Origin: Bryobacteraceae bacterium | GTDB lineage: Bacteria > Acidobacteriota > Terriglobia > Bryobacterales > Bryobacteraceae | Reading direction: 5' to 3' | NCBI GenBank assembly: GCA_019752335.1 | Contig: JAIEMJ010000041.1 | Location: 1-64,000, forward strand | Length of the DNA stretch: 64,000 nt | In this document: positions 1-64,000 of the stretch, one piece after another | How the letters are laid out: every line of letters starts with the position of its first letter | Numbering within the stretch: position 1 is the stretch's first letter | Made by a program: the position numbers and the translations under genes | The notes under the pieces: model-generated | Databases searched by the model: none | The model's input: the letters and a program-made list of their open reading frames with translations, nothing else | What the model was told of the DNA's origin: nothing

Positions 1-408
1 GCACCACCCGGTCGCTGAAACTTGGCAAATTAGTCGACGGCGAGCCATCACATCGGCATTCTTCAACAGCCTGCTAGAGCTCGATTGGGGAGGCTGGGTT
101 GAGTACGCCGACCGGCGTACTCAACCCTGGACATCTTTGTCGCTTGCCAGAAAGGGCGCCTCCGGCCATTCGTCCAAGTGTTGAACGCAGGTGGCACACG
201 CTACGAGGAGATTCCAAACGTTCCCATGCCAGGGCGGACGTTCCTCGGAGGAGTCGAACTGCGGGTATGGTGAGCAAAACTCCGGTCAGCGTGCACGCAT
301 GCGGCGAGTTGCCGTGAGAATTCCTACCCTAGAGGGATCGCTTCGTCCTGTTTATCGCCGAATACTTCCCGGGCGGCTTCTTAAGTGTCGGTGATCGTTA
401 TATTTATG
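1..408. other. No gene recognised; one strong palindrome
   Basis: I see no convincing coding region here. Short open frames exist on both strands but lack recognisable motifs and plausible start signals. The only clear structure is the near-perfect palindrome at 96-127, listed separately. The stretch ends just upstream of the decayed porin/adaptor remnant. Confidence 0.5.
96..127. promoter_or_regulatory. 32-bp palindrome, possible operator or hairpin
   Basis: Bases 96-110 and 113-127 are perfect inverted repeats of 15 bp separated by AC; the arms contain TTGAGTACGCCG and CGGCGTACTCAA. There is no T-run on either side, so a simple terminator is less likely than a dimeric-regulator operator. 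The paired GTAC blocks resemble in style the dyads of MerR-type metal regulators, but no regulator gene is adjacent, so the role is inference. Confidence 0.4.
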
Positions 409-990
409 GAAGGGCTCCGGTGGGGCGTTTCAGCACTAATGCTTTTTGTCGCTATCGCTCCGCTCACAGGATTCGCACAAGGTACGAGCTCAGGTAATCA
501 GACTTGGCCGGATTCCTTCAAGCTGGGCAATGTCAGATTGGCTCCCTCGGGCTTTTTTGAAACGATCGGTCTTATACGCTCTGCCGAAACGGCCGACAAC
601 GTATCGACCGATTTCGTATCCATTCCCCTGGGAAAGTCCTCGTCGGACGCGCTCCTCTCTGCTAGGCACTCCCGGCTGACACTGCGGGCTGAAACAGCCT
701 CGAACGCCCGGATCGTCCCGGTTGGCTCCGAAGACCAGCCTATCCCAGCCGAGCGTATGGCTGTAGGCGCTGCCGTCGATCCCAAAGCGCAGGATGAGTC
801 GTTCCTTTTTCGGCTGAGCGGCACCCGGTTTGGTTTACGTCCTGGTGTTTCCGTTACCGCCTATCTTAGCGTGCCCGGTCAACGAACGCGGGCGTAGCGA
901 TTCCACGTTCAGCACTCGTCCGCCTCATGGGAAAAGTCTACGTATATGTTCAAACGGCCCCAGACCAATTTGTTCGGAAGGAGGCTTCGC
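409..990 (+). pseudogene. Porin N-terminus joined to RND adaptor C-terminus (deletion chimera)
   Basis: The first ~95 codons from ATG 409 encode a signal peptide and the N-terminal part of the porin family that is intact at 31549-32691: both share a GFxExIGxIRS segment, ENVSTDF/DNVSTDF and SARHSR. Near base 705 the reading switches to the C-terminal part of a periplasmic adaptor (HlyD/CzcB-like; RLSGTRFGLRPGVSVTAYL). The frame stops at 897, but the adaptor sequence continues in another frame (AIPRSALVRLMGKVYVYV) to about 990. The simplest reading is a deletion that fused two genes of a metal-efflux locus, followed by a frameshift. It lies directly before a CzcA remnant. A functional product is unlikely. 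Confidence 0.7.
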
Positions 991-1009
991 TGAATAACCC
1001 TGTGGCGAT

Positions 1010-1996
1010 GTTCAAGTCGAGTCTCCCCCGGGCACTCCGGAGATGGTTGTCCGATTGGAGCCGGCGAAACTCCTACAGTTTGGGTTCCAGCCCGTGAGCG
1101 CCCTCGATGCTATCCAGGCGGCTTATCAAGGAACAGTTGTGGGACAGGCATACGAAGCCAATCGCGTATTTAACATAGGCGTAATCCTCGCACCGCCCCG
1201 TGCGCCAGAACCCGGAAGCTGTTCGTTCGTTGATGCTACAGAACGCGGAGGGCACGCGAGTGCCTCTTGGCGAGTTGGCGGACGTCTATGAAAACCACCG
1301 GGCGATACAGTGTAGCGCACTAAGGTACCAGGAGGCGGCAGGCTGTGTTCTGTAACGTGAGAGGAAGGGATCTGGCTTCGTTCGTTGAAGAAGTACAGCG
1401 GGCAATGAAGCAAGGTCAAGTTTCCGGCTGGCGTTTACGCCACAGTTGGCGGAGCTTCCGAAGCCCGAAAGCAGGCGCAGCGGGAGATCCTGGGCTATTC
1501 ATTGGTTGCTGCGACTGGAATTATCCTCCTGCTGTCCATTGCGTTCCACAACGTCCGAAATATGCTCCTCGTGCTTGCCAATCTGCCGTTTGCGCTGGTG
1601 GGCGGAGTACTGGCGGCGTTCCTGAGCGGAGGGAATCTATCGATTGGGTCGATCGTCGGCTTTGTGACGCTGTTTGGAATCACTACCCGAAACTCGATCA
1701 TGATGATCTCGCACTTTGAACACCTCGTTCACCACGAAGGCGAAGCCTGGAACCTCCACGCCGCCGTTCGAGGCGCCTCGGAACGATTGACGCCGGTGCT
1801 GATGACGGCAACCGTCACCGCCCTTGGACTGCTTCCACTGGCCCTCGGTAGCGGCCAGCCAGGAAAAGAGATCGAGGGACCAATGGCCGTTGTCATCCTG
1901 GGAGGACTCGTCACGTCAACCGCGCTGAACCTGCTGGTTCTCCCTACACTGGCGCTGCGCTATGGCAAGTTTGTACCGCTACCAGAGGTCGAATGA
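1010..1996 (+). pseudogene. CzcA/CusA-type RND pump remnant
   Basis: Only the C-terminal third of a heavy-metal RND pump remains, scattered over frames. It begins with VVRLEPAKLLQFGFQPVSA (from ~1043), continues in another frame with VPLGELADVYENHRAIQ (~1260-1310) and NVRGRDLASFVEEVQRAM (~1350-1410), then again shifts to the transmembrane tail (1502-1996) with the typical RLTPVLMTATVTALGLLPLA and GGLVTSTALNLLVLPTLALR blocks. The intact paralogue is at 22185-25397. At least three frameshifts and loss of about two thirds of the gene make it clearly inactive. Part of a deleted efflux locus with the preceding adaptor remnant. Confidence 0.85.
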
Positions 1997-1997
1997 A

Positions 1998-2955
1998 ATG
2001 TCCACGATTGAGTATCAGCATCGATTCAAAGGGTACCTAATTGCCCTTATACTGAGCTTACACGTTACGCTCCCCGTAACAGCTCAACAGACAAATCCTC
2101 AGGCCGATCCAACGCCCCAGACCACAGAACCAGATAACGCGCCGCCAAACCCGTCCCAGACTTCCGCTACGGTCAAACAGCCTGTTTTTCCGGAGGTTCT
2201 TTCGCGATGAGTATCGCATTTGGACCAACTCGTTCCGGGCCAGTAATTACGACTCGCACACGATGAAGAAATACGGTGTGCCATTCTTGCTGATTTCGGG
2301 CGCGCTCATCGCGAGCGATAGAAAGACGGCTGACCTCCTTCCCAATACAGAGGACCAAGCGATTTGGAGTGGGCGAGTCTCCCAGATCGGGGCGAGCTAC
2401 ATGCTAGCCGGCTTCTCCGGCGCCACATATTTAATTGGCAAGGGCATAGGTGACAAACATGCCAGCGAGGCTGGCCTTTTGGGGCTGGAAGCCCTCGCCC
2501 ATACTCAGTTGGTCGTATTCGGTATCAAGCAGATCACGCAGCGCGAGCGACCGCTCGCGAACGACCAAAGAGGAGGTTTCTGGAAAGGAGGGGACGCGTT
2601 CCCCTCCGGGCACGCCGCCAGTGCTTTTGCGCTTGCAACGGTGTTTGCCTACGAGTATCGCGACCATATAGCGGTTCCGATGGCTGCTTACTCCATCGCC
2701 TCCGTAGTGGCCGCGTCGCGAGCGAGCGCACGGCGACATTGGGTGTCCGATATTTTCGTTGGGGGTTCGCTGGGATTCCTGGTTGGGCGGTACGTCTACA
2801 AACATCACCACGATCCGAGGCTTCCCGGCAGCCCCGTGGTCGCAAATCCAGTCTGGTACCTGAGGTGGGAGTTGGGCCACGCAGTCTTGCGTTGTCGTGG
2901 TGCTGGTGATGGTAGCCCACATTGGATGAAAAGACATGAACGCAACGCCGACTGA
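1998..2955 (+). pseudogene. PAP2-family phosphatase with one frameshift
   Basis: The N-terminal part (ATG 1998) encodes a membrane/signal segment and a Pro/Gln-rich linker, and stops at 2210. One frame later the protein resumes as FFRDEYRIWTNSFR and runs to 2955. The main part carries all three phosphatidic-acid-phosphatase signatures: KQITQRERP, PSGHAAS and SRASARRHWVSD. These form the active site of membrane lipid phosphatases. The break lies at the TTTTTCCGG stretch (~2185) and looks like one extra C. The gene could therefore be a recent pseudogene or intact with a sequencing error. An internal ATG at 2263 would give a shortened protein that keeps the catalytic motifs. The end overlaps the next gene's start by 20 bases. 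Confidence 0.75.
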
Positions 2956-3533
2956 TAAGGCTCTCTACCGTGTCGTTCGGCTCGTCGCGGTGCTCAACCT
3001 CTCCTACTTTGGGGTCGAGTTCGCCGTTGCGCTCGCCATCGGCTCGGTCTCGCTATTTGCCGACAGCATCGATTTCCCTGGAGGATGCTTCGATCAACTT
3101 CCTCATTCTTGTCGCGCTCGGATGGAATCCGGCGCGCCGGGCGCGCGTGGGTATGGCGCTTGCCGGTATTCTGCTTATTCCCGGACTCGCTACGCTGTGG
3201 ACGGGCTTGGGATAAGTTTGAGGTACCCGTGCCGCCAGACCCCCTGCCGCTTTCGCTCGCCGGCGCGGGTGCGCTCGCCGTCAATCTTGCCTGCGCCATC
3301 ATGCTCGCCCGCTACGCATGCATCAGGGGAGCCTCACCCGCGCGGCCTTCCTGTCGGCGCGCAACGATGTACTGGCCAACATCGCCATCATCACGGCGGG
3401 GTTGATAACCGCCTACACCCTTTCGTTGTGGCCTGACCTGATCGTAGGGTTGGGGATCGCGCTTACGAATGCGGGCGCGGCAAGGGAGGTGTGGACGGCC
3501 GCACGCGCCGAACACCAAGCCGCGAAAGCCTAA
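2936..3533 (+). pseudogene. CDF cation transporter, frameshifted three times
   Basis: Pieces of one short cation-diffusion-facilitator-like protein are found in successive frames: the N-terminal helix with VGSVSLFADSIDF-like sequence (2936-3075), LEDASINFLILVALGWNPAR (to ~3205), PDPLPLSLAGAGALAVNLA (~3240-3320) and LSARNDVLANIAIITAG to the stop at 3533. The family normally is one uninterrupted ~200-residue inner-membrane protein. The first two breaks fall at CCC and GGG runs, each with one extra base. An intact but distinct CDF gene is at 29544-30191. Confidence 0.8.
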
Positions 3534-3631
3534 CTTCCGAAGGGTGGCGATTACCCCGGGCATATTATCGGCTTTATACTTGAGGCCGCCGTTAGCTTGG
3601 TAAAATTAAGGAGATAACCTAAAGTCGGCGT

Positions 3632-3664
3632 CGCGGGTGGAGCCTTTTTGGCGCTCCACTCGCG
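3632..3664. terminator. Strong hairpin between convergent genes
   Basis: CGCGGGTGGAGC (3632-3643) pairs with GCTCCACTCGCG (3653-3664), a 12-bp stem with one wobble and a 9-base loop CTTTTTGGC. It lies between the CDF remnant and the convergent CusF-like gene, where a shared terminator is expected. No long U-tract follows on either strand. Confidence 0.5.
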
Positions 3665-3679
3665 ATAGGACCGTTCAGC

Positions 3680-4021
3680 TCACTTCTTGCTTTTCATGTT
3701 GTCAGTCTTGGGCATCACCATTACCTTATGAAGAACCATGTCGCCCTCGTACACGGTCGCCGTGATCTGGTCGCCGGCCTTCAGCTTCTTCGGGATCGCT
3801 GGATCATCGACTTTATAGTCCATGATCATGGCGTCCATCCAACCTTCTACCTTTTCGCCATTCACCTTCAGACTGTTGGCCGCCTCGTTCACGGTCTCTA
3901 CCTTGCCTTGGAACGTCAAAGCCTTCTTGGCAGGTACCGATTGTGCCAGACAGATCACCGCTGTGAGCAATGCTGCTGCGAATACTGTCATCAACCGATT
4001 CATTGCGAATATACGTTTCAT
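3680..4021 (-). CDS. CusF-like periplasmic copper-binding protein
   Basis: 113 residues with an N-terminal signal peptide (cleavage likely after CLAQ near residue 27) and a single small OB-fold domain. The segment EGWMDAMIMDY (W61, M62, M65, M67) matches the Trp/Met Cu(I) site of CusF (WPAMTM), and LKAGDQITATVYEGD is the conserved second half. CusF hands Cu(I)/Ag(I) to an RND exporter in the periplasm; the role here is inferred from that family. AAGGAG eight bases upstream supports ATG 4021. It stands alone, with no efflux gene beside it, but has a perfect ECF-type promoter at 4072-4097, so it is probably controlled by the sigma factor at 17297-17857. The usual T in AMTM is I here. Confidence 0.85.
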   Translation of the reverse strand: MKRIFAMNRLMTVFAAALLTAVICLAQSVPAKKALTFQGKVETVNEAANSLKVNGEKVEGWMDAMIMDYKVDDPAIPKKLKAGDQITATVYEGDMVLHKVMVMPKTDNMKSKK

Positions 4022-4071
4022 TCGACATTCTCCTTGGGCCGATTTGTCGACCTTTGCCGGCTATTGGTGAA

Positions 4072-4097
4072 TTCGCGAGAGTGGCCGGATCGGTTAC
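4072..4097 (-). promoter_or_regulatory. ECF sigma (SigF-type) promoter of the CusF-like gene
   Basis: Read on the minus strand: GTAACC, 16 bases, CGAA, continuing ATTCACCAATAG. It is identical in the -35 and -10 elements and in the following 11 bases to the site at 18044-18069, and both are preceded by a CGGAA block. Predicted start of transcription is about 45 bases before the ATG at 4021. The sigma gene itself has the same motif. Confidence 0.8.
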
Positions 4098-4166
4098 ATG
4101 TTCCGAAAGGAAATTACGGGGCTCGGCTAGACCAGCGTTGCGAAGAACTGGCAACGCAGCAAATTG

Positions 4167-4709
4167 CTATCTTTTTCGGTCGAGGACAAGGAGAGCTTCA
4201 GCGATACCGTTGACGGCGTGTTCCTCATTGCTCCGGCTTGCTTCGCTTCGGGGTAAAGAGGCGAGTTCCAAGTGAACCAATTCATGCACAACGGTCAATT
4301 CCATGTCGTCCAACATGGCTTGGAAGGGGACGCGATACTCGGAGGGATCAAGGACCGACATCGCAGCACTCTTCTTCCCCTTGTCCCAGCGGATTCCTCC
4401 AAGCGTCCGAGGCTTCAGATCAGCGCGCTTGGTCATCACTACAGAGATTTTCCAACCTTCCAGCTTCAACCGCCGCTGCCAGACGTCTATTTTGTTCTCG
4501 ACGAATTTGGTGCAATACTGGGTCCGCTCGACGGGACTCATGCAAGATGCAACCTGCGGGTCGCAGGGCTGTTTAGGAGCCTCAACGGTGACTGGTTCAC
4601 TCACGGCCACCTGGGCGTAAGCTGGAACCGCTATTCCGAGCAGCAGGAAAACGCCGGTCGCGCAGAGATGGCGGCCGACTATTTTCTCCACATGTTCACG
4701 GATAGCCAC
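4167..4709 (-). CDS. Secreted protein with HExxH (zincin-like) motif
   Basis: About 180 residues from the GTG at 4709, which gives a normal signal peptide ending AYAQ; further upstream codons would only add a basic, unlikely extension. The mature part has a Cys-rich N-terminus (CDPQVASCMSPVERTQYC) and, near the C-terminus, TVVHELVHLELASL followed by EEHAVNGIAEALL. HELVH plus a downstream Glu/His-containing helix is the usual zinc site of small metallopeptidases. I do not recognise a named family, so peptidase activity is inference. It is followed by the SigF-type promoter region of the CusF-like gene but has no such motif itself. Confidence 0.6.
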   Translation of the reverse strand: MAIREHVEKIVGRHLCATGVFLLLGIAVPAYAQVAVSEPVTVEAPKQPCDPQVASCMSPVERTQYCTKFVENKIDVWQRRLKLEGWKISVVMTKRADLKPRTLGGIRWDKGKKSAAMSVLDPSEYRVPFQAMLDDMELTVVHELVHLELASLPRSEASRSNEEHAVNGIAEALLVLDRKR

Positions 4710-4937
4710 ACCTGAGTATAGAGGCGACCAAGTCGACCGGGAAATCAAAAGGCGTGATGGTCTCGATAACAATTTCTTTTGACGGCATCTTGCAGATTGG
4801 AAAGGACATCCTTGCATTCTTCCCTCCGCCGCGCCGCGCGACGTGGGAGGGCGGAAGGAATATTAGACGCCCATCCGTGGATCTTACTGGCTGTGAGAGC
4901 AGGAACTAAACTGCGCCTAGAGCGTCTAAATGAGTGG

Positions 4938-5147
4938 ATGACAACGGGAATCCGAGCAACGTTCATTGTCCTCCTCGCGATCACACTCGTGGTGGGCTCA
5001 GTGGCGTGCCCCTTGTGGATGGGTTCGATGTCCAACGGGATGCCCTGTTCCCACTGCCCCACGGATCGGTGCCCATCGTCAATTTGCCAGACCAGTTCAC
5101 CCTACTTGGCCTCGCAAGCTGTGGACGTCCCCACTTTTGCTCTTTGA
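4938..5147 (+). CDS. Small Cys-rich exported or membrane protein
   Basis: 69 residues from ATG 4938: one hydrophobic helix (FIVLLAITLVVGSVA) then CPLWM, PCSHCPTDRCPSSIC and a short polar tail. The CxxC-rich, Met-containing segment just outside the membrane suggests a metal-binding role, as in other small Cys-rich proteins of this window (16164, 19254, 41307, 46737, 48160). No clear Shine-Dalgarno is visible, so the start is uncertain. No named family recognised. It precedes a WYKAK repeat protein gene. Confidence 0.5.
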   Translation: MTTGIRATFIVLLAITLVVGSVACPLWMGSMSNGMPCSHCPTDRCPSSICQTSSPYLASQAVDVPTFAL

Positions 5148-5378
5148 ATTGCCTGCGGAGCTAGTCGGGGTAGCTACTTATGATTTGTCGCACGTACCGC
5201 GTGAATCCATTTCATCTCGGACTCACTACTCCGCCTGGTCCGATCGATCCGCTCTATCTGCGGACACACTCTCTGCTGATCTAGATTCCTCTCTGCCGAC
5301 GCACGTGCTTGCGAATCGCTGCACGTATTTATTCTGGTCAGGCTATTGAGATGGAGATTCTGAACAAGGAGAAATGTC

Positions 5379-5795
5379 ATGAAAACGTTACTGAGAAGCG
5401 TGGTTTTAACCAGTTCTTTGGCGCTGGTTGCGAGTGGTTTGATGGCGCAATCGGGCATCAGTGAATTTGACCAACGGTACAAGGCCAAATACGGCATATA
5501 CTCGCCACAAACGGAAGCCCGCCTGAGGGCTGAACGCGCAAACAGCGCATCTCGCGAGGAAGCTAGTGTCCCGCCCGCGCGTCCAAACTGGATCGAGCAG
5601 TACTACAAGGCGAAGTATGGGCGCAACACACCCGCAGAAGAGGCTCGCTTAAAAGCTGAGCGGGATAGCAGCGCCTCCCGTGAGGAGCCGACTCAGATAG
5701 AACCAGCGAAAAGCTGGATCGACCAGTGGTACAAAGCGAAGTTCGGCCGCTACTCGCCTCCCGAAGAAGCGCGTTTGAAAGCGGCGGGTAAATGA
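5379..5795 (+). CDS. Exported WYKAK triple-repeat protein
   Basis: 138 residues: signal peptide (cleavage near MAQ, residue 24), then three repeats with a 42-residue period. Each contains (W/F)-x-x-Q-x-YKAK-(Y/F)-G, then a Thr/Ser-Pro step, EARL(R/K)AER and NSASREE; the YKAK motifs start at residues 34, 76 and 118. The last repeat ends early at EEARLKAAGK. Repeats are joined by PPARP- or EPAK-type linkers. AAGGAG upstream supports the ATG. A closely similar paralogue is at 18152-18571, next to an ECF sigma gene, and a relic at 9437-9497. I know no named family. Highly charged, helix-prone repeats suggest an extracytoplasmic binding or scaffold protein; the metal link is contextual only. No SigF-type promoter is visible here. 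Confidence 0.8.
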   Translation: MKTLLRSVVLTSSLALVASGLMAQSGISEFDQRYKAKYGIYSPQTEARLRAERANSASREEASVPPARPNWIEQYYKAKYGRNTPAEEARLKAERDSSASREEPTQIEPAKSWIDQWYKAKFGRYSPPEEARLKAAGK

Positions 5796-6095
5796 TGGTC
5801 GAGGCGCAACGCGGGTGAAGAACGCGTCTCCACCCGCGCAACCTGCTGGAGGTCGGGATCGGTTGATGATCCGGCCTTTCCAGCGAGATTGGATTCCAGC
5901 GGACGAATAGTGCGTTTCGCCAGGAAACCAGCCGCGACGTTGCGATCCGGCCTCCAATTGAATATGCAACTTGGTACATAGATGAATCCGGTTAAAAGGC
6001 GAAAAGATGGCAAAGTCCGTTTGGCGAATCTGGATTGGCCATCGACCTGCAACAAGTTATGTTGCCGGAGATCAATAAAATAAAGGAGATTCTTT
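5796..6095. other. Intergenic; hairpin only
   Basis: No coding region is supported. A stem of 8 bp (CGCGGGTG at 5810-5817 with CACCCGCG at 5831-5838, 13-base loop) lies 15 bases after the WYKAK stop and may act as a weak terminator. The rest is AT-richer near the next start, with AAGGAG before 6096. Confidence 0.4.
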
Positions 6096-6374
6096 ATGGT
6101 GTTTGAAAAGCCGGCGGTTCGATGGCTCGTCGTGAGCCTCTTGGTCCTCCTCCTTATCCCATTGCTAGTGATGTTGGGCATGATGATCTTCGGTGGGGGA
6201 ATGATGGCTCAGATGAGCGGAATGATGAGCAGCGGTGCGATCGCGCTGTGCATTCTTTGGACGCTCCTGACAGGTGCCGCCTTGGTCTTCCTGATTCTGC
6301 AGCTCAGTCGAGGGGGTGGATCAGGAGGGGCTAGGACAACTTCTGCGGACATTCGGTCCGCCTTACCCCACTGA
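6096..6374 (+). CDS. Small Met-rich membrane protein
   Basis: 92 residues with two hydrophobic helices (about 9-33 and 47-69), separated by a Gly/Met stretch GGGMMAQMSGMMSS. The C-terminus is basic and polar. AAAGGAG at the right distance supports ATG 6096. Met clusters next to membrane helices are typical of small copper-associated proteins, but I recognise no family. It forms a probable operon with the small protein at 6396 and the VKOR/SPW protein at 6784. Confidence 0.65.
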   Translation: MVFEKPAVRWLVVSLLVLLLIPLLVMLGMMIFGGGMMAQMSGMMSSGAIALCILWTLLTGAALVFLILQLSRGGGSGGARTTSADIRSALPH

Positions 6375-6395
6375 CACGCGTGAAGGAGATTTGAT

Positions 6396-6605
6396 ATGAA
6401 AACGATGTGGACTTGCATAGGACTGGCGCTCTTGGCTGGAGCCATCGCTGTGTACTTCGGCGCTTCGGTGTCAGCCGTACTGATTGCTGCCGTGCTGTTG
6501 CTTTGCTGCGGTGGCATGTTTTTTGGGATGGGTAGGACGGACGCCCATAGTGGACCTAAATCAACGCGCATTGACAAGGCGACTCGCGGTGAACCGCGGG
6601 TTTAA
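6396..6605 (+). CDS. Small membrane protein with LLCCGGMFFGMG motif
   Basis: 69 residues with two membrane helices; the second ends in LLLLCCGGMFFGMG, followed by a short polar tail. GGAGAT precedes the ATG. A close paralogue (61137-61340) also sits directly upstream of a VKOR/SPW gene, so the pairing is conserved and suggests a shared function, perhaps thiol or metal handling at the membrane through the CC/Met motif. Function otherwise unknown. Confidence 0.75.
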   Translation: MKTMWTCIGLALLAGAIAVYFGASVSAVLIAAVLLLCCGGMFFGMGRTDAHSGPKSTRIDKATRGEPRV

Positions 6606-6783
6606 ATCCCGGTGAGACCCCGGAGAAAACTTCGTCGCTCGAAGAGCTATAGGGTCGTGACTCTGCAAGGGAAGTGATCGGTTTTTGAGGCTTTTTGTGC
6701 GGTATCCAAACAGGCCCAAAGTAGCGCACCAGGAATCTGCAAACTCCAGCGTATAGGGTTTCTGCTGGTTTAAGGAGGATGCT

Positions 6784-8283
6784 ATGGCGGTTGGCACTAA
6801 AGAACGGCTCACTCTTCCAAAGACCGTTTACGTCTGTCCGATGCATCCAGAAGTCCAACAGGATCGACCCGGTTCCTGTCCTAAATGTGGCATGAAGCTC
6901 CAGCAGCGCGATGAAGAAAAGCCGCAAGCGATCCGTCGGACGGAAGATCACATCCAGATGATCGGTCATATGCGGGCTCCGTGGCTCTGGACAAACTTCA
7001 CAGTCATGGTGCTGGGGCTGTGGCTGGTGAGCAGCCCGTTTACCTTCGGCTACTCAACTGGCGCGATGATGAGGAGCGATGTCATAAGCGGTGCTTTGCT
7101 TGTGCTTTTTGCCGGCCTCGGCCTTTTTCCACGATGGGATTTTATCGGCCGTTGGAGCGTCGCACTTGTGGGAACTTGGTTACAGTTTGCACCCCTTCTG
7201 TTTTGGGCCGCCTCCCCTGCGGCAATGGTGAATGACACGCTGATCGGGGCTTTGGCAATTGCGCTGTCATTTCTGATCCCGATGATGCCCGGCAAGGCGC
7301 ATCACATGGAGGCGATGAAGCCGGGGCCAGAGATTCCGCCGGGTTGGACCTACAATCCTTCGAGCTGGCACCAGAGGGCTCCGATGATCGCTCTCGCTAC
7401 TTTTGGCTGGTTCATTTCCCGGTATTTGGCGGCTTACCAGTTTCACTACATCTCTGAGGTCTGGGACCCTTTCTTTGGAGACAGCACCGCGAAAGTGCTG
7501 ACCTCAAAAGTCTCGCAAATGTGGCCGATCTCGGATGCCGGCCTTGGCGCTGCGGCATACACTATTGAAATGCTCATGGGCTGGATGGGCGGGGTGACCC
7601 GCTGGAGGACAATGCCGTGGATGGTCACGTTCTTTTTTATCCTCGTTGTTCCTCTTGGCCTCACACATATCGCACTGGTAATCCTTCAGCCCGTGGTTGT
7701 GGGTCACTGGTGCACCCTGTGTCTCGCGGCAGCCTCGGTGATGCTGGTGATGATCCCCCTGGCCGTCGACGAGGTCTTTGCGATGGCACAGTTCTTAAAG
7801 CGGTGCGTCCATCAAGGCAAACCCTTTTGGCGCACGTTTTGGGTCGGCGGAACGCTGGAGGGCGAAGAGAACAAGGACGAGCGGACGCCGCGCTATGGCG
7901 CTCCCGCCTCAAAAATGTGGGCGCCGATGGTATGGGGTGTAAGCGTACCGTGGACCCTGGCGGCGAGCGCTCTTCTCGGCATCTGGTTAATGTTCGCGCC
8001 GTACGTCTTTGGAACACAAGCGGCCGCGGCTGATAGCGACCATGTCGTGGGCGCCGTAGTTGTAACGGTTTCCGTGGTCGTGATGGCTGAGGTAATCCGT
8101 GCCGGCCGGTTTCTCAATGTATTGTTTGGATTGTGGATTGCCGCAACACCATGGATCTTAAGTGGGTCCAGCGCGGGTGGCAGGTGGAACGGCGTCCTGG
8201 CGGGGCTCGTAATTGCGGCGCTGGCGTTGCCGCGCGGCCCCATTCGAGAGCGATATGCGACGTGGGACTCCATGATTTTCTGA
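6784..8283 (+). CDS. Metal-binding domain + SPW repeats + VKOR-family membrane protein
   Basis: 499 residues. Domain order: a soluble heavy-metal-binding zinc-ribbon-like domain (CPMHPEV at 18-24, then CPKCGM at 32-37); an SPW-repeat helix pair (APWLWTNF..WLVSSPFTFGY); a vitamin K epoxide reductase-like four-helix unit with active-site C310-T-L-C313; and a second SPW region (VPWTLAASALLGIWLMFAP, then WIAATPWIL). VKOR homologues feed disulfides to periplasmic proteins via quinone. The loop cysteine pair that normally shuttles electrons is not seen; the segment between the first VKOR helices has Ser and Trp instead. GGAGG lies 7 bases before the ATG. A paralogue at 61407-62918 has the same architecture. 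Fusion of metal-binding and redox domains suggests a link between metal stress and thiol redox, but this is inference. Confidence 0.85.
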   Translation: MAVGTKERLTLPKTVYVCPMHPEVQQDRPGSCPKCGMKLQQRDEEKPQAIRRTEDHIQMIGHMRAPWLWTNFTVMVLGLWLVSSPFTFGYSTGAMMRSDVISGALLVLFAGLGLFPRWDFIGRWSVALVGTWLQFAPLLFWAASPAAMVNDTLIGALAIALSFLIPMMPGKAHHMEAMKPGPEIPPGWTYNPSSWHQRAPMIALATFGWFISRYLAAYQFHYISEVWDPFFGDSTAKVLTSKVSQMWPISDAGLGAAAYTIEMLMGWMGGVTRWRTMPWMVTFFFILVVPLGLTHIALVILQPVVVGHWCTLCLAAASVMLVMIPLAVDEVFAMAQFLKRCVHQGKPFWRTFWVGGTLEGEENKDERTPRYGAPASKMWAPMVWGVSVPWTLAASALLGIWLMFAPYVFGTQAAAADSDHVVGAVVVTVSVVVMAEVIRAGRFLNVLFGLWIAATPWILSGSSAGGRWNGVLAGLVIAALALPRGPIRERYATWDSMIF

Positions 8284-8355
8284 TCGGGTGTTGACACTGG
8301 GCTCATATCGCCGCAGCGATGACCAAGAGAGGCGGCGAAGAGACGAGGCGATGGA

Positions 8356-9433
8356 ATGACAACCAAGGGATCGGCAGTATTGGTTACAGGCGGCAGCGGC
8401 TTAATTGGCAGTGCCGTTATTCGCGAGCTCTCCGAGCGCTACACAGTGATCGGCTTTGATCGGGAGGGGAATCCCCATCCGCCTCCCATGGCCGAATGTG
8501 TCTGTGTGGACTTAACTTCATCTGAAAGCGTCCGCGCAGCGTTCGAGCGGGTGCGATACGCATATGGAGATCGCCTGGCGAGTGTCGTTCATTTGGCGGC
8601 ATACTACGATTTTTCAGGCGAGCCGAGCTCGAAATATGAGGAGATTACCGTCCGCGGGACCGAGCGCTTGCTGAAAGAACTACGCAACTTTCAAGTCGAG
8701 CAGTTTCTCTTCTCCAGCACGATGCTGGTGCATGCGCCGAGCGCCCGGGCTCCCTATCAACGAGGACTCGCCTATTACACCAAAATGGGACTATCCCAAG
8801 TCGAAGGTAGAAACGGAGGAGCTAATCCAGGAACAGCGTGGTGAGCTGCCAGTCGTGATCCTTCGCATTGCGGGGGTCTACGACGATAATTGCGACTCCA
8901 TACCGATTGCGCACCAGATCCAACGTATCTATGAACGCAAGCTGATCAGTCGTGTGTTTCCGGGCAATCCGAGTCACGGACAGGCTTTCGTCCACTTAGA
9001 CGATGTTGTCGCCGCGATCGCGTCGGCTATTGACCGCAGAGCCCAGTTGCCAGTCGTGACCACCGCGCTGATTGGAGAATCCGAAACCCTTAGTTATGAC
9101 GAGATTCAGCATACTCTCGGCCGACTCATCTATGGTGAACACTGGGAAACCCGGGAGATCCCTAAGCCTGCGGCGAAAGCGGGCGCATGGCTTCAGGACC
9201 ATATCCCGGGAGAAGAGCCATTCATCAAGCCTTGGATGATCGATCAGGCGGATGATCATTATCAGCTCGATATCGGAAAAGCTCGGAATTTGCTCGGATG
9301 GCAGCCGCAGCGGTCGTTGCGGGAAACGCTGCCCCGCATGGTGGAGTCCCTGCAGACGGATACGGCGAAATGGTTCGCATCGAACAAGCTCCAAGTACCT
9401 TCCGAGATGCGCGATTTTGAATCCACTCGCTGA
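8356..9433 (+). pseudogene. NAD-dependent epimerase/dehydratase, one frameshift
   Basis: An extended SDR protein broken once. The first part (ATG 8356) has the Rossmann motif VTGGSGLIGSAV and the VHLAAYYDF and FSSTMLVHAP strands. At the GCGCCCGGG stretch near 8745 the frame changes by one base, and the protein continues as PGLPINEDSPITPKWDYPKSK, containing the catalytic Y/K (YPKSK), to the stop at 9433. The C-terminal half includes substrate-domain features such as LGWQPQRSLRETLP. Together they give a normal ~360-residue enzyme. One extra base explains the break, so either a young pseudogene or a sequence error. It follows the VKOR/SPW gene in the same direction. Confidence 0.8.
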
Positions 9434-9436
9434 AGT

Positions 9437-9497
9437 GACTCGCTTAAAAGCTGTGTGGATTAGTCGGAAGCCCGCCTCAAAGCAACGGGCACATGAT
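9437..9497 (+). pseudogene. Relic of a WYKAK repeat gene
   Basis: CTCGCTTAAAAGCTG is identical to part of repeat 2 of the gene at 5379-5795. After a short gap, GAAGCCCGCCTCAAAGCAAC..GGCACATGA reads EARLKATGT-stop, matching the EEARLKA(A/L)GK end of both intact proteins. The rest has been deleted. Short, so chance cannot be fully excluded. Confidence 0.5.
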
Positions 9498-9617
9498 GTG
9501 GAATCCCCGGCTACCCAATCAGGGACTGCATGAGGACGCTGCCACGGCCTTCGTGCAATCCCAATCTTGGTAGCTGGTGCGTCATTCGGATGTGTGGAAT
9601 TTATGTGACGGCAGGGC

Positions 9618-10560
9618 TCAAAACATGACACCCACTTCCAACAACAAGCGAGTCTGGGTCTTAGCCCTGCCGTCCGGGCCGAAGGCCATGCCTGGAGTCG
9701 TTCGTGTTGCCTGAACGAATGAAAATTCAGGGCGGGCGAAGAAGATGCCGCGTTGATAAGTGGGCGTCACCGTTACGGACCACGCCCGGCTCCCCGGCCC
9801 GTACAGCAAATTAGGGGCGCCGTTAGCAACGGTGCCCGTTGAGGCTAGATACTCCACACGAAATGGCAAGCTGACGCCGTCTAACTTCAAGCCGCCGGCT
9901 TTGGAACCTTGGGCGAAACTGTAATTCGCGAGCAAAGCACCACCGGTGGTAGAGGCCTCGTGGAGCGCACCGATTTCAGGGATGCGCGGGACGCGGGTAT
10001 ATTGGAAATACGGTTGGATGGTCCAGGGTCCGGAAGTGTGCGTGAAGATCACGTTGTAGAGTTGTTCGTTGTTCTGGTAAAGCGGGGTTGCCTGGGTTGC
10101 AATGTTGGTATGCCGTGTATTGCCGGAGCCAATGAAGGCGAAGGTATTTTTGTCGTTGAGCGTCCAGGTCGCCGAGAGCCAAGCCCAGCTATATTTGTTC
10201 GAATAGAATCCTTCGTTCAACGACGCTGAGAATGCGACACGTCCCGCGGTGTAGTTTACTTGCACACCGCGATTCACTGCGTTTTCCTGATTCCAGAGTA
10301 GGCCACGTTGGATATTCATGTTTGCGTGGGAAAAAGTAGTCTCGGCTCCTATGAGCGTGGGCAGCTTGCCCCCGACGATTGAGAAATTGCGGGTAGGGGC
10401 TATCTTGAGGAATCCCTGGGGAAACGGACCGAAGAAGCCGTTGGTTGCAGTCTTTGCGCGAAGATACGGCAGGCCAAGAGCCGGAACTGAGTAGGCACCT
10501 ACCTGGACGAAATACTGCACCACACCGTCGGTCTTGTTGAAGAAAATTTGCGCGTTGCTC
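9618..10560 (-). pseudogene. Outer-membrane beta-barrel porin, C-terminal part (split by IS66)
   Basis: About 313 codons of a beta-barrel protein with alternating aromatic/polar strands (VQVNYTAGRVAFSASLNEGF, WSVTVTPTYQRGIFFARPEF) ending LLLEVGVMF, a typical outer-membrane C-terminal strand ending in Phe. The N-terminal part lies beyond the IS at 13336-13624. Joining the two and removing one copy of the 8-bp target duplication gives exactly 408 codons in frame (..DLSN-AQIFFNKTDG..), so the gene was intact before insertion. Resembles putative porins of the BBP2/OmpL-like type; substrate unknown. Confidence 0.85.
10553..10560. repeat. IS66 target-site duplication, copy 1
   Basis: CGTTGCTC directly abuts the IS end GTAAGCACCC at 10561; the same 8 bp follow the other IS end at 13336-13343. 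Eight-base duplications are typical of IS66 insertion. Confidence 0.9.
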
Positions 10561-11006
10561 GTAAGCACCCGATGAACACCCAAGTGGGTAGGGCTTAGGC
10601 GCGAGCCGCAGCCCAGTGGTGAGGGAGCAACTGATCGAGCTGATTGACGGGATGGCCAGGGATGCGCGCGAGGACGTCGTGGAACCAGGCGAAGGGATCG
10701 ACCTTGATCAGTTCGCACGAAGCAATGAAGCTGCGCAGGACCGCCGCCGTCCGTCCACCGCGATCGCTGCCGAAGAAGGTCCAGTTGGCGCGGCCCACCG
10801 CCCAGCCGCGAATCGATCGCTCCGTGCGGTTGTTGTCGATCGACAGGTCCGGATCATCGCAGTAACGCGTGAGCGCCGCCCAGTTCTTGAGTAAGTAATT
10901 TATCGCTCGACCGGCGTCACTCTTCGGCAGCAGCTGTTCATGAATCTCGCGCAGATAACTTTCAAGCTGCGTCAGAATCGGACGCGAAGCTTGCGTCCGC
11001 AGTAAC
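10561..11006. repeat. 446-bp tandem duplication of the IS66 end, copy 1
   Basis: By reading the two stretches side by side, 10561-11006 repeats 11007-11452: both start GTAAGCACCCGATGAACACC and end TTGCGTCCGCAGTAAC. It contains the last ~135 codons of tnpC and the terminal inverted repeat. Because the target duplication lies outside both copies, the extra copy belongs to the inserted element rather than to a second insertion. I saw no difference between the copies, but did not compare every base formally. Confidence 0.9.
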
Positions 11007-11452
11007 GTAAGCACCCGATGAACACCCAAGTGGGTAGGGCTTAGGCGCGAGCCGCAGCCCAGTGGTGAGGGAGCAACTGATCGAGCTGATTGACGGGATG
11101 GCCAGGGATGCGCGCGAGGACGTCGTGGAACCAGGCGAAGGGATCGACCTTGATCAGTTCGCACGAAGCAATGAAGCTGCGCAGGACCGCCGCCGTCCGT
11201 CCACCGCGATCGCTGCCGAAGAAGGTCCAGTTGGCGCGGCCCACCGCCCAGCCGCGAATCGATCGCTCCGTGCGGTTGTTGTCGATCGACAGGTCCGGAT
11301 CATCGCAGTAACGCGTGAGCGCCGCCCAGTTCTTGAGTAAGTAATTTATCGCTCGACCGGCGTCACTCTTCGGCAGCAGCTGTTCATGAATCTCGCGCAG
11401 ATAACTTTCAAGCTGCGTCAGAATCGGACGCGAAGCTTGCGTCCGCAGTAAC
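11007..11452. repeat. 446-bp tandem duplication of the IS66 end, copy 2
   Basis: This copy is continuous with the rest of tnpC. It begins with a complete internal terminal inverted repeat, so a transposase could in principle use either the end at 10561 or the one at 11007. Confidence 0.9.
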
Positions 11453-12555
11453 TGCAAATCCTCGCCACTTAAGTTTTGACGTTGCGCCAAACGCTCCACG
11501 CCGTATAACTGCGCGATCAGCAGTAACACCGTACGCATGCGCGACGGATCCGTCTCCTGCGCTGCGAAGACATGACGCCGCGCGTGCGCCATGCAGGCCA
11601 CTTCGGTCATCCCGCGCTGCGGGCTCGTGAAGAAGCTGTCGTAAGCCACATAGGCGTCCGCTTGTAAGTAGCCACGATAGGAACGCAGAAACTGCTCCGG
11701 CCCATCCCGTTCCCGCGTCGGCGTATAGTCATAGACGATCGCCGGATGCTGCGCATCGCCGACATACGGCCAGATCCGGCCTTTGCGCGCTTGATTCAGG
11801 CGGCGGTCCAACACTTTCACCGGCGTATCATCGGTGCCAACCACCTTCGACTGCAGCACATATTTCTTCAACCGCAGATACAACGGCTGGAGTAAGTCCG
11901 CGCATTGCCGCACCCAATCACCCATCGTTTGCGTCGCTAAGTCGATCCCGTGGCGCCGAAACATTTTCGCCTGCCGGTGTAGCGGCAGATGATCCGCCCA
12001 CTTGGCCACGATCACCTGCGCCAACAAGGACGCGCCCGCCGTACTCTTCTCAATCGGCTGCGCGGGCTTGCCCGCCGTGGTGATGCGGCAGGCGCAGGCA
12101 TACTTCAAACACACCTCTTCGATGACTTTCATCTGCGCCGGCACATACTCGTATCGCTCACTTACTTCTTCACCCATGCGGCGTAAGTCCTGCGCGCAAT
12201 CGGTGCAGTGTTTCGCTTCCGCCGGAAGGTCATGTTCAATGCGTTCGCGCTTCAGATGCTGCGCTAATGGCTTCCGGCCTCGCGTTTGGCCGCCGGTGCG
12301 AGACGCCGGATTCACCGGTGGATCGTCGCCGCCATCATCCTTCGACGCCGGCGGCTCCGGCGGTGGCGGCAGCCCGGCTTCCTGAGCAAACAGCGCCAGT
12401 TGCTCACGGGAAAGCTGTTCGCTGCGGCGTCCAGTCTTGGCTTGAATCAACTGGCGCAGCAACCGCTCGGTGCGATCCAACTGCGCGGTCAGATCCACCA
12501 CCATCTTCGCCAGTTTCTCGGGATCTTGCGGCAGGGTTTTCGGATCGACAGGCAC
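11041..12555 (-). CDS. tnpC: IS66 transposase TnpC
   Basis: 504 residues, full-length for the family. N-terminal coiled coil with leucine heptads (LAKMVVDLTAQLDRTERLL), a Pro-rich linker, a zinc-binding segment (HCTDCAQDL with following CACR) and the DDE catalytic core: D in VGTDDTPVKV, D in LQADAYVAYDSF and E in SIDNNRTERSIRG. It cuts and joins DNA at the IS ends. Appears intact, so the element may be active if the other two proteins are supplied. Confidence 0.95.
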   Translation of the reverse strand: MPVDPKTLPQDPEKLAKMVVDLTAQLDRTERLLRQLIQAKTGRRSEQLSREQLALFAQEAGLPPPPEPPASKDDGGDDPPVNPASRTGGQTRGRKPLAQHLKRERIEHDLPAEAKHCTDCAQDLRRMGEEVSERYEYVPAQMKVIEEVCLKYACACRITTAGKPAQPIEKSTAGASLLAQVIVAKWADHLPLHRQAKMFRRHGIDLATQTMGDWVRQCADLLQPLYLRLKKYVLQSKVVGTDDTPVKVLDRRLNQARKGRIWPYVGDAQHPAIVYDYTPTRERDGPEQFLRSYRGYLQADAYVAYDSFFTSPQRGMTEVACMAHARRHVFAAQETDPSRMRTVLLLIAQLYGVERLAQRQNLSGEDLQLLRTQASRPILTQLESYLREIHEQLLPKSDAGRAINYLLKNWAALTRYCDDPDLSIDNNRTERSIRGWAVGRANWTFFGSDRGGRTAAVLRSFIASCELIKVDPFAWFHDVLARIPGHPVNQLDQLLPHHWAAARA

Positions 12556-12626
12556 GCTTCGCTCTATCTGATTTTACGACTAACACCCGCATCTCACCAA
12601 GCACAAACTGCGTTTCGGACCAATGT

Positions 12627-12980
12627 TTATGCGGCTTTGCGCTGATATCGCTTACGGCGTTTGGCTTGACCGAGATCGATGCCGCTGAGGATCGCCCCTA
12701 ACTCGGCCACGCTGATCTGCTGGCTCGTTTCGTGCTCGGAAAACGGCATCGCGTAAGTGCCTTCCTCCAAGCGCTTGGCCCAGATGGCGAAGCCATCGCG
12801 TTCCCAGTAGAGGATCTTCACGCGGTCCCGGCGTTTGTTGGCGAACACAAACAAGTGGCCAGCGAAGGCATCGAGGGCAAGCGACTCCTGCACTAACGCG
12901 AAGAGGCCATCGAAGCTGCGGCGCATGTCGCACGGCGCCATCGCCAAGTACACGCGCACGCTGGCCGGCAGATGGATCAC
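12627..12980 (-). CDS. tnpB: IS66 accessory protein TnpB
   Basis: 117 residues, the usual length, with the hallmark start VYLAMAPCDMRRSFDGL, then FVFANKRRDRVKILYWERDGF and a basic tail. IS66 TnpB is required for transposition in studied members; biochemical role not established. It overlaps the tnpA end by 4 bases, indicating translational coupling. Confidence 0.95.
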   Translation of the reverse strand: MIHLPASVRVYLAMAPCDMRRSFDGLFALVQESLALDAFAGHLFVFANKRRDRVKILYWERDGFAIWAKRLEEGTYAMPFSEHETSQQISVAELGAILSGIDLGQAKRRKRYQRKAA

Positions 12981-13129
12981 TGCGCCTGCTCACGGATCAC
13001 GCTGAGCACCATGCGCAACGTTGCAGCGTCTGCCCCAGTGGGGATCATCAGCGCTTCACCCGTGCCTAGGCGCAGCTCAATCGCTCCGCCGCGTTGGTCG
13101 GCTACCGGTTCGATCAACGCGAACTTCAT
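12977..13129 (-). CDS. IS66 TnpA, C-terminal piece
   Basis: 50 residues (MKFALIEPV..AIELRLGTGEALMIPTGADAATLRMVL), equal to the second half of a normal TnpA. Its ATG overlaps the stop of the upstream helix-turn-helix piece in TGATG, allowing either reinitiation or a programmed frameshift. Whether the split is natural to this IS or a mutation cannot be decided from one copy. Confidence 0.75.
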   Translation of the reverse strand: MKFALIEPVADQRGGAIELRLGTGEALMIPTGADAATLRMVLSVIREQAQ

Positions 13130-13278
13130 CACACGCCTGCGCTCTCCTTCAGTCGTCGGCGCCACTGATAGAACGATGCCGGCGATACTTCGTGCGCTGC
13201 GCAGAACTCGCGCACCGTTACCGCTCCCTGTTCATACTCCCTGATTAGATCCCGCCATGGCCGCTCGCTTGCCTTCAT
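13129..13278 (-). CDS. IS66 TnpA, N-terminal helix-turn-helix piece
   Basis: 49 residues from ATG 13278: WRDLIREYEQGAVTVREFC then a helix-turn-helix (EVSPASFYQWRRRLKES). This is the DNA-binding half of TnpA, which is normally ~100 residues in one frame. It stops at TGA (13131-13129), which overlaps the ATG of the second half. Confidence 0.75.
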   Translation of the reverse strand: MKASERPWRDLIREYEQGAVTVREFCAAHEVSPASFYQWRRRLKESAGV

Positions 13279-13335
13279 CCCACCACTATGCCGCTCCCGC
13301 TCGCCACCCGCCAGTGGGGTTTATCGGGTGCTTAC

Positions 13336-13343
13336 CGTTGCTC
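13336..13343. repeat. IS66 target-site duplication, copy 2
   Basis: CGTTGCTC immediately after the IS end CGGGTGCTTAC; pairs with 10553-10560. Confidence 0.9.
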
Positions 13344-13624
13344 AAGTCCGTTTGCACGTCGCGGTCTCCCGGAACGACATTGCTCTGCCACTGGCTGAGA
13401 CTGGTGGCGGTGCCCATTATGTACATCTTGCCGAGCGGGCCCGCGTCGTAGAGCATGGGATTCGGACTGTATGTCAGTGGACGAGCCTGGACTGGCCACA
13501 CCGGCAGAGGAGGTGCGCTCGCCGGAGAAGGAGTTTGCCCCCGTGCGGCGTCCCAACTAATCAGGGTCGCGGCCAGTACAGCAACCCGTGATGCAGAGAC
13601 TGCAAGTTTGCGAAGCGTCTTCAT
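13336..13624 (-). pseudogene. Porin N-terminal part (split by IS66)
   Basis: Starts at ATG 13624 with AGGGGT upstream. It encodes a signal peptide (KLAVSASRVAVLAATLISWDAARG), a Pro-rich linker and GPLGKMYIMGTATSLSQWQ, then QTDLSN at the IS junction. The continuation is at 10560-9618. The expressed product would be a short exported fragment. Confidence 0.85.
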
Positions 13625-14040
13625 TAGGACCCCTTTGGTGAAATTTAAGATGGGCTGAGCCATCGGACTCCGCGAACCCAACGGCGAACATGCCCGAACG
13701 CCGCAGATATCCGCACGGCACAGTGGCAAGAAGTTCGCCCAACCGAAGCCGGACGGTGGAACGTGACTGGCTGGTTTTGGTTGATGATAAGGTCGGACCA
13801 ACAGCCCAACAAGTCGAAACAGTTTATCGAGTGGATAAACGAATGCTATCGGCTCGGGCAGAACTTCCGTTGGCCTTAACTATTGCAATTGCAGCGAGAT
13901 GCGATCTGGAAGTCGCAAGTACACGCTGTCTTGTTCAGTTGTCGTTTGTGTTCGCGTTACGTGTACTGCGAGCGGCCTGGTAATTTATGCCTGGAGGGCG
14001 CACACGAGACTAGGCGACCCACGGCATGCGACCAAGAGTC
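13625..14040. other. Intergenic, no gene recognised
   Basis: This is the upstream region of the porin and the downstream region of the AbiEi-like gene. A plus-strand open frame (13690-13983) lacks motifs and a credible start. There is a small inverted repeat GTTTATC-GAGTG-GATAAAC at 13822-13840 that could be an operator. The toxin gene that often accompanies AbiEi is not here. Confidence 0.4.
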
Positions 14041-15060
14041 CTAAAGGCCATAGTCGAAGGTGGGTTCTATTTGCTTCTCATAGATCAGTTTCGCCGCTTC
14101 GATGTTTCTGCCATCATGCGTCGCTAAGAGGTCCGCATACGCCAAGACAGGGTGAACGACATCGGGATGATTGGACTGCGGATCGAAGCCCCAGAACACG
14201 TCAAGCACCTCAACCTTACCGATTGGGGAAGCGCGGAGGCGGCAGGCAGCGACGATATCAGTGATCGGTCGATGAGCATAGATTGTGAAGCTCGCCGGTT
14301 TGAGATAGCGGGTGAGGCGCTCGGCGGCGACCTCTCCACCCCAGTAGGCGCTGCACTTGGAAAGATCAGCTCCGCACAGAAGTGCGGGGTCGGCCTCGAA
14401 TCGCTTCGCCTCTAATTTAGGACGCAGGGATATCGGATAGTGGGTCACCCATTCTTCGAGAAGCCGCTTTGGATCCACCAAAGTGCGGTTGTGGGGCTCG
14501 GCACGAATGAATCCGCGCTCCTCTAGATCTCTCAGCACCGGACCCACTGCTCCCAGTGAAGTTGAAGCGATTCGCGCGATTTCCCGAACCGTGGCATGCA
14601 TAAGTGCGCGGCGGCACAGAAGTGCAAATGTGATTTGAAGGCCGGCCCGATTCATGGCACGGAAGCGATCCTGCTTCAACGAAGCGGGCCGACGCTGGCC
14701 AACAACGTACACATATTGACCTCGATTAGAAAGAAACACGTTTCCAGCCGTGTCGAGAAAGGGGAGGTGGATCGCGCGGCAATGTTCTGCCGTCTCCCGG
14801 GTGATGTATGGTGCGATCAGGAGCGGCGTATGGCCGCAGTCCGCCAGCTGCATTTTCACCAGGGCAGGGGTCTGGAAACGATCGACCGGCTTGATCTCGG
14901 CCGCAAATAGTTGAGCCTCATTCCCCGATCCAATCCGAATGACTATACGGTGCCGGTGCCCTTTTTCGGCAGCGTCCTGCACTACGATCCCAATCAAACC
15001 AGTAGTTCGCCGCAATTCCGACAACGCGGCTTCGAGAATTAGTCGATCTTTGGATAGCAT
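14041..15060 (-). CDS. AbiEi-family-like antitoxin/transcriptional regulator, orphan
   Basis: 339 residues from ATG 15060, with GAGGAT upstream; a longer frame would run into the neighbouring gene. A central winged helix (ATVREIARIASTSLGAVGPVL..LEERGFI) and the C-terminal block (YWGGEVAAERLTRYLKP, DVVHPVLAYADLLATHDGRN) fit the type IV toxin-antitoxin AbiEi/COG4861-like family, whose members repress their own operon. No nucleotidyltransferase partner (AbiEii) is adjacent: downstream is the interrupted porin. It may thus act alone as a regulator. It lies 35 bases after the VWFA gene in the same direction. Confidence 0.65.
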   Translation of the reverse strand: MLSKDRLILEAALSELRRTTGLIGIVVQDAAEKGHRHRIVIRIGSGNEAQLFAAEIKPVDRFQTPALVKMQLADCGHTPLLIAPYITRETAEHCRAIHLPFLDTAGNVFLSNRGQYVYVVGQRRPASLKQDRFRAMNRAGLQITFALLCRRALMHATVREIARIASTSLGAVGPVLRDLEERGFIRAEPHNRTLVDPKRLLEEWVTHYPISLRPKLEAKRFEADPALLCGADLSKCSAYWGGEVAAERLTRYLKPASFTIYAHRPITDIVAACRLRASPIGKVEVLDVFWGFDPQSNHPDVVHPVLAYADLLATHDGRNIEAAKLIYEKQIEPTFDYGL

Positions 15061-15095
15061 CGTGGGTATCCTCGCCCTTTCAAAGGTTTTCAGGG

Positions 15096-16019
15096 TTACT
15101 TCGTCGCATAGAATCCACCTCGCGCATTCACTCTGTATAGCGATGCTTTCGAGGGAGGCTGAATCCGAACGCGCACTGGATGCCATTTGCCATCGTGGGG
15201 CGCGTTGGCGGGGCGATAGGTGAGAACGTATTGATTGCGGATCAATTCGTTCACCGTTGCGAGCGCGCGTGGAAAGTCGCCGCCGCTGTCGATGATCAAC
15301 AAGTTTCCCCCGGTGTCGTCCGCGAGCTGTCTAAGCTGAAGTCGACCCCGCTGTTCCTCCTTGTCGAGCAAATTGCCACGAAGGCCGACCCCGAATATCT
15401 GCACTCCGCTTTCACGTGCGACCGAGAGTAATTCTGAAAACAAGTGCCTGCTGCTGTTTTCGCCGCCATCGGTGATGACCACTAGGGCTCTGCGAGTGTT
15501 TGCTGCGCGCCTCATTTGAGCGAGCCCAGCAAGCACCGCATCGGTCAATGCTGTCGCTCCCCGCGGCGGCCGATCCCACAACAGCTTGTTTACAACCGTA
15601 TTTGTGTCGTGGCTAAAATCGGCCAAAAGCTCCGGCTTGGCCGCAAAGCGAATAAGGCAGGCCTCATCCTCGGGACCGCTGTCTTTCAGCAGATTCCGAA
15701 CAGCAGCTTGGGCAGTTCGGGCAAGCCGCGTCATGCTTCCACTCACATCGAAAACCACGCAGATCGAAGCAGGAACATCCCACCGCGACACCGATTGGAT
15801 TTGTTGCGGCACACCGCCCTCGGTGAGTGCGAAGTCCTCCGAGCGGAGGCCGAGTATCGTGTGATCACGGCGGTCGGTTACTGACACTGGTATGACCACT
15901 AGCTCGGAGACTGCCCCGAATGTAGGCACGCGGCCGCCAGAGGGCTGGTCCTGAGCGGTCGCAACCCCACTCAAGACACTCAGAGTCGCAAGTAGGCAGA
16001 CTTTCCTTCGTAGTTCCAT
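15096..16019 (-). CDS. Secreted VWFA-domain protein (acidobacterial type)
   Basis: 307 residues from ATG 16019 (AAGGGAATGAA before it). Signal peptide to about residue 22, then a short beta domain (VVIPVSVTDRRDHTILGL), followed by a von Willebrand A domain with an intact metal-ion-dependent adhesion motif DVSGSM, a conserved T in ATALTDAV and DGGENSS. The C-terminus RNQYVLTYRPAN..HPVRVRI is typical of the VWFA-related proteins abundant in Acidobacteriota. Likely periplasmic or extracellular protein binding; partner unknown. A second member is at 39283-40302. Confidence 0.85.
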   Translation of the reverse strand: MELRRKVCLLATLSVLSGVATAQDQPSGGRVPTFGAVSELVVIPVSVTDRRDHTILGLRSEDFALTEGGVPQQIQSVSRWDVPASICVVFDVSGSMTRLARTAQAAVRNLLKDSGPEDEACLIRFAAKPELLADFSHDTNTVVNKLLWDRPPRGATALTDAVLAGLAQMRRAANTRRALVVITDGGENSSRHLFSELLSVARESGVQIFGVGLRGNLLDKEEQRGRLQLRQLADDTGGNLLIIDSGGDFPRALATVNELIRNQYVLTYRPANAPHDGKWHPVRVRIQPPSKASLYRVNARGGFYATK

Positions 16020-16163
16020 TTCATTCCCTTCGCGGTGCCTCCGGGGCACGAGATCTCGCATGGGCGATCTCGTGCGCAAAGGCACAGCTCTCCTCAGACT
16101 TCGTTTTCGAAAAAACGGGGATCCGATATGAGGTGCGAAGAAAGCACCTCCGGTGAGGAAGGA

Positions 16164-16520
16164 CTAAATCAGAAGGGGGAGATTATGGCTGGACGGTGAT
16201 GCCAGCATCGGAGGTGAATGCGCGCGGACTGAAACCATACCCCAGGAGTGGCCAGGAATGGAGTATCTGAATTCCGGAATCAGGCCCGCAAAGGCAGTCA
16301 GATGCTGATCCGCAGCCGCCTTTACGCCCAGTGCAGGAGACAGCGTGTTGTCTGCAACGGTGCCTTTACAGCAATCGTCGTTAGACAACGCAGACCCACA
16401 CTTGCCCTTGAGGCAGCACTCGGCGGCCTCTCGCGTCATGCCAGCGCCGAAACAATCGAGGGGTCGAAGAACCAGCACGATTGCCACAACGGCAGTCAAT
16501 ATGTGAACGGCACGACGCAC
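16164..16520 (-). CDS. Small exported Cys-rich protein
   Basis: About 118 residues from GTG 16520, giving a good signal peptide (AVHILTAVVAIVLVLRPLDCFGAG). The mature part has ECCLKGKC and DDCCKG, then a long polar region ending SPPMLASPSSHNLPLLI. Paired CC motifs suggest metal or disulfide chemistry. A 48-codon upstream extension exists but would hide the signal peptide. Located 145 bases downstream of nrsF in the same direction, so it may belong to the sigma operon. Part of a loose class of small Cys-rich proteins in this window. Confidence 0.55.
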   Translation of the reverse strand: MRRAVHILTAVVAIVLVLRPLDCFGAGMTREAAECCLKGKCGSALSNDDCCKGTVADNTLSPALGVKAAADQHLTAFAGLIPEFRYSIPGHSWGMVSVRAHSPPMLASPSSHNLPLLI

Positions 16521-16664
16521 AGTACGGCTATGGTAGCATGGATACTGCTCTAAAGCTAACATAAATAAGGACTTAAGTCGTGAACAGGCAAGTATAATGA
16601 ACATTCGTGTACAACAAACTATCTTGGACATAGGTGCTTCATGTACCTTTCGCTGCACAACCAA

Positions 16665-17300
16665 CTACCACCGCAGAAGTCGCGGCCCCAGCATCGCGCC
16701 GATCCATGCACAGAGCGCGATCATCATGCCGTACCAAAGGGCGACGAACGGCAGATAATCGTCGGGGCAGTGGAATGCGTAAGCGGCTGCTCCCAACGCC
16801 CCGGCAACAAGTCCCGCAACCGCTCCGGTGCGCCTCAAATTGGTGGGTGCGCCTCTGCGTAACGCCCAAATCAACGCTGCGAACGGAACGGTCGCGAACA
16901 GCGGTATGCAAACTACGCACATTCCCCACTGTCCCTCCATGATCATCGGATGCCAGGTGGCCGGGGGTGTACGAGCGAGCGCGACAGCACCAGCCAATCC
17001 AAGTGCCAGGAACGAACCGAAGATAACCGCGTAGAGCTTCCGCCCATCCTGTCCTGGATGAATCAATTTACCCAGCAAAGCTGCTCCTGAGCCGATCAAG
17101 ATCAGCGTGAACACGAGCTTTAGGGCCAGATATCCCAAGTTGAATGCGCTTTCGGTACGCAGGCCGACCGTGGCGAGCATCATACAAAAAGCAGCCACCC
17201 CACCGGCAGCAAGCGTCAAAGCCAGTGTCTTCTTGAGCTGTCCGCTCTTTGCTGGCTCTAGATTCGTACTGAGCATGTTGATGAGTTGATCAGTCTTCAT
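16665..17300 (-). CDS. nrsF: NrsF-family (DUF1109) anti-sigma factor
   Basis: 211 residues, the family's usual size, with six predicted membrane helices after a short cytoplasmic N-terminus (MKTDQLINMLSTNLEP). Conserved features include WHPMIMEGQWGMCVVCIP and AYAFHCPDDYLPFVALWY, with cysteines in or near the membrane. In Caulobacter, NrsF holds the ECF factor SigF at the membrane and conserved cysteines are needed for metal sensing (as I recall). The ATG overlaps the sigma stop in ATGA, so the pair is translationally coupled. It should release the sigma factor upon metal or redox stress. Confidence 0.9.
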   Translation of the reverse strand: MKTDQLINMLSTNLEPAKSGQLKKTLALTLAAGGVAAFCMMLATVGLRTESAFNLGYLALKLVFTLILIGSGAALLGKLIHPGQDGRKLYAVIFGSFLALGLAGAVALARTPPATWHPMIMEGQWGMCVVCIPLFATVPFAALIWALRRGAPTNLRRTGAVAGLVAGALGAAAYAFHCPDDYLPFVALWYGMMIALCAWIGAMLGPRLLRW

Positions 17301-17857
17301 GGTCGGCTCCCGCTTATTAAACGTGCCATCGCCTTCAAACCTCGATGGACGGATACCTTCACATTCGATTCGGACATTCCGCATTTCGCCGCCGCCTCGC
17401 TGACGCTTAGGCCATCCAGCTTCACGGCCTGGATAGCCTGTCTCGTCTTTAACGGCAATCCCGCCATCAGACTCTCCAAATCCAAGGTGCTCTCCACGCT
17501 GCCGTGGTCATCTTGGGATGTTGCCTCTTTGGCACCCTCGATCGGCAGATCGTTTCTTGACGCCTGCGCCCGACGCAAGTAGTCCACAAATTTATAGCGC
17601 GCAATGGCATAAACCCAGGGCGTGAAGAGCTGCGCTGGATCATATGTATGTCGGCGCGTGTGGATCGCAATCAGAGCTTCCTGTACCAGATCTTCCGCTT
17701 CCACTGGACCTCGGCCAATCCGGCTGAGTTGTCCTTTGAAGTACCCGCGCAATTGGATGCTCAACCTTTCTAGCAGCTCCCGGTGCGCTGCACCATCGCC
17801 GCCGAGGCCCGCAATCATCAAGGTATAGAGTTCGGGTTCAGTCGACGGCACACTCAT
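17297..17857 (-). CDS. sigF: ECF sigma factor, SigF type (NrsF-controlled)
   Basis: 186 residues from ATG 17857: region 2 (EDLVQEALIAIHTRRHTYDP..FTPWVYAIARYKFVDYLRR), a short linker and region 4 (GLPLKTRQAIQAVKLDGLSVSEAAAKCGMSESNVKVSVHRGLKAMA). Followed by the coupled nrsF gene. A promoter of the same class lies at 17861-17886, only 3 bases before the ATG, so transcription should start at or inside the first codons: either a leaderless message or a start at the internal ATG 17818. Autoregulation is therefore likely. Diverges from the WYKAK gene at 18152. Confidence 0.92.
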   Translation of the reverse strand: MSVPSTEPELYTLMIAGLGGDGAAHRELLERLSIQLRGYFKGQLSRIGRGPVEAEDLVQEALIAIHTRRHTYDPAQLFTPWVYAIARYKFVDYLRRAQASRNDLPIEGAKEATSQDDHGSVESTLDLESLMAGLPLKTRQAIQAVKLDGLSVSEAAAKCGMSESNVKVSVHRGLKAMARLISGSRP

Positions 17858-17860
17858 TAG

Positions 17861-17886
17861 TTCGCAGAGCCTCGCGTTTCGGTTAC
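17861..17886 (-). promoter_or_regulatory. ECF sigma (SigF-type) autoregulatory promoter
   Basis: On the minus strand: GTAACC, 16 bases, CGAA, then CTAATGAG. It has the same hexamer, spacing and -10 as the sites at 4072-4097 and 18044-18069. The closeness to ATG 17857 leaves no room for a leader, which argues for leaderless translation or a downstream start. Confidence 0.75.
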
Positions 17887-18043
17887 AACGGGGCGAATAC
17901 ATTTCCCCGCGTCGTTCCATGGTACGTGGCGATGGCACGACAAGGTGGGCATCCTCTCGTTAACTTTCGGTTCGAATCCTGTTAACTTCACCCTTGCATG
18001 GTGCCGGAAGCGTCGGCCAAGCCGGTCCCCGCGTCCGGAAACT

Positions 18044-18069
18044 GTAACCGATTCTGCTCCTCTTGCGAA
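18044..18069 (+). promoter_or_regulatory. ECF sigma (SigF-type) promoter of the WYKAK gene
   Basis: GTAACC (18044-18049), 16 bases, CGAA (18066-18069), followed by TTCACCAATAG. Except for part of the spacer it equals the CusF-gene promoter at 4072-4097, including the upstream CGGAA. The leader to ATG 18152 would be about 75 bases. Confidence 0.8.
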
Positions 18070-18151
18070 TTCACCAATAGAAACCGATTGCGAGCAACGA
18101 TGTGGAAACCAATCGATCCGCAAACAGGTGAGTAGGCAAAGGAGAAATATC

Positions 18152-18571
18152 ATGAAAACGTTTTTGAAGAGCATTCTGTTCACCGGCGCATTGGCGATGA
18201 GCACCCACGGCCTGATGGCTGCGCAAACAAACGATGGCTGGCTCGACCAGTGGTACAAGGCCAAGTTCGGTCGCTTTTCGCCGCCAACAGAAGCCCGCCT
18301 GAGGGCTGAGCGCGAAAACAGCGCATCTCGCGAAGAGGCCAGCCGCCCGCCCGCACGTCAAAATTGGATCGAGCAGCACTACAAAGCGAAGTTCGGCCGC
18401 AACACACCGGCAGAAGAGGCTCGATTGAAGGCTGAGCGGGATAACAGTGCCTTCCGCGAAGAGCCCGTTCAGACAGAGCCGGCCAAAAGCTGGATTGACC
18501 AGTGGTACAAAGCGAAGTACGGTCGCTACTCGCCACCGGAGGAGGCTCGCCTCAAAGCATTAGGCAAATGA
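18152..18571 (+). CDS. Exported WYKAK triple-repeat protein, probable SigF target
   Basis: 139 residues, same layout as the protein at 5379: signal peptide ending near LMAAQ, then three ~42-residue repeats with WYKAKFG, HYKAKFG and WYKAKYG, each followed by EARL(R/K)A and an E-rich segment (NSASREE, NSAFREE). The end is EEARLKALGK. AAAGGAG before the ATG. The N-terminal repeat is cleaner here (WLDQWYKAKFGRFSPP), so this may be the ancestral version. Divergent from sigF and preceded by a perfect SigF-type promoter; thus most likely an envelope protein induced together with sigF. Biochemical function unknown. Confidence 0.85.
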   Translation: MKTFLKSILFTGALAMSTHGLMAAQTNDGWLDQWYKAKFGRFSPPTEARLRAERENSASREEASRPPARQNWIEQHYKAKFGRNTPAEEARLKAERDNSAFREEPVQTEPAKSWIDQWYKAKYGRYSPPEEARLKALGK

Positions 18572-19225
18572 GGGGTTCAACCGCAAGGCCGAGCGGCTCG
18601 CTGGGCAATGGCCCTCGTTTTCACTCTCGGCCAGCCCTCCATCTCTGTTTAAAGTGCAGCGTGGGCCGCTCGTGGAGCCGTGTGGCATTGCCTAGCGCAA
18701 ATGCAGCATTGGCCGGCCTCATTTCCCCTGCTCTCTCTTTCGTAGCGGCGTTGAGGTTCTGGACAGCGATCTGGTGAGTTGCAATTCCTGACGACTCCCT
18801 TCCGAACGACATGGGGCATTAGGATCATCCATCACAGACCGTGTCACAAATTCTCCGGCCTCAAGGCGTTGCGCCGCGCGCGTCTATCCGATCCGCCAAG
18901 AATTGTGAAAATCTAAAGTGCGAAGCATGCGAGCCGGGCACTCAATCGAGACGGGAGATTTCTCTGAGACTGTCCTGCGCATCGAACCGCTCGCTTGGCT
19001 CCGCTTCGCGGCGTATCGTTTCGCTGCAGAGAGAATGGCGCTAATCTCCCGCGCCGTTAAGTCTTGAGGCCCTTGAGCCCGCTGTTCACGCAGCACTCAC
19101 GCCCTGCGTCACCCACGTCCATTCGGCGACTGTGTGAAAGCTAAGCTCTGGCGCGGGATGACGCTGGATACGGACTTGGCCGCTGCTCGAGAGATTCCGA
19201 CGCCCCTGGGCCCGTCCACAAACCC
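18572..19225. other. Long intergenic stretch without recognisable gene
   Basis: About 650 bases with only short open frames on both strands. The minus-strand words around 19090-19250 (LSFHTVAEWTWVTQG) look protein-like and may be a decayed gene fragment, but I cannot name it. No tRNA, IS end or repeat array seen. Confidence 0.35.
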
Positions 19226-19250
19226 ATAGCACCCCGATCCAAGGTGCTAT
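19226..19250 (+). promoter_or_regulatory. Inverted repeat overlapping the RBS of the Cys-rich leader gene
   Basis: ATAGCACC (19226-19233), nine bases, GGTGCTAT (19243-19250): perfect 8-bp arms ending three bases before ATG 19254. The only plausible ribosome-binding sequence, AAGGTG (19241-19246), lies mostly in the right arm. In RNA the hairpin would hide it; in DNA the dyad could be an ArsR/SmtB-like operator. Either could control entry into the czc operon. Confidence 0.5.
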
Positions 19251-19253
19251 TCT

Positions 19254-19568
19254 ATGGGCAAGTTGTTTTCCGGGACCCAAACTATTCGCGTTGTCGCGCT
19301 AGCACTACTGGTGCTCGTGGGTTTAGAAGTGTCTGCCTGCGACTTGTTTGCACCTAGTTCTTGCAAACTCTCGACCAGGCATGACAGCAACAAGTCGGAT
19401 CAATCGGATAGTGGAGACGATAACTGCCTCTGCTGCTGCACACACTACGTCGCGCCATCCGGAATTCAGCTGGTTGCTTTTATGATCGTTGGTGATTCCC
19501 GAGAGCTGACTCCCGTATATGGCCCGGAGCCGGAACCACCCCAAATTCTCCACCCCCCTCGCGTCTGA
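19254..19568 (+). CDS. Small exported Cys-rich protein heading the czc operon
   Basis: 104 residues: signal/anchor helix (VVALALLVLVGLEVSAC), a polar acidic middle with DNCLCCCTHYV, and a C-terminus PEPEPPQILHPPRV. The position right before czcC recalls CzcI/DUF2946 proteins of Proteobacteria, which are also small, exported and metal-ligand rich, but there is no clear sequence match. The C-terminal I-L-x-x-x-RV recurs in the Cys-rich proteins at 41307 and 48160. Probably a periplasmic metal-binding or regulatory protein; inferred. Confidence 0.65.
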   Translation: MGKLFSGTQTIRVVALALLVLVGLEVSACDLFAPSSCKLSTRHDSNKSDQSDSGDDNCLCCCTHYVAPSGIQLVAFMIVGDSRELTPVYGPEPEPPQILHPPRV

Positions 19569-19648
19569 CCTCCTACCCTCGGCGGCTCATTTGGCGGCTC
19601 ACGCCGCTACCCTCAATTCGTCAATTTTAACCGTAGGAGAACGTCCAG

Positions 19649-20944
19649 ATGGCAAGAAGCCGGGTTATACCCGCTTCGATACTTGCCTTGTTGTTGGCCG
19701 CCCCCGCCCAACCGCAAGCATCGAAGCCCATATTCACAATTGATGAGCTAGTCACCTTATCGCTAGAGCGAAACCGCGACCTACTTGCCGCAAGGCAGCG
19801 ATTGAGTGAGGCGGAAGGACTGTTGCGGCAGGCCGGCGTTAGACTCGCCCCAACCCTGGAGGCCGAGGGTACAACCGGCCGACCAGTGGGCACCAAAGGG
19901 GAAGAGGCTTACAGCGCCGCGTTGTTCTATCCGATCGAAACTGGCGGCAAGCGTCAGAAGAGAGTCCACGTTGCGGAATTCGGAATGGCGCTGGCGCAGG
20001 CTGAGGTTTCCGAACGAGCGAGACAGCTTACGTTTGAGGTGAAGCGGCGGGCCATCGAAGTGCTCGCGGCTCGTCGAAAACAGGATGCTATCGAGCGTAT
20101 CCTGGGCGTGAGCCGCGAGTCGTACCAAATCACCAAAGTTCGGGTAGAAGAAGGGGACGCTGCGCCGCTAGAACAGCAGTTGCTCGCCACTGAACTGGCG
20201 CGAGTCGAGGTGCAACAGGTCAGCTTTGGCGGCCGTGCTACGTCGAGTCTTTTCGAATTGCGACAAGCCCTGGGCGTAGCTGAAGCCGATCTGGCCAACG
20301 TGCTGGACGAGAGCACAGTGACGCCCACAGCGGTCGCAGTGGCCGATCTGAAGGCGCGCTCTTTGTCTAGCCGGCCGGATCTGGAAGCATCTCGCGTCCT
20401 AGAAGAACAGGCGTCTGCGGAGGCGGAACTCACGCGTGCCCAAGGGCGTCCTGACCTCACGGTATCAGCTCGATACACACGACGGAATTCCTTCTTCGAT
20501 GATTACTTCGTGTTGTCTCCATCCGGCAGCGCAATTCAGCTACGCGATCCAGATAACGTTCTAACATTCGGAATATCGATCCCGCTGTTTACGCAACGCC
20601 GTAATCAAGGAGCTATTGAAGCAGCTGTGTCGCGGGAGCGCGCTGTTCGTCTACGCCGCGAGTACCTCCAAATGACAGTTCCGCTCGAAGTTGACGCAGC
20701 ATACAACCGCTGGACCGCCGCCCAGCGTGCAATTTCGTTGTTCCAGAGGGGCGTGATCGAACAGTCGGAAAAAAACCTCGCCGTGGTTCGCGAAGCGTAC
20801 GCTCTCGGGCAGCTTCGAGTCCAGGATGTTCTGGCAGAACAGCGGCGGCTCCTCGACACGCAACTGGCCTACATAGATGCACAGACTGAAGTTGCTCAAG
20901 CAACCGCTGAACTTGAACGAGCGATAGGAGGAAAGCTTCAATGA
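19649..20944 (+). CDS. czcC: CzcC-like outer-membrane factor (TolC family)
   Basis: 431 residues: signal peptide to about residue 24, then two tandem outer-membrane-efflux repeats with long helices (VTLSLERNRDLLAARQRLSEAEGLL; AYALGQLRVQDVLAEQRRLLD). The barrel strands include LTVSARYTRRNSF. It should form the outer-membrane exit duct for the RND pump encoded downstream. GTAGGAGAAC precedes the ATG. The stop overlaps czcB by 4 bases. Confidence 0.9.
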   Translation: MARSRVIPASILALLLAAPAQPQASKPIFTIDELVTLSLERNRDLLAARQRLSEAEGLLRQAGVRLAPTLEAEGTTGRPVGTKGEEAYSAALFYPIETGGKRQKRVHVAEFGMALAQAEVSERARQLTFEVKRRAIEVLAARRKQDAIERILGVSRESYQITKVRVEEGDAAPLEQQLLATELARVEVQQVSFGGRATSSLFELRQALGVAEADLANVLDESTVTPTAVAVADLKARSLSSRPDLEASRVLEEQASAEAELTRAQGRPDLTVSARYTRRNSFFDDYFVLSPSGSAIQLRDPDNVLTFGISIPLFTQRRNQGAIEAAVSRERAVRLRREYLQMTVPLEVDAAYNRWTAAQRAISLFQRGVIEQSEKNLAVVREAYALGQLRVQDVLAEQRRLLDTQLAYIDAQTEVAQATAELERAIGGKLQ

Positions 20945-22179
20945 GAACCCTGACTTTAGTGCTTGTAGTGACATTGGTTTCACTTCTGACCGGTTGTGGA
21001 GAGAGCCGATCCAAGGAGGGGAAACCGAGCGTGTCCCCGTCGGAAGGCTCCAGCGAAAAGAAAGCGCAGGCATCGGAAGCGAGTGAAGAGGCGAAGGAAC
21101 CTAGTGGTCTGATCGAGCTTAGCGAGGCGGCACAGCGCCGTATCGGATTGACCTTGGCTCGCGCGACAACCGCCCCGCTTGCCGAGGTGCTTATGTTAAA
21201 CGGGACAGTGCAACCACTGGAGGGCCGGATCACAAGTGTGCGGCCATTGACGCGGGGGCGCCTGAAAGAGGTTCTCGTCAGGGTGGGTGACCGAGTCAAT
21301 TCCGGCCAGCTTCTCGCGCGATTAGACAACATCGAGGCAGGGGATTTGAGTTCACAATACAACACAGCGCGGGCCGACTTAGCACGCCTTCGGATTCAAC
21401 AAGCGGTCACCGCTCGACAAGCGGAACGAAGCCGGAAGTTGGTTGCGATTGGCGCCGTGCCACAAAAAGAGCTGGAGGCGATTGAGGGAGAAAGGCAAGG
21501 GCAGGAAGAGGCGATCCGGGCACAGGAGAGCACCATTGCAGGCCTGCTGGCGCGACTCCAGCGATTTGGGGTTGGAGACCCAACTTCAGGGACGTCAACA
21601 ACTACCATTGAGGCCCCGTTCGCTGGTGTCGTGACTGCCGTACCAGCCGCTCAGGGTGCGGTCGTAGAAACCACGTCGGAACTGCTATCAATCGTCGACC
21701 TCTCGCAGGTCTACGTTGCTGGGCAAGTGTACGAAAGAGATCTGAGCAAGATTCGAATCGGTCAAAACGTTGCTGTTGTAGCAGCGGGCTATCCAGACGT
21801 GCGTTTTCCAGGGCGGGTGGCATCCCTCAGCCCCTCGCTCAATCCAGAGACTCGAACCGCTTCCGTGCGGGTTGAGGTCGCAAACACCGCCGAACGCCTT
21901 CGTATCGATATGTTCGCCACCGTCGAACTGCCAATGGCGGCGAATAGTGAAGCGTTGACAGTACGGACTGATGCAATCCAGCGCGTGGAAGGCAAGTCCG
22001 TTGTTTTCGTCCGCGCTGACGCTACTCATTTCAGCGCACGGCCGGTACAAGTTGGACGTATCGCTTCCAATTTGATCGAGATAACCAGTGGTCTGAAGGC
22101 CGGAGAACTCGTTGTCACAAATGGTTCTTTCAATCTCAAGTCGGCGCTACTAGGTAAAGAACTGTCGGAGAAGGAGTAG
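20941..22179 (+). CDS. czcB: CzcB-like periplasmic adaptor (lipoprotein)
   Basis: 412 residues. Lipoprotein signal with lipobox LTGC (Cys19), then a charged linker, the first half of a lipoyl/barrel-sandwich domain (GTVQPLEGRITSVRPLTRGRL), a coiled-coil hairpin (~140-200), the second lipoyl half (IEAPFAGVVTAVPAAQGAVV) and beta-barrel and membrane-proximal domains. Links CzcA to CzcC. No extra His-rich N-terminal metal site is seen. ATGA overlap with czcC. Confidence 0.92.
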   Translation: MRTLTLVLVVTLVSLLTGCGESRSKEGKPSVSPSEGSSEKKAQASEASEEAKEPSGLIELSEAAQRRIGLTLARATTAPLAEVLMLNGTVQPLEGRITSVRPLTRGRLKEVLVRVGDRVNSGQLLARLDNIEAGDLSSQYNTARADLARLRIQQAVTARQAERSRKLVAIGAVPQKELEAIEGERQGQEEAIRAQESTIAGLLARLQRFGVGDPTSGTSTTTIEAPFAGVVTAVPAAQGAVVETTSELLSIVDLSQVYVAGQVYERDLSKIRIGQNVAVVAAGYPDVRFPGRVASLSPSLNPETRTASVRVEVANTAERLRIDMFATVELPMAANSEALTVRTDAIQRVEGKSVVFVRADATHFSARPVQVGRIASNLIEITSGLKAGELVVTNGSFNLKSALLGKELSEKE

Positions 22180-22184
22180 CTCGC

Positions 22185-25100
22185 ATGATAAATCGAATCA
22201 TTGAGATCAGCATCCGCTGGCGCGTCTTTGTCATCGTCATGGCCGCCGGCTTGGTCGGCATTGGCGTGTGGGCCGTGCTCGACCTTCCCATAGACGCGGT
22301 ACCAGATGTAACCACGAACCAGGTTCAGGTGAATACCGTTTTTCCGTCATTCACGCCAGCCGAGATGGAGCAGTACGTGACGTTCCCGATTGAGGTCGCC
22401 CTCAGTAGCTTGCCACGCAAGCAGGAAATTCGCTCGATTTCTCAGTTCGGCCTCTCGCAAGTCACGGTCACGTTCCCCGACGAGATGGACATCTACCAGG
22501 CAAGGCAACTCGTACTCGAACGCCTCATCGAGGTCGGTCGTACGCTGCCTCCCGGTGTCACACCAGAACTGTCTCCCATCAGCACTGGCCTAGGCGAGGT
22601 CGTGCAATTTACTCTGCGCGACGTTAGTGGGCAGAAACGACACTCCCTGACGGATCTTCGTACAGAGCTCGACTGGTTCATAAAGCCGCAGCTACGCACT
22701 GTTCCCGGGGTCATAGAAGTGAATAGTTTCGGCGGGCAGGAGCGCCAATTTGAAGTGCTTGTCGATCCGGCGAAACTAGTGGCACAGGGGCTCACGCTTC
22801 GGCAGGTGATTGACGCTCTGGGGCAGAACAACGCCAATGTGGGAGGTGGTTACCTGGAGCATTCGGGCGAACAGCAACTTATCCGCGGTGTCGCCCTGAT
22901 TAAGAACGTTACCGATATTGAAAATGTTGTCGTTGCAGCGCGCCAAGGGACGCCCATCTACATTCGAACAGTTGCCGAGGTGCGCATCGGCGCACAAATT
23001 AGGCAAGGAGCAGCGACACGGAATGGCGAAGGTGAAACTGTGGTTGGCGTCGCCATGCTGCTCAAAGGCGAGAATAGCCGCACCGTCGCAGAGCGCGTTG
23101 TGGAACGGCTGGGACAGCTCCAAAAAGCGCTCCCGACGGGCATGCAGGTCGATGTTTTCTACAATCGCCGTACCCTCGTCGACCAAACCATACAAACCGC
23201 AGTGAGAAATCTTATCGAAGGTGGGTTGGTTGTCATTGCTGTTCTGTTCCTGTTCTTATTGCAGTTCCGCGCCGGCCTAATAGTGTCTTCCGCAATTCCC
23301 TTGGCCATGCTGGTTGCGATCATCGGCATGCGCTACTTCGGCATCTCCGCGAACCTCATGAGTCTGGGAGCAATCGATTTCGGGCTCGTTGTCGATGCCG
23401 CCGTTATCATCGTCGAAAACTGTGTGCGGCGCCTCGCGGAGGAACGGCGGCGCCTTGGCCGCATGCTCACGGGCGAAGAGAGACGCCGGGTTATCTACAC
23501 CAGCAGCGTGGAAGTCCGGCGGGCAAGTCAGTTTGGCGAAATCCTGATTATCGCCGCGTACTTGCCCATTGTGTCGCTGGTCGGTATTGAGGGAAAGATG
23601 TTCAGGCCGATGGCGTTCACCGTAATCCTCGCGCTCGCCGGCGCTCTGGTCCTTAGCTTAACCGTGATTCCGGCGCTGGCGGCGATGTTGCTGCGAGAAC
23701 CGCGAAAAGTACACGAACAGGAACATAGCGATATCGCTGGTGGGTCGGGGGTTGCGGATGAAAACCCGATTGTTCGATGGCTCCAGCGGCTTTATCGCCC
23801 ATTGCTTGAGTTGACCACATCGTGGCCAAAGCTCACGGCTCTCTCAGCTTTGCTTTTTGTTACTGCGTGCGCTGCGATGTTCCAGCTGTTGGGCGCCGAA
23901 TTCTTGCCAAAACTCGAGGAAGGCGCACTCGCGATTAACAGCATTCGCCTGCCGAGCGTGTCGTTGCCTCAGGCAGTCGAAATGACCACCCAATTGGAAC
24001 GCATTGTCCGTAGTTTCCCTGAGGTAGAGACCGTGGTGAGCCGGATCGGCAGGCCCGAGATCGCAACGGACCCGATGGGACCGAACATGGGCGACACGTA
24101 TGTCTTCTTGAAACCGAAGGAGCAATGGCAGACAGCGCACTCTCGGGAGGAACTCGTCGAAGCCCTTGAGCACCGTATCAAAGACGAACTACCAGGAATG
24201 GGTTACTCGTTTTCGCAGCCCATTGAGTTTCGGATGCAGGAGCTTATTGAGGGGACCGGAGCTCGCTCCGACGTGGTAGTGAAAATATTCGGCGAAGATT
24301 TGAACACCCTTCGCGAAAACGCGGAGGGGGTCGCTCGAGCACTAGGTCAGGTGCGAGGCGCATCCGACATAAAGGTCCAGCAGGTCACGGGCTTGCCGAT
24401 GCTCCAAATCACGGTGAATCGCGACGCCATCGCCCGCTATGGAATCAACGCTAGCGAAGTCCAGGAACTCATACGAACCGCTATTGCGGGCACAGAAGCG
24501 ACCACGGTACTGGAAGGCTTTCGGCGGTTTACTCTGGTCGTCCGCCTTTCGCCTGAAGCGCGCAGAAGGCCGGAGCAGTTTGCAGGTCTGCTGGTCAGCG
24601 CGCCGAACGGCCAAAAGATTCCACTGGCGCAACTAGCGGACATAGAATCGGTCGAAGGCCCATTCGAAGTAGGCCGCGAAGAGGGTCAGCGCCGCATCAC
24701 GATAGAGGTCAACATACGCGGCCGCGACGTCGGCAGCTTCGTTACCGAGGCGCAGCGTCGCGTGGACGAACAGGTAAAACTTCCATCTGGCTACCTGATG
24801 CAGTGGGGCGGTCTCTGGGAACACCTTGAGAGCGGTCGTGACCGGCTTTTGATCGTTGTTCCCATCACATTTGTGCTGATTTTCCTATTATTGATCGCGA
24901 CCTTCGGTTCGGCCGCGCAGGCGGCATTGGTGTTCACGGGAATTCCTTTCGCCGTAACAGGCGGAATTCTTGCGCTGCTGCTTCGGGGCATGCCGTTTTC
25001 TATGAGCGCTGGCGTCGGATTCATTGCGGTATCGGGTGTTGCCGTTTTGAACGGGCTTGTAATGGTTGCGTTCATCAATGAAGCGCGTCAACGAAATGAG

Positions 25101-25397
25101 CCCATGCATCAAGCTGTGCTCGACGGAGCGCTCGTTCGCCTCCGACCTGTTTTGATGACTGCTGCGGTCGCAAGTTTCGGTTTCTTGCCGATGGCCTTGT
25201 CTACTGGCGGCGGGGCCGAAGTGCAGCGGCCATTAGCAACGGTCGTAATCGGCGGCCTCGTGACGTCTACGATTCTCACACTTCTAGTGCTGCCAGCCCT
25301 GTATCCGTGGTTTAGCGGGAGAGTAGCAACTAAGGAGCAGGAAATCTTAGCGGCACCAAAACATCGGGATCCAGCGCCAGAGGAGGCACCGCTGTGA
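22185..25397 (+). CDS. czcA: CzcA-like heavy-metal RND efflux pump
   Basis: 1070 residues, full length for heavy-metal-exporting RND pumps: 12 membrane helices, two large periplasmic loops, and in helix 4 the charged relay DFGLVVDAAVIIVEN that marks divalent-cation (Zn/Co/Cd) rather than Cu/Ag pumps. Other family blocks: FPSFTPAEMEQYVTFPIE, TGLGEVVQFTLRD, GQKIPLAQLADIES, RPVLMTAAVASFGFLPMALS. Exports metal from periplasm/cytoplasm across the outer membrane with CzcB and CzcC. Five bases after czcB. Confidence 0.95.
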   Translation: MINRIIEISIRWRVFVIVMAAGLVGIGVWAVLDLPIDAVPDVTTNQVQVNTVFPSFTPAEMEQYVTFPIEVALSSLPRKQEIRSISQFGLSQVTVTFPDEMDIYQARQLVLERLIEVGRTLPPGVTPELSPISTGLGEVVQFTLRDVSGQKRHSLTDLRTELDWFIKPQLRTVPGVIEVNSFGGQERQFEVLVDPAKLVAQGLTLRQVIDALGQNNANVGGGYLEHSGEQQLIRGVALIKNVTDIENVVVAARQGTPIYIRTVAEVRIGAQIRQGAATRNGEGETVVGVAMLLKGENSRTVAERVVERLGQLQKALPTGMQVDVFYNRRTLVDQTIQTAVRNLIEGGLVVIAVLFLFLLQFRAGLIVSSAIPLAMLVAIIGMRYFGISANLMSLGAIDFGLVVDAAVIIVENCVRRLAEERRRLGRMLTGEERRRVIYTSSVEVRRASQFGEILIIAAYLPIVSLVGIEGKMFRPMAFTVILALAGALVLSLTVIPALAAMLLREPRKVHEQEHSDIAGGSGVADENPIVRWLQRLYRPLLELTTSWPKLTALSALLFVTACAAMFQLLGAEFLPKLEEGALAINSIRLPSVSLPQAVEMTTQLERIVRSFPEVETVVSRIGRPEIATDPMGPNMGDTYVFLKPKEQWQTAHSREELVEALEHRIKDELPGMGYSFSQPIEFRMQELIEGTGARSDVVVKIFGEDLNTLRENAEGVARALGQVRGASDIKVQQVTGLPMLQITVNRDAIARYGINASEVQELIRTAIAGTEATTVLEGFRRFTLVVRLSPEARRRPEQFAGLLVSAPNGQKIPLAQLADIESVEGPFEVGREEGQRRITIEVNIRGRDVGSFVTEAQRRVDEQVKLPSGYLMQWGGLWEHLESGRDRLLIVVPITFVLIFLLLIATFGSAAQAALVFTGIPFAVTGGILALLLRGMPFSMSAGVGFIAVSGVAVLNGLVMVAFINEARQRNEPMHQAVLDGALVRLRPVLMTAAVASFGFLPMALSTGGGAEVQRPLATVVIGGLVTSTILTLLVLPALYPWFSGRVATKEQEILAAPKHRDPAPEEAPL

Positions 25398-25493
25398 GCA
25401 AACAGAATTGTATTAATTGGTGGCCCTCCACAGTTCCTTTCGGGCACGGCGCGTTTGTCGCGCAAAATCACCAACACGAGGGGGACGGCGGCG

Positions 25494-25940
25494 ATGAATA
25501 TTGACCTCGGCAACTGGGCGGATACGCCTGCCCACATCTGGAAGCTCGCGCTCGCGCTGTTGATCGCCTTGCCGGTTGCCTGGGACCGTGAACGCGAGGA
25601 GCGTACCGCCGGCTTGAGAACATTTACAGTTGTTTCAGTCGCGAGTTGCGCATATATCATCGCCACGGAGAGGGTTGTCCTGAACACACCTGAATCCCTC
25701 GCGCGTATCGTTCAGGGGCTGATCACAGGAATAGGGTTCATCGGGAGTGGGGCCATTCTTAAATTGGGTAACGGCGTTGTAGGTACCGCAACGGCCGCAA
25801 GCATATGGGCCACAGGCGCCATTGGCGTAGCTGTTGCGCTAAGCCAGTATGACATCGCCGTGAGCATCAGTGTCATAACGTTTCTGGCGCTTCGTTGGCT
25901 TAAGCCTCAGACAAAGCAGAAGGATGGCTCTGAATCGTAG
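25494..25940 (+). CDS. MgtC/SapB-family membrane protein
   Basis: 148 residues from ATG 25494 (GAGGGGGA before it): four hydrophobic helices with the family signature REREERTAGLRTFTVVSVASC and GLITGIGFIGSGAIL, then TAASIWATGAIGVAVA. It lacks the C-terminal ACT-like domain of Salmonella MgtC. Family members influence Mg2+ homeostasis or ATP synthase; the substrate here is unknown. It lies within the metal operon between czcA and the P-type ATPase. Confidence 0.88.
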   Translation: MNIDLGNWADTPAHIWKLALALLIALPVAWDREREERTAGLRTFTVVSVASCAYIIATERVVLNTPESLARIVQGLITGIGFIGSGAILKLGNGVVGTATAASIWATGAIGVAVALSQYDIAVSISVITFLALRWLKPQTKQKDGSES

Positions 25941-26051
25941 GGCTGCCGCGCGCGCACGGTGGTGATCTAAAGAACATGGCCAGCTAAACGGACGGACCGT
26001 GATCAGAAAGGCAAGAACAATGGCAGCTCATATTAGAGGAGTCAACCCGCG

Positions 26052-28166
26052 ATGATAAAACAAGTCGATTTCCGTGTCTCGAACCTTGACTGCGAACACG
26101 ATGCTGCGACAATCGAACGCGGTCTAAGAGAGTTTCCCGGACTGACAGCACTGAAGGTTTATCCGAAGGCGGCGCGGGTTGCGCTCACTTATGATCCTGC
26201 GCACACTTCCCCTGACCAGATCAGTGGAAAGCTCCGGACGCTGGGATTTCCGCCTCAGCAGGGGAGGCAGATCGCCTCACCGCCGCGGCCGTGGCGGAAT
26301 CCGAAGGTTCTTGCTTCTGTCGCCTCTGGCATATTACTTGGCGCCGGCTGGCTCCTCGGACGTACGGCCGGATCCGATCAAATCTCGTTCGTCATCTATC
26401 TAGCCGCAATTCTCATCGGAGGCTATCACTTTGGGCGGGAGGCAATTGAGGAGCTCATATTCGAGCGTCAGGTTGGAATCGAATTTTTGATGGCTACAGC
26501 GGCAATCGCCGCAACAGCCCTCGGCGCAGCTGGAGAGGGAGCAATGCTCGTATTCCTCTACTCAATTTCTGAAGCGGCAGAGGGTTACACGGAAGAAAAG
26601 ACACGATCCGCGATTCGCGCCTTAATGGAACTCGCGCCGAAAACCGCGCTCGTTCGACGCGAGGGCCGCGAAATCGAGATTCCAGCGGAGGAGTTGGTCG
26701 TGGGTGACGTCTTTATCGTAAAGCCTGGGCAGGCAATCGCGACGGACGGCGAGGTGCTGACCGGAGCCTCGAGTGTCAATCAGGCTCCCGTCACCGGTGA
26801 GAGCGTCCCAGTTGAAAAGCAACCCGGTGACACCGTCTTCGCCGGCTCTATCAACGAAGAGGGCGCGCTCGAAGTGCGCGCGACGCGAACCTTCGCTGAA
26901 AACACAATCTCGCGAATCATCAGCATGGTGGAGGAGGCGCAGGAGCGGAAAGGAAAGAGCCAGCGTTTCATCGAGCGCTTCGGCTCCCGATACAGCCCGG
27001 CGGTGTTGCTCGTTGGCATCCTGATAGCTATCGTGCCACCGCTCGCTGGTCTCGGCGGATGGACAATGTGGATCAGCCGTGCGGTAGTGTTCGTCGTAGC
27101 GGCTGCGCCGTGCGCGCTGGTGATCTCTATACCCATCACGCTCGTTGCCGCGCTCGGCACTGGAGCCCGGCACGGGGTTCTGATCAAAGGGGGTATTCAC
27201 GTCGAGGAACTGGCGAAGGTGCGCGTGGTCGCAATGGACAAGACGGGAACGATCACTCGCGGCAAGCCGGAAGTCACCGACTTCATACCCCTAACGGGAG
27301 CCGATGAGGTGCGCGATAACGAACTTCTGGCCGTTGCGGCCGGGATAGAGAACCGCAGTCAGCATCCGCTCGCCCGAGCGATCGTTCAGTACGCCGCATC
27401 TCGGGGAATCCAGCAGGCCGAGGTAGTAGACTTTCGTTCGCTCACTGCGGCTGGCGCTGTGGCCCGGTATGAGAATGGGCTCATTTACATCGGCAGTCCC
27501 CATCTTTTTGCAAGCCAGCTCGGTCATTCTCTCGATGAGGTCGAACCTGAGATCACGCGGCTCCAGTCTGAAGGCAAGACGGTTGTTCTGATCGGTACCG
27601 ACAAAGCGGTCTGGGGCATGTTCGCGATTCGCGACAATGTACGGCCAAACGCGCGAGCGGCCATCGCTGCCCTCCACAAGTCTGGCGTGCAGAAGATTGT
27701 CATGCTGACTGGGGACAACCGGCGAACGGCCGAGGCAATTGCTCGTGAGGTAGGAATTGACGAGGTTTACTCCGATCTGAAACCTGAGGACAAATTGAGG
27801 ATCGTGCGCGACCTTACATCCAGGGAAGGGCATGTGGCTATGGTCGGGGATGGCGTCAACGATGCTCCCGCGCTGGCCGAAGCGACTGTGGGTGTCGCCA
27901 TGGGCGCCGCCGGTACGGACGTGGCGCTGGAAACAGCGGACGTGGCGCTGATGGCGGACGATCTCGAAAAGCTCGTGTATGCCTTTCAGCTTGCCCAGCG
28001 GAATCAGAAACTCGTTCGCCAGAACCTCACGCTGTCAGTAGTCGTCATCAGCGTGCTCGTCATCGGCGCTGTCTTGGGTGCGTTTACATTACCAATAGCT
28101 GTGCTCGGTCACGAGATCAGTGAGTTTGTGGTTATCGGGAACGGCCTGCGCATGTTGAAAACCTAA
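26052..28166 (+). CDS. P1B-type heavy-metal ATPase (Zn/Cd/Co-like) with atypical metal motifs
   Basis: 704 residues. N-terminal ferredoxin-like metal domain with NLDCEHDAATI instead of the usual CxxC; eight predicted helices; TGES (VTGESVPVEK), phosphorylation site DKTGTITRG, HP motif (QHPLARAI), nucleotide-binding MLTGDNRRTA and MVGDGVNDAPAL. The membrane metal site reads AAPCALVIS rather than CPC, so an APC variant closer to the SPC-type pumps. Pumps divalent metal out of the cytoplasm at the cost of ATP. Selectivity (Zn/Cd versus Co) cannot be settled. GAGGAGTC precedes the ATG. Fits functionally with CzcCBA, which continues export from the periplasm. Confidence 0.92.
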   Translation: MIKQVDFRVSNLDCEHDAATIERGLREFPGLTALKVYPKAARVALTYDPAHTSPDQISGKLRTLGFPPQQGRQIASPPRPWRNPKVLASVASGILLGAGWLLGRTAGSDQISFVIYLAAILIGGYHFGREAIEELIFERQVGIEFLMATAAIAATALGAAGEGAMLVFLYSISEAAEGYTEEKTRSAIRALMELAPKTALVRREGREIEIPAEELVVGDVFIVKPGQAIATDGEVLTGASSVNQAPVTGESVPVEKQPGDTVFAGSINEEGALEVRATRTFAENTISRIISMVEEAQERKGKSQRFIERFGSRYSPAVLLVGILIAIVPPLAGLGGWTMWISRAVVFVVAAAPCALVISIPITLVAALGTGARHGVLIKGGIHVEELAKVRVVAMDKTGTITRGKPEVTDFIPLTGADEVRDNELLAVAAGIENRSQHPLARAIVQYAASRGIQQAEVVDFRSLTAAGAVARYENGLIYIGSPHLFASQLGHSLDEVEPEITRLQSEGKTVVLIGTDKAVWGMFAIRDNVRPNARAAIAALHKSGVQKIVMLTGDNRRTAEAIAREVGIDEVYSDLKPEDKLRIVRDLTSREGHVAMVGDGVNDAPALAEATVGVAMGAAGTDVALETADVALMADDLEKLVYAFQLAQRNQKLVRQNLTLSVVVISVLVIGAVLGAFTLPIAVLGHEISEFVVIGNGLRMLKT

Positions 28167-28244
28167 AACCCTGCACCCGCATCGTGTTCGCCTGGCGATG
28201 CAGCAGCAGTGAGAGTCCGAGAATGAGAATGAAAGGAGCATGTC

Positions 28245-28482
28245 ATGCCAAATCAAAACAACGCGGCCGCAGTGTAAGCCGCTCGCGAAACTGGTCCCTC
28301 ATCGTAGGCCGCGTCGCGCTGGTGTGGGCGTTTGTTAAAGCGACCACGGCGCGAACCTGTTGGGCGGTTCCATCTTCGGCGTCAGCGAACAGCACTTTGC
28401 GCTCGACGCCGTCGTCGCCGCGCTGGTCGGGATCGGATTCGTCCTCGACGGTTCCGCGCGTCGCCTGGTTGGACGCGTCTAG
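28245..28482 (+). pseudogene. Remnant of a small membrane protein
   Basis: A start with good RBS (AAAGGAGCATGTC, ATG 28245) stops after ten codons. In other frames the sequence reads WSLIVGRVALVWAFVKATT (~28290-28350) and then HGANLLGGSIFGVSEQHFAL and LVGIGFVLDGSARRLVGRV to the stop at 28482. These look like two halves of one short membrane protein broken by frameshifts. Family not recognised. Confidence 0.5.
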
Positions 28483-28525
28483 GATCTAGGGTCACCCAGA
28501 GTGCGCCGCCTAAAAGGAGTCTTAC

Positions 28526-29278
28526 ATGGAGTTTTCGTTTCAAATCCTGCTGTTCTGTCTGGTGGTTCTCATTGCCGAGACCGTGGGAACGATTAGCGGA
28601 TTTGGGTCATCCATTTTCCTCGTTCCCGCAACCGCGATCTTCTTTAACTATCACGCTGCGCTGGCACTGACTGGGATCATCTTCGTGTTCAGTTCGGCTG
28701 CGAAGCTGTGGAAATTCCGCAAGCATATTGAGTGGCCGCTGATGTGGAAAATGGGACTACCCAGTGTCATCTTCACTCTGCTGGGAGCCTTTCTGAATGC
28801 GAGGCTGAATTTGCAGATTGCGGAATTGACGATGGGCGGTTTCCTGGTCGTTTTTGCAATCGCGTTCTTTATCAAAGGCGACCTGCGCTTCGCCGCGAGC
28901 AATCGCAGTCTTGTGGCCGCTGGAGTCGTGTCCGGTTTTTTGAATGGGTTCATCGGAACCGGTGGCGCTGTCCGCGGGGCTGCTCTCTCGGCTGTTGGTT
29001 TATCGAAATCCGTTTTCGTCGCGACTTCTGCGGGAATCGATCTTGGTGGCGATGTTGGACGGAGCGTGGTGTACATCGCAAACGGGTACTTGGACGCGAA
29101 ATTTTATAGCCTCATTCCGATTCTGATGGTATTGACCTACGCTGGAACATCGCTTGGCAAAAAGATTCTCGATAACATCCCCGAAAAGGTTTTTAAGAAG
29201 ATCGTCCTTTCACTGATTGGCATCACTGGTTTGTTAATGGTTTACGACGCGGTCTTCGGCAAGCAAATCGTGGCATAA
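28526..29278 (+). CDS. TauE/SafE-family membrane transporter
   Basis: 250 residues with about eight helices and the internal-repeat signature of the family (GTISGFGSSIFLVPATAIFF in the first half, GFLNGFIGTGGAVRGAALS in the second). Members export small sulfur-containing anions or other anions. GGAGTC lies before the ATG. Its presence in a metal operon suggests export of a sulfur or metal-anion compound, but that is inference. Confidence 0.88.
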   Translation: MEFSFQILLFCLVVLIAETVGTISGFGSSIFLVPATAIFFNYHAALALTGIIFVFSSAAKLWKFRKHIEWPLMWKMGLPSVIFTLLGAFLNARLNLQIAELTMGGFLVVFAIAFFIKGDLRFAASNRSLVAAGVVSGFLNGFIGTGGAVRGAALSAVGLSKSVFVATSAGIDLGGDVGRSVVYIANGYLDAKFYSLIPILMVLTYAGTSLGKKILDNIPEKVFKKIVLSLIGITGLLMVYDAVFGKQIVA

Positions 29279-29376
29279 GCAGTGCGAATGTTGCTTAGAG
29301 GGCCGCTGGTCAATACCCTAGGCGATAGAGAGGAGTCGAGGTCGGCGGGCAGCGATCCGCCGCGTCGGTAATCAAG

Positions 29377-29529
29377 ATGGCTCGAAGGCTTTCTTCGTCA
29401 AAGAAGCGGCTGCAAGCAGAGGCCCGCAGGGCAGCGATCAAGATCATGCTCGCTCTTTTAGGCATACTGCTCTTCGGGCTGCTTTGGCGAATGCTCGTTG
29501 GACCTATCCACCGTCGCGAGCGGCACTGA
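29377..29529 (+). CDS. Possible 50-residue membrane peptide
   Basis: Basic N-terminus (MARRLSSSKKRLQAEARR) followed by one helix (IMLALLGILLFGLLWRMLVG) and a charged tail, a sensible single-pass topology with the basic side inside. No clear ribosome-binding site. It fills the gap between TauE and the CDF gene. Could be chance. Confidence 0.35.
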   Translation: MARRLSSSKKRLQAEARRAAIKIMLALLGILLFGLLWRMLVGPIHRRERH

Positions 29530-29543
29530 GAGGCACCAAAAAA

Positions 29544-30191
29544 ATGCACAAAAAGCGCGAGGGAGAGAGAGCGGACGACCGGTTGGATGAGGGTAATGTT
29601 GCTGAACGGCGAACACTCGCGCTGGTGCTCGCCATCAATGTCGGACAGGTCGTCCTTGCCGGCGCGGTCGGTATTATTGCGGAGTCCACTGGGCTGTTAG
29701 GAGCTGCACTGGACAATCTTGGCGATACCGCTGTATATGTCGTTAGCTTACACGCCGTGGGCCGTGGTGTTGGGGCCAAGTCGAAAGCCGCGCGTCTTTC
29801 TGGTGTGTTGCTGATAGGCCTCGCCCTCGCATTACTTGGAGAAGTTATTCGACGCTTTGTCGTGGGATCGGAGCCGATCGGATGGGCCATGATCGCTACC
29901 GCCATCGCAAATGCCGCGAGTAATGTGATCGCACTCCGACTGCTTCGTTCTCAGCGCGACCGCGGCGTGCACATGGAGGCTTCGTGGATCTTCACAACGA
30001 ACGACATGATCGCCAACGGAGGCATCGTCGCGTCCGGCATCACAGTAATGGTCTTCAAGTCTTCGCTGCCGGATCTGTTGATCGGGATTGTCGTCGCCGG
30101 TATTGTGCTGCAAGGCGGATGGGAAATTCTGAAACAAGCCAGGGAGTCACGGCGTGGGGCAGAAAGGGCCAAGGAGATGGACCATGGATAG
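29544..30191 (+). CDS. CDF-family cation transporter (short form)
   Basis: 215 residues from ATG 29544: six helices, with the metal-site residues in AALDNLGDTAVYV (Asp/Asp) and SWIFTTNDMIANG (Asn/Asp, where many Zn transporters have His). It lacks the usual C-terminal cytoplasmic metal domain. Exports divalent cations by proton antiport in well-studied relatives. Overlaps the CoA-ligase-like gene by 8 bases, which argues for co-translation. Confidence 0.85.
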   Translation: MHKKREGERADDRLDEGNVAERRTLALVLAINVGQVVLAGAVGIIAESTGLLGAALDNLGDTAVYVVSLHAVGRGVGAKSKAARLSGVLLIGLALALLGEVIRRFVVGSEPIGWAMIATAIANAASNVIALRLLRSQRDRGVHMEASWIFTTNDMIANGGIVASGITVMVFKSSLPDLLIGIVVAGIVLQGGWEILKQARESRRGAERAKEMDHG

Positions 30192-31539
30192 GCCATTGTT
30201 TTGGACGCTTCGGGAGGCCTTTGCTTCGCGCCATCCGGAACATGTCGGTCAGCGACAGCGAGCGCGCCTTGCCGACATGGTGGCTCATGTTCGCACCCAC
30301 TCACCCTATTTCCGCGCTCTTTACCGAGACCTGCCGGGGCAGGTCGAAAACCCCACGCTGCTGCCGGTCACCGACAAGAAGAAGCTCATGGAGCGATTCG
30401 ATGAATGGGCCACTGACCGCGGGGTGACTATCGAGAAGGCTCGTGCGTTTGCAGAGAACCCGGAAATGATCGGCGAGCGCTTTCTCGGCAAGTACACGGT
30501 TGCGACCACCTCGGGAACAACTGGAACGCCCGGTATCTTCATTATCGACGACCACGTCATGAGCGTAACCAACGCTCTTGCCCTTCGGATGATCCGCGAT
30601 TGGGTTGGCGCCGGTGACATCGTTAAATTCCTGGTAAGCGGCGGGCGCATGGCGATGACGATTGCGCCGGGCGGTCACTCCGCTACCGCCGTCGCGGCGG
30701 CCCGCCTGCACAAGTCCTCGTCAGGTCGCAAGCGGATCCGTGCGTTCTCAGTGCATCTGCCCCTTCCTGAGTTAGTCCGCCAGCTCAACGAATTCCGGCC
30801 GGCGGTGCTCGCCCCCTACGCCAGCATCGCCAAACTCCTGGCGGCGGAGCAGGAAGCCGGACGTTTGCATATCAACCCGGTATTGGTGGCCGTCTCAGCT
30901 GAGGGACTGCCGCCGGACGAATACAATCGCATCGCCAGCGCGCTCAAAACGAAGGTCGGCAACAGCTATGCCGCGACGGAGTGTTACTTCCTAAGTTATG
31001 GCTGCGAGCAACGGTGGCTTCATGTCAACAGCGACTGGGTTATATGCGAACCCGTTGATGCTGATTACCGTCCCGTGCCACCGGGCGAGCAGTCACACAC
31101 AGTTCTCCTGTCCAATCTCGCGAACCGGGTGCAGCCTGTCCTGCGCTATGACTTGGGTGATAGTGTCCTGCAGCGGCCCGATCCATGCCCGTGCGGCAAT
31201 CCTCTACCGGCCCTCCGCGTTCAGGGTCGCGCAGCGGAGGTCCTCACGTTTGTCACCGAAGCGGGTGAGCGCATTTCGATCCCGCCACTAGCGTTCGAGG
31301 TCGACCATATTCCTGGGACCGAGCGAGTTCAGATCGTGCAGACCGCGCCGGATAGCCTGCGTATACGCCTCCTAGTAGCGCCCGGAGTCGATCCGAATCG
31401 CGTTTGGCAAGCGGCGCATACGGAGATCACACGGATGTTGGCCGAACACCATCTTTCCCATGTCACAGTCGAGCGGGCGGAAGAATCCCCCGAGCAGTCA
31501 TCGGGCGGCAAGTACCGCGCGGTTATCCCATTGCGATGA
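30184..31539 (+). CDS. Phenylacetate-CoA ligase-like (AMP-forming) enzyme in the metal operon
   Basis: 451 residues from ATG 30184. ATP/AMP-binding P-loop TTSGTTGTPGIF, acyl-adenylate motif NSYAATECYFL, VLRYDLGDSV and a conserved Cys cluster DPCPCGNPLPALRVQGR typical of the PaaK-like group. The C-terminal lid is present (SSGGKYRAVIP). It should activate a carboxylic acid as adenylate or CoA ester; substrate unknown. The gene lies between a cation exporter and a porin with overlapping or close spacing. A related pseudogene lies at 33820-35240, so this enzyme type was present twice. Confidence 0.85.
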   Translation: MDRPLFWTLREAFASRHPEHVGQRQRARLADMVAHVRTHSPYFRALYRDLPGQVENPTLLPVTDKKKLMERFDEWATDRGVTIEKARAFAENPEMIGERFLGKYTVATTSGTTGTPGIFIIDDHVMSVTNALALRMIRDWVGAGDIVKFLVSGGRMAMTIAPGGHSATAVAAARLHKSSSGRKRIRAFSVHLPLPELVRQLNEFRPAVLAPYASIAKLLAAEQEAGRLHINPVLVAVSAEGLPPDEYNRIASALKTKVGNSYAATECYFLSYGCEQRWLHVNSDWVICEPVDADYRPVPPGEQSHTVLLSNLANRVQPVLRYDLGDSVLQRPDPCPCGNPLPALRVQGRAAEVLTFVTEAGERISIPPLAFEVDHIPGTERVQIVQTAPDSLRIRLLVAPGVDPNRVWQAAHTEITRMLAEHHLSHVTVERAEESPEQSSGGKYRAVIPLR

Positions 31540-31548
31540 AGGAGGACG

Positions 31549-32691
31549 ATGAGAGCCCACATCCCTGGCAACCGGAAGCGAACCAACCCCCACTGTGAGC
31601 CTGTGTGCGCACGGCCGCAACGCAGTTCCTCCGCATCATGTCGTCTTGCAGCCCTCATCGTGGCGCTGAGTATCACGCCCCTTCGGTCCTTCTGTCAGCC
31701 GAACTCGGTTGCGCCTGGGTCAATATCGCTGGGCCCCATATTGTTGAAGCCAAGTGGATTCGTTGAAGTCATCGGAGTCATACGATCGAACAACACCGGC
31801 GAAAACGTATCCACGGATTTCGCCTCGATTCCTCTCACAGATACTCAACAGGACTGGCTGATTTCAGCTCGACACTCTCGGGTCATGCTTCATGGGGAAA
31901 CAATCCTCTTCTCCGGCACGCTGACCGGGTACTTCGAAGGTGACTTTCTCAGCCCCGCGGGATCGCCGCCCTGGCGCTTACGCCAAGCCTGGGGCGAGTA
32001 CCGTCAGGGAAAATGGCGGGTTCTCGGCGGTCAGGCATGGAGCCTTCTGCGCGCCAATCAGAAGGGAATATCGAGTGAGCGAGATTTGATCGATATCGAT
32101 GTAGTCGACCCGGCATACCACGTCGGTCTCCTTGGAGACCGGAAGCGGCAAATTCAGGTGATTCGGGAAGTAAGACCTGGCTGGCTCATCGCGGGGTCAT
32201 ACGAAGAAGGCGGCCAAATCGTAGCTAAAGCGGTTCACGACAGAAAGCGACTGCATTTCGAGGCCATGGCGCTTGGAAGGCGCGACGGCGCGTGGGGTAC
32301 TTCAGCAGCAGCTGTAATCCATGTAAGCCAACGGGGCAGTATCCTCACGCAACAGTTTGTTACCGACGGTGCGGGTAAGGAAGCCGTCGGCGGCGGCCCG
32401 GCCGGCGTCCGTTCTTACGCGACCATACAAGGCGCAGAGGCGCGCTTGCCGCACGGCACAATTGTATTTGGTTATGGGGGATTGGTGTACAGCGCAAGAT
32501 CCGAAGGCAATCGGATTGTCGCTGAGTGGACGGCGGGTGCCAAAAAGAGGCTGTTCAGGTGGTCAGCCGCTGGGGAAGCTACGATGGCCGCTCATTTCTC
32601 GCATGTCGAGCGTGCTGTCTGGAGCGGTCGAAAGGGAAACCTCGACTACTTCATGATCAGTCTCCGATTTACCATCCCAGCGCCGCCGTGA
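31549..32691 (+). CDS. Outer-membrane porin-like protein
   Basis: 380 residues: a long basic N-region, a hydrophobic stretch (RLAALIVALSITPL) and cleavage near FCQ. The mature protein has alternating beta-strand patterns (RLRQAWGEYRQGKWRVLGGQAWS, GTIVFGYGGLVYSAR) and ends LDYFMISLRFTI, as expected for a barrel of ~16 strands. GGAGG precedes the ATG. The same family is represented by the truncated start at 409. It probably provides passage of a small solute across the outer membrane; substrate unknown. Confidence 0.7.
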   Translation: MRAHIPGNRKRTNPHCEPVCARPQRSSSASCRLAALIVALSITPLRSFCQPNSVAPGSISLGPILLKPSGFVEVIGVIRSNNTGENVSTDFASIPLTDTQQDWLISARHSRVMLHGETILFSGTLTGYFEGDFLSPAGSPPWRLRQAWGEYRQGKWRVLGGQAWSLLRANQKGISSERDLIDIDVVDPAYHVGLLGDRKRQIQVIREVRPGWLIAGSYEEGGQIVAKAVHDRKRLHFEAMALGRRDGAWGTSAAAVIHVSQRGSILTQQFVTDGAGKEAVGGGPAGVRSYATIQGAEARLPHGTIVFGYGGLVYSARSEGNRIVAEWTAGAKKRLFRWSAAGEATMAAHFSHVERAVWSGRKGNLDYFMISLRFTIPAPP

Positions 32692-32748
32692 GAACTGCGT
32701 GCTGAGGTACCTCTAAAGAGTTTTATTGCGCTTGATTGGAGCTCGCAG

Positions 32749-33810
32749 ATGCCTAAAGATTCTGTTCGCCTTCGGCTTATACTCCGGACCGCCTGGATTA
32801 CAGGTGTGTTGACCAGCACATTCTCGACGCTGGTAATAGTGTTTGGCTCTCATCGTATCGGACGCGGAGTCGGGCTTAGCTTCATGGAAGTGGGCATGGT
32901 ACTGTTGCGCGACAAGGCCGTGACTCGAGATCCCGAGTGGCCCGGCGTTCTTGCTGGTATTGTTGTCCATCAGAGCGCGGACATCTTCTGGGCAGTCGTA
33001 TTCTGGGGGCTGCTCGCTCAGTTCACATGGAGCCTGAGGCCGCGAACGGTGCTCGCGCTGGCGCTCCCGTGGGCCCTCGCAACCGTCGCGATAGAGTACT
33101 TCGTATTTCTGCCCCTGAACCAGCCTCTGCTTCCTATGCAGACGCCGTTTTGGACAGCGGCAGGGGTGCATATCAGTTCAGCGGCGGCGTATCCGGTTTT
33201 CTATTGGATACGAAAACTCATCACGGGGATTGAGGAGCATGTCCGCTTTGCTCGTCGCGCCGCGCTGGCCCTTGGAGGATTGCTTGTCCTCACTGCGGGC
33301 GTAGAGGCGCTCTGCGAGCGACATATGGAGCCATATTGGCCCTTGTTGTCAGACTCAAAGAGCTTCGATCAGGATTTCATGAGACGCATGACTGCTCATC
33401 ACGAAGTCGGCCGCGAACTGGCATTGATGGCAGCCGAGACAGCTTCTCGTGAGCGGTTGCGCACAGTAGCTCGTCTTATGGCGGCAGAACAGGGCGCCGA
33501 AACTGATGCACTACGGCGCTGGTGGATAAGCTGGTTCGGAGGTTCTATCCCGCCGCTCTCAGACGCAGAGCACGCAGCGACGCCCGGCATGCCATCACCG
33601 AAAGCCATTCAGGCGCTAGCCCGTTTACAGGGATCGGAGTTCGACTCGCAATTTGTAGATATGATGACCGTTCATCACGAGGGTGCGATCCAGATGTCAA
33701 AGGAGGCCCAAAGCGGCGCCGCCGACGTGAGTTTGCGATTGCTGGCCAACCAGATAATTCACGCGCAGGCTCGACAGATCTCGTACATGCGACAATTGGT
33801 ACGGCAGTAG
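32749..33810 (+). CDS. Membrane protein with C-terminal DUF305 domain
   Basis: 353 residues. The N-terminal half has about five helices (e.g. ITGVLTSTFSTLVIVFG, VVFWGLLAQFTW, VLALALPWALATVAIEY, AALALGGLLVLTAGVEAL). The C-terminal half is a DUF305 four-helix bundle with HH motifs (DFMRRMTAHHEVGRELALMA and FVDMMTVHHEGAIQMSKEA). DUF305 proteins are ferritin-like and often occur in copper/metal loci; the His/Met pattern suggests metal binding on the outer side of the membrane. The fusion with a membrane half is less common than stand-alone DUF305. Last intact gene of the long operon. Confidence 0.8.
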   Translation: MPKDSVRLRLILRTAWITGVLTSTFSTLVIVFGSHRIGRGVGLSFMEVGMVLLRDKAVTRDPEWPGVLAGIVVHQSADIFWAVVFWGLLAQFTWSLRPRTVLALALPWALATVAIEYFVFLPLNQPLLPMQTPFWTAAGVHISSAAAYPVFYWIRKLITGIEEHVRFARRAALALGGLLVLTAGVEALCERHMEPYWPLLSDSKSFDQDFMRRMTAHHEVGRELALMAAETASRERLRTVARLMAAEQGAETDALRRWWISWFGGSIPPLSDAEHAATPGMPSPKAIQALARLQGSEFDSQFVDMMTVHHEGAIQMSKEAQSGAADVSLRLLANQIIHAQARQISYMRQLVRQ

Positions 33811-33819
33811 GCCCGACGC

Positions 33820-35240
33820 AATGAAAGACGGCCTCGCGCCATAGTATTTGTTCTGTTCGGCCAACGCTCCTTTCTCTTTAGGTAGAGCCTGAATAGTGAT
33901 CAACTTGCCGATCTTTGTGCGCCGCAATTCAGTAATGTGTTCCACTCTTAACGTGGATTTCTTGGCGCCTCGCTTCTCAAATTCAGCCGCCATCTTCTGG
34001 AGAAACGCCGCCTGATCGAATTCGCGACGCGATCGGAGAACCAGGAAGGCGATTGCATCCTCGCGCTCTTGAATCACCTGCCAGCCGTCGATTGGAAGCA
34101 GAACCATGCTGTCAAAGAAGATGTCAGGCTCGATTCTTACTTCATCGCCTGACCGTCCTGGCAGATAGATGACCTGCTCCTCACGCCCCTGAACTTCCTG
34201 GATGAGCTGGAACTGCCTGCCACAAGGACACGGCTCCTTTGCCAGCTTTACGTGATCGCTGATCTCGTAGCGGATCAGCGGAAGCGTGTGGTTCCAGAGG
34301 ACCGTGGCAAGGACCTTGTCGCCATATTAGTCGAGAGGCGCCGGCCTATTGTCGTTATCGACTACCTCGAGAATGAGCGGGTCTTCATAGATATGAAAAC
34401 CCTTGTGCTCCTGGCATTCAGAAGCGGCTCCCGCCGTCTCGGTTGATCCGTAGGCTTCGAAGGGCTCTTCGCCCCATGCCCGCGCGACCGCCTTTCGCGC
34501 CTCCTTCGTGAGGGTTTCCGCCGTGGTCGCCACGATCTTGGGTGCGATTTGCAGACGTCCTGCAATCTGCTCCAGGGCCAGCACATGCACATTCGAGGCA
34601 TAGCCGCCGAAGACGTGCGGCTTGAACGCGTTCAGTTTGTCGACCAGCTGCTCCACGGGCTCGACGGTCTCAAGCACGAGCATCTTGACGAATGGAAACC
34701 TGATGAATGCCTGCGCCCCAGCCACGTGCCACGGATGACGCGATGCCACCACTGCCCTGCGCGGCCGTTTGCCACAGGGAAGATGAATTCCCGTCCATCT
34801 GGTCGCCCGCGCCGCATGGGAAAGGACATTGAGAAACTCGCCCATGCTATAGATCGTGATGCCCTTGACGCCGCTCGTGCCGCCGGTAGAAAAGGCGAAA
34901 TACTTTCCCTTATACGCTTCAAGACCGGTGACGTTGTTCAAAAAACTTTCCACGTCCTTGAGGCGTAAAGACCGATCAGTCACGATGTCGTCTCATGATG
35001 CCATGAGTTCCTTCTTGGTCAGGATTGGAAGCTCACGGAGCGGTCGATTTTCTAAACTTGTATGGAAGTTTTTGTAGAACGGCAAGTATGCATAGGCAGA
35101 TTCGCGCAGCTTTCTGAGCTCGTCTGCTGATACGCCGTGATCTGTTCGCGCGATCATTTGTCGCGCCGATTCGATTCTCTGGCCCGCAGGGCTATCTTCA
35201 GAAAGCCCAACACCCCGGGCGAAAATGTCGGTGCGTGCTT
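33820..35240 (-). pseudogene. Phenylacetate-CoA ligase-like pseudogene with in-frame stops
   Basis: One continuous minus-strand frame carries all blocks of a PaaK-like enzyme: YLPFYKNF, PILTKKELMAS, STGGTSGVKGITIYSMG (ATP loop), AYGSTETAG, LPLIRYEISDHVKLAKEPCPCG, and a C-terminal lid with RTKIGKLITIQ. It is interrupted by TGA at 34995-34993, where relatives would have Trp (MAS-W-DDIVTDRSL, as I remember the family), and by TAA at 34329-34327. Two nonsense codons without frameshift indicate true decay rather than indel errors. It points towards the intact operon and overlaps the end region of the DUF305 gene. Confidence 0.85.
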
Positions 35241-35390
35241 CATGTGCGTACGGTATGTCAACAGCCGAGCGCACTTCCCGGAGAGCCACTGCGAGAGTCC
35301 TATGCGGAACCTTGGTTGCCATAGTCGCGAAAAATCCGCTTCCGCTTCCGGCAAATCTTACCGGTCGCCGGCGCCGCTGTGACGCTGCCT

Positions 35391-35606
35391 TCAAGCGCGC
35401 GCCGTCAACGCGCGGGCGCCCAAGCCCACGGCAATGGCCCCGTTGACGACGGCGGCAATCGCGTGAACCTTGGGGGTGACTTTGATGCCGAGCAATTCGG
35501 CTGGATGCGGGATGCGCGTCCTTGTCATGCTCAGGTAGGCATGCGTGAGCGCGTGAAACGTCTCGACGCCAGCCAAAAAAGTAATCAATCTTGTGCTGTT
35601 TGCCAT
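35391..35606 (-). CDS. Small membrane protein of unknown function
   Basis: 71 residues from ATG 35606, with GGGAGG about 10 bases upstream. Two hydrophobic stretches (LITFLAGVETFHALTHAYL and VHAIAAVVNGAIAVGLGARAL) separated by a basic loop. The first helix holds His and Glu residues. I do not recognise a family. It is isolated between two pseudogenes. Confidence 0.5.
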   Translation of the reverse strand: MANSTRLITFLAGVETFHALTHAYLSMTRTRIPHPAELLGIKVTPKVHAIAAVVNGAIAVGLGARALTARA

Positions 35607-35659
35607 GGAAGATATGCCTCCCAGATAGTAGTTTGCAATCGGCATGAAGACGGCTCAAG

Positions 35660-37135
35660 AGCGCGCGCGGCAAAAACGGCCGCAACGATGCGGCGGATCT
35701 TTTTTTGCTAGCACGCCAAGCTATGATCGAGCGCGGGCTGGAGCCGGACTTCCCGCCGGAGGCGATCGAACAGGCTGATCGGATATCAAGTCCCGCGCAG
35801 GATAGCGCTATACCGGATCTGCGACGCCTCTCCTGGTGCTCCATCGACAACGATGACTCGAAGGATCTGGACCAGTTGACGGTCGCCGAGCCATTAGACG
35901 GGGGCGTCGTCCGAATTCGTGTCGCCGTCGCGGACGTGGATTCTCTGGTGGCCAAAGGAAGTCCCGTCGACGATCATGCGCGCCGCAATACCACATCGGT
36001 ATACACTCCAGCGCAGGTCTTTCCCATGCTGCCGGACCGGTTGTCGACGGACCTAACATCCTTGAATCCCTCCGAAGACCGTGTGGCCGTCGTCATTTCC
36101 TACACAGTCGGCAATGACGGCAACGTGGAGTCGGGCGCCGTACAGCGCGCTCTGGTACGCAATCACGCCAAACTCGCCTATAACAGCGTGAATGCAATGG
36201 CTGGAGGGCGGTTCGATGCCCCAACCGATGGCCGCAGTACCCGGCTTGGCGGATCAGATCCGCCTCCAGGACACAGTAGCGCAACGGCTGAAGGTCCGAA
36301 GATACGAAGAAGGTGCGTTGGATCTGGAGACCATCGAACCGAGAGCCGTGTTGGTGAAAGGACGCGTAGTCGGGTTACGACGCGAACGGAAAAACCGAGC
36401 CCGTACGCTCATCGAAGATTTCATGATCGGCGCCAACGGCGTATCCGCGCGTTTCCTCGAAACTAAAGGGATGCCGTCGGTTCGTCGCGTCGTCCGCTCG
36501 CCCGCCCGGTGGGACCGCCTGGAAGCGCTGGCGAAGGAACTAGTCTAGGAGAACAGCTTCCTCCTAAACCGGATTCGAGGGCCCTCGCCACATTCCTCAC
36601 CCGGCGGGCGGCCGATCCCCAGCGGTTTCCCGATCTTTCCCTTTCCGTGGTGAAGCTGCTGGGCCGCGGCGAGTACGTCCTGACCCGCTCCCACGAGGAG
36701 GAAGCCGGTCACTTCGGCTTGTCGGTCAGGGACTACGTCCATTCCACGGCTCCGAACCGACGCTTCCCGGATCTCATCACGCATCGACTATTGAAAGCCG
36801 CCTTGGCCACCAACCGGTCACTCTATTCCGACGAGGAACTGGAGCAACTCGCTCTTCATTGCACCAAACAAGAGGATGCCGCGGATAAGGTGGAGCGCCA
36901 GATGCGACAATCGGTAGCGGCGTTGCTCTTGTCTTCCCAGGTGGGAGAGCGTTTCGAAGCCATCGTGACCGGGGCTGCGTCGAAGGGCACGTGGGTCCGG
37001 ATCCTCGATCCTCCTGCGGAGGGAAGACTGATTCAAGGTGCGAAAGGACTGGATGTGGGTGATCGCCTACGGGTAAGACTCGCAAGCACTGATGTCGAGC
37101 GAGGCTTCATCGATTTCGAGCGGTCGCGGCGGTAG
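35660..37135 (+). pseudogene. RNB-domain (RNase II/R-like) ribonuclease, two frameshifts
   Basis: Three consecutive pieces form one RNB protein: RLSWCSIDNDDSKDLDQLTVAE with the Asp cluster of the active site (to ~36195), LEGGSMPQPMAAVPGLADQIRLQ to LEALAKELV (to 36548), and LGEQLPPKPDS..PNRRFPDLITHRLLKAAL to a C-terminal S1-like domain (GERFEAIVTGAASKGTWVRIL) ending at 37135. The first break is one extra A in GCAATGG (~36197). The second is a 5-base insertion repeating TCTAG at ~36540-36550. The N-terminal start is also unclear, with no ATG in frame near 35660. A degrading exoribonuclease, now inactive. Confidence 0.8.
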
Positions 37136-37190
37136 TGGGCGGGTGTGGAACGAAGAGGTTTCCTCGAGCAGCCGATAGAAAGAGGGGTCA

Positions 37191-37928
37191 ATGACAGCGA
37201 TTCTCGGCCTGCTGAGATACGTTTTGATTCCGGCCGCCGCGCTGGCCGGCGGTGGCGTGGTGGCAGCCTTTCGCCAGCCGGGAGCCCGCTTGCGCAGCGC
37301 CATCCAACACCTCACCGCTGGAATCGTATTCGCTGCGGTCGGCATGGAACTTCTGCCGGACATTCTTCATGAAGCGCGGCCCGGCGCGATGGCGGGCGGA
37401 TTCATTTGCGGGGTAGCGCTAATGCTTGGGCTTAAGGCCTACACCGCCCAAGTTGAAAAACAGCGCCACAGTACGCGCGAAATGTCCAGTTCACTGCTGT
37501 GGACGCTCGCCATTGATGTGTTCATTGATGGTCTGCTGGTTGGCGTCGGATTTGCTGCGGGGGCGAAAGAAGGCATTTTATTAACGGTTGCGCTAACCGG
37601 CGAAGTTCTCTTTCTCGGCCTTTCCAGCGCCGCTTCCCTCAGCCGCGGCGGCGCAAGCCGGGCTCGAATCGTGTCGACGACATTTGGTCTGAGTGCTGTT
37701 ATGGTCGCGGGCGGAGCCGTGGGAAGCGCTGCCCTACAGGGTTTGTCGGGAGGAGTTCTCGAAGCAGTACTCTCATTTGGCTGTGCCGCTCTTCTCTATC
37801 TCGTGACCGAAGAACTGCTGGTCGAGGCGCACGAAGAGCCCGAAACACCCGCGCTGACGGCGATGTTTTTTCTTGGCTTTTTGCTGCTTGCGCTGCTGGA
37901 GATGGCCATTCGACGGCCCGGAGCATGA
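37191..37928 (+). CDS. ZIP-like membrane protein with unusual metal motifs
   Basis: 245 residues, eight predicted helices. HLTAGIVFAAVGMELLPDIL resembles the ZIP helix with H..G..F....EL.P, but the canonical HNxPEG of helix 4 is replaced by AIDVFIDGLLVG, with two Asp. Helix 5 has TGEVLFLGLSSA, where ZIPs have HNIPEG/HE. It may thus transport something other than Zn/Fe, or be a non-transporting homologue. GGGGTC before ATG 37191. Overall fold assignment likely; substrate unknown. Confidence 0.75.
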   Translation: MTAILGLLRYVLIPAAALAGGGVVAAFRQPGARLRSAIQHLTAGIVFAAVGMELLPDILHEARPGAMAGGFICGVALMLGLKAYTAQVEKQRHSTREMSSSLLWTLAIDVFIDGLLVGVGFAAGAKEGILLTVALTGEVLFLGLSSAASLSRGGASRARIVSTTFGLSAVMVAGGAVGSAALQGLSGGVLEAVLSFGCAALLYLVTEELLVEAHEEPETPALTAMFFLGFLLLALLEMAIRRPGA

Positions 37929-38058
37929 TCGGGGAACACAATTGCATCAACCGGTTGGCGTCAAGTCATTTTCTGAGATAGTGGCCACTAGTATGCCGCA
38001 TGAATCTCATGGTTTCGATGTCTATATAAACGGAGGATCTCCCTAGCTTAGCTAAGCT

Positions 38059-38322
38059 ATGAAATGCCCCGCTTGCGTAGAGACTGATTTAGTCATGACT
38101 GAACGGCAGAAGATCGAAATCGACTACTGCCCAAAATGCCGCGGTGTATGGCTTGACCGCGGCGAACTCGATAAGATCATCGACAGGAGCCTCGATCAGC
38201 CAGCGGCTGGTGCGCCGCCAGCCGATCGTTATGCGGGATATCCTCCGTCCGGCGGTCATCACGGCGGCTATGGCAAGCATGGCGACCGCCGGAGATCCTG
38301 GCTTTCACATCTGTTCGACTAA
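38059..38322 (+). CDS. Zinc-ribbon (zf-TFIIB type) small protein
   Basis: 87 residues: CPAC at the N-terminus and CPKCRGVWLDRGELDKI, the four-Cys zinc ribbon of the zf-TFIIB family, then a disordered Gly/His/Tyr tail (GYPPSGGHHGGYGKHGDRRR). Cytoplasmic. Function of these proteins is not established; the His-rich tail could bind metal. An ~130-base leader separates it from the ZIP-like gene. Confidence 0.85.
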   Translation: MKCPACVETDLVMTERQKIEIDYCPKCRGVWLDRGELDKIIDRSLDQPAAGAPPADRYAGYPPSGGHHGGYGKHGDRRRSWLSHLFD

Positions 38323-38428
38323 GTTCGCCCCCCGAATCCCGGAGCTGCGAGGCAGGGGCTAATGGCTGACGATTGACGAACCTAGATCCTAGAATAGGTG
38401 CCAGTAAGGCATCCGGAGGAAAGCAGCC

Positions 38429-38581
38429 ATGACTCGACGCACAACGGTAGCCATTCTGGCGTTCCTGTTTTCACAGGTCGCTCCGGCGCTTGGCTATGCC
38501 TACCTAGAGCCAGTCCGATCGACCGGGATTTGCGCGGTCGTACATGGGACAAGGGTGTCCGCATTGGCGGGACGGGTTTGA
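38429..38581 (+). CDS. Possible short exported protein, perhaps truncated
   Basis: 50 residues with GGAGGAAAGC upstream of ATG 38429. The N-terminus is a good signal peptide (RRTTVAILAFLFSQVAPALGYA). The mature part (YLEPVRSTGICAVVHGTRV) is short and ends at TGA 38579-38581, so the gene may be a truncated remnant of a longer protein. Confidence 0.45.
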   Translation: MTRRTTVAILAFLFSQVAPALGYAYLEPVRSTGICAVVHGTRVSALAGRV

Positions 38582-39282
38582 GATCGGGCTGCGCCCCGAG
38601 AATTCGTGTTGGCGGGAGAAATCTCCAAATAGTGCTCGAAGGTTTTGCAAAATCAAAATCGGACTGTTCGTCGAAATCGCGAAAAGCGCCGAGCCATGAG
38701 CGATCTCAGGTGCGCACGGGAGGTCCGTCTTTATTGGGGTTCAATTTCATCGGACAGGCTCTACCTAGCAGGGTGCTCTCTCCGCGGCCCTGCTTGAAAG
38801 CCGGTCCGTGGAGACGCAACATAAGTCGCAGCCTGCGCGAGCCTTACTCTATTGGAGGTTCGCCATGCATCAACTGCCTTGTTCCAGTCACGCCGCAGTT
38901 CGGCGTGATGACGTGCCGTTCGAGGACGAACGGGACAGGTACTTACGTCATTGTGAATGATTACGGCGCGACTCCCGGCACCCTTAAGATCAAGCGCAAC
39001 GAGCTCTTGTGGATTTGCCGACATCTCGATCCGCGCGCATGCGAGGGCGTCAACATGGAGGCACTTCTGGAGATTGCCCAAAACCGGCAGCACCTTCGTG
39101 GGGCGACCGCCGCCGCGCGGAGAGTGGTCGACATTGGGCGACCGTGGCTGCGGTTTCTTGGGTGGTGGCGCGGAGGTCCCGGCTCAAGGCCTCTCGTGTT
39201 TCAGTAGTGGTTTGCCTGCACTCAGAGGTCAACTCAGGCGCCGATTGCGGCCTGTAAACCACCAGGATTAACGGCTTGTTTG
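38582..39282. other. Intergenic/decayed stretch
   Basis: No intact gene. A plus-frame segment around 38900-39070 (TGTYVIVNDYGATPG, followed by LKIKRNELLWICRHL) is weakly reminiscent of the RlpA/double-psi-barrel core and could be the remains of a gene starting at 38429. Similarity is too faint for a call. No RNA gene or repeat seen. Confidence 0.3.
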
Positions 39283-40302
39283 CTAGCGAGGCCGTGGTCG
39301 CGAAGGAGGCGCTTGCGAAGCGGGAAAATAGCCGTCTCGCGTGCGAACCTTGAAATTCCCCTTCGGGACCTCGACTTCAATCCGTCGGTAGTTGCCGTCC
39401 GTGCGGCCTCTCCGTGGGTAGTAACCCAGGGTGTACTGTTGGCGGAGTTCCGTCGCCACTTCCAGACAAGCCCGATCGATCTGGTCCACGCCGCCCTTCT
39501 GATGCGGGCCTTGCAAAACGAAGGTCTTTCCGCCTGTCGCATCCGACAGAGCCAGCAGCGCGTCAACATCGACGGTATCTCTAAAAAGATCTGGTAGGTG
39601 GCCGAAGCTGCCGCGCTCGCCATGTCCGATCCCAAGGCTGTATATGGGAACCTCTGACCGGACAGCCAGGTCCACAGTCTCCTTCAGTCGCGTTTTGCTG
39701 CTGGTGTCGTTGCCATCGGTTATTACGAGCAGCGCCTTCCTTTGGTGCTTTCCGTTGCGAGTCACTTGCAGGCCTTCAACGACGGCGTCATACAGCGCCG
39801 TGGAGCCGCGAGCTTGTAGGTCCTTGACCGCTCGCTGCAATCGACGGCGGTCGGAAGTGAAGTTCTGGACGAGAGAAACGTCTGTGCTGAATCGCATCAC
39901 GAAGATCTCGTCCTCGGGATTGACGAGGTTGACCAGGTGGACAACGGCATCCCCGACGTCCTCAATTTTGTCGACCATACTTCCGCTCGTGTCAAAAACG
40001 ATCCCCAAGCTCACCGGAATGTCTTCGGCATTGCTGAAGACCGCGATTTCCTGTGGAACTCCGTCTTCGTAAACGACGAAATCATCCTTTTTCAGGCCAG
40101 GACGCGGACGGCCGGCGCCGTCGAGGACGGTTGCCGTCAGGTTCACCAGGGAAACGTCGACTTTAAGGATCGGTCCGGGACCTTCGGGCCTTGCTGCGTC
40201 CTGAGCGAGCGCGACCCACACGACTAGGAAAGATAACAGAGATGGCAGACACAAAATATGCGTCCACCAGCCGCGGCGGGGATATGCTCGGGAGCATGCC
40301 AT
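39283..40302 (-). CDS. Secreted VWFA-domain protein (acidobacterial type)
   Basis: 339 residues. Signal/anchor helix (ILCLPSLLSFLVVWVALAQ), a beta domain VDVSLVNLTATVLDGAGRP followed by LKKDDFVVYEDGVPQEI, and a VWA domain with DTSGSM, GSTALYDAV and DGNDTSSKT. The end ELRQQYTLGYYPRRGRTDG and VRTRDGYFP is the hallmark of VWFA-related Acidobacteria proteins. Longer loop (GERGSFGHLPDLFRDT) than the relative at 15096. Extracytoplasmic; partner unknown. Confidence 0.88.
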   Translation of the reverse strand: MACSRAYPRRGWWTHILCLPSLLSFLVVWVALAQDAARPEGPGPILKVDVSLVNLTATVLDGAGRPRPGLKKDDFVVYEDGVPQEIAVFSNAEDIPVSLGIVFDTSGSMVDKIEDVGDAVVHLVNLVNPEDEIFVMRFSTDVSLVQNFTSDRRRLQRAVKDLQARGSTALYDAVVEGLQVTRNGKHQRKALLVITDGNDTSSKTRLKETVDLAVRSEVPIYSLGIGHGERGSFGHLPDLFRDTVDVDALLALSDATGGKTFVLQGPHQKGGVDQIDRACLEVATELRQQYTLGYYPRRGRTDGNYRRIEVEVPKGNFKVRTRDGYFPASQAPPSRPRPR

Positions 40303-40480
40303 AAACGCCCCGATAATCTCGGCCCAGTCCGTTGCGACATCGTGTCTGACAGCCGATGCGCTCTCTGTAGGCCGCTAGAGGTAGTGTAGCAGACTGGAAC
40401 GGATCGGACTTCGGGGTTCACCCGAGCTGCGGACAGGCCACTCTTGCACAGTAGGCGTACAATGGGATTGAGGAGGCGCT

Positions 40481-41226
40481 ATGGAGAAATTGAGAATCGT
40501 GGCGCTTCGAACGGGTTTGATACCTGTCTGGCTGCCTCCCTGTGGGCACAGCATGGTGGCGCTGGGCACGCCGGAGGTGGGCACATCGGGGATGCCGGTT
40601 TCGCTCATTCCGGCGCTGGGCACAGCGGGACCGGTCTTGGTATTGGACATTCCTCCAGCCTTGGTCCCGGTTTTGCTGGTTTCGGAGCCGTAGGACATGG
40701 GGGAGTGGGGGCCTTAGGAAATCTCGGGTTCTCCCGGCCGGGTGCTGGACACGCGGGAGTCGGATTCGGTTTCGGGCAGTTTCCCGCCCATGTCGTTTCT
40801 AGCTTCGGAGCCTTCAGACACAGCTACGCCGGCTTTCAGGGTTTCGGGCACGCAGGCCATTACTACTCGTTCTCCCCTTATAGTTTCTACGGCTTGAACT
40901 TCGGCCTAGTCCCGTCCTACTGGTCCTATCCGCTCATTTACCGACCCGCTTATCCGATCGTCCAAGCCCCCGTAGTTATTGTGCAGGGACCCGTTAAGAA
41001 CCACCGCGAGGTGGATACGAGTACGTGGTTGGTGGCGCTAGACGGCGGCCTAATCCGCGCCGTCAGGGATTACTGGCTGGACGGCGACGTCTTCCACTAC
41101 GTCCTGCGCGACGGTACCGAAGGCTCGATGCCGCTGTCTGAAATCGACCTATCTTTGACTGAGCAGCTCAACCGCGAGCGCGGCCTGACGTTTCGTCTTC
41201 CGAAGCCCCTGAATCAGCCTGATTAG
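40481..41226 (+). CDS. Gly/His-rich exported protein (frameshift in signal peptide)
   Basis: The body, in the frame ending at 41226, is a Gly/His/Phe-rich low-complexity protein (GGAGHAGGGHIGDAGFAHSG) with a folded C-terminal domain (TSTWLVALDGGLIRAVRDYW, VFHYVLRDGTEGSMPLSEID). The best start, ATG 40481 with GAGGAGG before it, is in another frame: MEKLRIVALRTGLIPV; a missing base near 40530 would join it to LAASLWAQHGG and create a perfect signal peptide. As read, only a weak in-frame ATG (40462) without signal is available. The His/Gly repeats may bind metal. Divergent from the VWFA gene. Confidence 0.65.
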
Positions 41227-41306
41227 ACACGCTGATACGGGAGACGAGTCTCGGTGCCCGGGCAGTTCGCGACTTGCCAATCATCGCTTTACCGCCGAGG
41301 GTTTAT

Positions 41307-41708
41307 ATGCTATCTTCAACTCAGATGCGGCGGTGCCTTCTCCAGTTCACGGTTGTGTTGGCCATGATCTCGGTAGCTGCGAATGCCGTGTGTTCCGCCA
41401 AGTGCATAGTTGCCTCGAGTGATCTTGCATCCCAAGCTGGATCACCTGAAGACAATGGTGACTGCCACGACCACGGTAATCCGGGTGCGCCGGCTCATGG
41501 GGATGAAGCGTGCGCGCATCCGCAGCTTTTGGCTAACGATTCGCTGCGAATTGTCTCCATCAACACTGCCGCTGTGGCGTTTGAGGCTGTCGTCGCCCGG
41601 CTCAGCCTCATCGGAATTGACCTTGTTTCATCGTCATCGGCAATCTTATTTGAAGTCTCGCCCCCGTCCCTTCCCGACATCCTCTCCACAACCGTCCTGA
41701 GAGTCTAG
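41307..41708 (+). CDS. Small exported Cys/His-rich protein heading the copper block
   Basis: 133 residues from ATG 41307 (an alternative is the ATG six codons on). Signal peptide (LLQFTVVLAMISVAANAVC), then CSAKCIVASS, NGDCHDHGNPGAPAHGDEACAHP, and a C-terminus PPSLPDILSTTVLRV. Cys and His clusters suggest periplasmic metal binding. The C-terminal I-L..LRV resembles the Cys-rich proteins at 19254 and 48160. Located 139 bases before the multicopper oxidase. Confidence 0.65.
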   Translation: MLSSTQMRRCLLQFTVVLAMISVAANAVCSAKCIVASSDLASQAGSPEDNGDCHDHGNPGAPAHGDEACAHPQLLANDSLRIVSINTAAVAFEAVVARLSLIGIDLVSSSSAILFEVSPPSLPDILSTTVLRV

Positions 41709-41847
41709 CCTCGCCCAACGAGAGTCACTCGTCGTCCTTGTGACGGGATTGATTCCGCTGCGTCTGGCTCTCCTTATGCGCCCGTGCGGAAAACTCCCCA
41801 ATCGCTGGCCGACGTTTTTAGTCAGGAAACCAGTTAAGGAGTGTTGA

Positions 41848-43668
41848 ATGAGTACCGATCGTAGATCTTTCGTTGCCCGGCTGGCGTCCGCTGCCGCGGG
41901 ACTCTGGGCCGGAACCAGCGCCATCGCGCAGCAACAGCAACCAGTGTCTCCGGCTGGGCAGCCGCCCACGGCGCCAGCCGGAGCACACCAGAACATGCCC
42001 GGCATGACCATGCCGCAATCGGCGAGCGGTCGAGCATCCGCCGCCGGTGCGGTCACAAACCCTGCCAGCAATCTTCCAGTCGAGATGCCGGACCTGCCCA
42101 AGCTCCCTTACAAGATGGTCGACGGCGTCAAAGAATTCAATTTGATTGCCGAGGTTGTGCGAACCGAGTTCGCTCCCGGGCGCCTTGTCGATGCTTGGGG
42201 ATTCAACGGCTCAGTCCCTGGACCCACGATCGAGGTAAACCAGGGAGACCGTGTTAGGGTCGTGTTCGACAACCATCTGCCGGAGATGACAGCAGTTCAT
42301 TGGCACGGGTTCGAGGTGCCGATGGAAATGGACGGAAGCGTGGGTCTGGGGCAGGACCCGGTACCGCCCGGGGGCCGGTTCGTTTACGAGTTCACATTGA
42401 ATCAGACGGGAACCTTCTTTTACCACTCGCACTTCGCCATGCAGGAAATGATGGGCATGCTGGGGATGTTCATCATGCATCCGAAGGAACCATTTACACC
42501 GGCGGTCCATCGGGATTTCGGCGTCGTCATCCAGGAGTGGGCGCTACTGGCCAACAATACCGTTCCCAACACCCTGTCGATGGAGTTCAACTGGCTCACC
42601 TTCAATGGCAAGGCAGGCCCCGCTTGTACGCCGATGCTGGTCAAACAGGGCGAGCGCGTGCGAATCCGGATGGTGAACCTCGGCATGGATCACCATCCCA
42701 TTCACCTGCACGGGAACCAGTTCGCGGTGACGGGGACCGAGGCGGGACGAAAGCCGCAACACCTCTGGTTCGAAGAAAACACCGTGATCGTCGGCGTGGC
42801 CCAGGCACGAGAAATCGAATTCGACGCCAAATATGTCGGCGACTGGATGCTGCACTGCCATTTGCCGCACCACATGATGAACCAAATGGCCTCAATGGTG
42901 GGGCCTGTTATGTCGTCGGGCCGGGGTCTGCAAACGGGCGCTGGCATGGAAGCCGGGATGGGAATCGTGCGGCAGGGCAATGCGCTGTCGGAAGAGCTAG
43001 GCCCGTCGTTCGGCCGCGGATTGGGTCTGGCCGCGGATGTGGAGCGGCTTACGTCCAACATAGTCGGACCGCAGGCAATGCTTGACCGCGGCGCGTCGGG
43101 CACCGCCAAGATGCCGGATCATGACATGACTCAGATGAAGGAACAGCCTCCAGCTACTACTCATGCGGGACACAGCATGCCTGGCCAGACTGATTCAGCC
43201 ATGGACATGTATCCGAAAGATGATCCCGAGAAGAAGAAGATCCCAGGTTACCCGCAGGATATGTGGATGCCCGCCGACGGCATGTTCCAGAAACCTGAGA
43301 ACCATGGCCTTCGCAAGGGATGGAGCGGCGCCATGGGCGGAATGATGACGCTGGTCCGTGTTCTGCCTGCCGAAAAGTACGACGAAATCATGCAACTGGT
43401 TCAGCAGAAGGCGCAACAGCCGGCCGGCGAAAGAAAGCCAGCAGGGCACGTTCTACTCGGGACCGTGGAAGCAGTCAGCGAGAGCACTGGGAAGCTCACC
43501 GTGAAGCATGGAAACGTGGAGGGTTGGATGGGTGCCATGACCATGGCGTATCCCGTCGACAAGCCGGACACGCTAAAGCGGATAAAGGCGGGCGACCAGA
43601 TCAAGGCCACCGTGTACGAAGGCGACTACACCCTCCATGACGTGGAAGTGGCGCAGTCTGGGAAATGA
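41848..43668 (+). CDS. Two-domain multicopper oxidase fused to a CusF-like domain
   Basis: 606 residues. Tat-type signal (RRSFVARLASAAAGLW), a Met-rich linker (NMPGMTMPQ), then cupredoxin domains with all copper motifs: AVHWHG, FFYHSHFAMQEMMG, HHPIHLHGNQF and MLHCHLPHHMMNQM. After a Met/His linker (about 410-530) comes a CusF-like domain at 535-606, with VKHGNVEGWMGAMTMAYPV (His, Trp, Met ligands) and RIKAGDQIKATVYEGD. Probably oxidises Cu(I) in the periplasm, with the CusF domain delivering or buffering it. GGAGTG precedes the ATG. The end overlaps the next gene by 4 bases. Confidence 0.9.
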   Translation: MSTDRRSFVARLASAAAGLWAGTSAIAQQQQPVSPAGQPPTAPAGAHQNMPGMTMPQSASGRASAAGAVTNPASNLPVEMPDLPKLPYKMVDGVKEFNLIAEVVRTEFAPGRLVDAWGFNGSVPGPTIEVNQGDRVRVVFDNHLPEMTAVHWHGFEVPMEMDGSVGLGQDPVPPGGRFVYEFTLNQTGTFFYHSHFAMQEMMGMLGMFIMHPKEPFTPAVHRDFGVVIQEWALLANNTVPNTLSMEFNWLTFNGKAGPACTPMLVKQGERVRIRMVNLGMDHHPIHLHGNQFAVTGTEAGRKPQHLWFEENTVIVGVAQAREIEFDAKYVGDWMLHCHLPHHMMNQMASMVGPVMSSGRGLQTGAGMEAGMGIVRQGNALSEELGPSFGRGLGLAADVERLTSNIVGPQAMLDRGASGTAKMPDHDMTQMKEQPPATTHAGHSMPGQTDSAMDMYPKDDPEKKKIPGYPQDMWMPADGMFQKPENHGLRKGWSGAMGGMMTLVRVLPAEKYDEIMQLVQQKAQQPAGERKPAGHVLLGTVEAVSESTGKLTVKHGNVEGWMGAMTMAYPVDKPDTLKRIKAGDQIKATVYEGDYTLHDVEVAQSGK

Positions 43669-45368
43669 GATCGATGAGGATGATGATAGAACCGAAATAC
43701 TCTCTGCTGCCTGAGCATCGCGTGGCCATGACTGCTGGGCCAGAGCAGCGAATTGTCTTGTTCCGATGGGTCACGCTCATGCTGTTCTATTTGTTGATTT
43801 CATCGGTGCACGCCCAGCCAGCGGGGCGGAAATCTTTTACCTTTCGCGGCAAAGTCGAGCAGGTGAACACAGCCACAAAGCGGCTGATTATCAACGGCGA
43901 AAAGACAGAGGGCTGGATGGACGCCATGACGATGGCTTACGTGATCGATAGACCTGAGGAAGTATTGGCGCGCGTGAAAGTCGGAGATCAGATTGCCGCG
44001 AAAGTCTATGAGGGTGATTTGACCTTGTATGAGGTCCAGGTGCTTTCGACGCCGAGTTCCCCGCCTGCGGAGCGCGCCGATCCGGGCCGTCGGGCTCTGG
44101 CCGACCTGGAACGGATGGCCTTGGCGAATAATCCCACGCTGAAGCAGGCGGAGGCTCAGATTGCCGCTGCCGCTGGAAGAGCCAAGCAAGCGGGCCTTTA
44201 CCCAAACCCTACTTTGTCTGTAGTGGGTGAGGAGATATCCAGCGGTCCTATCATTCGCGGCGGCGAGGTCGGTGGTGGGTTTCAGCAACGCATTGTGACA
44301 GGCGGCAAACTCGGTTTGAGCCGCCAAGTGGCCGATCAAGAACGGCTGGCGGCCGAGCAGATGGCCCAGGCCCAGCGGCAGCGAGTGTTGAATGCGGTCC
44401 GCAGTCTGTACTACCAAGCGCTCGGGGATCAGCGGCTGGTTCAGGTTCGCGGCCAGTTGGCCGGTCTGGCGGGCGAGGTAGTACGGATCTCTGGCGAGAT
44501 GGGAAATGTCGGCCAAGCGGACAGACCCGACCAACTTTTCGCGGATATCGAGGCCGAGCGTCTCGATCTGGGGCTCGTCAAAGCCCGGAATGCGCTGGAA
44601 CGGACGTGGCGCCAGATTACCGCCGTTGTAAACGATCCGTCTTTGCGACCGACGCTATTGGAAGGCGATCTGGAGGAGGTCCCCAAGTTGGAGGCGGACC
44701 AGGCCCTTGAAGCGATTTATGCTGAGAGTCCGGAGTTACAAACGGCTCAGGTAAACATCACACGCTCTGAAATAGCGCTGAAGCGCGCCCGGCGCGAACC
44801 GATCCCGGACATCCTCATGAGTGGTGGTGTCCGTTACAACCGCGAGCTGTTGGAATTGCAGGCAGGTGGCGTCCAGCGTCGGCCGGTAGGCCCGGAGGGA
44901 TTCTTCGACATTGGAATCCAGATTCCGATCTTTAACCGCAATCAGGGTGCTGTAGCAGCAGCAAAGGCCGAAACAGAACTGGCCCGCCGGGAAGTTGATC
45001 GCACAAAGCTTGCGCTAAAAGCCCGGCTAGCTACTGTGTATCGGGAGTATAGAGATGCGATGGCGACCGTCGAACGTTATCGGGGTCGAATGATTCCCAA
45101 AGCGCAACAAGCCTACGAACTCTATCTCAATAGCTTTCGGGGAATGGCGGCAGCTTATCCGCAGGTACTGATCAGCCAGCGGAACCTCTTCCAGCTTCAG
45201 GAGGACTATGTGACAGCTCTCGTTGCCGCATGGCAAAGCGCCATCGACATCCAGGGCCTGCTCCTGACCGGAGGCGTGGAACTTGCAACGGACAATTCTA
45301 TGCCAGGGGCCAGCGGAACTCCGATGATGCGGAGCGCAGCTTCGGGCGGCGGATCCGGACAGAACTAG
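43665..45368 (+). CDS. CusF-like domain fused to a TolC-type outer-membrane factor
   Basis: 567 residues. After a hydrophobic export segment (WVTLMLFYLLISSVHAQ) comes a CusF-like domain (about 55-125: TEGWMDAMTMAYVID, VKVGDQIAAKVYEGD), then a TolC/CusC-like outer-membrane-factor domain with the usual two repeats (ALANNPTLKQAEAQIAAAAGRA; AAYPQVLISQRNLFQLQEDYV). Such factors form efflux ducts for RND pumps; here the pump and adaptor are missing from the vicinity, so the partner may lie elsewhere. A start nine bases later (ATGAGGATG) is also possible. ATGA overlap with the oxidase gene. Confidence 0.88.
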   Translation: MRSMRMMIEPKYSLLPEHRVAMTAGPEQRIVLFRWVTLMLFYLLISSVHAQPAGRKSFTFRGKVEQVNTATKRLIINGEKTEGWMDAMTMAYVIDRPEEVLARVKVGDQIAAKVYEGDLTLYEVQVLSTPSSPPAERADPGRRALADLERMALANNPTLKQAEAQIAAAAGRAKQAGLYPNPTLSVVGEEISSGPIIRGGEVGGGFQQRIVTGGKLGLSRQVADQERLAAEQMAQAQRQRVLNAVRSLYYQALGDQRLVQVRGQLAGLAGEVVRISGEMGNVGQADRPDQLFADIEAERLDLGLVKARNALERTWRQITAVVNDPSLRPTLLEGDLEEVPKLEADQALEAIYAESPELQTAQVNITRSEIALKRARREPIPDILMSGGVRYNRELLELQAGGVQRRPVGPEGFFDIGIQIPIFNRNQGAVAAAKAETELARREVDRTKLALKARLATVYREYRDAMATVERYRGRMIPKAQQAYELYLNSFRGMAAAYPQVLISQRNLFQLQEDYVTALVAAWQSAIDIQGLLLTGGVELATDNSMPGASGTPMMRSAASGGGSGQN

Positions 45369-45378
45369 GAGATGGATC

Positions 45379-45483
45379 ATGAAGAGTTCCAAAAAGCGCA
45401 GAAGCGTTTACGAACCGAAAGCGAGACAAGGATTGCCTGGGGAAATTCTGGAACCGAAGAACGAATGGCGCGCTGGCGTATGA
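45379..45483 (+). CDS. Possible short peptide between CusF-TolC and cytochrome c
   Basis: 34 basic residues (MKSSKKRRSVYEPKARQG..) with AGGAG 7 bases upstream. A competing frame, 45372-45512 (46 residues, MDHEEFQKAQKRLRTESE..), ends in CTATGA overlapping the cytochrome start, which is also a good operon sign. I cannot decide between them; neither has a recognisable family. Confidence 0.3.
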   Translation: MKSSKKRRSVYEPKARQGLPGEILEPKNEWRAGV

Positions 45484-45508
45484 GCCACGCGGATAGAGGG
45501 AGCGGTCT

Positions 45509-46099
45509 ATGAAACGAAACATCGTGATTGTCGCCTCTGCGGTCGTGGTGATGAGCCTCGGTGCCTTCATTTTTCTGAAGATCGCGGCAGGGGGATTCAG
45601 CGCTAAGGCACAGCCGACTGCCATTGAGAAATTCGCTGCACGCTCCGCCCGTCGGCTCGCCGCCTCGAGTAGTCTCAAATCTCGCCAAAATCCAGCGCCC
45701 GCCACTGAGGAAGCTCTGTCCGAAGCTCGCGCGCACTGGGCAGATCACTGTGCTAGCTGCCATGCGAACAACGGCAGCGGGGACACGGAAATGGGACGTA
45801 ATATGTATCCTCGTGCTCCGGACATGCGAAAGTCCGACACTCAAAATTTGAGCGATGGCGAACTATTTTTCATCATTGAGAACGGCATTCGCCTAACCGG
45901 AATGCCCGCGTGGGGTGCCGGTACCGCCAAGTCCGAAGAAGATTCATGGAAGCTCGTACGCTTCATTCGCCATTTGCCACAGGTTTCCGAGGAGGAAGAA
46001 CGGGAGATGCAAAAGATGAATCCCAGGACGCCCGCGGAATTACAGGAAGAAAAAGAAGAGGAAGAGTTTTTGAAAGGAGGCGACTCACATGCAAAATAG
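45509..46099 (+). CDS. Membrane-anchored cytochrome c
   Basis: 196 residues: N-terminal anchor (IVIVASAVVVMSLGAFIFLKIA), a linker and one class I cytochrome c domain with haem motif CASCH, YPRAPDMRKSDTQNLS, and the distal Met in RLTGMPAWG. The C-terminus is highly acidic/charged (EKEEEEFLKGG). Periplasmic electron carrier, probably accepting electrons connected with the multicopper oxidase or ferric-reductase-like protein nearby (inference). Overlaps the DUF5666 gene by 11 bases. Confidence 0.88.
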   Translation: MKRNIVIVASAVVVMSLGAFIFLKIAAGGFSAKAQPTAIEKFAARSARRLAASSSLKSRQNPAPATEEALSEARAHWADHCASCHANNGSGDTEMGRNMYPRAPDMRKSDTQNLSDGELFFIIENGIRLTGMPAWGAGTAKSEEDSWKLVRFIRHLPQVSEEEEREMQKMNPRTPAELQEEKEEEEFLKGGDSHAK

Positions 46100-46460
46100 C
46101 ATGCGCATTCGCATTGATCGATTCCGGAAAGGGGCTTTTGTTCTGGCGCTTTTCCTAATACTGGCCAGTGTTCAGGCGGTTCTCGCACATGGGGGGGCCG
46201 AACACGTGATGGGCACAGTCAGCAAGGTTTCCGCCCAGAACGTCACGGTTGAAACCACGGACAAGAAGGTTGTTGAAGTGGGACTAACCTCAAAGACAAC
46301 CTATACCCGCAACGACAAGAAGGTAGCGGCGACCGACGTGAAAGTCGGTGACCGAGTCATGATCGAAGCGAAGGAGGTGAACGAAAAGCTGGTTGCCGAT
46401 AGCGTGAAGCTGGGCGTTACAGCAAGCAAATCCGCAAGCGCTGAACATTCTCATAAGTGA
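46089..46460 (+). CDS. Exported DUF5666-like protein
   Basis: 123 residues with signal peptide (FVLALFLILASVQAVLAHG) and a small beta-barrel domain: HVMGTVSKVSAQNVTVETTD, then DVKVGDRVMIEAKEVNEKLVADSVKL. This is the DUF5666/OB-like pattern and is distantly similar in shape to CusF but lacks Trp/Met copper ligands. C-terminal His (SAEHSHK). Likely periplasmic metal buffering; not shown. GAAAGGAGG upstream. Confidence 0.75.
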   Translation: MQNSMRIRIDRFRKGAFVLALFLILASVQAVLAHGGAEHVMGTVSKVSAQNVTVETTDKKVVEVGLTSKTTYTRNDKKVAATDVKVGDRVMIEAKEVNEKLVADSVKLGVTASKSASAEHSHK

Positions 46461-46736
46461 AGTGCTCGTTGGTGGCCGTCGCGGCACCGGCTCTTAAGAG
46501 TGCAACTGTCGAGCAGGTGCCGGACGATGGCTTAGCGACATTCGTCACACGCGGCCTCGCCCAAAGAAGGGGAGCACGGGACACTTAAGCGAGTCCGTAT
46601 AGCAGCTCCCAAGGAATCGTACCGCGACCACTTAAGCTTACGTAAGCACTTAGTGAGGAGTTGTGGTTGTGTTATGCCACATGCACCTGCTGTGGGCGCC
46701 CATCGATCCAGAACCGAGGTAACAGAGGTACCGGGT
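46461..46736. other. Intergenic region with a short palindrome
   Basis: No gene supported. GCTTACGTAAGC (46636-46647) is a perfect 12-bp palindrome about 90 bases before the next start and could be an operator. Otherwise nothing recognisable. Confidence 0.35.
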
Positions 46737-47102
46737 ATGCGTGCTGTAGTAATAAAGTCGGCACATGGCTCGAAAAGACGCCATTCCACGCAGTGGTCGC
46801 TGCCCCTAATTTTGTTATGCATCACTGCCATTGCGGCTTTAATTGCGACTGGTCATTACTGGGTTATGGTGAGACCAGCAACTCGCCTGGAGGGTTCGGA
46901 TATTTTCTACTCCGCCATACCCGGGATTGATGTGGCGAACTTTGCATCGGGGCTGCGCTCTTCTCTACTCAAACGATTGAATCGCGACGCCTGTACATGC
47001 GGGTGTCGCAAGACGCTGGCTCATTGCCGGCATACGGAGAACGATGCTTGTCCGAGAAGTCTGCCATTGATTCAAGACGTGGTGAGTCAGCTAAGCGCGT
47101 AA
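46737..47102 (+). CDS. Membrane-anchored Cys-rich protein
   Basis: 121 residues from ATG 46737. One membrane helix (SLPLILLCITAIAALIATG), an extracytoplasmic stretch and a compact Cys cluster DACTCGCRKTLAHCRHTENDAC followed by a helical tail. Spacing C-x-C-x-C..C..C suggests a small metal- or disulfide-binding domain. I recognise no named family. Lies upstream of the ferric-reductase-like gene in the same direction. Confidence 0.6.
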   Translation: MRAVVIKSAHGSKRRHSTQWSLPLILLCITAIAALIATGHYWVMVRPATRLEGSDIFYSAIPGIDVANFASGLRSSLLKRLNRDACTCGCRKTLAHCRHTENDACPRSLPLIQDVVSQLSA

Positions 47103-47236
47103 CCTGCGCCTTTTTTATGAGGAAGCAGAAATCAACCAGAGGGGCGCTCCAGCGGAAGCGCTCCGGACTTCGTCAAAAAGAGGAGTGGAGCAGTTGGAAC
47201 GTATCGCAAATATTGCAGTCGTCCGCTTCCAGGTTG

Positions 47237-48163
47237 ATGTTTGTGAAAATCACAGGTAGTCGACATAGTAAAGCGCCAGCGCCACCCGCGGGTGTTACTG
47301 CCGGTGTAGAGCACCTGCAGGCGAAGCACGTGAGACCACTTTGGCCTGCGTTGTTGCGTGTTTTCCTCTACGTTGCCGCACTGGCTGTGCCGCTCATTGC
47401 CGTGTTCGCTCAGGAAAGCGCCGAGCGTCACAGTTTCCCCGAGCAGTTGGCTGATAACTTTGGCTTGCTCGGCTTTACGATTCTGGCTCTGCAATTCCCG
47501 ATTGCTGCGCGCGTGAAGTGGATTGAGTGGCCCTTTGGATTGGACAGGCTGTTCCGCTTCCATCGTGCCATGGCGATGTTTGCCGGCTTCCTTCTGTTGT
47601 GCCATCCGGTCCTCATGGCGATTGGTGGGGAGACCCAGATCCTGACGGACCTGCAGGTGAAGTGGCCCGTACAAATAGGACGCTTGGCGCTGCTGGTACT
47701 GCTCGCAATCATCGGCATCTCTCTTTCATGGCAGAAGCTCCATTTGACCTTCGAGCAGTGGCGCCGGTCACACAACTTACTGGCGGTGTCCCTACTGTTG
47801 TTAGGTTTTACGCATAGCTCTTTTGTGAGTGAGGATCTCGGTCGCCTTTCGATGCGCCTGATATGGACGGGCATGCTGATCGTGGCCTCCACCGCCTACA
47901 TCCATCATCGGCTGATCTGGCCAAAATACAGACGCGCATTTGGTGAGATCGTTCGTTGCGTAACGACTTGCGGGCTTCACCACTCCACGGCGGATCAACT
48001 TGCGAAAACTAACTGGCTTCAGCTTAATCCTGGGCACAAAGATTGGATAGCTGGATTGCAGCATCTAAAGTCGGACGCATTAATGAAGTACGCCCGTGAC
48101 ATTCAAAAACCATCCATTGTATCCGGCAAACATTGCTCCGCCGATAGAGGAGATCTCGCTTGA
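47237..48163 (+). CDS. Ferric-reductase-like transmembrane protein without flavin domain
   Basis: 308 residues from ATG 47237. About six helices of the ferric-reductase type, with haem-ligand candidates in LFRFHRAMAMFAGFLLLCHPVL and QWRRSHNLLAVSLLLLGFTHSSF. Normal family members continue into FAD- and NAD(P)H-binding domains; here the protein ends after ~100 residues of unrelated sequence. It may act as a membrane b-type cytochrome with separate electron partners such as the cytochrome c upstream. The start is uncertain; earlier in-frame ATGs exist from 46997. The stop overlaps the TTG start of the next gene. Confidence 0.7.
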   Translation: MFVKITGSRHSKAPAPPAGVTAGVEHLQAKHVRPLWPALLRVFLYVAALAVPLIAVFAQESAERHSFPEQLADNFGLLGFTILALQFPIAARVKWIEWPFGLDRLFRFHRAMAMFAGFLLLCHPVLMAIGGETQILTDLQVKWPVQIGRLALLVLLAIIGISLSWQKLHLTFEQWRRSHNLLAVSLLLLGFTHSSFVSEDLGRLSMRLIWTGMLIVASTAYIHHRLIWPKYRRAFGEIVRCVTTCGLHHSTADQLAKTNWLQLNPGHKDWIAGLQHLKSDALMKYARDIQKPSIVSGKHCSADRGDLA

Positions 48164-48549
48164 AAAAATCATTTGCCGCTCTCCTTGCCATGCTGTCGTT
48201 CGCAGTGTCACTTCAGGCAGGAACCTGCGCCACTTTTTGCCTCCTCCCAAATTGCTATCCGGAAACAGTCGCCGCATCCTTCGAGGAAGTGCCACGGTGC
48301 CCGCATGAATCGGGCCGCGTGCATCTACTCGTCAGTATGTCGGGCTGTCGTCCAGCTCTCGCCTGTTCGTGTTTCAGGGAGCAACCTCCGCAATCCCGGG
48401 CCAGGCACCGAATTATTCTCTTTGCCCCTTACATTGCTTTAGTTCAACTCAGTCACCGGGAGTTCGGCGAAGGCACCCTTCAGTGGTCCGTCTGTACGCG
48501 CTCCTCAGACGGCCCGCTTATCGCTATCCCTACGATCCTTCGCGTCTAA
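48160..48549 (+). CDS. Small exported Cys-rich protein
   Basis: 129 residues. TTG start at 48160, supported by AGAGGAG eight bases before it and by overlap with the upstream stop. Signal peptide (SFAALLAMLSFAVSLQAGTC), then CATFCLLPNC, RCPHESG, MSGCRPALACSCF and a C-terminus DGPLIAIPTILRV, similar to the proteins at 19254 and 41307. Likely periplasmic metal or thiol role by context. Confidence 0.6.
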   Translation: MKKSFAALLAMLSFAVSLQAGTCATFCLLPNCYPETVAASFEEVPRCPHESGRVHLLVSMSGCRPALACSCFREQPPQSRARHRIILFAPYIALVQLSHREFGEGTLQWSVCTRSSDGPLIAIPTILRV

Positions 48550-48685
48550 AGGTTCATCCTTCTTTCCTGTAAGGCTGCCTTGCCGTCTGCGCGTCTCAGC
48601 AGCCTCGTCAAGTCTCTCGAAACAAAGCTATCGCTCTGGTGTGACTGCCAGAAGGCGCAAGCAGTGTCAGGAAAAGAGGATCGCA

Positions 48686-50092
48686 ATGAAAATGTTTTTT
48701 CAGGCGGAGAAGCGCCAGCTATCGCGTACCGCGGGCCTAGACAATCGATTCATGGTAGAGACTGCTTCCCCGGAGCGGGATCTACCGCAGGACACACCCT
48801 CAATATTGTCTGTGGCAACCGGCCTAGGCAGCGCCCCAACTCGCAGTATTTCGGTTCTTTTCTGGATCTTGGGAGTCGGATTTGGAGTGCGACTTCTTGC
48901 CGTTCTTTTCCTCTACCGCGAACAACTCATACCCGAGCGGGATCATTTCGAATTTGGTTGGGAACTTGGACGTGTCGCGCAGTCGGTGGCTGCAGGCCGC
49001 GGTTTCGCTTCGCCGCTGTTCGGCGACACTGGTTCGACGGCCTGGCTGCCTCCCGTGTACGTTTACTTGCTGGCGGGCGTGTTCCGGCTCTTCGGTGTCT
49101 ACACCACTGCCGCTGCAATTGCAATCCTGACGCTTAACAGCCTCTTTTCCGCCCTCACGGCATGGCCGATCTTCGCAGTCGCCGAGCGGCTTTTTGGTCG
49201 TACCGTAGCCGTGAGAGCAGGCTGGGTCTGGGCATTTTTCCCGTACGCCATCTTTATCGCCGCCACACGCGTGTGGGGTGAATCCTTGGATGCATTTCTC
49301 GTGAGCGTAGTTGTGTTGATGGGGTTGCGTATGGCCGAGATGAGCTGCGGAACGGTTTGGCTCGCGGGTGGACTACTCACCGGCTTCGCGACGCTGACGA
49401 ACCCGAACACGTTATCGATGGTTCCGGCCCTATGGGGCTGGGGTTGTTGGTCTCTGAGCCGGAGTGCCCAACAATGGGTAAGGCCTCTCATCCTAGCATC
49501 GGCCGGTCTCTTTTTTGTCGTCGCTCCGTGGTTGGTGCGCAATACGTATGTGTTCAACGAGTTGTTGCCGCTCCGAAGTAACTTCTGGTTGGAGGCCTAC
49601 GTCGGTAACAACCCGGAAGCACCGATCATGCTTGTGGACTGGAACCGCCACCCAGCATCAAACTCCTCCGAACTGGCTGAGTATCGGACATTGGGGGAGC
49701 TGAATTATATGAACGCGAAGCGAAAACAGGCATTGGCCTATATCGGATCTCATCCAGCGAACTTTGCAACATTGACGCTACGTCGAGTTGCGTTCGTGTG
49801 GACAGGCTTCTGGAGTTGGAACAAGCGTTACCTAGCATCGGAGCCGTTCCGGTTACCCTTTGTTCTCTTCGGCACCGTGCTGTCGCTATTCATGCTGATT
49901 GGGCTGAGGGCGGCTTGGCGCACCATTCCGTCGACGTTTCTGCTTGCGGCGATACTAGCCTGCCAGCCGCTTCTCTACTACGTCACTCACCCGGCGCCCG
50001 AGTACCGCCACGCGATCGATCCGCTTATCGTGATTTTGGCCACGGTCGGTGTCCGCACGTTTTTTTCTACAGCGTACTCGGGGCGACGGTAG
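48686..50092 (+). CDS. GT39-type membrane glycosyltransferase (ArnT/PMT-like)
   Basis: 468 residues from ATG 48686 (AGAGGA upstream). After a short cytoplasmic N-terminus, about ten helices. The first extracytoplasmic loop holds the conserved acidic motif (PERDHFEFGWELGRVAQSV, then GRGFASPLFG) and LPPVYVYLLAGVFRLFG is typical. WLVRNTYVFNELLPLRSNFWLEAYVGNNP is the conserved periplasmic region. Transfers a sugar from a polyprenyl-phosphate carrier to lipid or protein; acceptor unknown. No visible link to metal resistance. Confidence 0.8.
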   Translation: MKMFFQAEKRQLSRTAGLDNRFMVETASPERDLPQDTPSILSVATGLGSAPTRSISVLFWILGVGFGVRLLAVLFLYREQLIPERDHFEFGWELGRVAQSVAAGRGFASPLFGDTGSTAWLPPVYVYLLAGVFRLFGVYTTAAAIAILTLNSLFSALTAWPIFAVAERLFGRTVAVRAGWVWAFFPYAIFIAATRVWGESLDAFLVSVVVLMGLRMAEMSCGTVWLAGGLLTGFATLTNPNTLSMVPALWGWGCWSLSRSAQQWVRPLILASAGLFFVVAPWLVRNTYVFNELLPLRSNFWLEAYVGNNPEAPIMLVDWNRHPASNSSELAEYRTLGELNYMNAKRKQALAYIGSHPANFATLTLRRVAFVWTGFWSWNKRYLASEPFRLPFVLFGTVLSLFMLIGLRAAWRTIPSTFLLAAILACQPLLYYVTHPAPEYRHAIDPLIVILATVGVRTFFSTAYSGRR

Positions 50093-50109
50093 AGTAGTGC
50101 GCAGGCACC

Positions 50110-50290
50110 GCGCGCCCGGCAACTTCATCTCGATGTGGTAATTGTTGCCCTCGCGCTCGATTCCGGTGACCGTGGACCGCTCGATGCCTCCGATCACGAT
50201 CTGGCTTTCGGCGTCATCGAATGGCGGCCCGTCCTTGTCGAATGGCGGCCCGTCCTTGTCGGTGCGGATCTTCGCGAACAGTTCCGCATT
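50110..50290 (-). pseudogene. Unnamed protein fragment downstream of copB
   Basis: Right after the copB stop, the minus strand remains open and protein-like: INAELFAKIRTDKDGPPFD, then DAESQIVIGGIERSTVTGIE and NNYHIEMKLPGAR. No start codon in frame with an RBS is seen, and it runs into the GT39 end. It contains the 21-bp tandem repeat below. Probably the remnant of a gene; family not recognised. Confidence 0.35.
50217..50258. repeat. 21-bp tandem repeat, two copies
   Basis: TCGAATGGCGGCCCGTCCTTG occurs at 50217-50237 and again at 50238-50258 without mismatch. In the minus-strand frame it duplicates seven residues (DKDGPPF). A fresh slippage duplication. Confidence 0.9.
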
Positions 50291-50299
50291 GATCCGGGT

Positions 50300-51166
50300 T
50301 TAGCGCCAAAGCCGTACTCCCGCCACGAAGCGCACTTGGCTGGTGTGGCCGCCTTCTTGCCGTACGAGGCCCGCGGTGCCGAAGAAACTCTGGTCGTACG
50401 AGATGCCGATGTAGGGTCCGAACTTCCGTCCATAGCGCAGGCGCAGGCCTGCCTCTATATTGTTCAAGCCTCTGCCGGTCGTAAAACGCTCGACGCGTTG
50501 GGCCGCGAGGTTGGTCTCGGCGCGCCCTTGGAGAATCCAGCGCTGCGTTACCAGGAACTCTCTGCTAACAGAGACTCGGCCGGACACGTTACCTTTGAAA
50601 TCGACGAACATCGCCGATTCGACTTCGTAGCGGTAAGGGACGAGTCCATCCAATCCGATCACGAATTGCGGGCGCGCTATGTTGGCTCCCCGAAAGCCCT
50701 GCGTCTCGACCCGGAGGCCTGTTTGAAAATCGTAAAACCTCTTGACGAAGCGCCCGTAAAGGAGTTGATAATCTATGTCGTAGTCGGCTTTCAAGGCGGT
50801 GTGGCGTTCGCCCTCGCTTTTGAACCAGAGGCGGTTGAAGTCGCCGCCCTTCCAGCCCTCAACGTCCCAGCGGAAATCGGTTTCCGTCCGCGCCGGGCGA
50901 ATCTCCATTATGTCTGCGAGAACGAAGGTGTACGGCCTTTGGTCCCCAACTGGGCTGGGCCAGTTCTTCGGCGGGGGAAAGGGCGGCATTTGTTGTCCCC
51001 CGGCGGCCTCCTGTGCGGCCGGCGCTGCCGAAGGCATGGGCGCCGGACGCGGTGCGGGCACGTTCTTTGTTGGCGGCCCCGCTGGTGCAGGCGTTGGCAG
51101 TGCGGTTTGCGCGGGCGCAATGCCCGCGCCCGCGAGAGAGACCAGCATAAGCAGAAGAGGTTTCAG
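50300..51166 (-). CDS. copB: Copper resistance outer-membrane protein CopB
   Basis: About 288 residues. Signal peptide (KPLLLMLVSLAGAGIAPAQ), a Pro/Ala/Met linker, then the CopB beta-barrel domain: TFVLADIMEIRPARTETDFRWD, LWFKSEGERH, DYQLLYGRFVKRFYDFQTGL, YIGISYDQSFFGTAG and an end VAGVRLWR. The start is unusual: no ATG/GTG/TTG fits the full signal peptide, while CTG at 51166 overlaps the copA stop (CTGA). ATG 51148 would leave only a short signal. Partner of CopA in periplasmic copper tolerance. Confidence 0.88.
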   Translation of the reverse strand: MKPLLLMLVSLAGAGIAPAQTALPTPAPAGPPTKNVPAPRPAPMPSAAPAAQEAAGGQQMPPFPPPKNWPSPVGDQRPYTFVLADIMEIRPARTETDFRWDVEGWKGGDFNRLWFKSEGERHTALKADYDIDYQLLYGRFVKRFYDFQTGLRVETQGFRGANIARPQFVIGLDGLVPYRYEVESAMFVDFKGNVSGRVSVSREFLVTQRWILQGRAETNLAAQRVERFTTGRGLNNIEAGLRLRYGRKFGPYIGISYDQSFFGTAGLVRQEGGHTSQVRFVAGVRLWR

Positions 51167-53178
51167 AACCGCGCCTCCGGCAGTTTGTCTGCTACGATGA
51201 CGACGCGGAACATGCCCGCTTGCATATGCAGGTCCAGGTGGCAATGAAAGGCGAAAGGCCCACGCTCAATCGGGGTAATGGCGACCGACAGGCGCTCGGC
51301 GGGCTTGACGAGGACGGTGTGCTTGCGCGGCAGGTAATCGCCAGTGCCGTTTTCCAGCTCCATGAACATCCCGTGCAGATGGAAGGTGTGCTCCATCATC
51401 GTGTCATTGATGAATGTCCAGCGAAGCCGCTCGCCGTAGCGGAAGTATACGGGCGGGGCTTGCGAAAATTTCGTGCCATCGAAGGACCACATAAAGCGTT
51501 CCATGTGCCCGGTGGCGTGGAGTTCCAACACGCGCTCCGGCTGGCGGCGGTCGGGGTATGGGACTAATGCCTTGAGGTCGGTATATAGGAGCACGCGCCG
51601 ACCCTCGCCGCCCAAGCCATCGCCAGCTTCATCCAGGCGGGCGCGTGTCTGATCGGGCGCGAATTGATTACCGGAGCCGTGATGGTCCAGGCCGTGCTTT
51701 ACGGGCTTGCTGCCGGGAATCTCCGAGCGGTCGTTCATGCCCGCGATGTTCTTCATCTCCTGGCCGGGCGGCATCGCCTGCTGCTGGGGCATCCCCGGCA
51801 TGTTGTGCGGTTGCTGCGGTGCAGGCTGTTTGGGCAGATTCGGCATATTTGGCATATTTGCCATGTTTTGCTGTGCGGGCTCGGCCGATGGGCCCGGCTT
51901 CTCCGCCCCGCCCTGCATCCCCGGCATATTCATCATCTCGCGCCCACCCATGCGGCCTGCCGTTGGTTTGCCGCCCGCTTTGGCGTTCTCAGCCATTTCG
52001 AGCTTCATGCCCGGCGTCTGCATCTTCCCGCCGGCCATCTCCATGCCTTCCATGCTCATGCCCATGTCTTCCATGGTGCGCAAGGGGCGGGGGCGGCGCG
52101 GCGGGATCGCGGCCGACAATCCAGCGCTCGTGGCGAGCGTGCCGCGCGCGTAGCCGCTGCGGTCGATCGACTCGGCGAAGATCGTGTAAGCTTGTTCTGT
52201 TCGCGGTTCTACGATCACGTCGTATGTTTCTGCCGGCCCTATGCGGAACTCATCCACCTCGACCGGTTGCACGTTTTGCCCGTCGGCCTGCACCACCGTC
52301 AGCTTCAAGCCCGGAATCCGCACATCAAAGAAACTCATCGCGGCCGAATCAATAAAGCGCAGCCGCACGCGCTCACCGGGACGAAACAAACCCGTCCAAT
52401 TGGCTTCCGGGGACAGGCCGTTCATCAGGTAAATGTATTTATGGCCCGTCACGTCGACGAAGTCGGTCGGGTCCATGCGCATGCGCGCCCATTGCAGATA
52501 ATTGTCCCGGGTTGGACTCCAGCCGTATTCAGCCAAGTCGGATGCCAACTCGCCCATTGTGCGCCGCTGGAAGTTGAAGATGCCTGACTCCTTTTTGAGG
52601 TTCGAAATCAGGGCCTGCTCCGAACCGAAGGTCCAATCGGAGAGCATCACGACGTATTCGCGGTCGGACTTGATCGGGTCGGGTTCCATTGGGTCGAAGA
52701 TCAGCGGCGCATAAGTGCCCTTCTGCAACTGCCCCATCGAGTGACTGTGATACCAATAGGTCCCGTACTGCTCGATCCGAAACTTGTAAACGAAGGTCTC
52801 GCCCGGCTTGATGCCAGCGAAGCTCACTCCCGGTACTCCATCCATTCCAGCAGGAACGAGCACACCGTGCCAATGAATCGAAGAACTCTCCTTCAGCCGG
52901 TTGGTCACATTCAAAGTGACATCCTGTCCCTCGCGGAGGCGAATGATTGGGCCAGGCAACATGCCGTTAATGGTTTTGGCAGTCGCCGCCCGGTTGCCGA
53001 TGCGAAGCGGCGTCTCCGCAATCGTAAGGTTGATGGTGTCGCCACTCAGTTCGCCAGACGGGGCGTCCGCGGCCGCTAAACGAGACCAGGGAGGAAGCAG
53101 GGCTTCAACCGCGTTCAGCACGCTTGCTGCTCCGAGTGCTTTCAACAGTGGACGTCGCGGTAGTTTTTTGTCATTCAT
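51163..53178 (-). CDS. copA: Multicopper oxidase CopA (copper resistance)
   Basis: 671 residues from ATG 53178. Tat signal (LPRRPLLKALGAAS), three cupredoxin domains with SIHWHG and YWYHSHSMGQLQKG at the N-terminal side and MMEHTFHLHG and FAFHCHLDLHMQAGMF at the C-terminal end. Between about 390 and 520 is a long Met-rich insert (MGMSMEGMEMAGGKM; NMPNMPNLPKQ) that should bind several Cu(I). Oxidises and sequesters periplasmic copper. Co-transcribed with copB. Its upstream region is the 83-bp element at 53192-53274. Confidence 0.95.
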   Translation of the reverse strand: MNDKKLPRRPLLKALGAASVLNAVEALLPPWSRLAAADAPSGELSGDTINLTIAETPLRIGNRAATAKTINGMLPGPIIRLREGQDVTLNVTNRLKESSSIHWHGVLVPAGMDGVPGVSFAGIKPGETFVYKFRIEQYGTYWYHSHSMGQLQKGTYAPLIFDPMEPDPIKSDREYVVMLSDWTFGSEQALISNLKKESGIFNFQRRTMGELASDLAEYGWSPTRDNYLQWARMRMDPTDFVDVTGHKYIYLMNGLSPEANWTGLFRPGERVRLRFIDSAAMSFFDVRIPGLKLTVVQADGQNVQPVEVDEFRIGPAETYDVIVEPRTEQAYTIFAESIDRSGYARGTLATSAGLSAAIPPRRPRPLRTMEDMGMSMEGMEMAGGKMQTPGMKLEMAENAKAGGKPTAGRMGGREMMNMPGMQGGAEKPGPSAEPAQQNMANMPNMPNLPKQPAPQQPHNMPGMPQQQAMPPGQEMKNIAGMNDRSEIPGSKPVKHGLDHHGSGNQFAPDQTRARLDEAGDGLGGEGRRVLLYTDLKALVPYPDRRQPERVLELHATGHMERFMWSFDGTKFSQAPPVYFRYGERLRWTFINDTMMEHTFHLHGMFMELENGTGDYLPRKHTVLVKPAERLSVAITPIERGPFAFHCHLDLHMQAGMFRVVIVADKLPEARF

Positions 53179-53191
53179 TATAAACAGCCTC

Positions 53192-53274
53192 GGTCTCCAC
53201 GCCTCGCATTGGCCCACGCTTCCTTCCAAGTTAGAGCCGGCGGGTTCGGCACTTGTTTCAATCTTTTCTGCTAG
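53192..53274 (-). repeat. 83-bp dispersed element, copy A (upstream of copA)
   Basis: On the minus strand it reads CTAGCAGAAAAGATTGAAAC..GCGAGGCGTGGAGACC and ends 13 bases before the copA start. Copy B (55972-56053, plus strand) matches at roughly nine positions in ten, by eye. A second matching block, GCGTCGACGCCGAATCCCCG in A, lies about 36 bases upstream in A but about 95 in B. May carry the copA promoter. Confidence 0.75.
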
Positions 53275-53825
53275 TTAGTCAGTGGAGGCGCGGGGATTCG
53301 GCGTCGACGCCCACCACCACACCCCGGCCGGCGCCAACTCAGCGAGATGGCGAGAGAACAGCGGATTCGCCAACCGCAGCAGCGTCTCAGTACAAGTAGC
53401 AATCCTCCCGCGCATTCGGCCTGAGCATGAGCAATGACGGAGCAGCGTCGGATCCAAATCCCTGCGTCACACTCTTGGCTTCCTTGCCAGCTATCGGCAC
53501 ACATTTGGCCCCGGCTGATGCAGTTTGCACCGCGTTGCGCAAGCATATTGATCCAAACGTCTCCGTCTCTACGAGAACGTCCGCAGTCGTGCGTATTTCC
53601 AAAGAGGTTAGACACTGGTTTAGAGTGCAACATCGGGATCTATCGGTCCAATGTCTTTTTTTCGGGCGCAGCAGCCCCGCGCCCGTTCGTCGTTTGTGAA
53701 ACCGCGCCTCACGAGACGTCGCTGAGAAAGGGGTGCCCGCCGGGGATTCGATTTTACAAGGAACTTCGAAGAGGCTCGACGCAACTGATGCACAGGAAAG
53801 GGCAAGAGGGCCTCCCGTGGCGCAG
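53275..53825. other. No recognised gene
   Basis: Both strands have open frames of up to ~120 codons, but none has a convincing start, composition or motif. A minus frame (53602-53387, MEIRTTADVLVETETFGS..) looks modestly protein-like. The part nearest copA contains the outer block of repeat A (to 53310). Confidence 0.35.
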
Positions 53826-54401
53826 TCAGGAGCGGCACCGAAGGACGCCTTTTTTCCAAAGCGCCATTAGTAGGCACGGTATGCCGAGGAGAACGATGCT
53901 CGAAGGTTCAGGAACGGCCTGCAGCGCAACATCGTCGACGTAAAACGAGAACTGGTCCTGGCGGAAGCCAAGGGTCAGGTCGGTTGACGTTCCGCCGGCT
54001 GTCACCGGAAACACCAGTTGAGTATAGTCCATCGTCGGCAAATCGTTCGCCGAATATACGACCTGATTTCCCCAGGACACCTGAAACGTATTCGCCTGAC
54101 TGCAAGCGAACGACGAGCCGCAATCGTTTGCCAGCCACAAACTCAGCTGGTAGTCCGCGCCAGGGACTGTCGCAATCGATTGGCTTACAAACCCTAGGCT
54201 GCCCACGGGTCCCCCTTCGAGCGCGTAGGTCCCGCTGTGGGGAAAGAAGGAGCCGACGCCAATAAAGTCAGTATTTCCTGACAAACTCCAGCCCGTGAGA
54301 TCCCCCGTTTCAAACCCGCCATTCTGGATCGTCGCCGCATGGCTCTCCCCAGCAAATGTCTGCAGCGCAATGATCAGCACACCCAGATAGAATTTCCGCA
54401 T
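53826..54401 (-). CDS. PEP-CTERM exported protein
   Basis: 191 residues: signal peptide (LGVLIIALQTFAGESHA), a single beta-sandwich domain that begins IQNGGFETGDLTGWSLSGN and ends FYVDDVALQ (carbohydrate-binding-like/DUF642 type), and a C-terminal sorting signal VPEPSSIVLLGIPCLLMAL followed by basic residues. PEP-CTERM proteins are cut by exosortase and released to the surface; no exosortase gene is in this window. Two Cys in CGSSFAC. No obvious tie to metals. Confidence 0.88.
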   Translation of the reverse strand: MRKFYLGVLIIALQTFAGESHAATIQNGGFETGDLTGWSLSGNTDFIGVGSFFPHSGTYALEGGPVGSLGFVSQSIATVPGADYQLSLWLANDCGSSFACSQANTFQVSWGNQVVYSANDLPTMDYTQLVFPVTAGGTSTDLTLGFRQDQFSFYVDDVALQAVPEPSSIVLLGIPCLLMALWKKGVLRCRS

Positions 54402-54437
54402 TGGTGTCCTCGACTACTGGTATTGGTTGGAGTCCGA

Positions 54438-55625
54438 TTACGTGATGTTGATGACGAACAGCATTCCCGCCAAGCCGCTCGAAAAGTTGTTGGCCTGATG
54501 GTGTGCAAGATGACAATGAAGCGGCCATATGCCGGGGTTTGTAGCCGTGATGAGAATGTCATGTGTCTTACCAGGCGCTACTTCGATTGTGTTCATCTCC
54601 TGCGGCTGTTTCAGATCCACGCCGTCCTCGGCGATATGAAAGAAATTTTGACCATGAAAATGCATTGGATGTGTGTTCATACCAATATTGAAGAAGCGGA
54701 CCCGCAGCCGGTCACCAAGCCGGAGTTGCAGAGGTGAATGCGAGGGATGCGCCTTGCCGTTCATGGTTGTGAAGTTAAAGTCCATCACCTGCCAATTGGG
54801 CTTCGCTGTTACTGAGTTCACGGTATCGACAACTGAACCGGTATACGGGCGGTCCCGCAGTGCGGGGTTCGCCATGATCCGGTTTCCAACGACGATCTGC
54901 GGCTCGAGATCCTGAGGAAGATTCCATTCGTGGAGCCAGAAGATGACGTCGCGATCGTATTTGCGGGGACCGGTATTGTTCTTTGGCAGAATGATAAACC
55001 CGCCAGTCAGCCCCAACATTTCGGTTCGGATGTCCACGTGGCTGTGATACATGTGCGTGCCAGCCGGCTGTACAATCTGATATCGATAGGTATAAGACCC
55101 GCCCGGCGGGATCAGCGGCGTCGGCTGGCCGATTTCGGGCACGCCGTCCTGGGAATTGGGCACCATGACGCCATGCCAGTGTATGGCGAACGGTTGATCG
55201 ATATGGTTCACAACGGTGATCGCGACTTGATCGCCCTCGTAGAAGACGAGTGTTGGACCGGGTGTCGTGCCTCCGGACTCGGCGAAGCCGATCGCCTGCG
55301 CCACGACCTGCTTGCCCTCCGCGCTCAGTATTACCTGATTTACGAATTGCACGGTGAGCGTCGCTTGCTTTACTCCGTCCGATCCCGCCACAGGAATCAC
55401 CGTCGTTCCGCTTGGTGTCTCCGGTGTTGGAACGGCGCTCGCCTGTGCAGCGACAGGCCTGTTGAAGCCGAGCACTCCACCCAAGACTCCCGCGAGTCCC
55501 ACAGCGCGGCGGGAAACCAGGAATCTGCTCTCCTCGGGGGTCGCTTTGCGGTCCGGCTCGCTCGTCGCTAAGGGCTTATCGGTCAATGGTAAATGCGTAG
55601 AATCTGCGGGCGACATGTTCTTCAC
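54438..55625 (-). CDS. Periplasmic multicopper oxidase (laccase-like)
   Basis: 395 residues. GTG 55625 is preferred over ATG 55616 because AAGGAG lies 7 bases before it. Tat-like signal within RFLVSRRAVGLAGVLGGVLG, then cupredoxin domains with all four copper motifs: FAIHWHG, HMYHSHVD, HPMHFHGQNFF and PLHCHLAHHQANNF. No Met-rich insert, unlike CopA, and no CusF domain, unlike the oxidase at 41848. Oxidises phenols or metal ions with O2; physiological substrate unknown. Ends 36 bases upstream of the PEP-CTERM gene. Confidence 0.9.
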   Translation of the reverse strand: MKNMSPADSTHLPLTDKPLATSEPDRKATPEESRFLVSRRAVGLAGVLGGVLGFNRPVAAQASAVPTPETPSGTTVIPVAGSDGVKQATLTVQFVNQVILSAEGKQVVAQAIGFAESGGTTPGPTLVFYEGDQVAITVVNHIDQPFAIHWHGVMVPNSQDGVPEIGQPTPLIPPGGSYTYRYQIVQPAGTHMYHSHVDIRTEMLGLTGGFIILPKNNTGPRKYDRDVIFWLHEWNLPQDLEPQIVVGNRIMANPALRDRPYTGSVVDTVNSVTAKPNWQVMDFNFTTMNGKAHPSHSPLQLRLGDRLRVRFFNIGMNTHPMHFHGQNFFHIAEDGVDLKQPQEMNTIEVAPGKTHDILITATNPGIWPLHCHLAHHQANNFSSGLAGMLFVINIT

Positions 55626-56194
55626 TGAATTTCTCCTTGGTGGGGATTGGGATGCCGTCTGAGAGCGACTAAACATGCGTCGCGCCTTCCGTGGCAATCA
55701 CACCAATAGCCTCCGTTGCTACTCCCACGGATCGTTGACCGTAGAAACCAGCAAAGCGTTTCAGCAAAAAATAAGGATCTGCAAGGCGCCCGTCCCATTA
55801 AAAACAGCTGATTCAAGCTCTTTGGTAACAGCAATACTTCGCCGCTAATGGGGCTTGGTTCACGGCGATGTGGTGTGCGTCAACGCCAAATCCCCGCGCC
55901 TCGGTTGACTACACAGACCCGGCGACTCCTCTTCTAATCCGGCGCCAATACCGACCTGGGCAATTATTAAACTAGCGGAAAAGATTGAAACAAGTGCCGA
56001 ACTTGCCGGTTCTAAGTCAGTAGGAAGCGTGATCCAATGCGAGGCGTGGAGACCCCTCTCGACAATCCGGGTCACCAACAAATTGGAGGAGACCACCTCC
56101 AGCATTGGCATCGGGCCCTCGTGCCATCTTGCTATGGATGGGGTTCCGGCGTGAGTTTCCCAGAATAACGAGCCAAGCCCGCCTGGAGAGCGCA
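55626..56194. other. Divergent intergenic region
   Basis: Promoter region between the oxidase (minus) and the DUF362 gene (plus). It holds repeat copy B (55972-56053) and the outer repeat block at 55877-55904. No gene is supported; a minus open frame across it is a by-product of the repeat. Confidence 0.5.
55972..56053 (+). repeat. 83-bp dispersed element, copy B
   Basis: CTAGCGGAAAAGATTGAAAC..GCGAGGCGTGGAGACC, inverted relative to copy A. The two copies enclose a 2.7-kb block with the PEP-CTERM and oxidase genes. Downstream of copy B no copA-like sequence follows, so here it is a detached upstream element about 140 bases before the DUF362 start. Confidence 0.75.
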
Positions 56195-57607
56195 ATGCCA
56201 GCGAAGGTTGCAATTTCGCGGACTTTAGAGAAACATCGTTCTTCCGAACGCGTTCAAGCGTTGGTGCGAGAGGCTCTCGATCAGCTCGGCGGCATTTCCG
56301 CATTTGTCAAGCACGGACAGACCGTCCTCATTAAACCGAATCAGACGGTGTTCTATTCAGCCGAGGAAGGGTGTACCACCGATCCTCTGGTGGTCGGAGC
56401 GTTGATTCGGCTCGCCAAGGAGGCAGGCGCTGCACGAATACAGGTAGGGGAGTCCAGCGGCGGCTTCTTTTCTTCGATGCAGTGTATGCAGATCACCGGT
56501 ATGGCGGCGGTCGCGGAGAGAGAAGGAGCCGACCTTCTCGACCTTGGCAGCGATAGCTTACCAAACCGCAGAGTAAACATTCCGGGCGGCACCGTGATAC
56601 AGGAAGTTCCGTTGCCGGCTCCGGTCTTGGATGCCGACGTGATCATCAATGTCCCGAAGGCCAAGAATCATCACATTGATCCGATTACCGGCGCTCTTAA
56701 GAACTGGGTCGGCCTTGTGAACCAGCGCTGGCGCAACCACAACCACGGCGACGAGGACATGATTGGCCGGTTCATGGACATCATGATGGTCAGCCGGCCG
56801 CATCTCTGTGTGGTCGATGCGTTGATTACCGGGGAAGGAGACGGTCCTATCGCGAATTTGCCACGGTGGTGCGGATGCATCTTAGCTTCCGCCGATCCTG
56901 TGGCGACCGACGTTGCGATCGCCAGACTTCTGGGGCATGACTGGGAAAAGCTGCGGTTCGCGCAAGAGGCAGAGAAGCGCGGCATTGGGGTGCGCGAGCC
57001 AATCGAGTATCTCGGTGTTCCCATTGAGGACGTCGCTTATAGAGCTTGGCCTCCACACGAAGGTTATGGATATTTGCCGGTCAATTTTTTAGTGGGCGGT
57101 GGCGTGACTCTAGAAGGATCTGTCGGTCACGTCAAGAGCGCAATCGACAGCATGCTACGCCGCGGCGAACTCAACCAGGTGATCTGGCTGAAGGGCACTC
57201 CCACAATTATGGTTGGCGAAATCGAAGATCCCCTTTTCGAGGAGCATCTGAAGGAGGGGCCTTATCTCGTATTCGACGATGCGGCCCTACCCAAATATAA
57301 GAGCGATCGACGCGTGCAGTTCATATCGGGTCATCCGGTGCTGCAGACCGCATTACCTCAGCTATTTAAGGGTTTGGGAGTGAAGCCCCTGGGGAATGCC
57401 GCAATGAAGTGGCAGCAATTCGAACGTTGGGGTATGCACAATCTCCAGTATGGCTCGCCGAAGCGAAAGGCGCTGACCGTCGCCAAGCCGCTCGCGGCTC
57501 TAGCAATTGCCCTCGGCGGGGTCTCGATCGCCGCAGCACTACTTCTCAAAGCCAATAGTCGCTCGGATCGTGACGATCACCGGATACGGAAGGACAGCCA
57601 TGCCTGA
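56195..57607 (+). CDS. DUF362-domain protein
   Basis: 470 residues from ATG 56195 (GGAGAG upstream). Conserved blocks: VLIKPNQT, GESSGGFFSSMQCMQITGM, VINVPKAKNHHI, GALKNWVGLVNQRWR and VVDALITGEGDGPI followed by ASADPVATDVAIARLLG. DUF362 proteins occur near iron-sulfur and carbohydrate enzymes; no ferredoxin cluster is seen here. A C-terminal hydrophobic segment (PLAALAIALGGVSIAAALLL) anchors it to the membrane. Function not known. Overlaps the GH1 gene by 8 bases. Confidence 0.85.
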   Translation: MPAKVAISRTLEKHRSSERVQALVREALDQLGGISAFVKHGQTVLIKPNQTVFYSAEEGCTTDPLVVGALIRLAKEAGAARIQVGESSGGFFSSMQCMQITGMAAVAEREGADLLDLGSDSLPNRRVNIPGGTVIQEVPLPAPVLDADVIINVPKAKNHHIDPITGALKNWVGLVNQRWRNHNHGDEDMIGRFMDIMMVSRPHLCVVDALITGEGDGPIANLPRWCGCILASADPVATDVAIARLLGHDWEKLRFAQEAEKRGIGVREPIEYLGVPIEDVAYRAWPPHEGYGYLPVNFLVGGGVTLEGSVGHVKSAIDSMLRRGELNQVIWLKGTPTIMVGEIEDPLFEEHLKEGPYLVFDDAALPKYKSDRRVQFISGHPVLQTALPQLFKGLGVKPLGNAAMKWQQFERWGMHNLQYGSPKRKALTVAKPLAALAIALGGVSIAAALLLKANSRSDRDDHRIRKDSHA

Positions 57608-58868
57608 GTCATCCATTCAGTACCCCGTTCCGAGCGCGCACAAGTTTCTGTTTGCTACAGGGATCGAGGGTAGTTATCCCACAATTCAGTTGCCGGACGG
57701 CCGGACCAAACGCGTTGACGAAATGGAGAAAACCGGGCACTACGAGCGCTGGAAAGATGATTTTCGCCTGGTGCGCGAACTTGGAATCGAGTATTTGCGT
57801 TATGGGCCGCCTTACTACCGCACGCACACGGGTCCGGGCAAGTACGATTGGGCGTTCGCCGACGAGACATTCAGCGCACTTCGCGAAATGGGAATTACAC
57901 CCATCGCGGACCTATGCCATTTCGGAGTACCCGATTGGATTATGAACTTCCAAAACCCCGACTGGCCCGAACTCTTCGCGGAATATGCAGGCGCGTTCGC
58001 CCAGCGGTTTCCATGGGTTCGGTACTACACACCGGTCAATGAGATTTATGTTGCAGCCACGTTCTCCGCCCAACTCGGGTGGTGGAATGAGCGCCTTTGT
58101 TCAGACAGGACCTTCGTCACTGCGCTCAAGCACCTCGTCCGGGCCAATCTGCTGGCGGAATCGGCGATTCTGAAGGCCCAGCCAGCGGCATTGTTCATCC
58201 AGAGTGAATCGACCGAGTATTTTCACGCCGGGAATCCAGCAGCGCAGGACCTGGCCGAATGGTTCAATCAGAAGCGGTTCTTGTCCCTCGACCTCTGCTA
58301 CGGATTTGACGTGCGGGCTTCAATGTACAGATATTTGACGGAGAACGGGTTATCGCGCGACGAGTATGCCTGGTTTATGCGGGAGGGGCAACTCATCAAA
58401 CCTTACTGCATTATGGGGAACGATTACTATGTCAGCAACGAGCACCTGGTCGAGCGCGATGGACGCATAAGCCCTTCGGGCGAAATTTTCGGCTATTACG
58501 TGATTACGCGTCAATACTATGATCGTTTTCATTTGCCGGTAATGCACACCGAGACGAATCTGCAGGACGCGGATCGTGCGCCTGCCTGGCTCTGGAAAGA
58601 GTGGGCCAATATGGCGAGGCTAAAACAGGATGGCGTGCCGATCGTTGGGTTCACGTGGTACAGCCTGACCGATCAGGTCGACTGGGACAGTGCGCTCAGG
58701 GAAGACAACGGACGCGTTAATCCTCTGGGTCTGTACGATCTGGAGAGGAACATTCGGCCCGTCGGCGAGGCGTACCGTCGCCTTGTCGACCAGTGGCGCG
58801 GAATTCTCCCGTTGGAGAGCCGTTGCCTCGATATGCACACGCCGATGGATCAAGAAGGACGTCTTTGA
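57600..58868 (+). CDS. GH1-like glycoside hydrolase
   Basis: 422 residues from ATG 57600. The (beta/alpha)8 barrel of family 1 is recognisable by LGIEYLRYGPPYYRTHTGPGK, TPVNEIYVAATF with the acid/base Glu (NE), and VMHTETNLQDADRA with the nucleophile Glu. No signal peptide, thus cytoplasmic. The family hydrolyses beta-glycosides, but this branch lacks some canonical sugar-binding motifs, so the substrate is open. Its start lies inside the end of the DUF362 gene, so the two are translationally coupled and probably act together. Confidence 0.82.
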   Translation: MPESSIQYPVPSAHKFLFATGIEGSYPTIQLPDGRTKRVDEMEKTGHYERWKDDFRLVRELGIEYLRYGPPYYRTHTGPGKYDWAFADETFSALREMGITPIADLCHFGVPDWIMNFQNPDWPELFAEYAGAFAQRFPWVRYYTPVNEIYVAATFSAQLGWWNERLCSDRTFVTALKHLVRANLLAESAILKAQPAALFIQSESTEYFHAGNPAAQDLAEWFNQKRFLSLDLCYGFDVRASMYRYLTENGLSRDEYAWFMREGQLIKPYCIMGNDYYVSNEHLVERDGRISPSGEIFGYYVITRQYYDRFHLPVMHTETNLQDADRAPAWLWKEWANMARLKQDGVPIVGFTWYSLTDQVDWDSALREDNGRVNPLGLYDLERNIRPVGEAYRRLVDQWRGILPLESRCLDMHTPMDQEGRL

Positions 58869-58970
58869 AGGCGACCGCCGAAAGCAAGCCGGAAGCACAC
58901 GTAGGAACGGTGACGCCGGTAAGGCGGTCGGGTGTTTAGGAAGTCGAATTGCAAGGAAAGAGGTGATGTG

Positions 58971-59342
58971 ATGACTAAGTTTCTCCAAACAAAGGCGCTC
59001 GGGATTTCCGCTGCCCTTTTGGTAGCGGGCTTGGGAGCGGTTTCGGCGCAGCAATCCGGAAAGAATGCACAGAGCGGCATGTCCATGGGCGACATGATGA
59101 AGAACTGCCGAGAGCACTGCCAGCGCACTACTGGCATGATCGATCAGCTCACCAAACAGATGGATGAAGCCAGGCAGTCAAACGACCCAGCAAAGATGCG
59201 CAGCGCTCTGGAAGGTGCGCAGAAACCGCTAGCCGAAATGAAAGATCACATGAGCATGTGCATGAACATGATGGACATGATGCAAAAAATGGGCGGTATG
59301 CCAGGGATGAAATCCGGGGACGATACAAAAACCAAGAAATAG
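58971..59342 (+). CDS. Exported Met-rich protein, likely copper-binding
   Basis: 123 residues from ATG 58971. Signal peptide (ALGISAALLVAGLGAVSAQ), then MSMGDMMKNCREHCQRTTGMID, a helical part and HMSMCMNMMDMMQKMGGMPGM. Met and Cys/His clusters are ideal for Cu(I). No named family recognised. Also comparable in size and helical character to small periplasmic stress chaperones. GAAAGAGGTG upstream. Opens the 3' VKOR/SPW module. Confidence 0.7.
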   Translation: MTKFLQTKALGISAALLVAGLGAVSAQQSGKNAQSGMSMGDMMKNCREHCQRTTGMIDQLTKQMDEARQSNDPAKMRSALEGAQKPLAEMKDHMSMCMNMMDMMQKMGGMPGMKSGDDTKTKK

Positions 59343-59516
59343 CTTCCGTTGATTAAGCCATGACGCCCGCTTTGCCAGCAGCGGATCGAAGAGTCGCCGG
59401 TCGCTTGTGCGTTTGCTGCAGCCCAGTACAGCAGCACGCTGCAGGCTTCTTTCGGCGAATGCCTGCGTTATCCCAAGGTCAGAGCTGTTCTATTTCAAAA
59501 AGGGAGATCCGCTTCA

Positions 59517-59699
59517 ATGGACTGGAATACATTGCTTTCAATTGGGGCCATCATTCTGTTCGTCGTTCTTATGATGCGAGGCTGCGGCGGAATGATGAGC
59601 GGTGGCTGTGGAACAGGCGGATGCGGCATGGGCCGTGCGCGCAGGTCATCGAAACAGGGCGAGGAAAAGCGTACGGGTACGGCGGCGCACAAGGTGTAG
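59517..59699 (+). CDS. Small membrane protein with Gly/Cys/Met cluster
   Basis: 60 residues: helix (LLSIGAIILFVVLMM), then RGCGGMMSGGCGTGGCGMG and a basic tail. The three Cys and several Met just after the helix suggest metal binding. GGGAGATC upstream supports the ATG. No family known. Part of the likely operon 58971-62918. Confidence 0.65.
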   Translation: MDWNTLLSIGAIILFVVLMMRGCGGMMSGGCGTGGCGMGRARRSSKQGEEKRTGTAAHKV

Positions 59700-59731
59700 C
59701 CTCCTCCAATAACGTTTGAAAGCAGGTTCTC

Positions 59732-61081
59732 ATGGACAACGATCAAGCCGAACAGCGTAGAGTTAGGGATCCTTGGTACCAACTACTGTTGGTCCTGGTG
59801 GTTCTCATGCCGCTCGCTATCCTATTTCTTCTTCCAGCCGGTGGGCTGTATAGCGGAGCCATCTGGTTCTGGATGTTCTTAATGCTGTGCTTCTGGTTGC
59901 TTTTCGCGATGCTGGGAATGCCGGGCGAGGGGACGCAGGATATAAAGCCTCAGCCGCGGATGTTGCAGGAACCGGAACAGCCGCCGGTCGTCAGAGAGGT
60001 GATGGATGTACGCGTAGCCACTGAGCAGCCGGAGGGTGTACAAGTATTCCGCGGAAACTTACGCGAATCGGCGGTCGGTGTATACGACAAATTGAAGCGC
60101 GCATTGCCGGGCGGCACCGTGCCGATGGTACAGGAAGACGAAGAATTGGGAGCGTCGATTCTATTGGTGCCCAAACCGGTAGAACAGGCAACCATGGAAC
60201 GGCCAGTCCACCCTTGGCTGCACTGGCTGCTGTTTGCGCTGACAATGCTTACGACAACGTGGGCAGGCGCGGCCCATCAGGGTGTAAACCTCTTGCAGGA
60301 GCCCTCACGGTTTACCCTGGGGCTGCCCTATTCGATCGGGCTGATGGCAATTCTGGGGATACACGAACTCGGTCACTACTTCACCGCCCGGCGGTATGGA
60401 ATCCGAGTAACACCGCCGTACTTTATTCCGGTACCTTTTGCTCTCGGCACATTTGGTGCATTCATTCAGATGCGCTCGCCCACGGAGAACCGGCGGGTGC
60501 TGTTTGACGTCGCAGTTGCAGGTCCGCTGGCGGGACTGGTGGTGGCCATTCCGGCGCTATTCATTGGGCTCAAGACTTCGACGGTCGTCACCGGTAATGT
60601 GGACACACTAGCTCAGATGGGCGGCACATCCGTTGGATCGTCGGTGCTGTTCGCGCTTGTTTCCAAACTCTCTCTTGGCGACGCGCTTCAGTACGGACAT
60701 GTCCTTCGCCTCAGTCCACTGGCATTTGCCGGATGGCTGGGCCTTTTTGTCACGGCGCTCAATCTGCTGCCGATCGGGCAACTCGATGGGGGCCACATCG
60801 CGCATGCGTTGTTCGGCCGCCGTGTGGGGGATACGATCGGAACCGTTGCCATGTGGTCTTTGCTACTGCTGGCCATATTTGTTTGGCCTGGCTTGACGCT
60901 ATGGGCCGTCATTGTGTTCTTCCTTGCCGGCAGGACGATACCCCCGCTCAACGACTTGACTCCGCTTACACCAAGCCGACGATGGCTGGGGTACGCGGCA
61001 TTCGTTCTTCTGGGCCTGATTCTGGCGCCATTGCCGCATTCTTTGTGGCAGTCAGCCGGAATTCATTGCCCCTATATGTGA
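59732..61081 (+). CDS. Site-2 protease family (M50) membrane metalloprotease
   Basis: 449 residues: two N-terminal helices, a soluble segment (about 60-155), then the protease core with HELGH (His211, Glu212, His215) and the third zinc ligand in NLLPIGQLDGGH (Asp352). PSPFAL-like loop and GTFGAFIQMRSP resemble chloroplast EGY-type members. Site-2 proteases cut membrane-embedded regulators, often anti-sigma factors. Position between metal-associated membrane proteins suggests a role in stress signalling, but no substrate is evident. Confidence 0.88.
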   Translation: MDNDQAEQRRVRDPWYQLLLVLVVLMPLAILFLLPAGGLYSGAIWFWMFLMLCFWLLFAMLGMPGEGTQDIKPQPRMLQEPEQPPVVREVMDVRVATEQPEGVQVFRGNLRESAVGVYDKLKRALPGGTVPMVQEDEELGASILLVPKPVEQATMERPVHPWLHWLLFALTMLTTTWAGAAHQGVNLLQEPSRFTLGLPYSIGLMAILGIHELGHYFTARRYGIRVTPPYFIPVPFALGTFGAFIQMRSPTENRRVLFDVAVAGPLAGLVVAIPALFIGLKTSTVVTGNVDTLAQMGGTSVGSSVLFALVSKLSLGDALQYGHVLRLSPLAFAGWLGLFVTALNLLPIGQLDGGHIAHALFGRRVGDTIGTVAMWSLLLLAIFVWPGLTLWAVIVFFLAGRTIPPLNDLTPLTPSRRWLGYAAFVLLGLILAPLPHSLWQSAGIHCPYM

Positions 61082-61136
61082 CGAGAAAGGGGCTGGCGTT
61101 CAGCCGGGAAAGGCATTGGCAAAGGAGGGTTCGGTC

Positions 61137-61340
61137 ATGAGAATGTTATGGATTTGCATTGCGCTCGCGATCCTGGCAGGAGCTGTCGCTGTTTACTCTG
61201 GCGCTTCGATATCATCCGTCCTGATTGTCGGGCTCTTGTTGCTGTGCTGCGGAGGGATGTTTTTCGGCATGGGAAAGAGAAACGGGGAACGCCACGCGGA
61301 CTCGCAACATGCGGAAAAACCCCTCAGGCGACAAAATTGA
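61137..61340 (+). CDS. Small membrane protein, paralogue of 6396-6605
   Basis: 67 residues; two helices and the same LLLLCCGGMFFGMG ending of helix 2, then a polar tail. AAAGGAGGG before ATG 61137. Again placed directly upstream of a VKOR/SPW gene, which makes the pair a conserved unit. Function unknown. Confidence 0.8.
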   Translation: MRMLWICIALAILAGAVAVYSGASISSVLIVGLLLLCCGGMFFGMGKRNGERHADSQHAEKPLRRQN

Positions 61341-61406
61341 CCAGAGCCGCATAAAGTTTATGGTCGGCTCAAGAAGATCGACCAATCTTGTGAAAGGAGG
61401 ATTCTG

Positions 61407-62918
61407 ATGCCCGCTACTACTAAACACCAGCGTGGGGTTCTAAGGACCCAGTTCGTCTGCCCGATGCATCCTGAAGTTCGGAGCGATCAATCCGGCTCTT
61501 GCCCCAAATGCGGCATGCCGCTGCAGGAGGCTCGTGACGAAACAAAGACGCCACAGCATGAACAGATGCCACGCATGGACGACCACAAGAAGATGATCAT
61601 TCAGATGCGCGCCCCGTGGCTTTGGACGAACTTCACAGTAATGTCTCTGGGACTGTGGTTGGCTACCAGTCCTTTTACATTCGGTTATGCTGGCGCCGCA
61701 ATGATGGTTAGCGACGTAGTTAGCGGCATTCTCCTCATGTTGCTTGCAGGTCTTGCCTTACTCCCAAGATGGGATTTCGCAGGCCGGTGGGGCGTTTCCC
61801 TCATAGGCACGTGGTTACAAATTGCACCCCTGATCTTTTGGGCTCCCTCGCCAGCCGCAATGTTGAATGATACCTTGATCGGCGCAGTGGCGATTGGCCT
61901 CTCGATCCTTGTCCCTATGATGCCGGGCATGGCGCATCACATGGAGATGATGAAACCTGGCCCGGAAATACCGCCGGCGTGGACTTACAATCCATCCTCT
62001 TGGCATCAACGGGCTCCGATGATCGCGTTAGCGACGACTGGGTGGTTTATCTCCCGATACTTGGCGGCTTACCAATTCCACTACATCCCACAAGCCTGGG
62101 ATCCGTTCTTTGGGGACAGTACCCAGAAGGTGCTGACCTCGAAAGTCTCGCAGATGTGGCCCGTTTCCGATGCCGGCCTAGGCGCGGCGGCATACACATT
62201 CGAGATGCTCATGGGCTGGATGGGTGGAGTCACGCGGTGGCGGTCCATGCCATGGATGGTGATGTTTTTCTTTCTTCTCGTCGTTCCGCTCGGCCTCACG
62301 CATATCACGCTGGTGATCCTGCAACCTGTCGCCGTGGGCCAGTGGTGCACCCTTTGCCTCGCGGCGGCTAGCGTGATGCTGATCATGATTCCCCTCACGG
62401 TCGACGAAGTCTTTGCGACGGCTCAGTTCCTCAAGCGAAGCGTCCAAGAAGGCAAACCCTTTTGGCGAACTTTTTGGGTTGGTGGCACCTTGGATGGCGA
62501 AGAGAACAAGGACGAGCGAACACCGCATTACGGCGCTCCTATTTCAAAAATGTGGGCGCCGATGGTGTGGGGAGTTAGCGTGCCTTGGACCCTCGCAGCC
62601 AGCGCACTCCTGGGCGTCTGGCTGATGTTCGCTCCAGCCGTCTTCAGAACACGGGCGGCGGCCGCCGATAGCGACCATTTGGTAGGGGCGATAGTGGTTA
62701 CGATATCCGTCATTGTAATGGCGGAGGTGATCCGCGCCGGCCGGTTTCTCAATGTTCTGCTCGGACTCTGGATTGCTATCGCTCCGTGGATCTTGAACGG
62801 AGCAACGTCCGGCGGCAGGTGGAACGACGTTGTGGCCGGTCTTCTGATCGCGGCGCTGGCTTTCCCCCGCGGTCCCGTTCGAGATCGTTATGCGGCCTGG
62901 GACCGCATGATCGTCTGA
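61407..62918 (+). CDS. Metal-binding domain + SPW + VKOR-family membrane protein, second copy
   Basis: 503 residues, the same domain order as 6784-8283: CPMHPEV and CPKCGM metal-binding domain, SPW (APWLWTNF, LATSPFTFGY), VKOR unit with C314-T-L-C317, and C-terminal SPW (VPWTLAASALLGVWLMFAP). Identity with the first copy is visibly high over the membrane part; the loop after the metal domain differs and is Met/His-richer (HEQMPRMDDHKKM). The loop cysteines of VKOR are again absent, so this is a property of the subfamily and not damage. AAAGGAGG before the ATG. Confidence 0.88.
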   Translation: MPATTKHQRGVLRTQFVCPMHPEVRSDQSGSCPKCGMPLQEARDETKTPQHEQMPRMDDHKKMIIQMRAPWLWTNFTVMSLGLWLATSPFTFGYAGAAMMVSDVVSGILLMLLAGLALLPRWDFAGRWGVSLIGTWLQIAPLIFWAPSPAAMLNDTLIGAVAIGLSILVPMMPGMAHHMEMMKPGPEIPPAWTYNPSSWHQRAPMIALATTGWFISRYLAAYQFHYIPQAWDPFFGDSTQKVLTSKVSQMWPVSDAGLGAAAYTFEMLMGWMGGVTRWRSMPWMVMFFFLLVVPLGLTHITLVILQPVAVGQWCTLCLAAASVMLIMIPLTVDEVFATAQFLKRSVQEGKPFWRTFWVGGTLDGEENKDERTPHYGAPISKMWAPMVWGVSVPWTLAASALLGVWLMFAPAVFRTRAAAADSDHLVGAIVVTISVIVMAEVIRAGRFLNVLLGLWIAIAPWILNGATSGGRWNDVVAGLLIAALAFPRGPVRDRYAAWDRMIV

Positions 62919-62930
62919 CTACGACTCAGT

Positions 62931-64000
62931 ATGTATCGTTATCTTCGCATCCGGGATTACGCGGTCATTGGTGATACGCGCACGGCAGCATTAGTCGGCT
63001 GCAACGGTTCTATCGATTGGTGCTGCTGGCCCCGGTTCGACAGTCCAGCGGTGTTTTGCCGTCTGCTGGATGCGTATAAAGGCGGTCATTTCCAAGTGGA
63101 GCCGGTGAACACATACCGGGTTTCGAGGTCTTACGTCGGAGACTCAAATGTCCTGGTCACTACGTTTGATACCGGCGAGGGGCAAATCCGAATTGTCGAT
63201 TTCATGCCGATCCCTGACACTGGGCACGATGAGAACGTAATTTACCGCCTGATCGAGGGTCTCTCCGGCTGTCTTCATTATCGAGTCCTGTTTCGTCCTA
63301 GCTTTGATTATGCCAGGGAAGAGACCAAGTTCGAGCTCTTTGATGGAGGTGCGGTGGCAAGTTCACCGCAAGAATCGCTGACGCTAACCTGTCCACTTCC
63401 ATTGGAGGCTCACGAATCGGGAGCGCTGGCAAGCAACGCCCGAATCGCGCAGGGAGAGAGGATCTGGCTGACGTTAGAATGGCAGTCCGGGTCACATCCC
63501 GCTGCTCGTTCGAAGTCGAATCCCGATGTCCTTCTCAGATCCACCTTAGAGTATTGGCACGACTGGGCAAGGCGCTGCACGTATCAGGGTCCTTACCGGC
63601 AGAGCGTAGTGCGGAGTGCGCTCACGCTAAAACTGCTTACTTTCAAACCGACAGGCGCGCTTGTCGCCGCACCGACAACATCGCTGCCGGAAGTAATTGG
63701 AGGTGTGCGTAACTGGGACTACCGTTATACTTGGCTGCGCGACTCCGCGTTGGTTCTGCATGCGTTGCACGAGCTTGGCTACCACGAGGAAAGCCTCGCT
63801 TTTTGGGCATGGCTGGAGCGGCTGTGCCACTGTAAAGGACGGCTGCAAATCATGTACCGGGTGGACGGAAATCCGGGGTTGCCGGAACAGCACGTCGACT
63901 TTCTGGATGGCCATCGCGGCTCGCGTCCGGTGCGTATCGGAAACGCAGCGGCTCAACAGTTTCAACTTGATCTGTATGGTGAAGTATTGGACGCTGCCCA
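62931..64000 (+). CDS. GH15-family enzyme (glucoamylase/trehalase-like), partial
   Basis: Open from ATG 62931 to the window end (356 codons, continuing). N-terminal beta-sandwich domain typical of GH15 trehalase/glucodextranase-like enzymes (RDYAVIGDTRTAALVGCNGS, IDWCCWPRFDSPAVF), then the start of the (alpha/alpha)6 barrel with VRNWDYRYTWLRDSALVLHAL. Catalytic Glu residues lie beyond the end or at its edge. Cytoplasmic, no signal peptide. Hydrolyses alpha-glucosides or trehalose by family. Confidence 0.88.
   Translation, partial: MYRYLRIRDYAVIGDTRTAALVGCNGSIDWCCWPRFDSPAVFCRLLDAYKGGHFQVEPVNTYRVSRSYVGDSNVLVTTFDTGEGQIRIVDFMPIPDTGHDENVIYRLIEGLSGCLHYRVLFRPSFDYAREETKFELFDGGAVASSPQESLTLTCPLPLEAHESGALASNARIAQGERIWLTLEWQSGSHPAARSKSNPDVLLRSTLEYWHDWARRCTYQGPYRQSVVRSALTLKLLTFKPTGALVAAPTTSLPEVIGGVRNWDYRYTWLRDSALVLHALHELGYHEESLAFWAWLERLCHCKGRLQIMYRVDGNPGLPEQHVDFLDGHRGSRPVRIGNAAAQQFQLDLYGEVLDAA

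Follow-up and report, generated by a model that had tools for sequence, protein, structure and literature searches.

Two repeat proteins and their surroundings

The window analysed here is a stretch of 64,000 nucleotides from a Bryobacteraceae bacterium (GenBank assembly GCA_019752335.1, contig JAIEMJ010000041.1, positions 1 to 64,000 of the forward strand). It holds two intact genes on the plus strand for small repeat proteins, here called WYKAK. Copy 1 (5379-5795) and copy 2 (18152-18571) translate as the original prediction had claimed, into 138 and 139 amino acids, and are 76% identical to each other. The N-terminus (MKTFLKS-ILFTGALAM...LMAA) resembles a cleavable signal peptide by eye and in a hydropathy scan, and both copies are thus predicted to be exported. 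A genome search found these two as the only convincing members in the host genome.

The repeats of copy 2 lie at about 18236-18337, 18359-18463, and 18485-18568 (profile coordinates), and the repeat consensus is W-x-x-Q-W-Y-K-x-K-F/Y-G-R, a turn, and S/T-P-x-E-E-A-R-L-K-A-E. The K-x-K-x-G motif stands at residues 36, 78, and 120 in one protein and 35, 77, and 119 in the other, a spacing of exactly 42 residues in both. The best self-alignments, with scores of 210 and 188, came at an offset of 42; in 500 shuffles of each protein, the maxima were 40 and 38. This bears out the period claimed earlier. Three repeats are present in both copies, as had been stated, with the qualification that repeat 1 of copy 1 is worn (EFDQRYKAKYGIYSP, Trp absent). 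Among 27 chosen repeats, the core K and G are invariant and the P and E are conserved in at least 90%; the acidic second helix of the repeat is as conserved as the basic core. Beyond residue 25, Cys, His, and Met are absent from copy 1, and the only such residue in copy 2 is one His. The window copies contain 17-18 Asp/Glu and 22-23 Lys/Arg residues.

Between the two genes, dN is 0.149 and dS is 1.25 (near saturation), and the ratio of about 0.12 points to purifying selection on the protein. DNA similarity between them extends mainly from the ribosome-binding site to the stop codon, so the pair is taken to be an old gene duplication rather than a copied block. Outside the WYKAK genes, the only other shared DNA is a 45-bp stretch upstream of copy 2 and of cusF, which contains a sigma-F-type promoter. 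ORFs that by eye look like an IS66-type transposon lie between the copies, and a perfect tandem duplication of 446 bp (10560-11452) is located at the end of one such transposase-like gene.

The neighbours named in the original prediction, namely a sigma factor and NrsF at copy 2 and, at copy 1, a Cys-rich ORF together with an HMBD/VKOR/SPW protein, were all recovered. The minus strand encodes a CusF-like copper-binding periplasmic protein (3680-4021; PF11604, 2.1e-11) and a likely exported HExxH protein (4167-4682; no Pfam match over the cut-off), which is divergent from copy 1. A small, likely exported Cys-rich ORF (4938-5147, plus strand; CPLWMG..PCS.C..CP.SIC) precedes copy 1, and a membrane protein with HMBD, VKOR, and SPW domains (6784-8283, plus strand; Pfam) lies downstream. 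The small Cys-rich gene is present as described, in a form that is frameshifted or truncated relative to its counterpart at locus L056, where the same arrangement with WYKAK occurs. In the window, the CPLWMG gene spans 4938-5300; the L056 version (9633-10097) is open to a C-terminus LRTHSLLI. Comparable Cys-rich genes ending in LLI or FLI precede Cys-rich WYKAK relatives at L062 and L065, and we see in such genes a likeness to upstream ORFs that sense copper, like CopL or CruR.

Copy 2 is flanked on one side by sigF and nrsF, described below, and directly after nrsF by a likely exported Cys-rich protein (16164-16664, minus strand; CCLKGKC..DDCC, C-terminus ...LLI; no Pfam match). On its other side lies a CzcCBA-type efflux operon (19649-25397, plus strand) with an OEP (19649-20944), an adaptor (20941-22179), and an RND pump (22185-25397). 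The assignment is based on Pfam OEP and ACR_tran, and for the adaptor solely on the ORF list. The pump carries the motif DFGLVVD, which is presumably heavy-metal-RND-like.

Search for a described family and predicted structure

Curated cut-offs were not exceeded by WYKAK in Pfam (best 18.7 bits against a cut-off of 29.8) or in NCBIfam (best 15.1 bits against 33). Copy 2 had no match among PDB sequences, and the repeat profile gave chance-level matches only. PADLOC yielded no match at E 0.1, and PHROGs yielded a single chance-level match (E 0.049). The Spy, CpxP, and ZraP families were absent from the Pfam matches up to E 10, and no cell-wall-binding domain in Pfam was matched. Full-text literature searches with repeat core peptide strings returned occurrences in subjects that are unrelated by title. 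Two candidates were discarded: the LsbB bacteriocin (15.1 bits across 9 residues against a cut-off of 33) and DUF2255 (under the cut-off, covering a single stretch). The earlier statement that no known family could be named therefore holds, and no hit to a well-characterised domain, which would have counted against it, appeared in these five libraries. Within Pfam, NCBIfam, PDB, PADLOC, and PHROGs, WYKAK is an apparently undescribed exported family.

An AlphaFold2 model built from four sequences has helices at residues 29-39/44-63, 72-81/86-101, and 114-123/128-137. Its mean pLDDT is 66 and its pTM is 0.25, with three short segments below 50; in ten-residue blocks, pLDDT reaches about 77-81 in the repeat cores and 46-69 elsewhere. 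Because confidence rises in the repeat cores only and pTM is low, the model, which is moderately confident at best, suggests three separate helical hairpins on loose linkers, with no fixed mutual arrangement. A Foldseek search of the PDB with this weak model gave a best E of 3.1.

Relatives and their distribution

All counts from genome searches are lower bounds. A protein query found matches in at least 6 of 150 genomes of the family Bryobacteraceae. For the order Bryobacterales, a repeat profile at E 0.01 matched at least 15 of 257 genomes and a broader profile at least 14; the 13 genomes found by both are taken as carriers. Eight of 396 genomes matched in a sample of the phylum, only the host genome and G642 being convincing, and nine of 399 matched in a sample of the class, which adds G880 from the same genus as G642. 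Two carriers, G642 and G880, were thus found in the class outside the order. The family is rare, and no relatives were found among plasmids and viral contigs. One motif within a 266-aa ORF of G616 (L070), with no other similarity noted, was set aside, as were weak matches in G198, G078, G545, G494, G297, G507, G508, G250, and G737 (E 9e-4 to 9e-3).

The loci were sorted by eye into a Cys-free and a Cys-rich group. Cys-free proteins with three repeats are the two window copies and those of G148, G092 (cut by a contig end), G209, G217, G642, and G880; the G036 member is Cys-free with two repeats. The six Cys-free relatives that were counted each have no Cys, 0-2 His, and 0-4 Met. The Cys-rich group comprises G193 (two loci, one with a single motif), G179, G106, G201, and G023, whose proteins have 4 to 8 Cys beyond residue 25 of the mechanical ORF and bear CC and CEHACC clusters. 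A distant variant (G223) and a degenerate-looking member (G216, L061) are counted among the 13 carriers and lie outside the group counts. With a profile of the Cys-free repeats alone, the six Cys-rich loci were recovered, five at E 4e-7 to 8e-6 and one at 4e-4, and an hhalign comparison supports this for L063. The groups are therefore evidently related; what they share is the motif [aromatic]-[K/R]-x-K-[aromatic]-G-R-x-[S/T]-P-x-x-E.

With repeats shorter than 21 residues and the G880 protein left out, mean identity between repeats is 0.69 within a protein (16 pairs) and 0.59 between proteins (174 pairs, any rank). This likeness within proteins is a sign of repeat turnover inside each lineage. 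Repeats 2 and 3 of the window copies are an exception, as they pair with their counterparts.

Control by sigma-F and NrsF

In Caulobacter crescentus, the sigma-F-binding sequence is GTAACC-N16-CGAA (PMC3511200). Exact sites of this type lie in the window at 18044-18069 (plus strand), 82 bp before the ATG of copy 2, which is itself preceded by AAGGAG; at 17861-17886 (minus strand), before sigF; and at 4072-4097 (minus strand), 50 bp before the CusF gene. Three exact sites (spacer 15-17) compare with 0.23 expected in the window, and none of 100 shuffles reached three. The copy-2 and cusF sites also have the following bases, TTCACCAATAG, in common. A pattern scan of the window found no such site upstream of copy 1. 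The SigF-type promoter originally proposed for copy 2 can thus be identified as an exact site that recurs before sigF and cusF, and control of this copy by sigma-F appears well supported by sequence.

Single sites mean little, because the whole genome has 24 matches against 15 for a reversed-pattern control. Nineteen of the 21 sites outside this contig fall within predicted ORFs of at least 120 aa; of the remaining two, one precedes an ORF by 4 bp and the other has no ORF close by. This crude test also places the three window sites within mechanical ORFs, including the sigF and copy-2 frames, which are over-extended, so the standing of these sites depends on how the gene starts are read.

The sigF gene (17297-17857, minus strand) encodes an ECF sigma factor (Pfam Sigma70_r2/r4_2). 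Its likely start, MSVPST, was taken from the promoter position and sits inside a mechanical ORF of 17297-17938. If translation begins there, the -10 element ends 3 bases before the ATG and the sigF mRNA would be nearly leaderless. The adjacent, slightly overlapping ORF (16665-17300, minus strand) encodes the anti-sigma factor NrsF (PF06532, 186 bits, 1.2e-54; likely start MKTDQL by eye).

NrsF occurs in at least 85 of 257 genomes of Bryobacterales (82 over the cut-off), and the window protein, at 186 bits, stands far from the next best at 68.5. On plasmids, 153 records contain relatives of the window NrsF, the best about 45% identical and mostly alphaproteobacterial by name. The gene contexts of eight of the best 12 listed were examined. 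Metal-related genes are annotated nearby in seven of the eight (none were seen in L214), including multicopper oxidase, DUF411, copper-binding proteins, RND efflux, P-type ATPase, and ars or mer genes. An exact sigma-F site begins 41-47 bp before the annotated sigF start in six records; in the remaining two, it precedes the gene annotated next after nrsF, by 67 and 174 bp. Extra sites lie elsewhere in L220 (four), L216 (two), and L219 (one). Given these plasmid relatives, their metal genes, and the outlying NrsF score, the sigF/nrsF pair, which is similar to pairs on metal-resistance plasmids of proteobacteria, was probably acquired as a metal-resistance module.

In the Sphingomonas plasmid pTSSC1 (L213), a sigF/nrsF pair and a Cys-rich gene are followed by a likely exported protein (7452-7829) with two repeats of the type HYEWRAxPxYGPRxPLRxPVR. 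This protein has no Pfam match over the cut-off, and the nine plasmid records that match it, its own included, are all from sphingomonad genera. It was dropped as a WYKAK homologue, since no meaningful alignment was obtained, and is viewed as a parallel case, in which an aromatic/basic repeat protein accompanies the same control module. A sigma-like gene at L057 (G092) was likewise dropped, with no Pfam match at E 0.001.

The link between WYKAK and this module is confined to the host genome among the genomes examined. NrsF was found in 4 of 13 carriers in the order, compared with 85 of 257 genomes overall (both lower bounds), and in the three NrsF-bearing carriers other than the host it lies on a different contig from WYKAK. 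A random distribution relative to metal and sigF/nrsF loci had been named in advance as evidence against the original prediction. It was observed in part: the NrsF counts show no enrichment, and Cys-free members lie near metal genes at two of seven loci outside the window.

Genes near the relatives

A divergent, likely exported HExxH protein (VHELVHLELxSLPR) adjoins WYKAK at four Bryobacterales loci, namely window copy 1, G148, G209 (in two frames), and G217; the three outside the window are loci L056, L058, and L059. The three best matches of its profile are G000, G148, and G217, as expected because the profile was built from them. The HExxH family occurs in at least 45 of 257 genomes of the order. 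Only four of these carry WYKAK, adjoining each time, which corresponds to 4 of 13 WYKAK carriers, so neither protein needs the other and an obligate partnership was rejected. The window HExxH protein may be a protease, judged from its motif; an AlphaFold model of the protein alone reached a pLDDT of 46 and was left unused. With its conserved VHELVHL, a downstream EE, and no Pfam match over the cut-off, the family is a candidate for a metallopeptidase family not described so far. Downstream of WYKAK and on its strand, both G880 and G642 encode a predicted helical protein and a protease of the HtrA type (Trypsin_2 and PDZ by Pfam, run for G880). The two stretches are 67% identical at the DNA level, and this conserved block is joined, no more than about 9 kb from WYKAK, by a metal P-type ATPase in G880 and by an OEP/RND pump in G642. 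A lysyl oxidase after WYKAK in L056 (PF01186, 3.6e-15) was dropped as a partner; PF01186 was found in 2 of 23 genomes tested, 14 of which have WYKAK, adjoining it in G148 and on another contig in G201.

Metal markers were scored by motif in member loci of 3.9 to 19.5 kb and in 20 control stretches drawn from four genomes. They were present at three of six Cys-rich loci, one of seven Cys-free loci outside the window, and none of the 20 controls. The markers at the Cys-rich loci are multicopper oxidase genes (3/6 vs 0/20, Fisher p 0.008), and Pfam confirmed two of the oxidases. As the motif test misses CusA-type pumps, the G642 pump (L069) was added by hand afterwards, which brings the Cys-free loci to two of seven. 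A phmmer search also matched four controls, through RND pumps in L156 (motif not heavy-metal-like) and L158 (untyped) and through weak matches to an adaptor (L165) and an oxidase (L169); with L158 counted, the controls become 1 of 20. Hence, the metal link appears fair for the Cys-rich branch and for this genome; across the Cys-free branch as a whole, it is weak.

Two further recurrent neighbourhoods were noted by eye. Cys-rich relatives at L063 (9345-14186) and L067 (5216-9749) lie beside a common block of a predicted beta-barrel-like protein and a MacB-like ABC permease and ATPase; three of the L063 proteins tested had no Pfam match. Similar small helical, likely exported proteins (TPAEH/TPADH ... 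HCxY) occur in the metal-gene neighbourhoods of L069 (14243-14632) and L062 (5707-6141), and the L069 protein had no Pfam match.

Possible roles of WYKAK

The role that we favour, tentatively, is that of a periplasmic envelope protector, a chaperone or protease adaptor like Spy or CpxP, recruited into a metal-stress regulon. WYKAK is predicted to be exported to the periplasm and to form three independent helical hairpins on flexible linkers. The acquired sigma-F/NrsF pair would sense metal stress, upon which NrsF would free sigma-F, and sigma-F would transcribe sigF, cusF, and copy 2 from their matching promoter sites. WYKAK itself most likely does not hold metal; its aromatic and basic hairpins may bind damaged or misfolded envelope components and either keep these clients soluble or pass them to a periplasmic protease. 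The idea stems from the consideration that a stress-induced exported protein that does not bind metal could guard the envelope, and a client-binding or adaptor role would suit the neighbouring genes, for an HtrA-type protease in one lineage and for an HExxH protein in another. Several observations speak against it: the sigma-F link is seen in this genome only, the genome-wide count of sites is not much higher than that of the reversed pattern, the moderately confident model has no PDB fold match better than E 3.1, WYKAK and the HExxH family also occur apart, and the Cys-rich sister group near multicopper oxidases points rather to metal handling.

Two close rivals of this protector role have to be weighed. 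The repeats may instead bind a polyanion or the cell wall, their basic/aromatic hairpins coating a negatively charged surface such as peptidoglycan, exopolysaccharide, or outer-membrane lipid, with stress merely raising the dose. The invariant core K and G, the nearly invariant P and E, and the excess of Lys/Arg over Asp/Glu would suit such a binder, and greater likeness of repeats within than between proteins is found in multivalent binders. We regard this as rather unlikely, given an acidic second helix as conserved as the basic core and no match to a wall-binding domain.

An unlikely but serious alternative is a periplasmic metal buffer. The family would have begun as a metal (copper) binder, and the window proteins would still bind through carboxylates, Tyr, or cation-pi contacts, much as SilE, CusF, and bufferins buffer metal. 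The Cys-rich relatives with their CC and CEHACC clusters and nearby multicopper oxidases argue for it, as does the position of the window copies next to CusF, the HMBD protein, and CzcCBA. Soft-metal holding by the window copies is improbable, because Cys, His, and Met are near-absent after residue 25. The six Cys-free relatives counted are similarly poor in these residues, and basic residues outnumber acidic ones in the window copies. Metal binding by the two window proteins, which had been raised originally, is thus not supported.

WYKAK could also be an accidental member of the regulon, a lineage-specific exported protein of unrelated role that landed behind an acquired sigma-F promoter together with a mobile metal-resistance island. 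The confinement of the sigF link to one genome, the unremarkable frequency of NrsF among carriers, and the IS66-type-looking ORFs between the copies are in keeping with this. It is quite unlikely in view of selection on both copies and of the outside relatives G642 and G880, which lie close to efflux-pump or metal-ATPase genes. Highly improbable is a secreted multi-copy peptide or RiPP precursor, from which the HExxH protein or some other enzyme would release the repeats as short peptides or modify them. The three basic/aromatic segments are alike and alternate with acidic, Pro-containing spacers, which would fit, as would a divergent HExxH gene at four loci. Against this, the spacer helices are conserved too, no modifying enzyme was seen to recur (there is no MNIO in the genome, and lysyl oxidase adjoins in one genome only), and the single HExxH match of the genome adjoins copy 1 and not copy 2.

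Comparison with known systems

Periplasmic metal binders of the SilE/CusF type are small, exported, encoded in or near metal clusters, and equipped with Met/His ligands. WYKAK is similar in its size, likely export, and location, but such ligands are near-absent in the window copies. Spy, CpxP, and ZraP are small helical exported stress proteins that counter aggregation independently of ATP, and the Spy-type chaperone fold is a cradle dimer. WYKAK is like them only in its predicted helices and presumed export; there is no sequence match, and hairpins arranged as beads on a string are predicted in place of the cradle dimer. Spy is a chaperone of outer-membrane proteins (PMC8546600).

The Caulobacter sigma-F/NrsF heavy-metal regulon, marked by sigF-dependent induction with chromate or cadmium, shares with the present one an NrsF of the same Pfam family, the same promoter site, and a small size, and its described targets include the operons CC2907-2905 and CC3254-3257 (PMC3511200). 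The targets seen here are sigF, cusF, and WYKAK. Both Caulobacter operons are presumably of the bufferin type. Bufferins (Buf1/DUF2282) are small signal-peptide proteins, some of whose clusters include sigma factor and NrsF genes, and they chelate copper via Cys-derived thiooxazoles (PMC12452194). WYKAK resembles them in its size, its predicted signal peptide, and, for copy 2, an NrsF context. In contrast, its window copies have no Cys and no MNIO partner. MNIO (PF05114) had no match in the host genome (97% complete), although a Caulobacter control was detected, so there is no sign of a bufferin pathway here.

Implications

The original observation of a repeat family with a likely signal peptide and a 42-residue period was confirmed by translation, self-alignment, and selection. 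Of its interpretation, the undescribed exported family, within the five libraries, and the SigF control of copy 2 are supported, and metal binding by the two window proteins is not. The repeat family appears real and undescribed, and one copy is, on sequence grounds, convincingly wired to a mobile metal alarm. Its repeat unit of about 30 residues occurs in Cys-free and Cys-rich proteins alike.

Taken as a whole, a fuller picture remains doubtful: a Cys-free hairpin-repeat periplasmic family may serve as the effector of an acquired sigma-F/NrsF alarm and guard the envelope rather than the metal, with client protection here where Caulobacter uses copper-chelating bufferins, and the Cys-rich branch may separately have turned into a copper protein. 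If this is true, the sigma-F/NrsF metal response would be a mobile control module that can be connected to unrelated exported effectors, one of which comes from a family that has no described member in these five libraries. WYKAK would then provide a testable example of protection against metal stress that does not depend on metal ligands.
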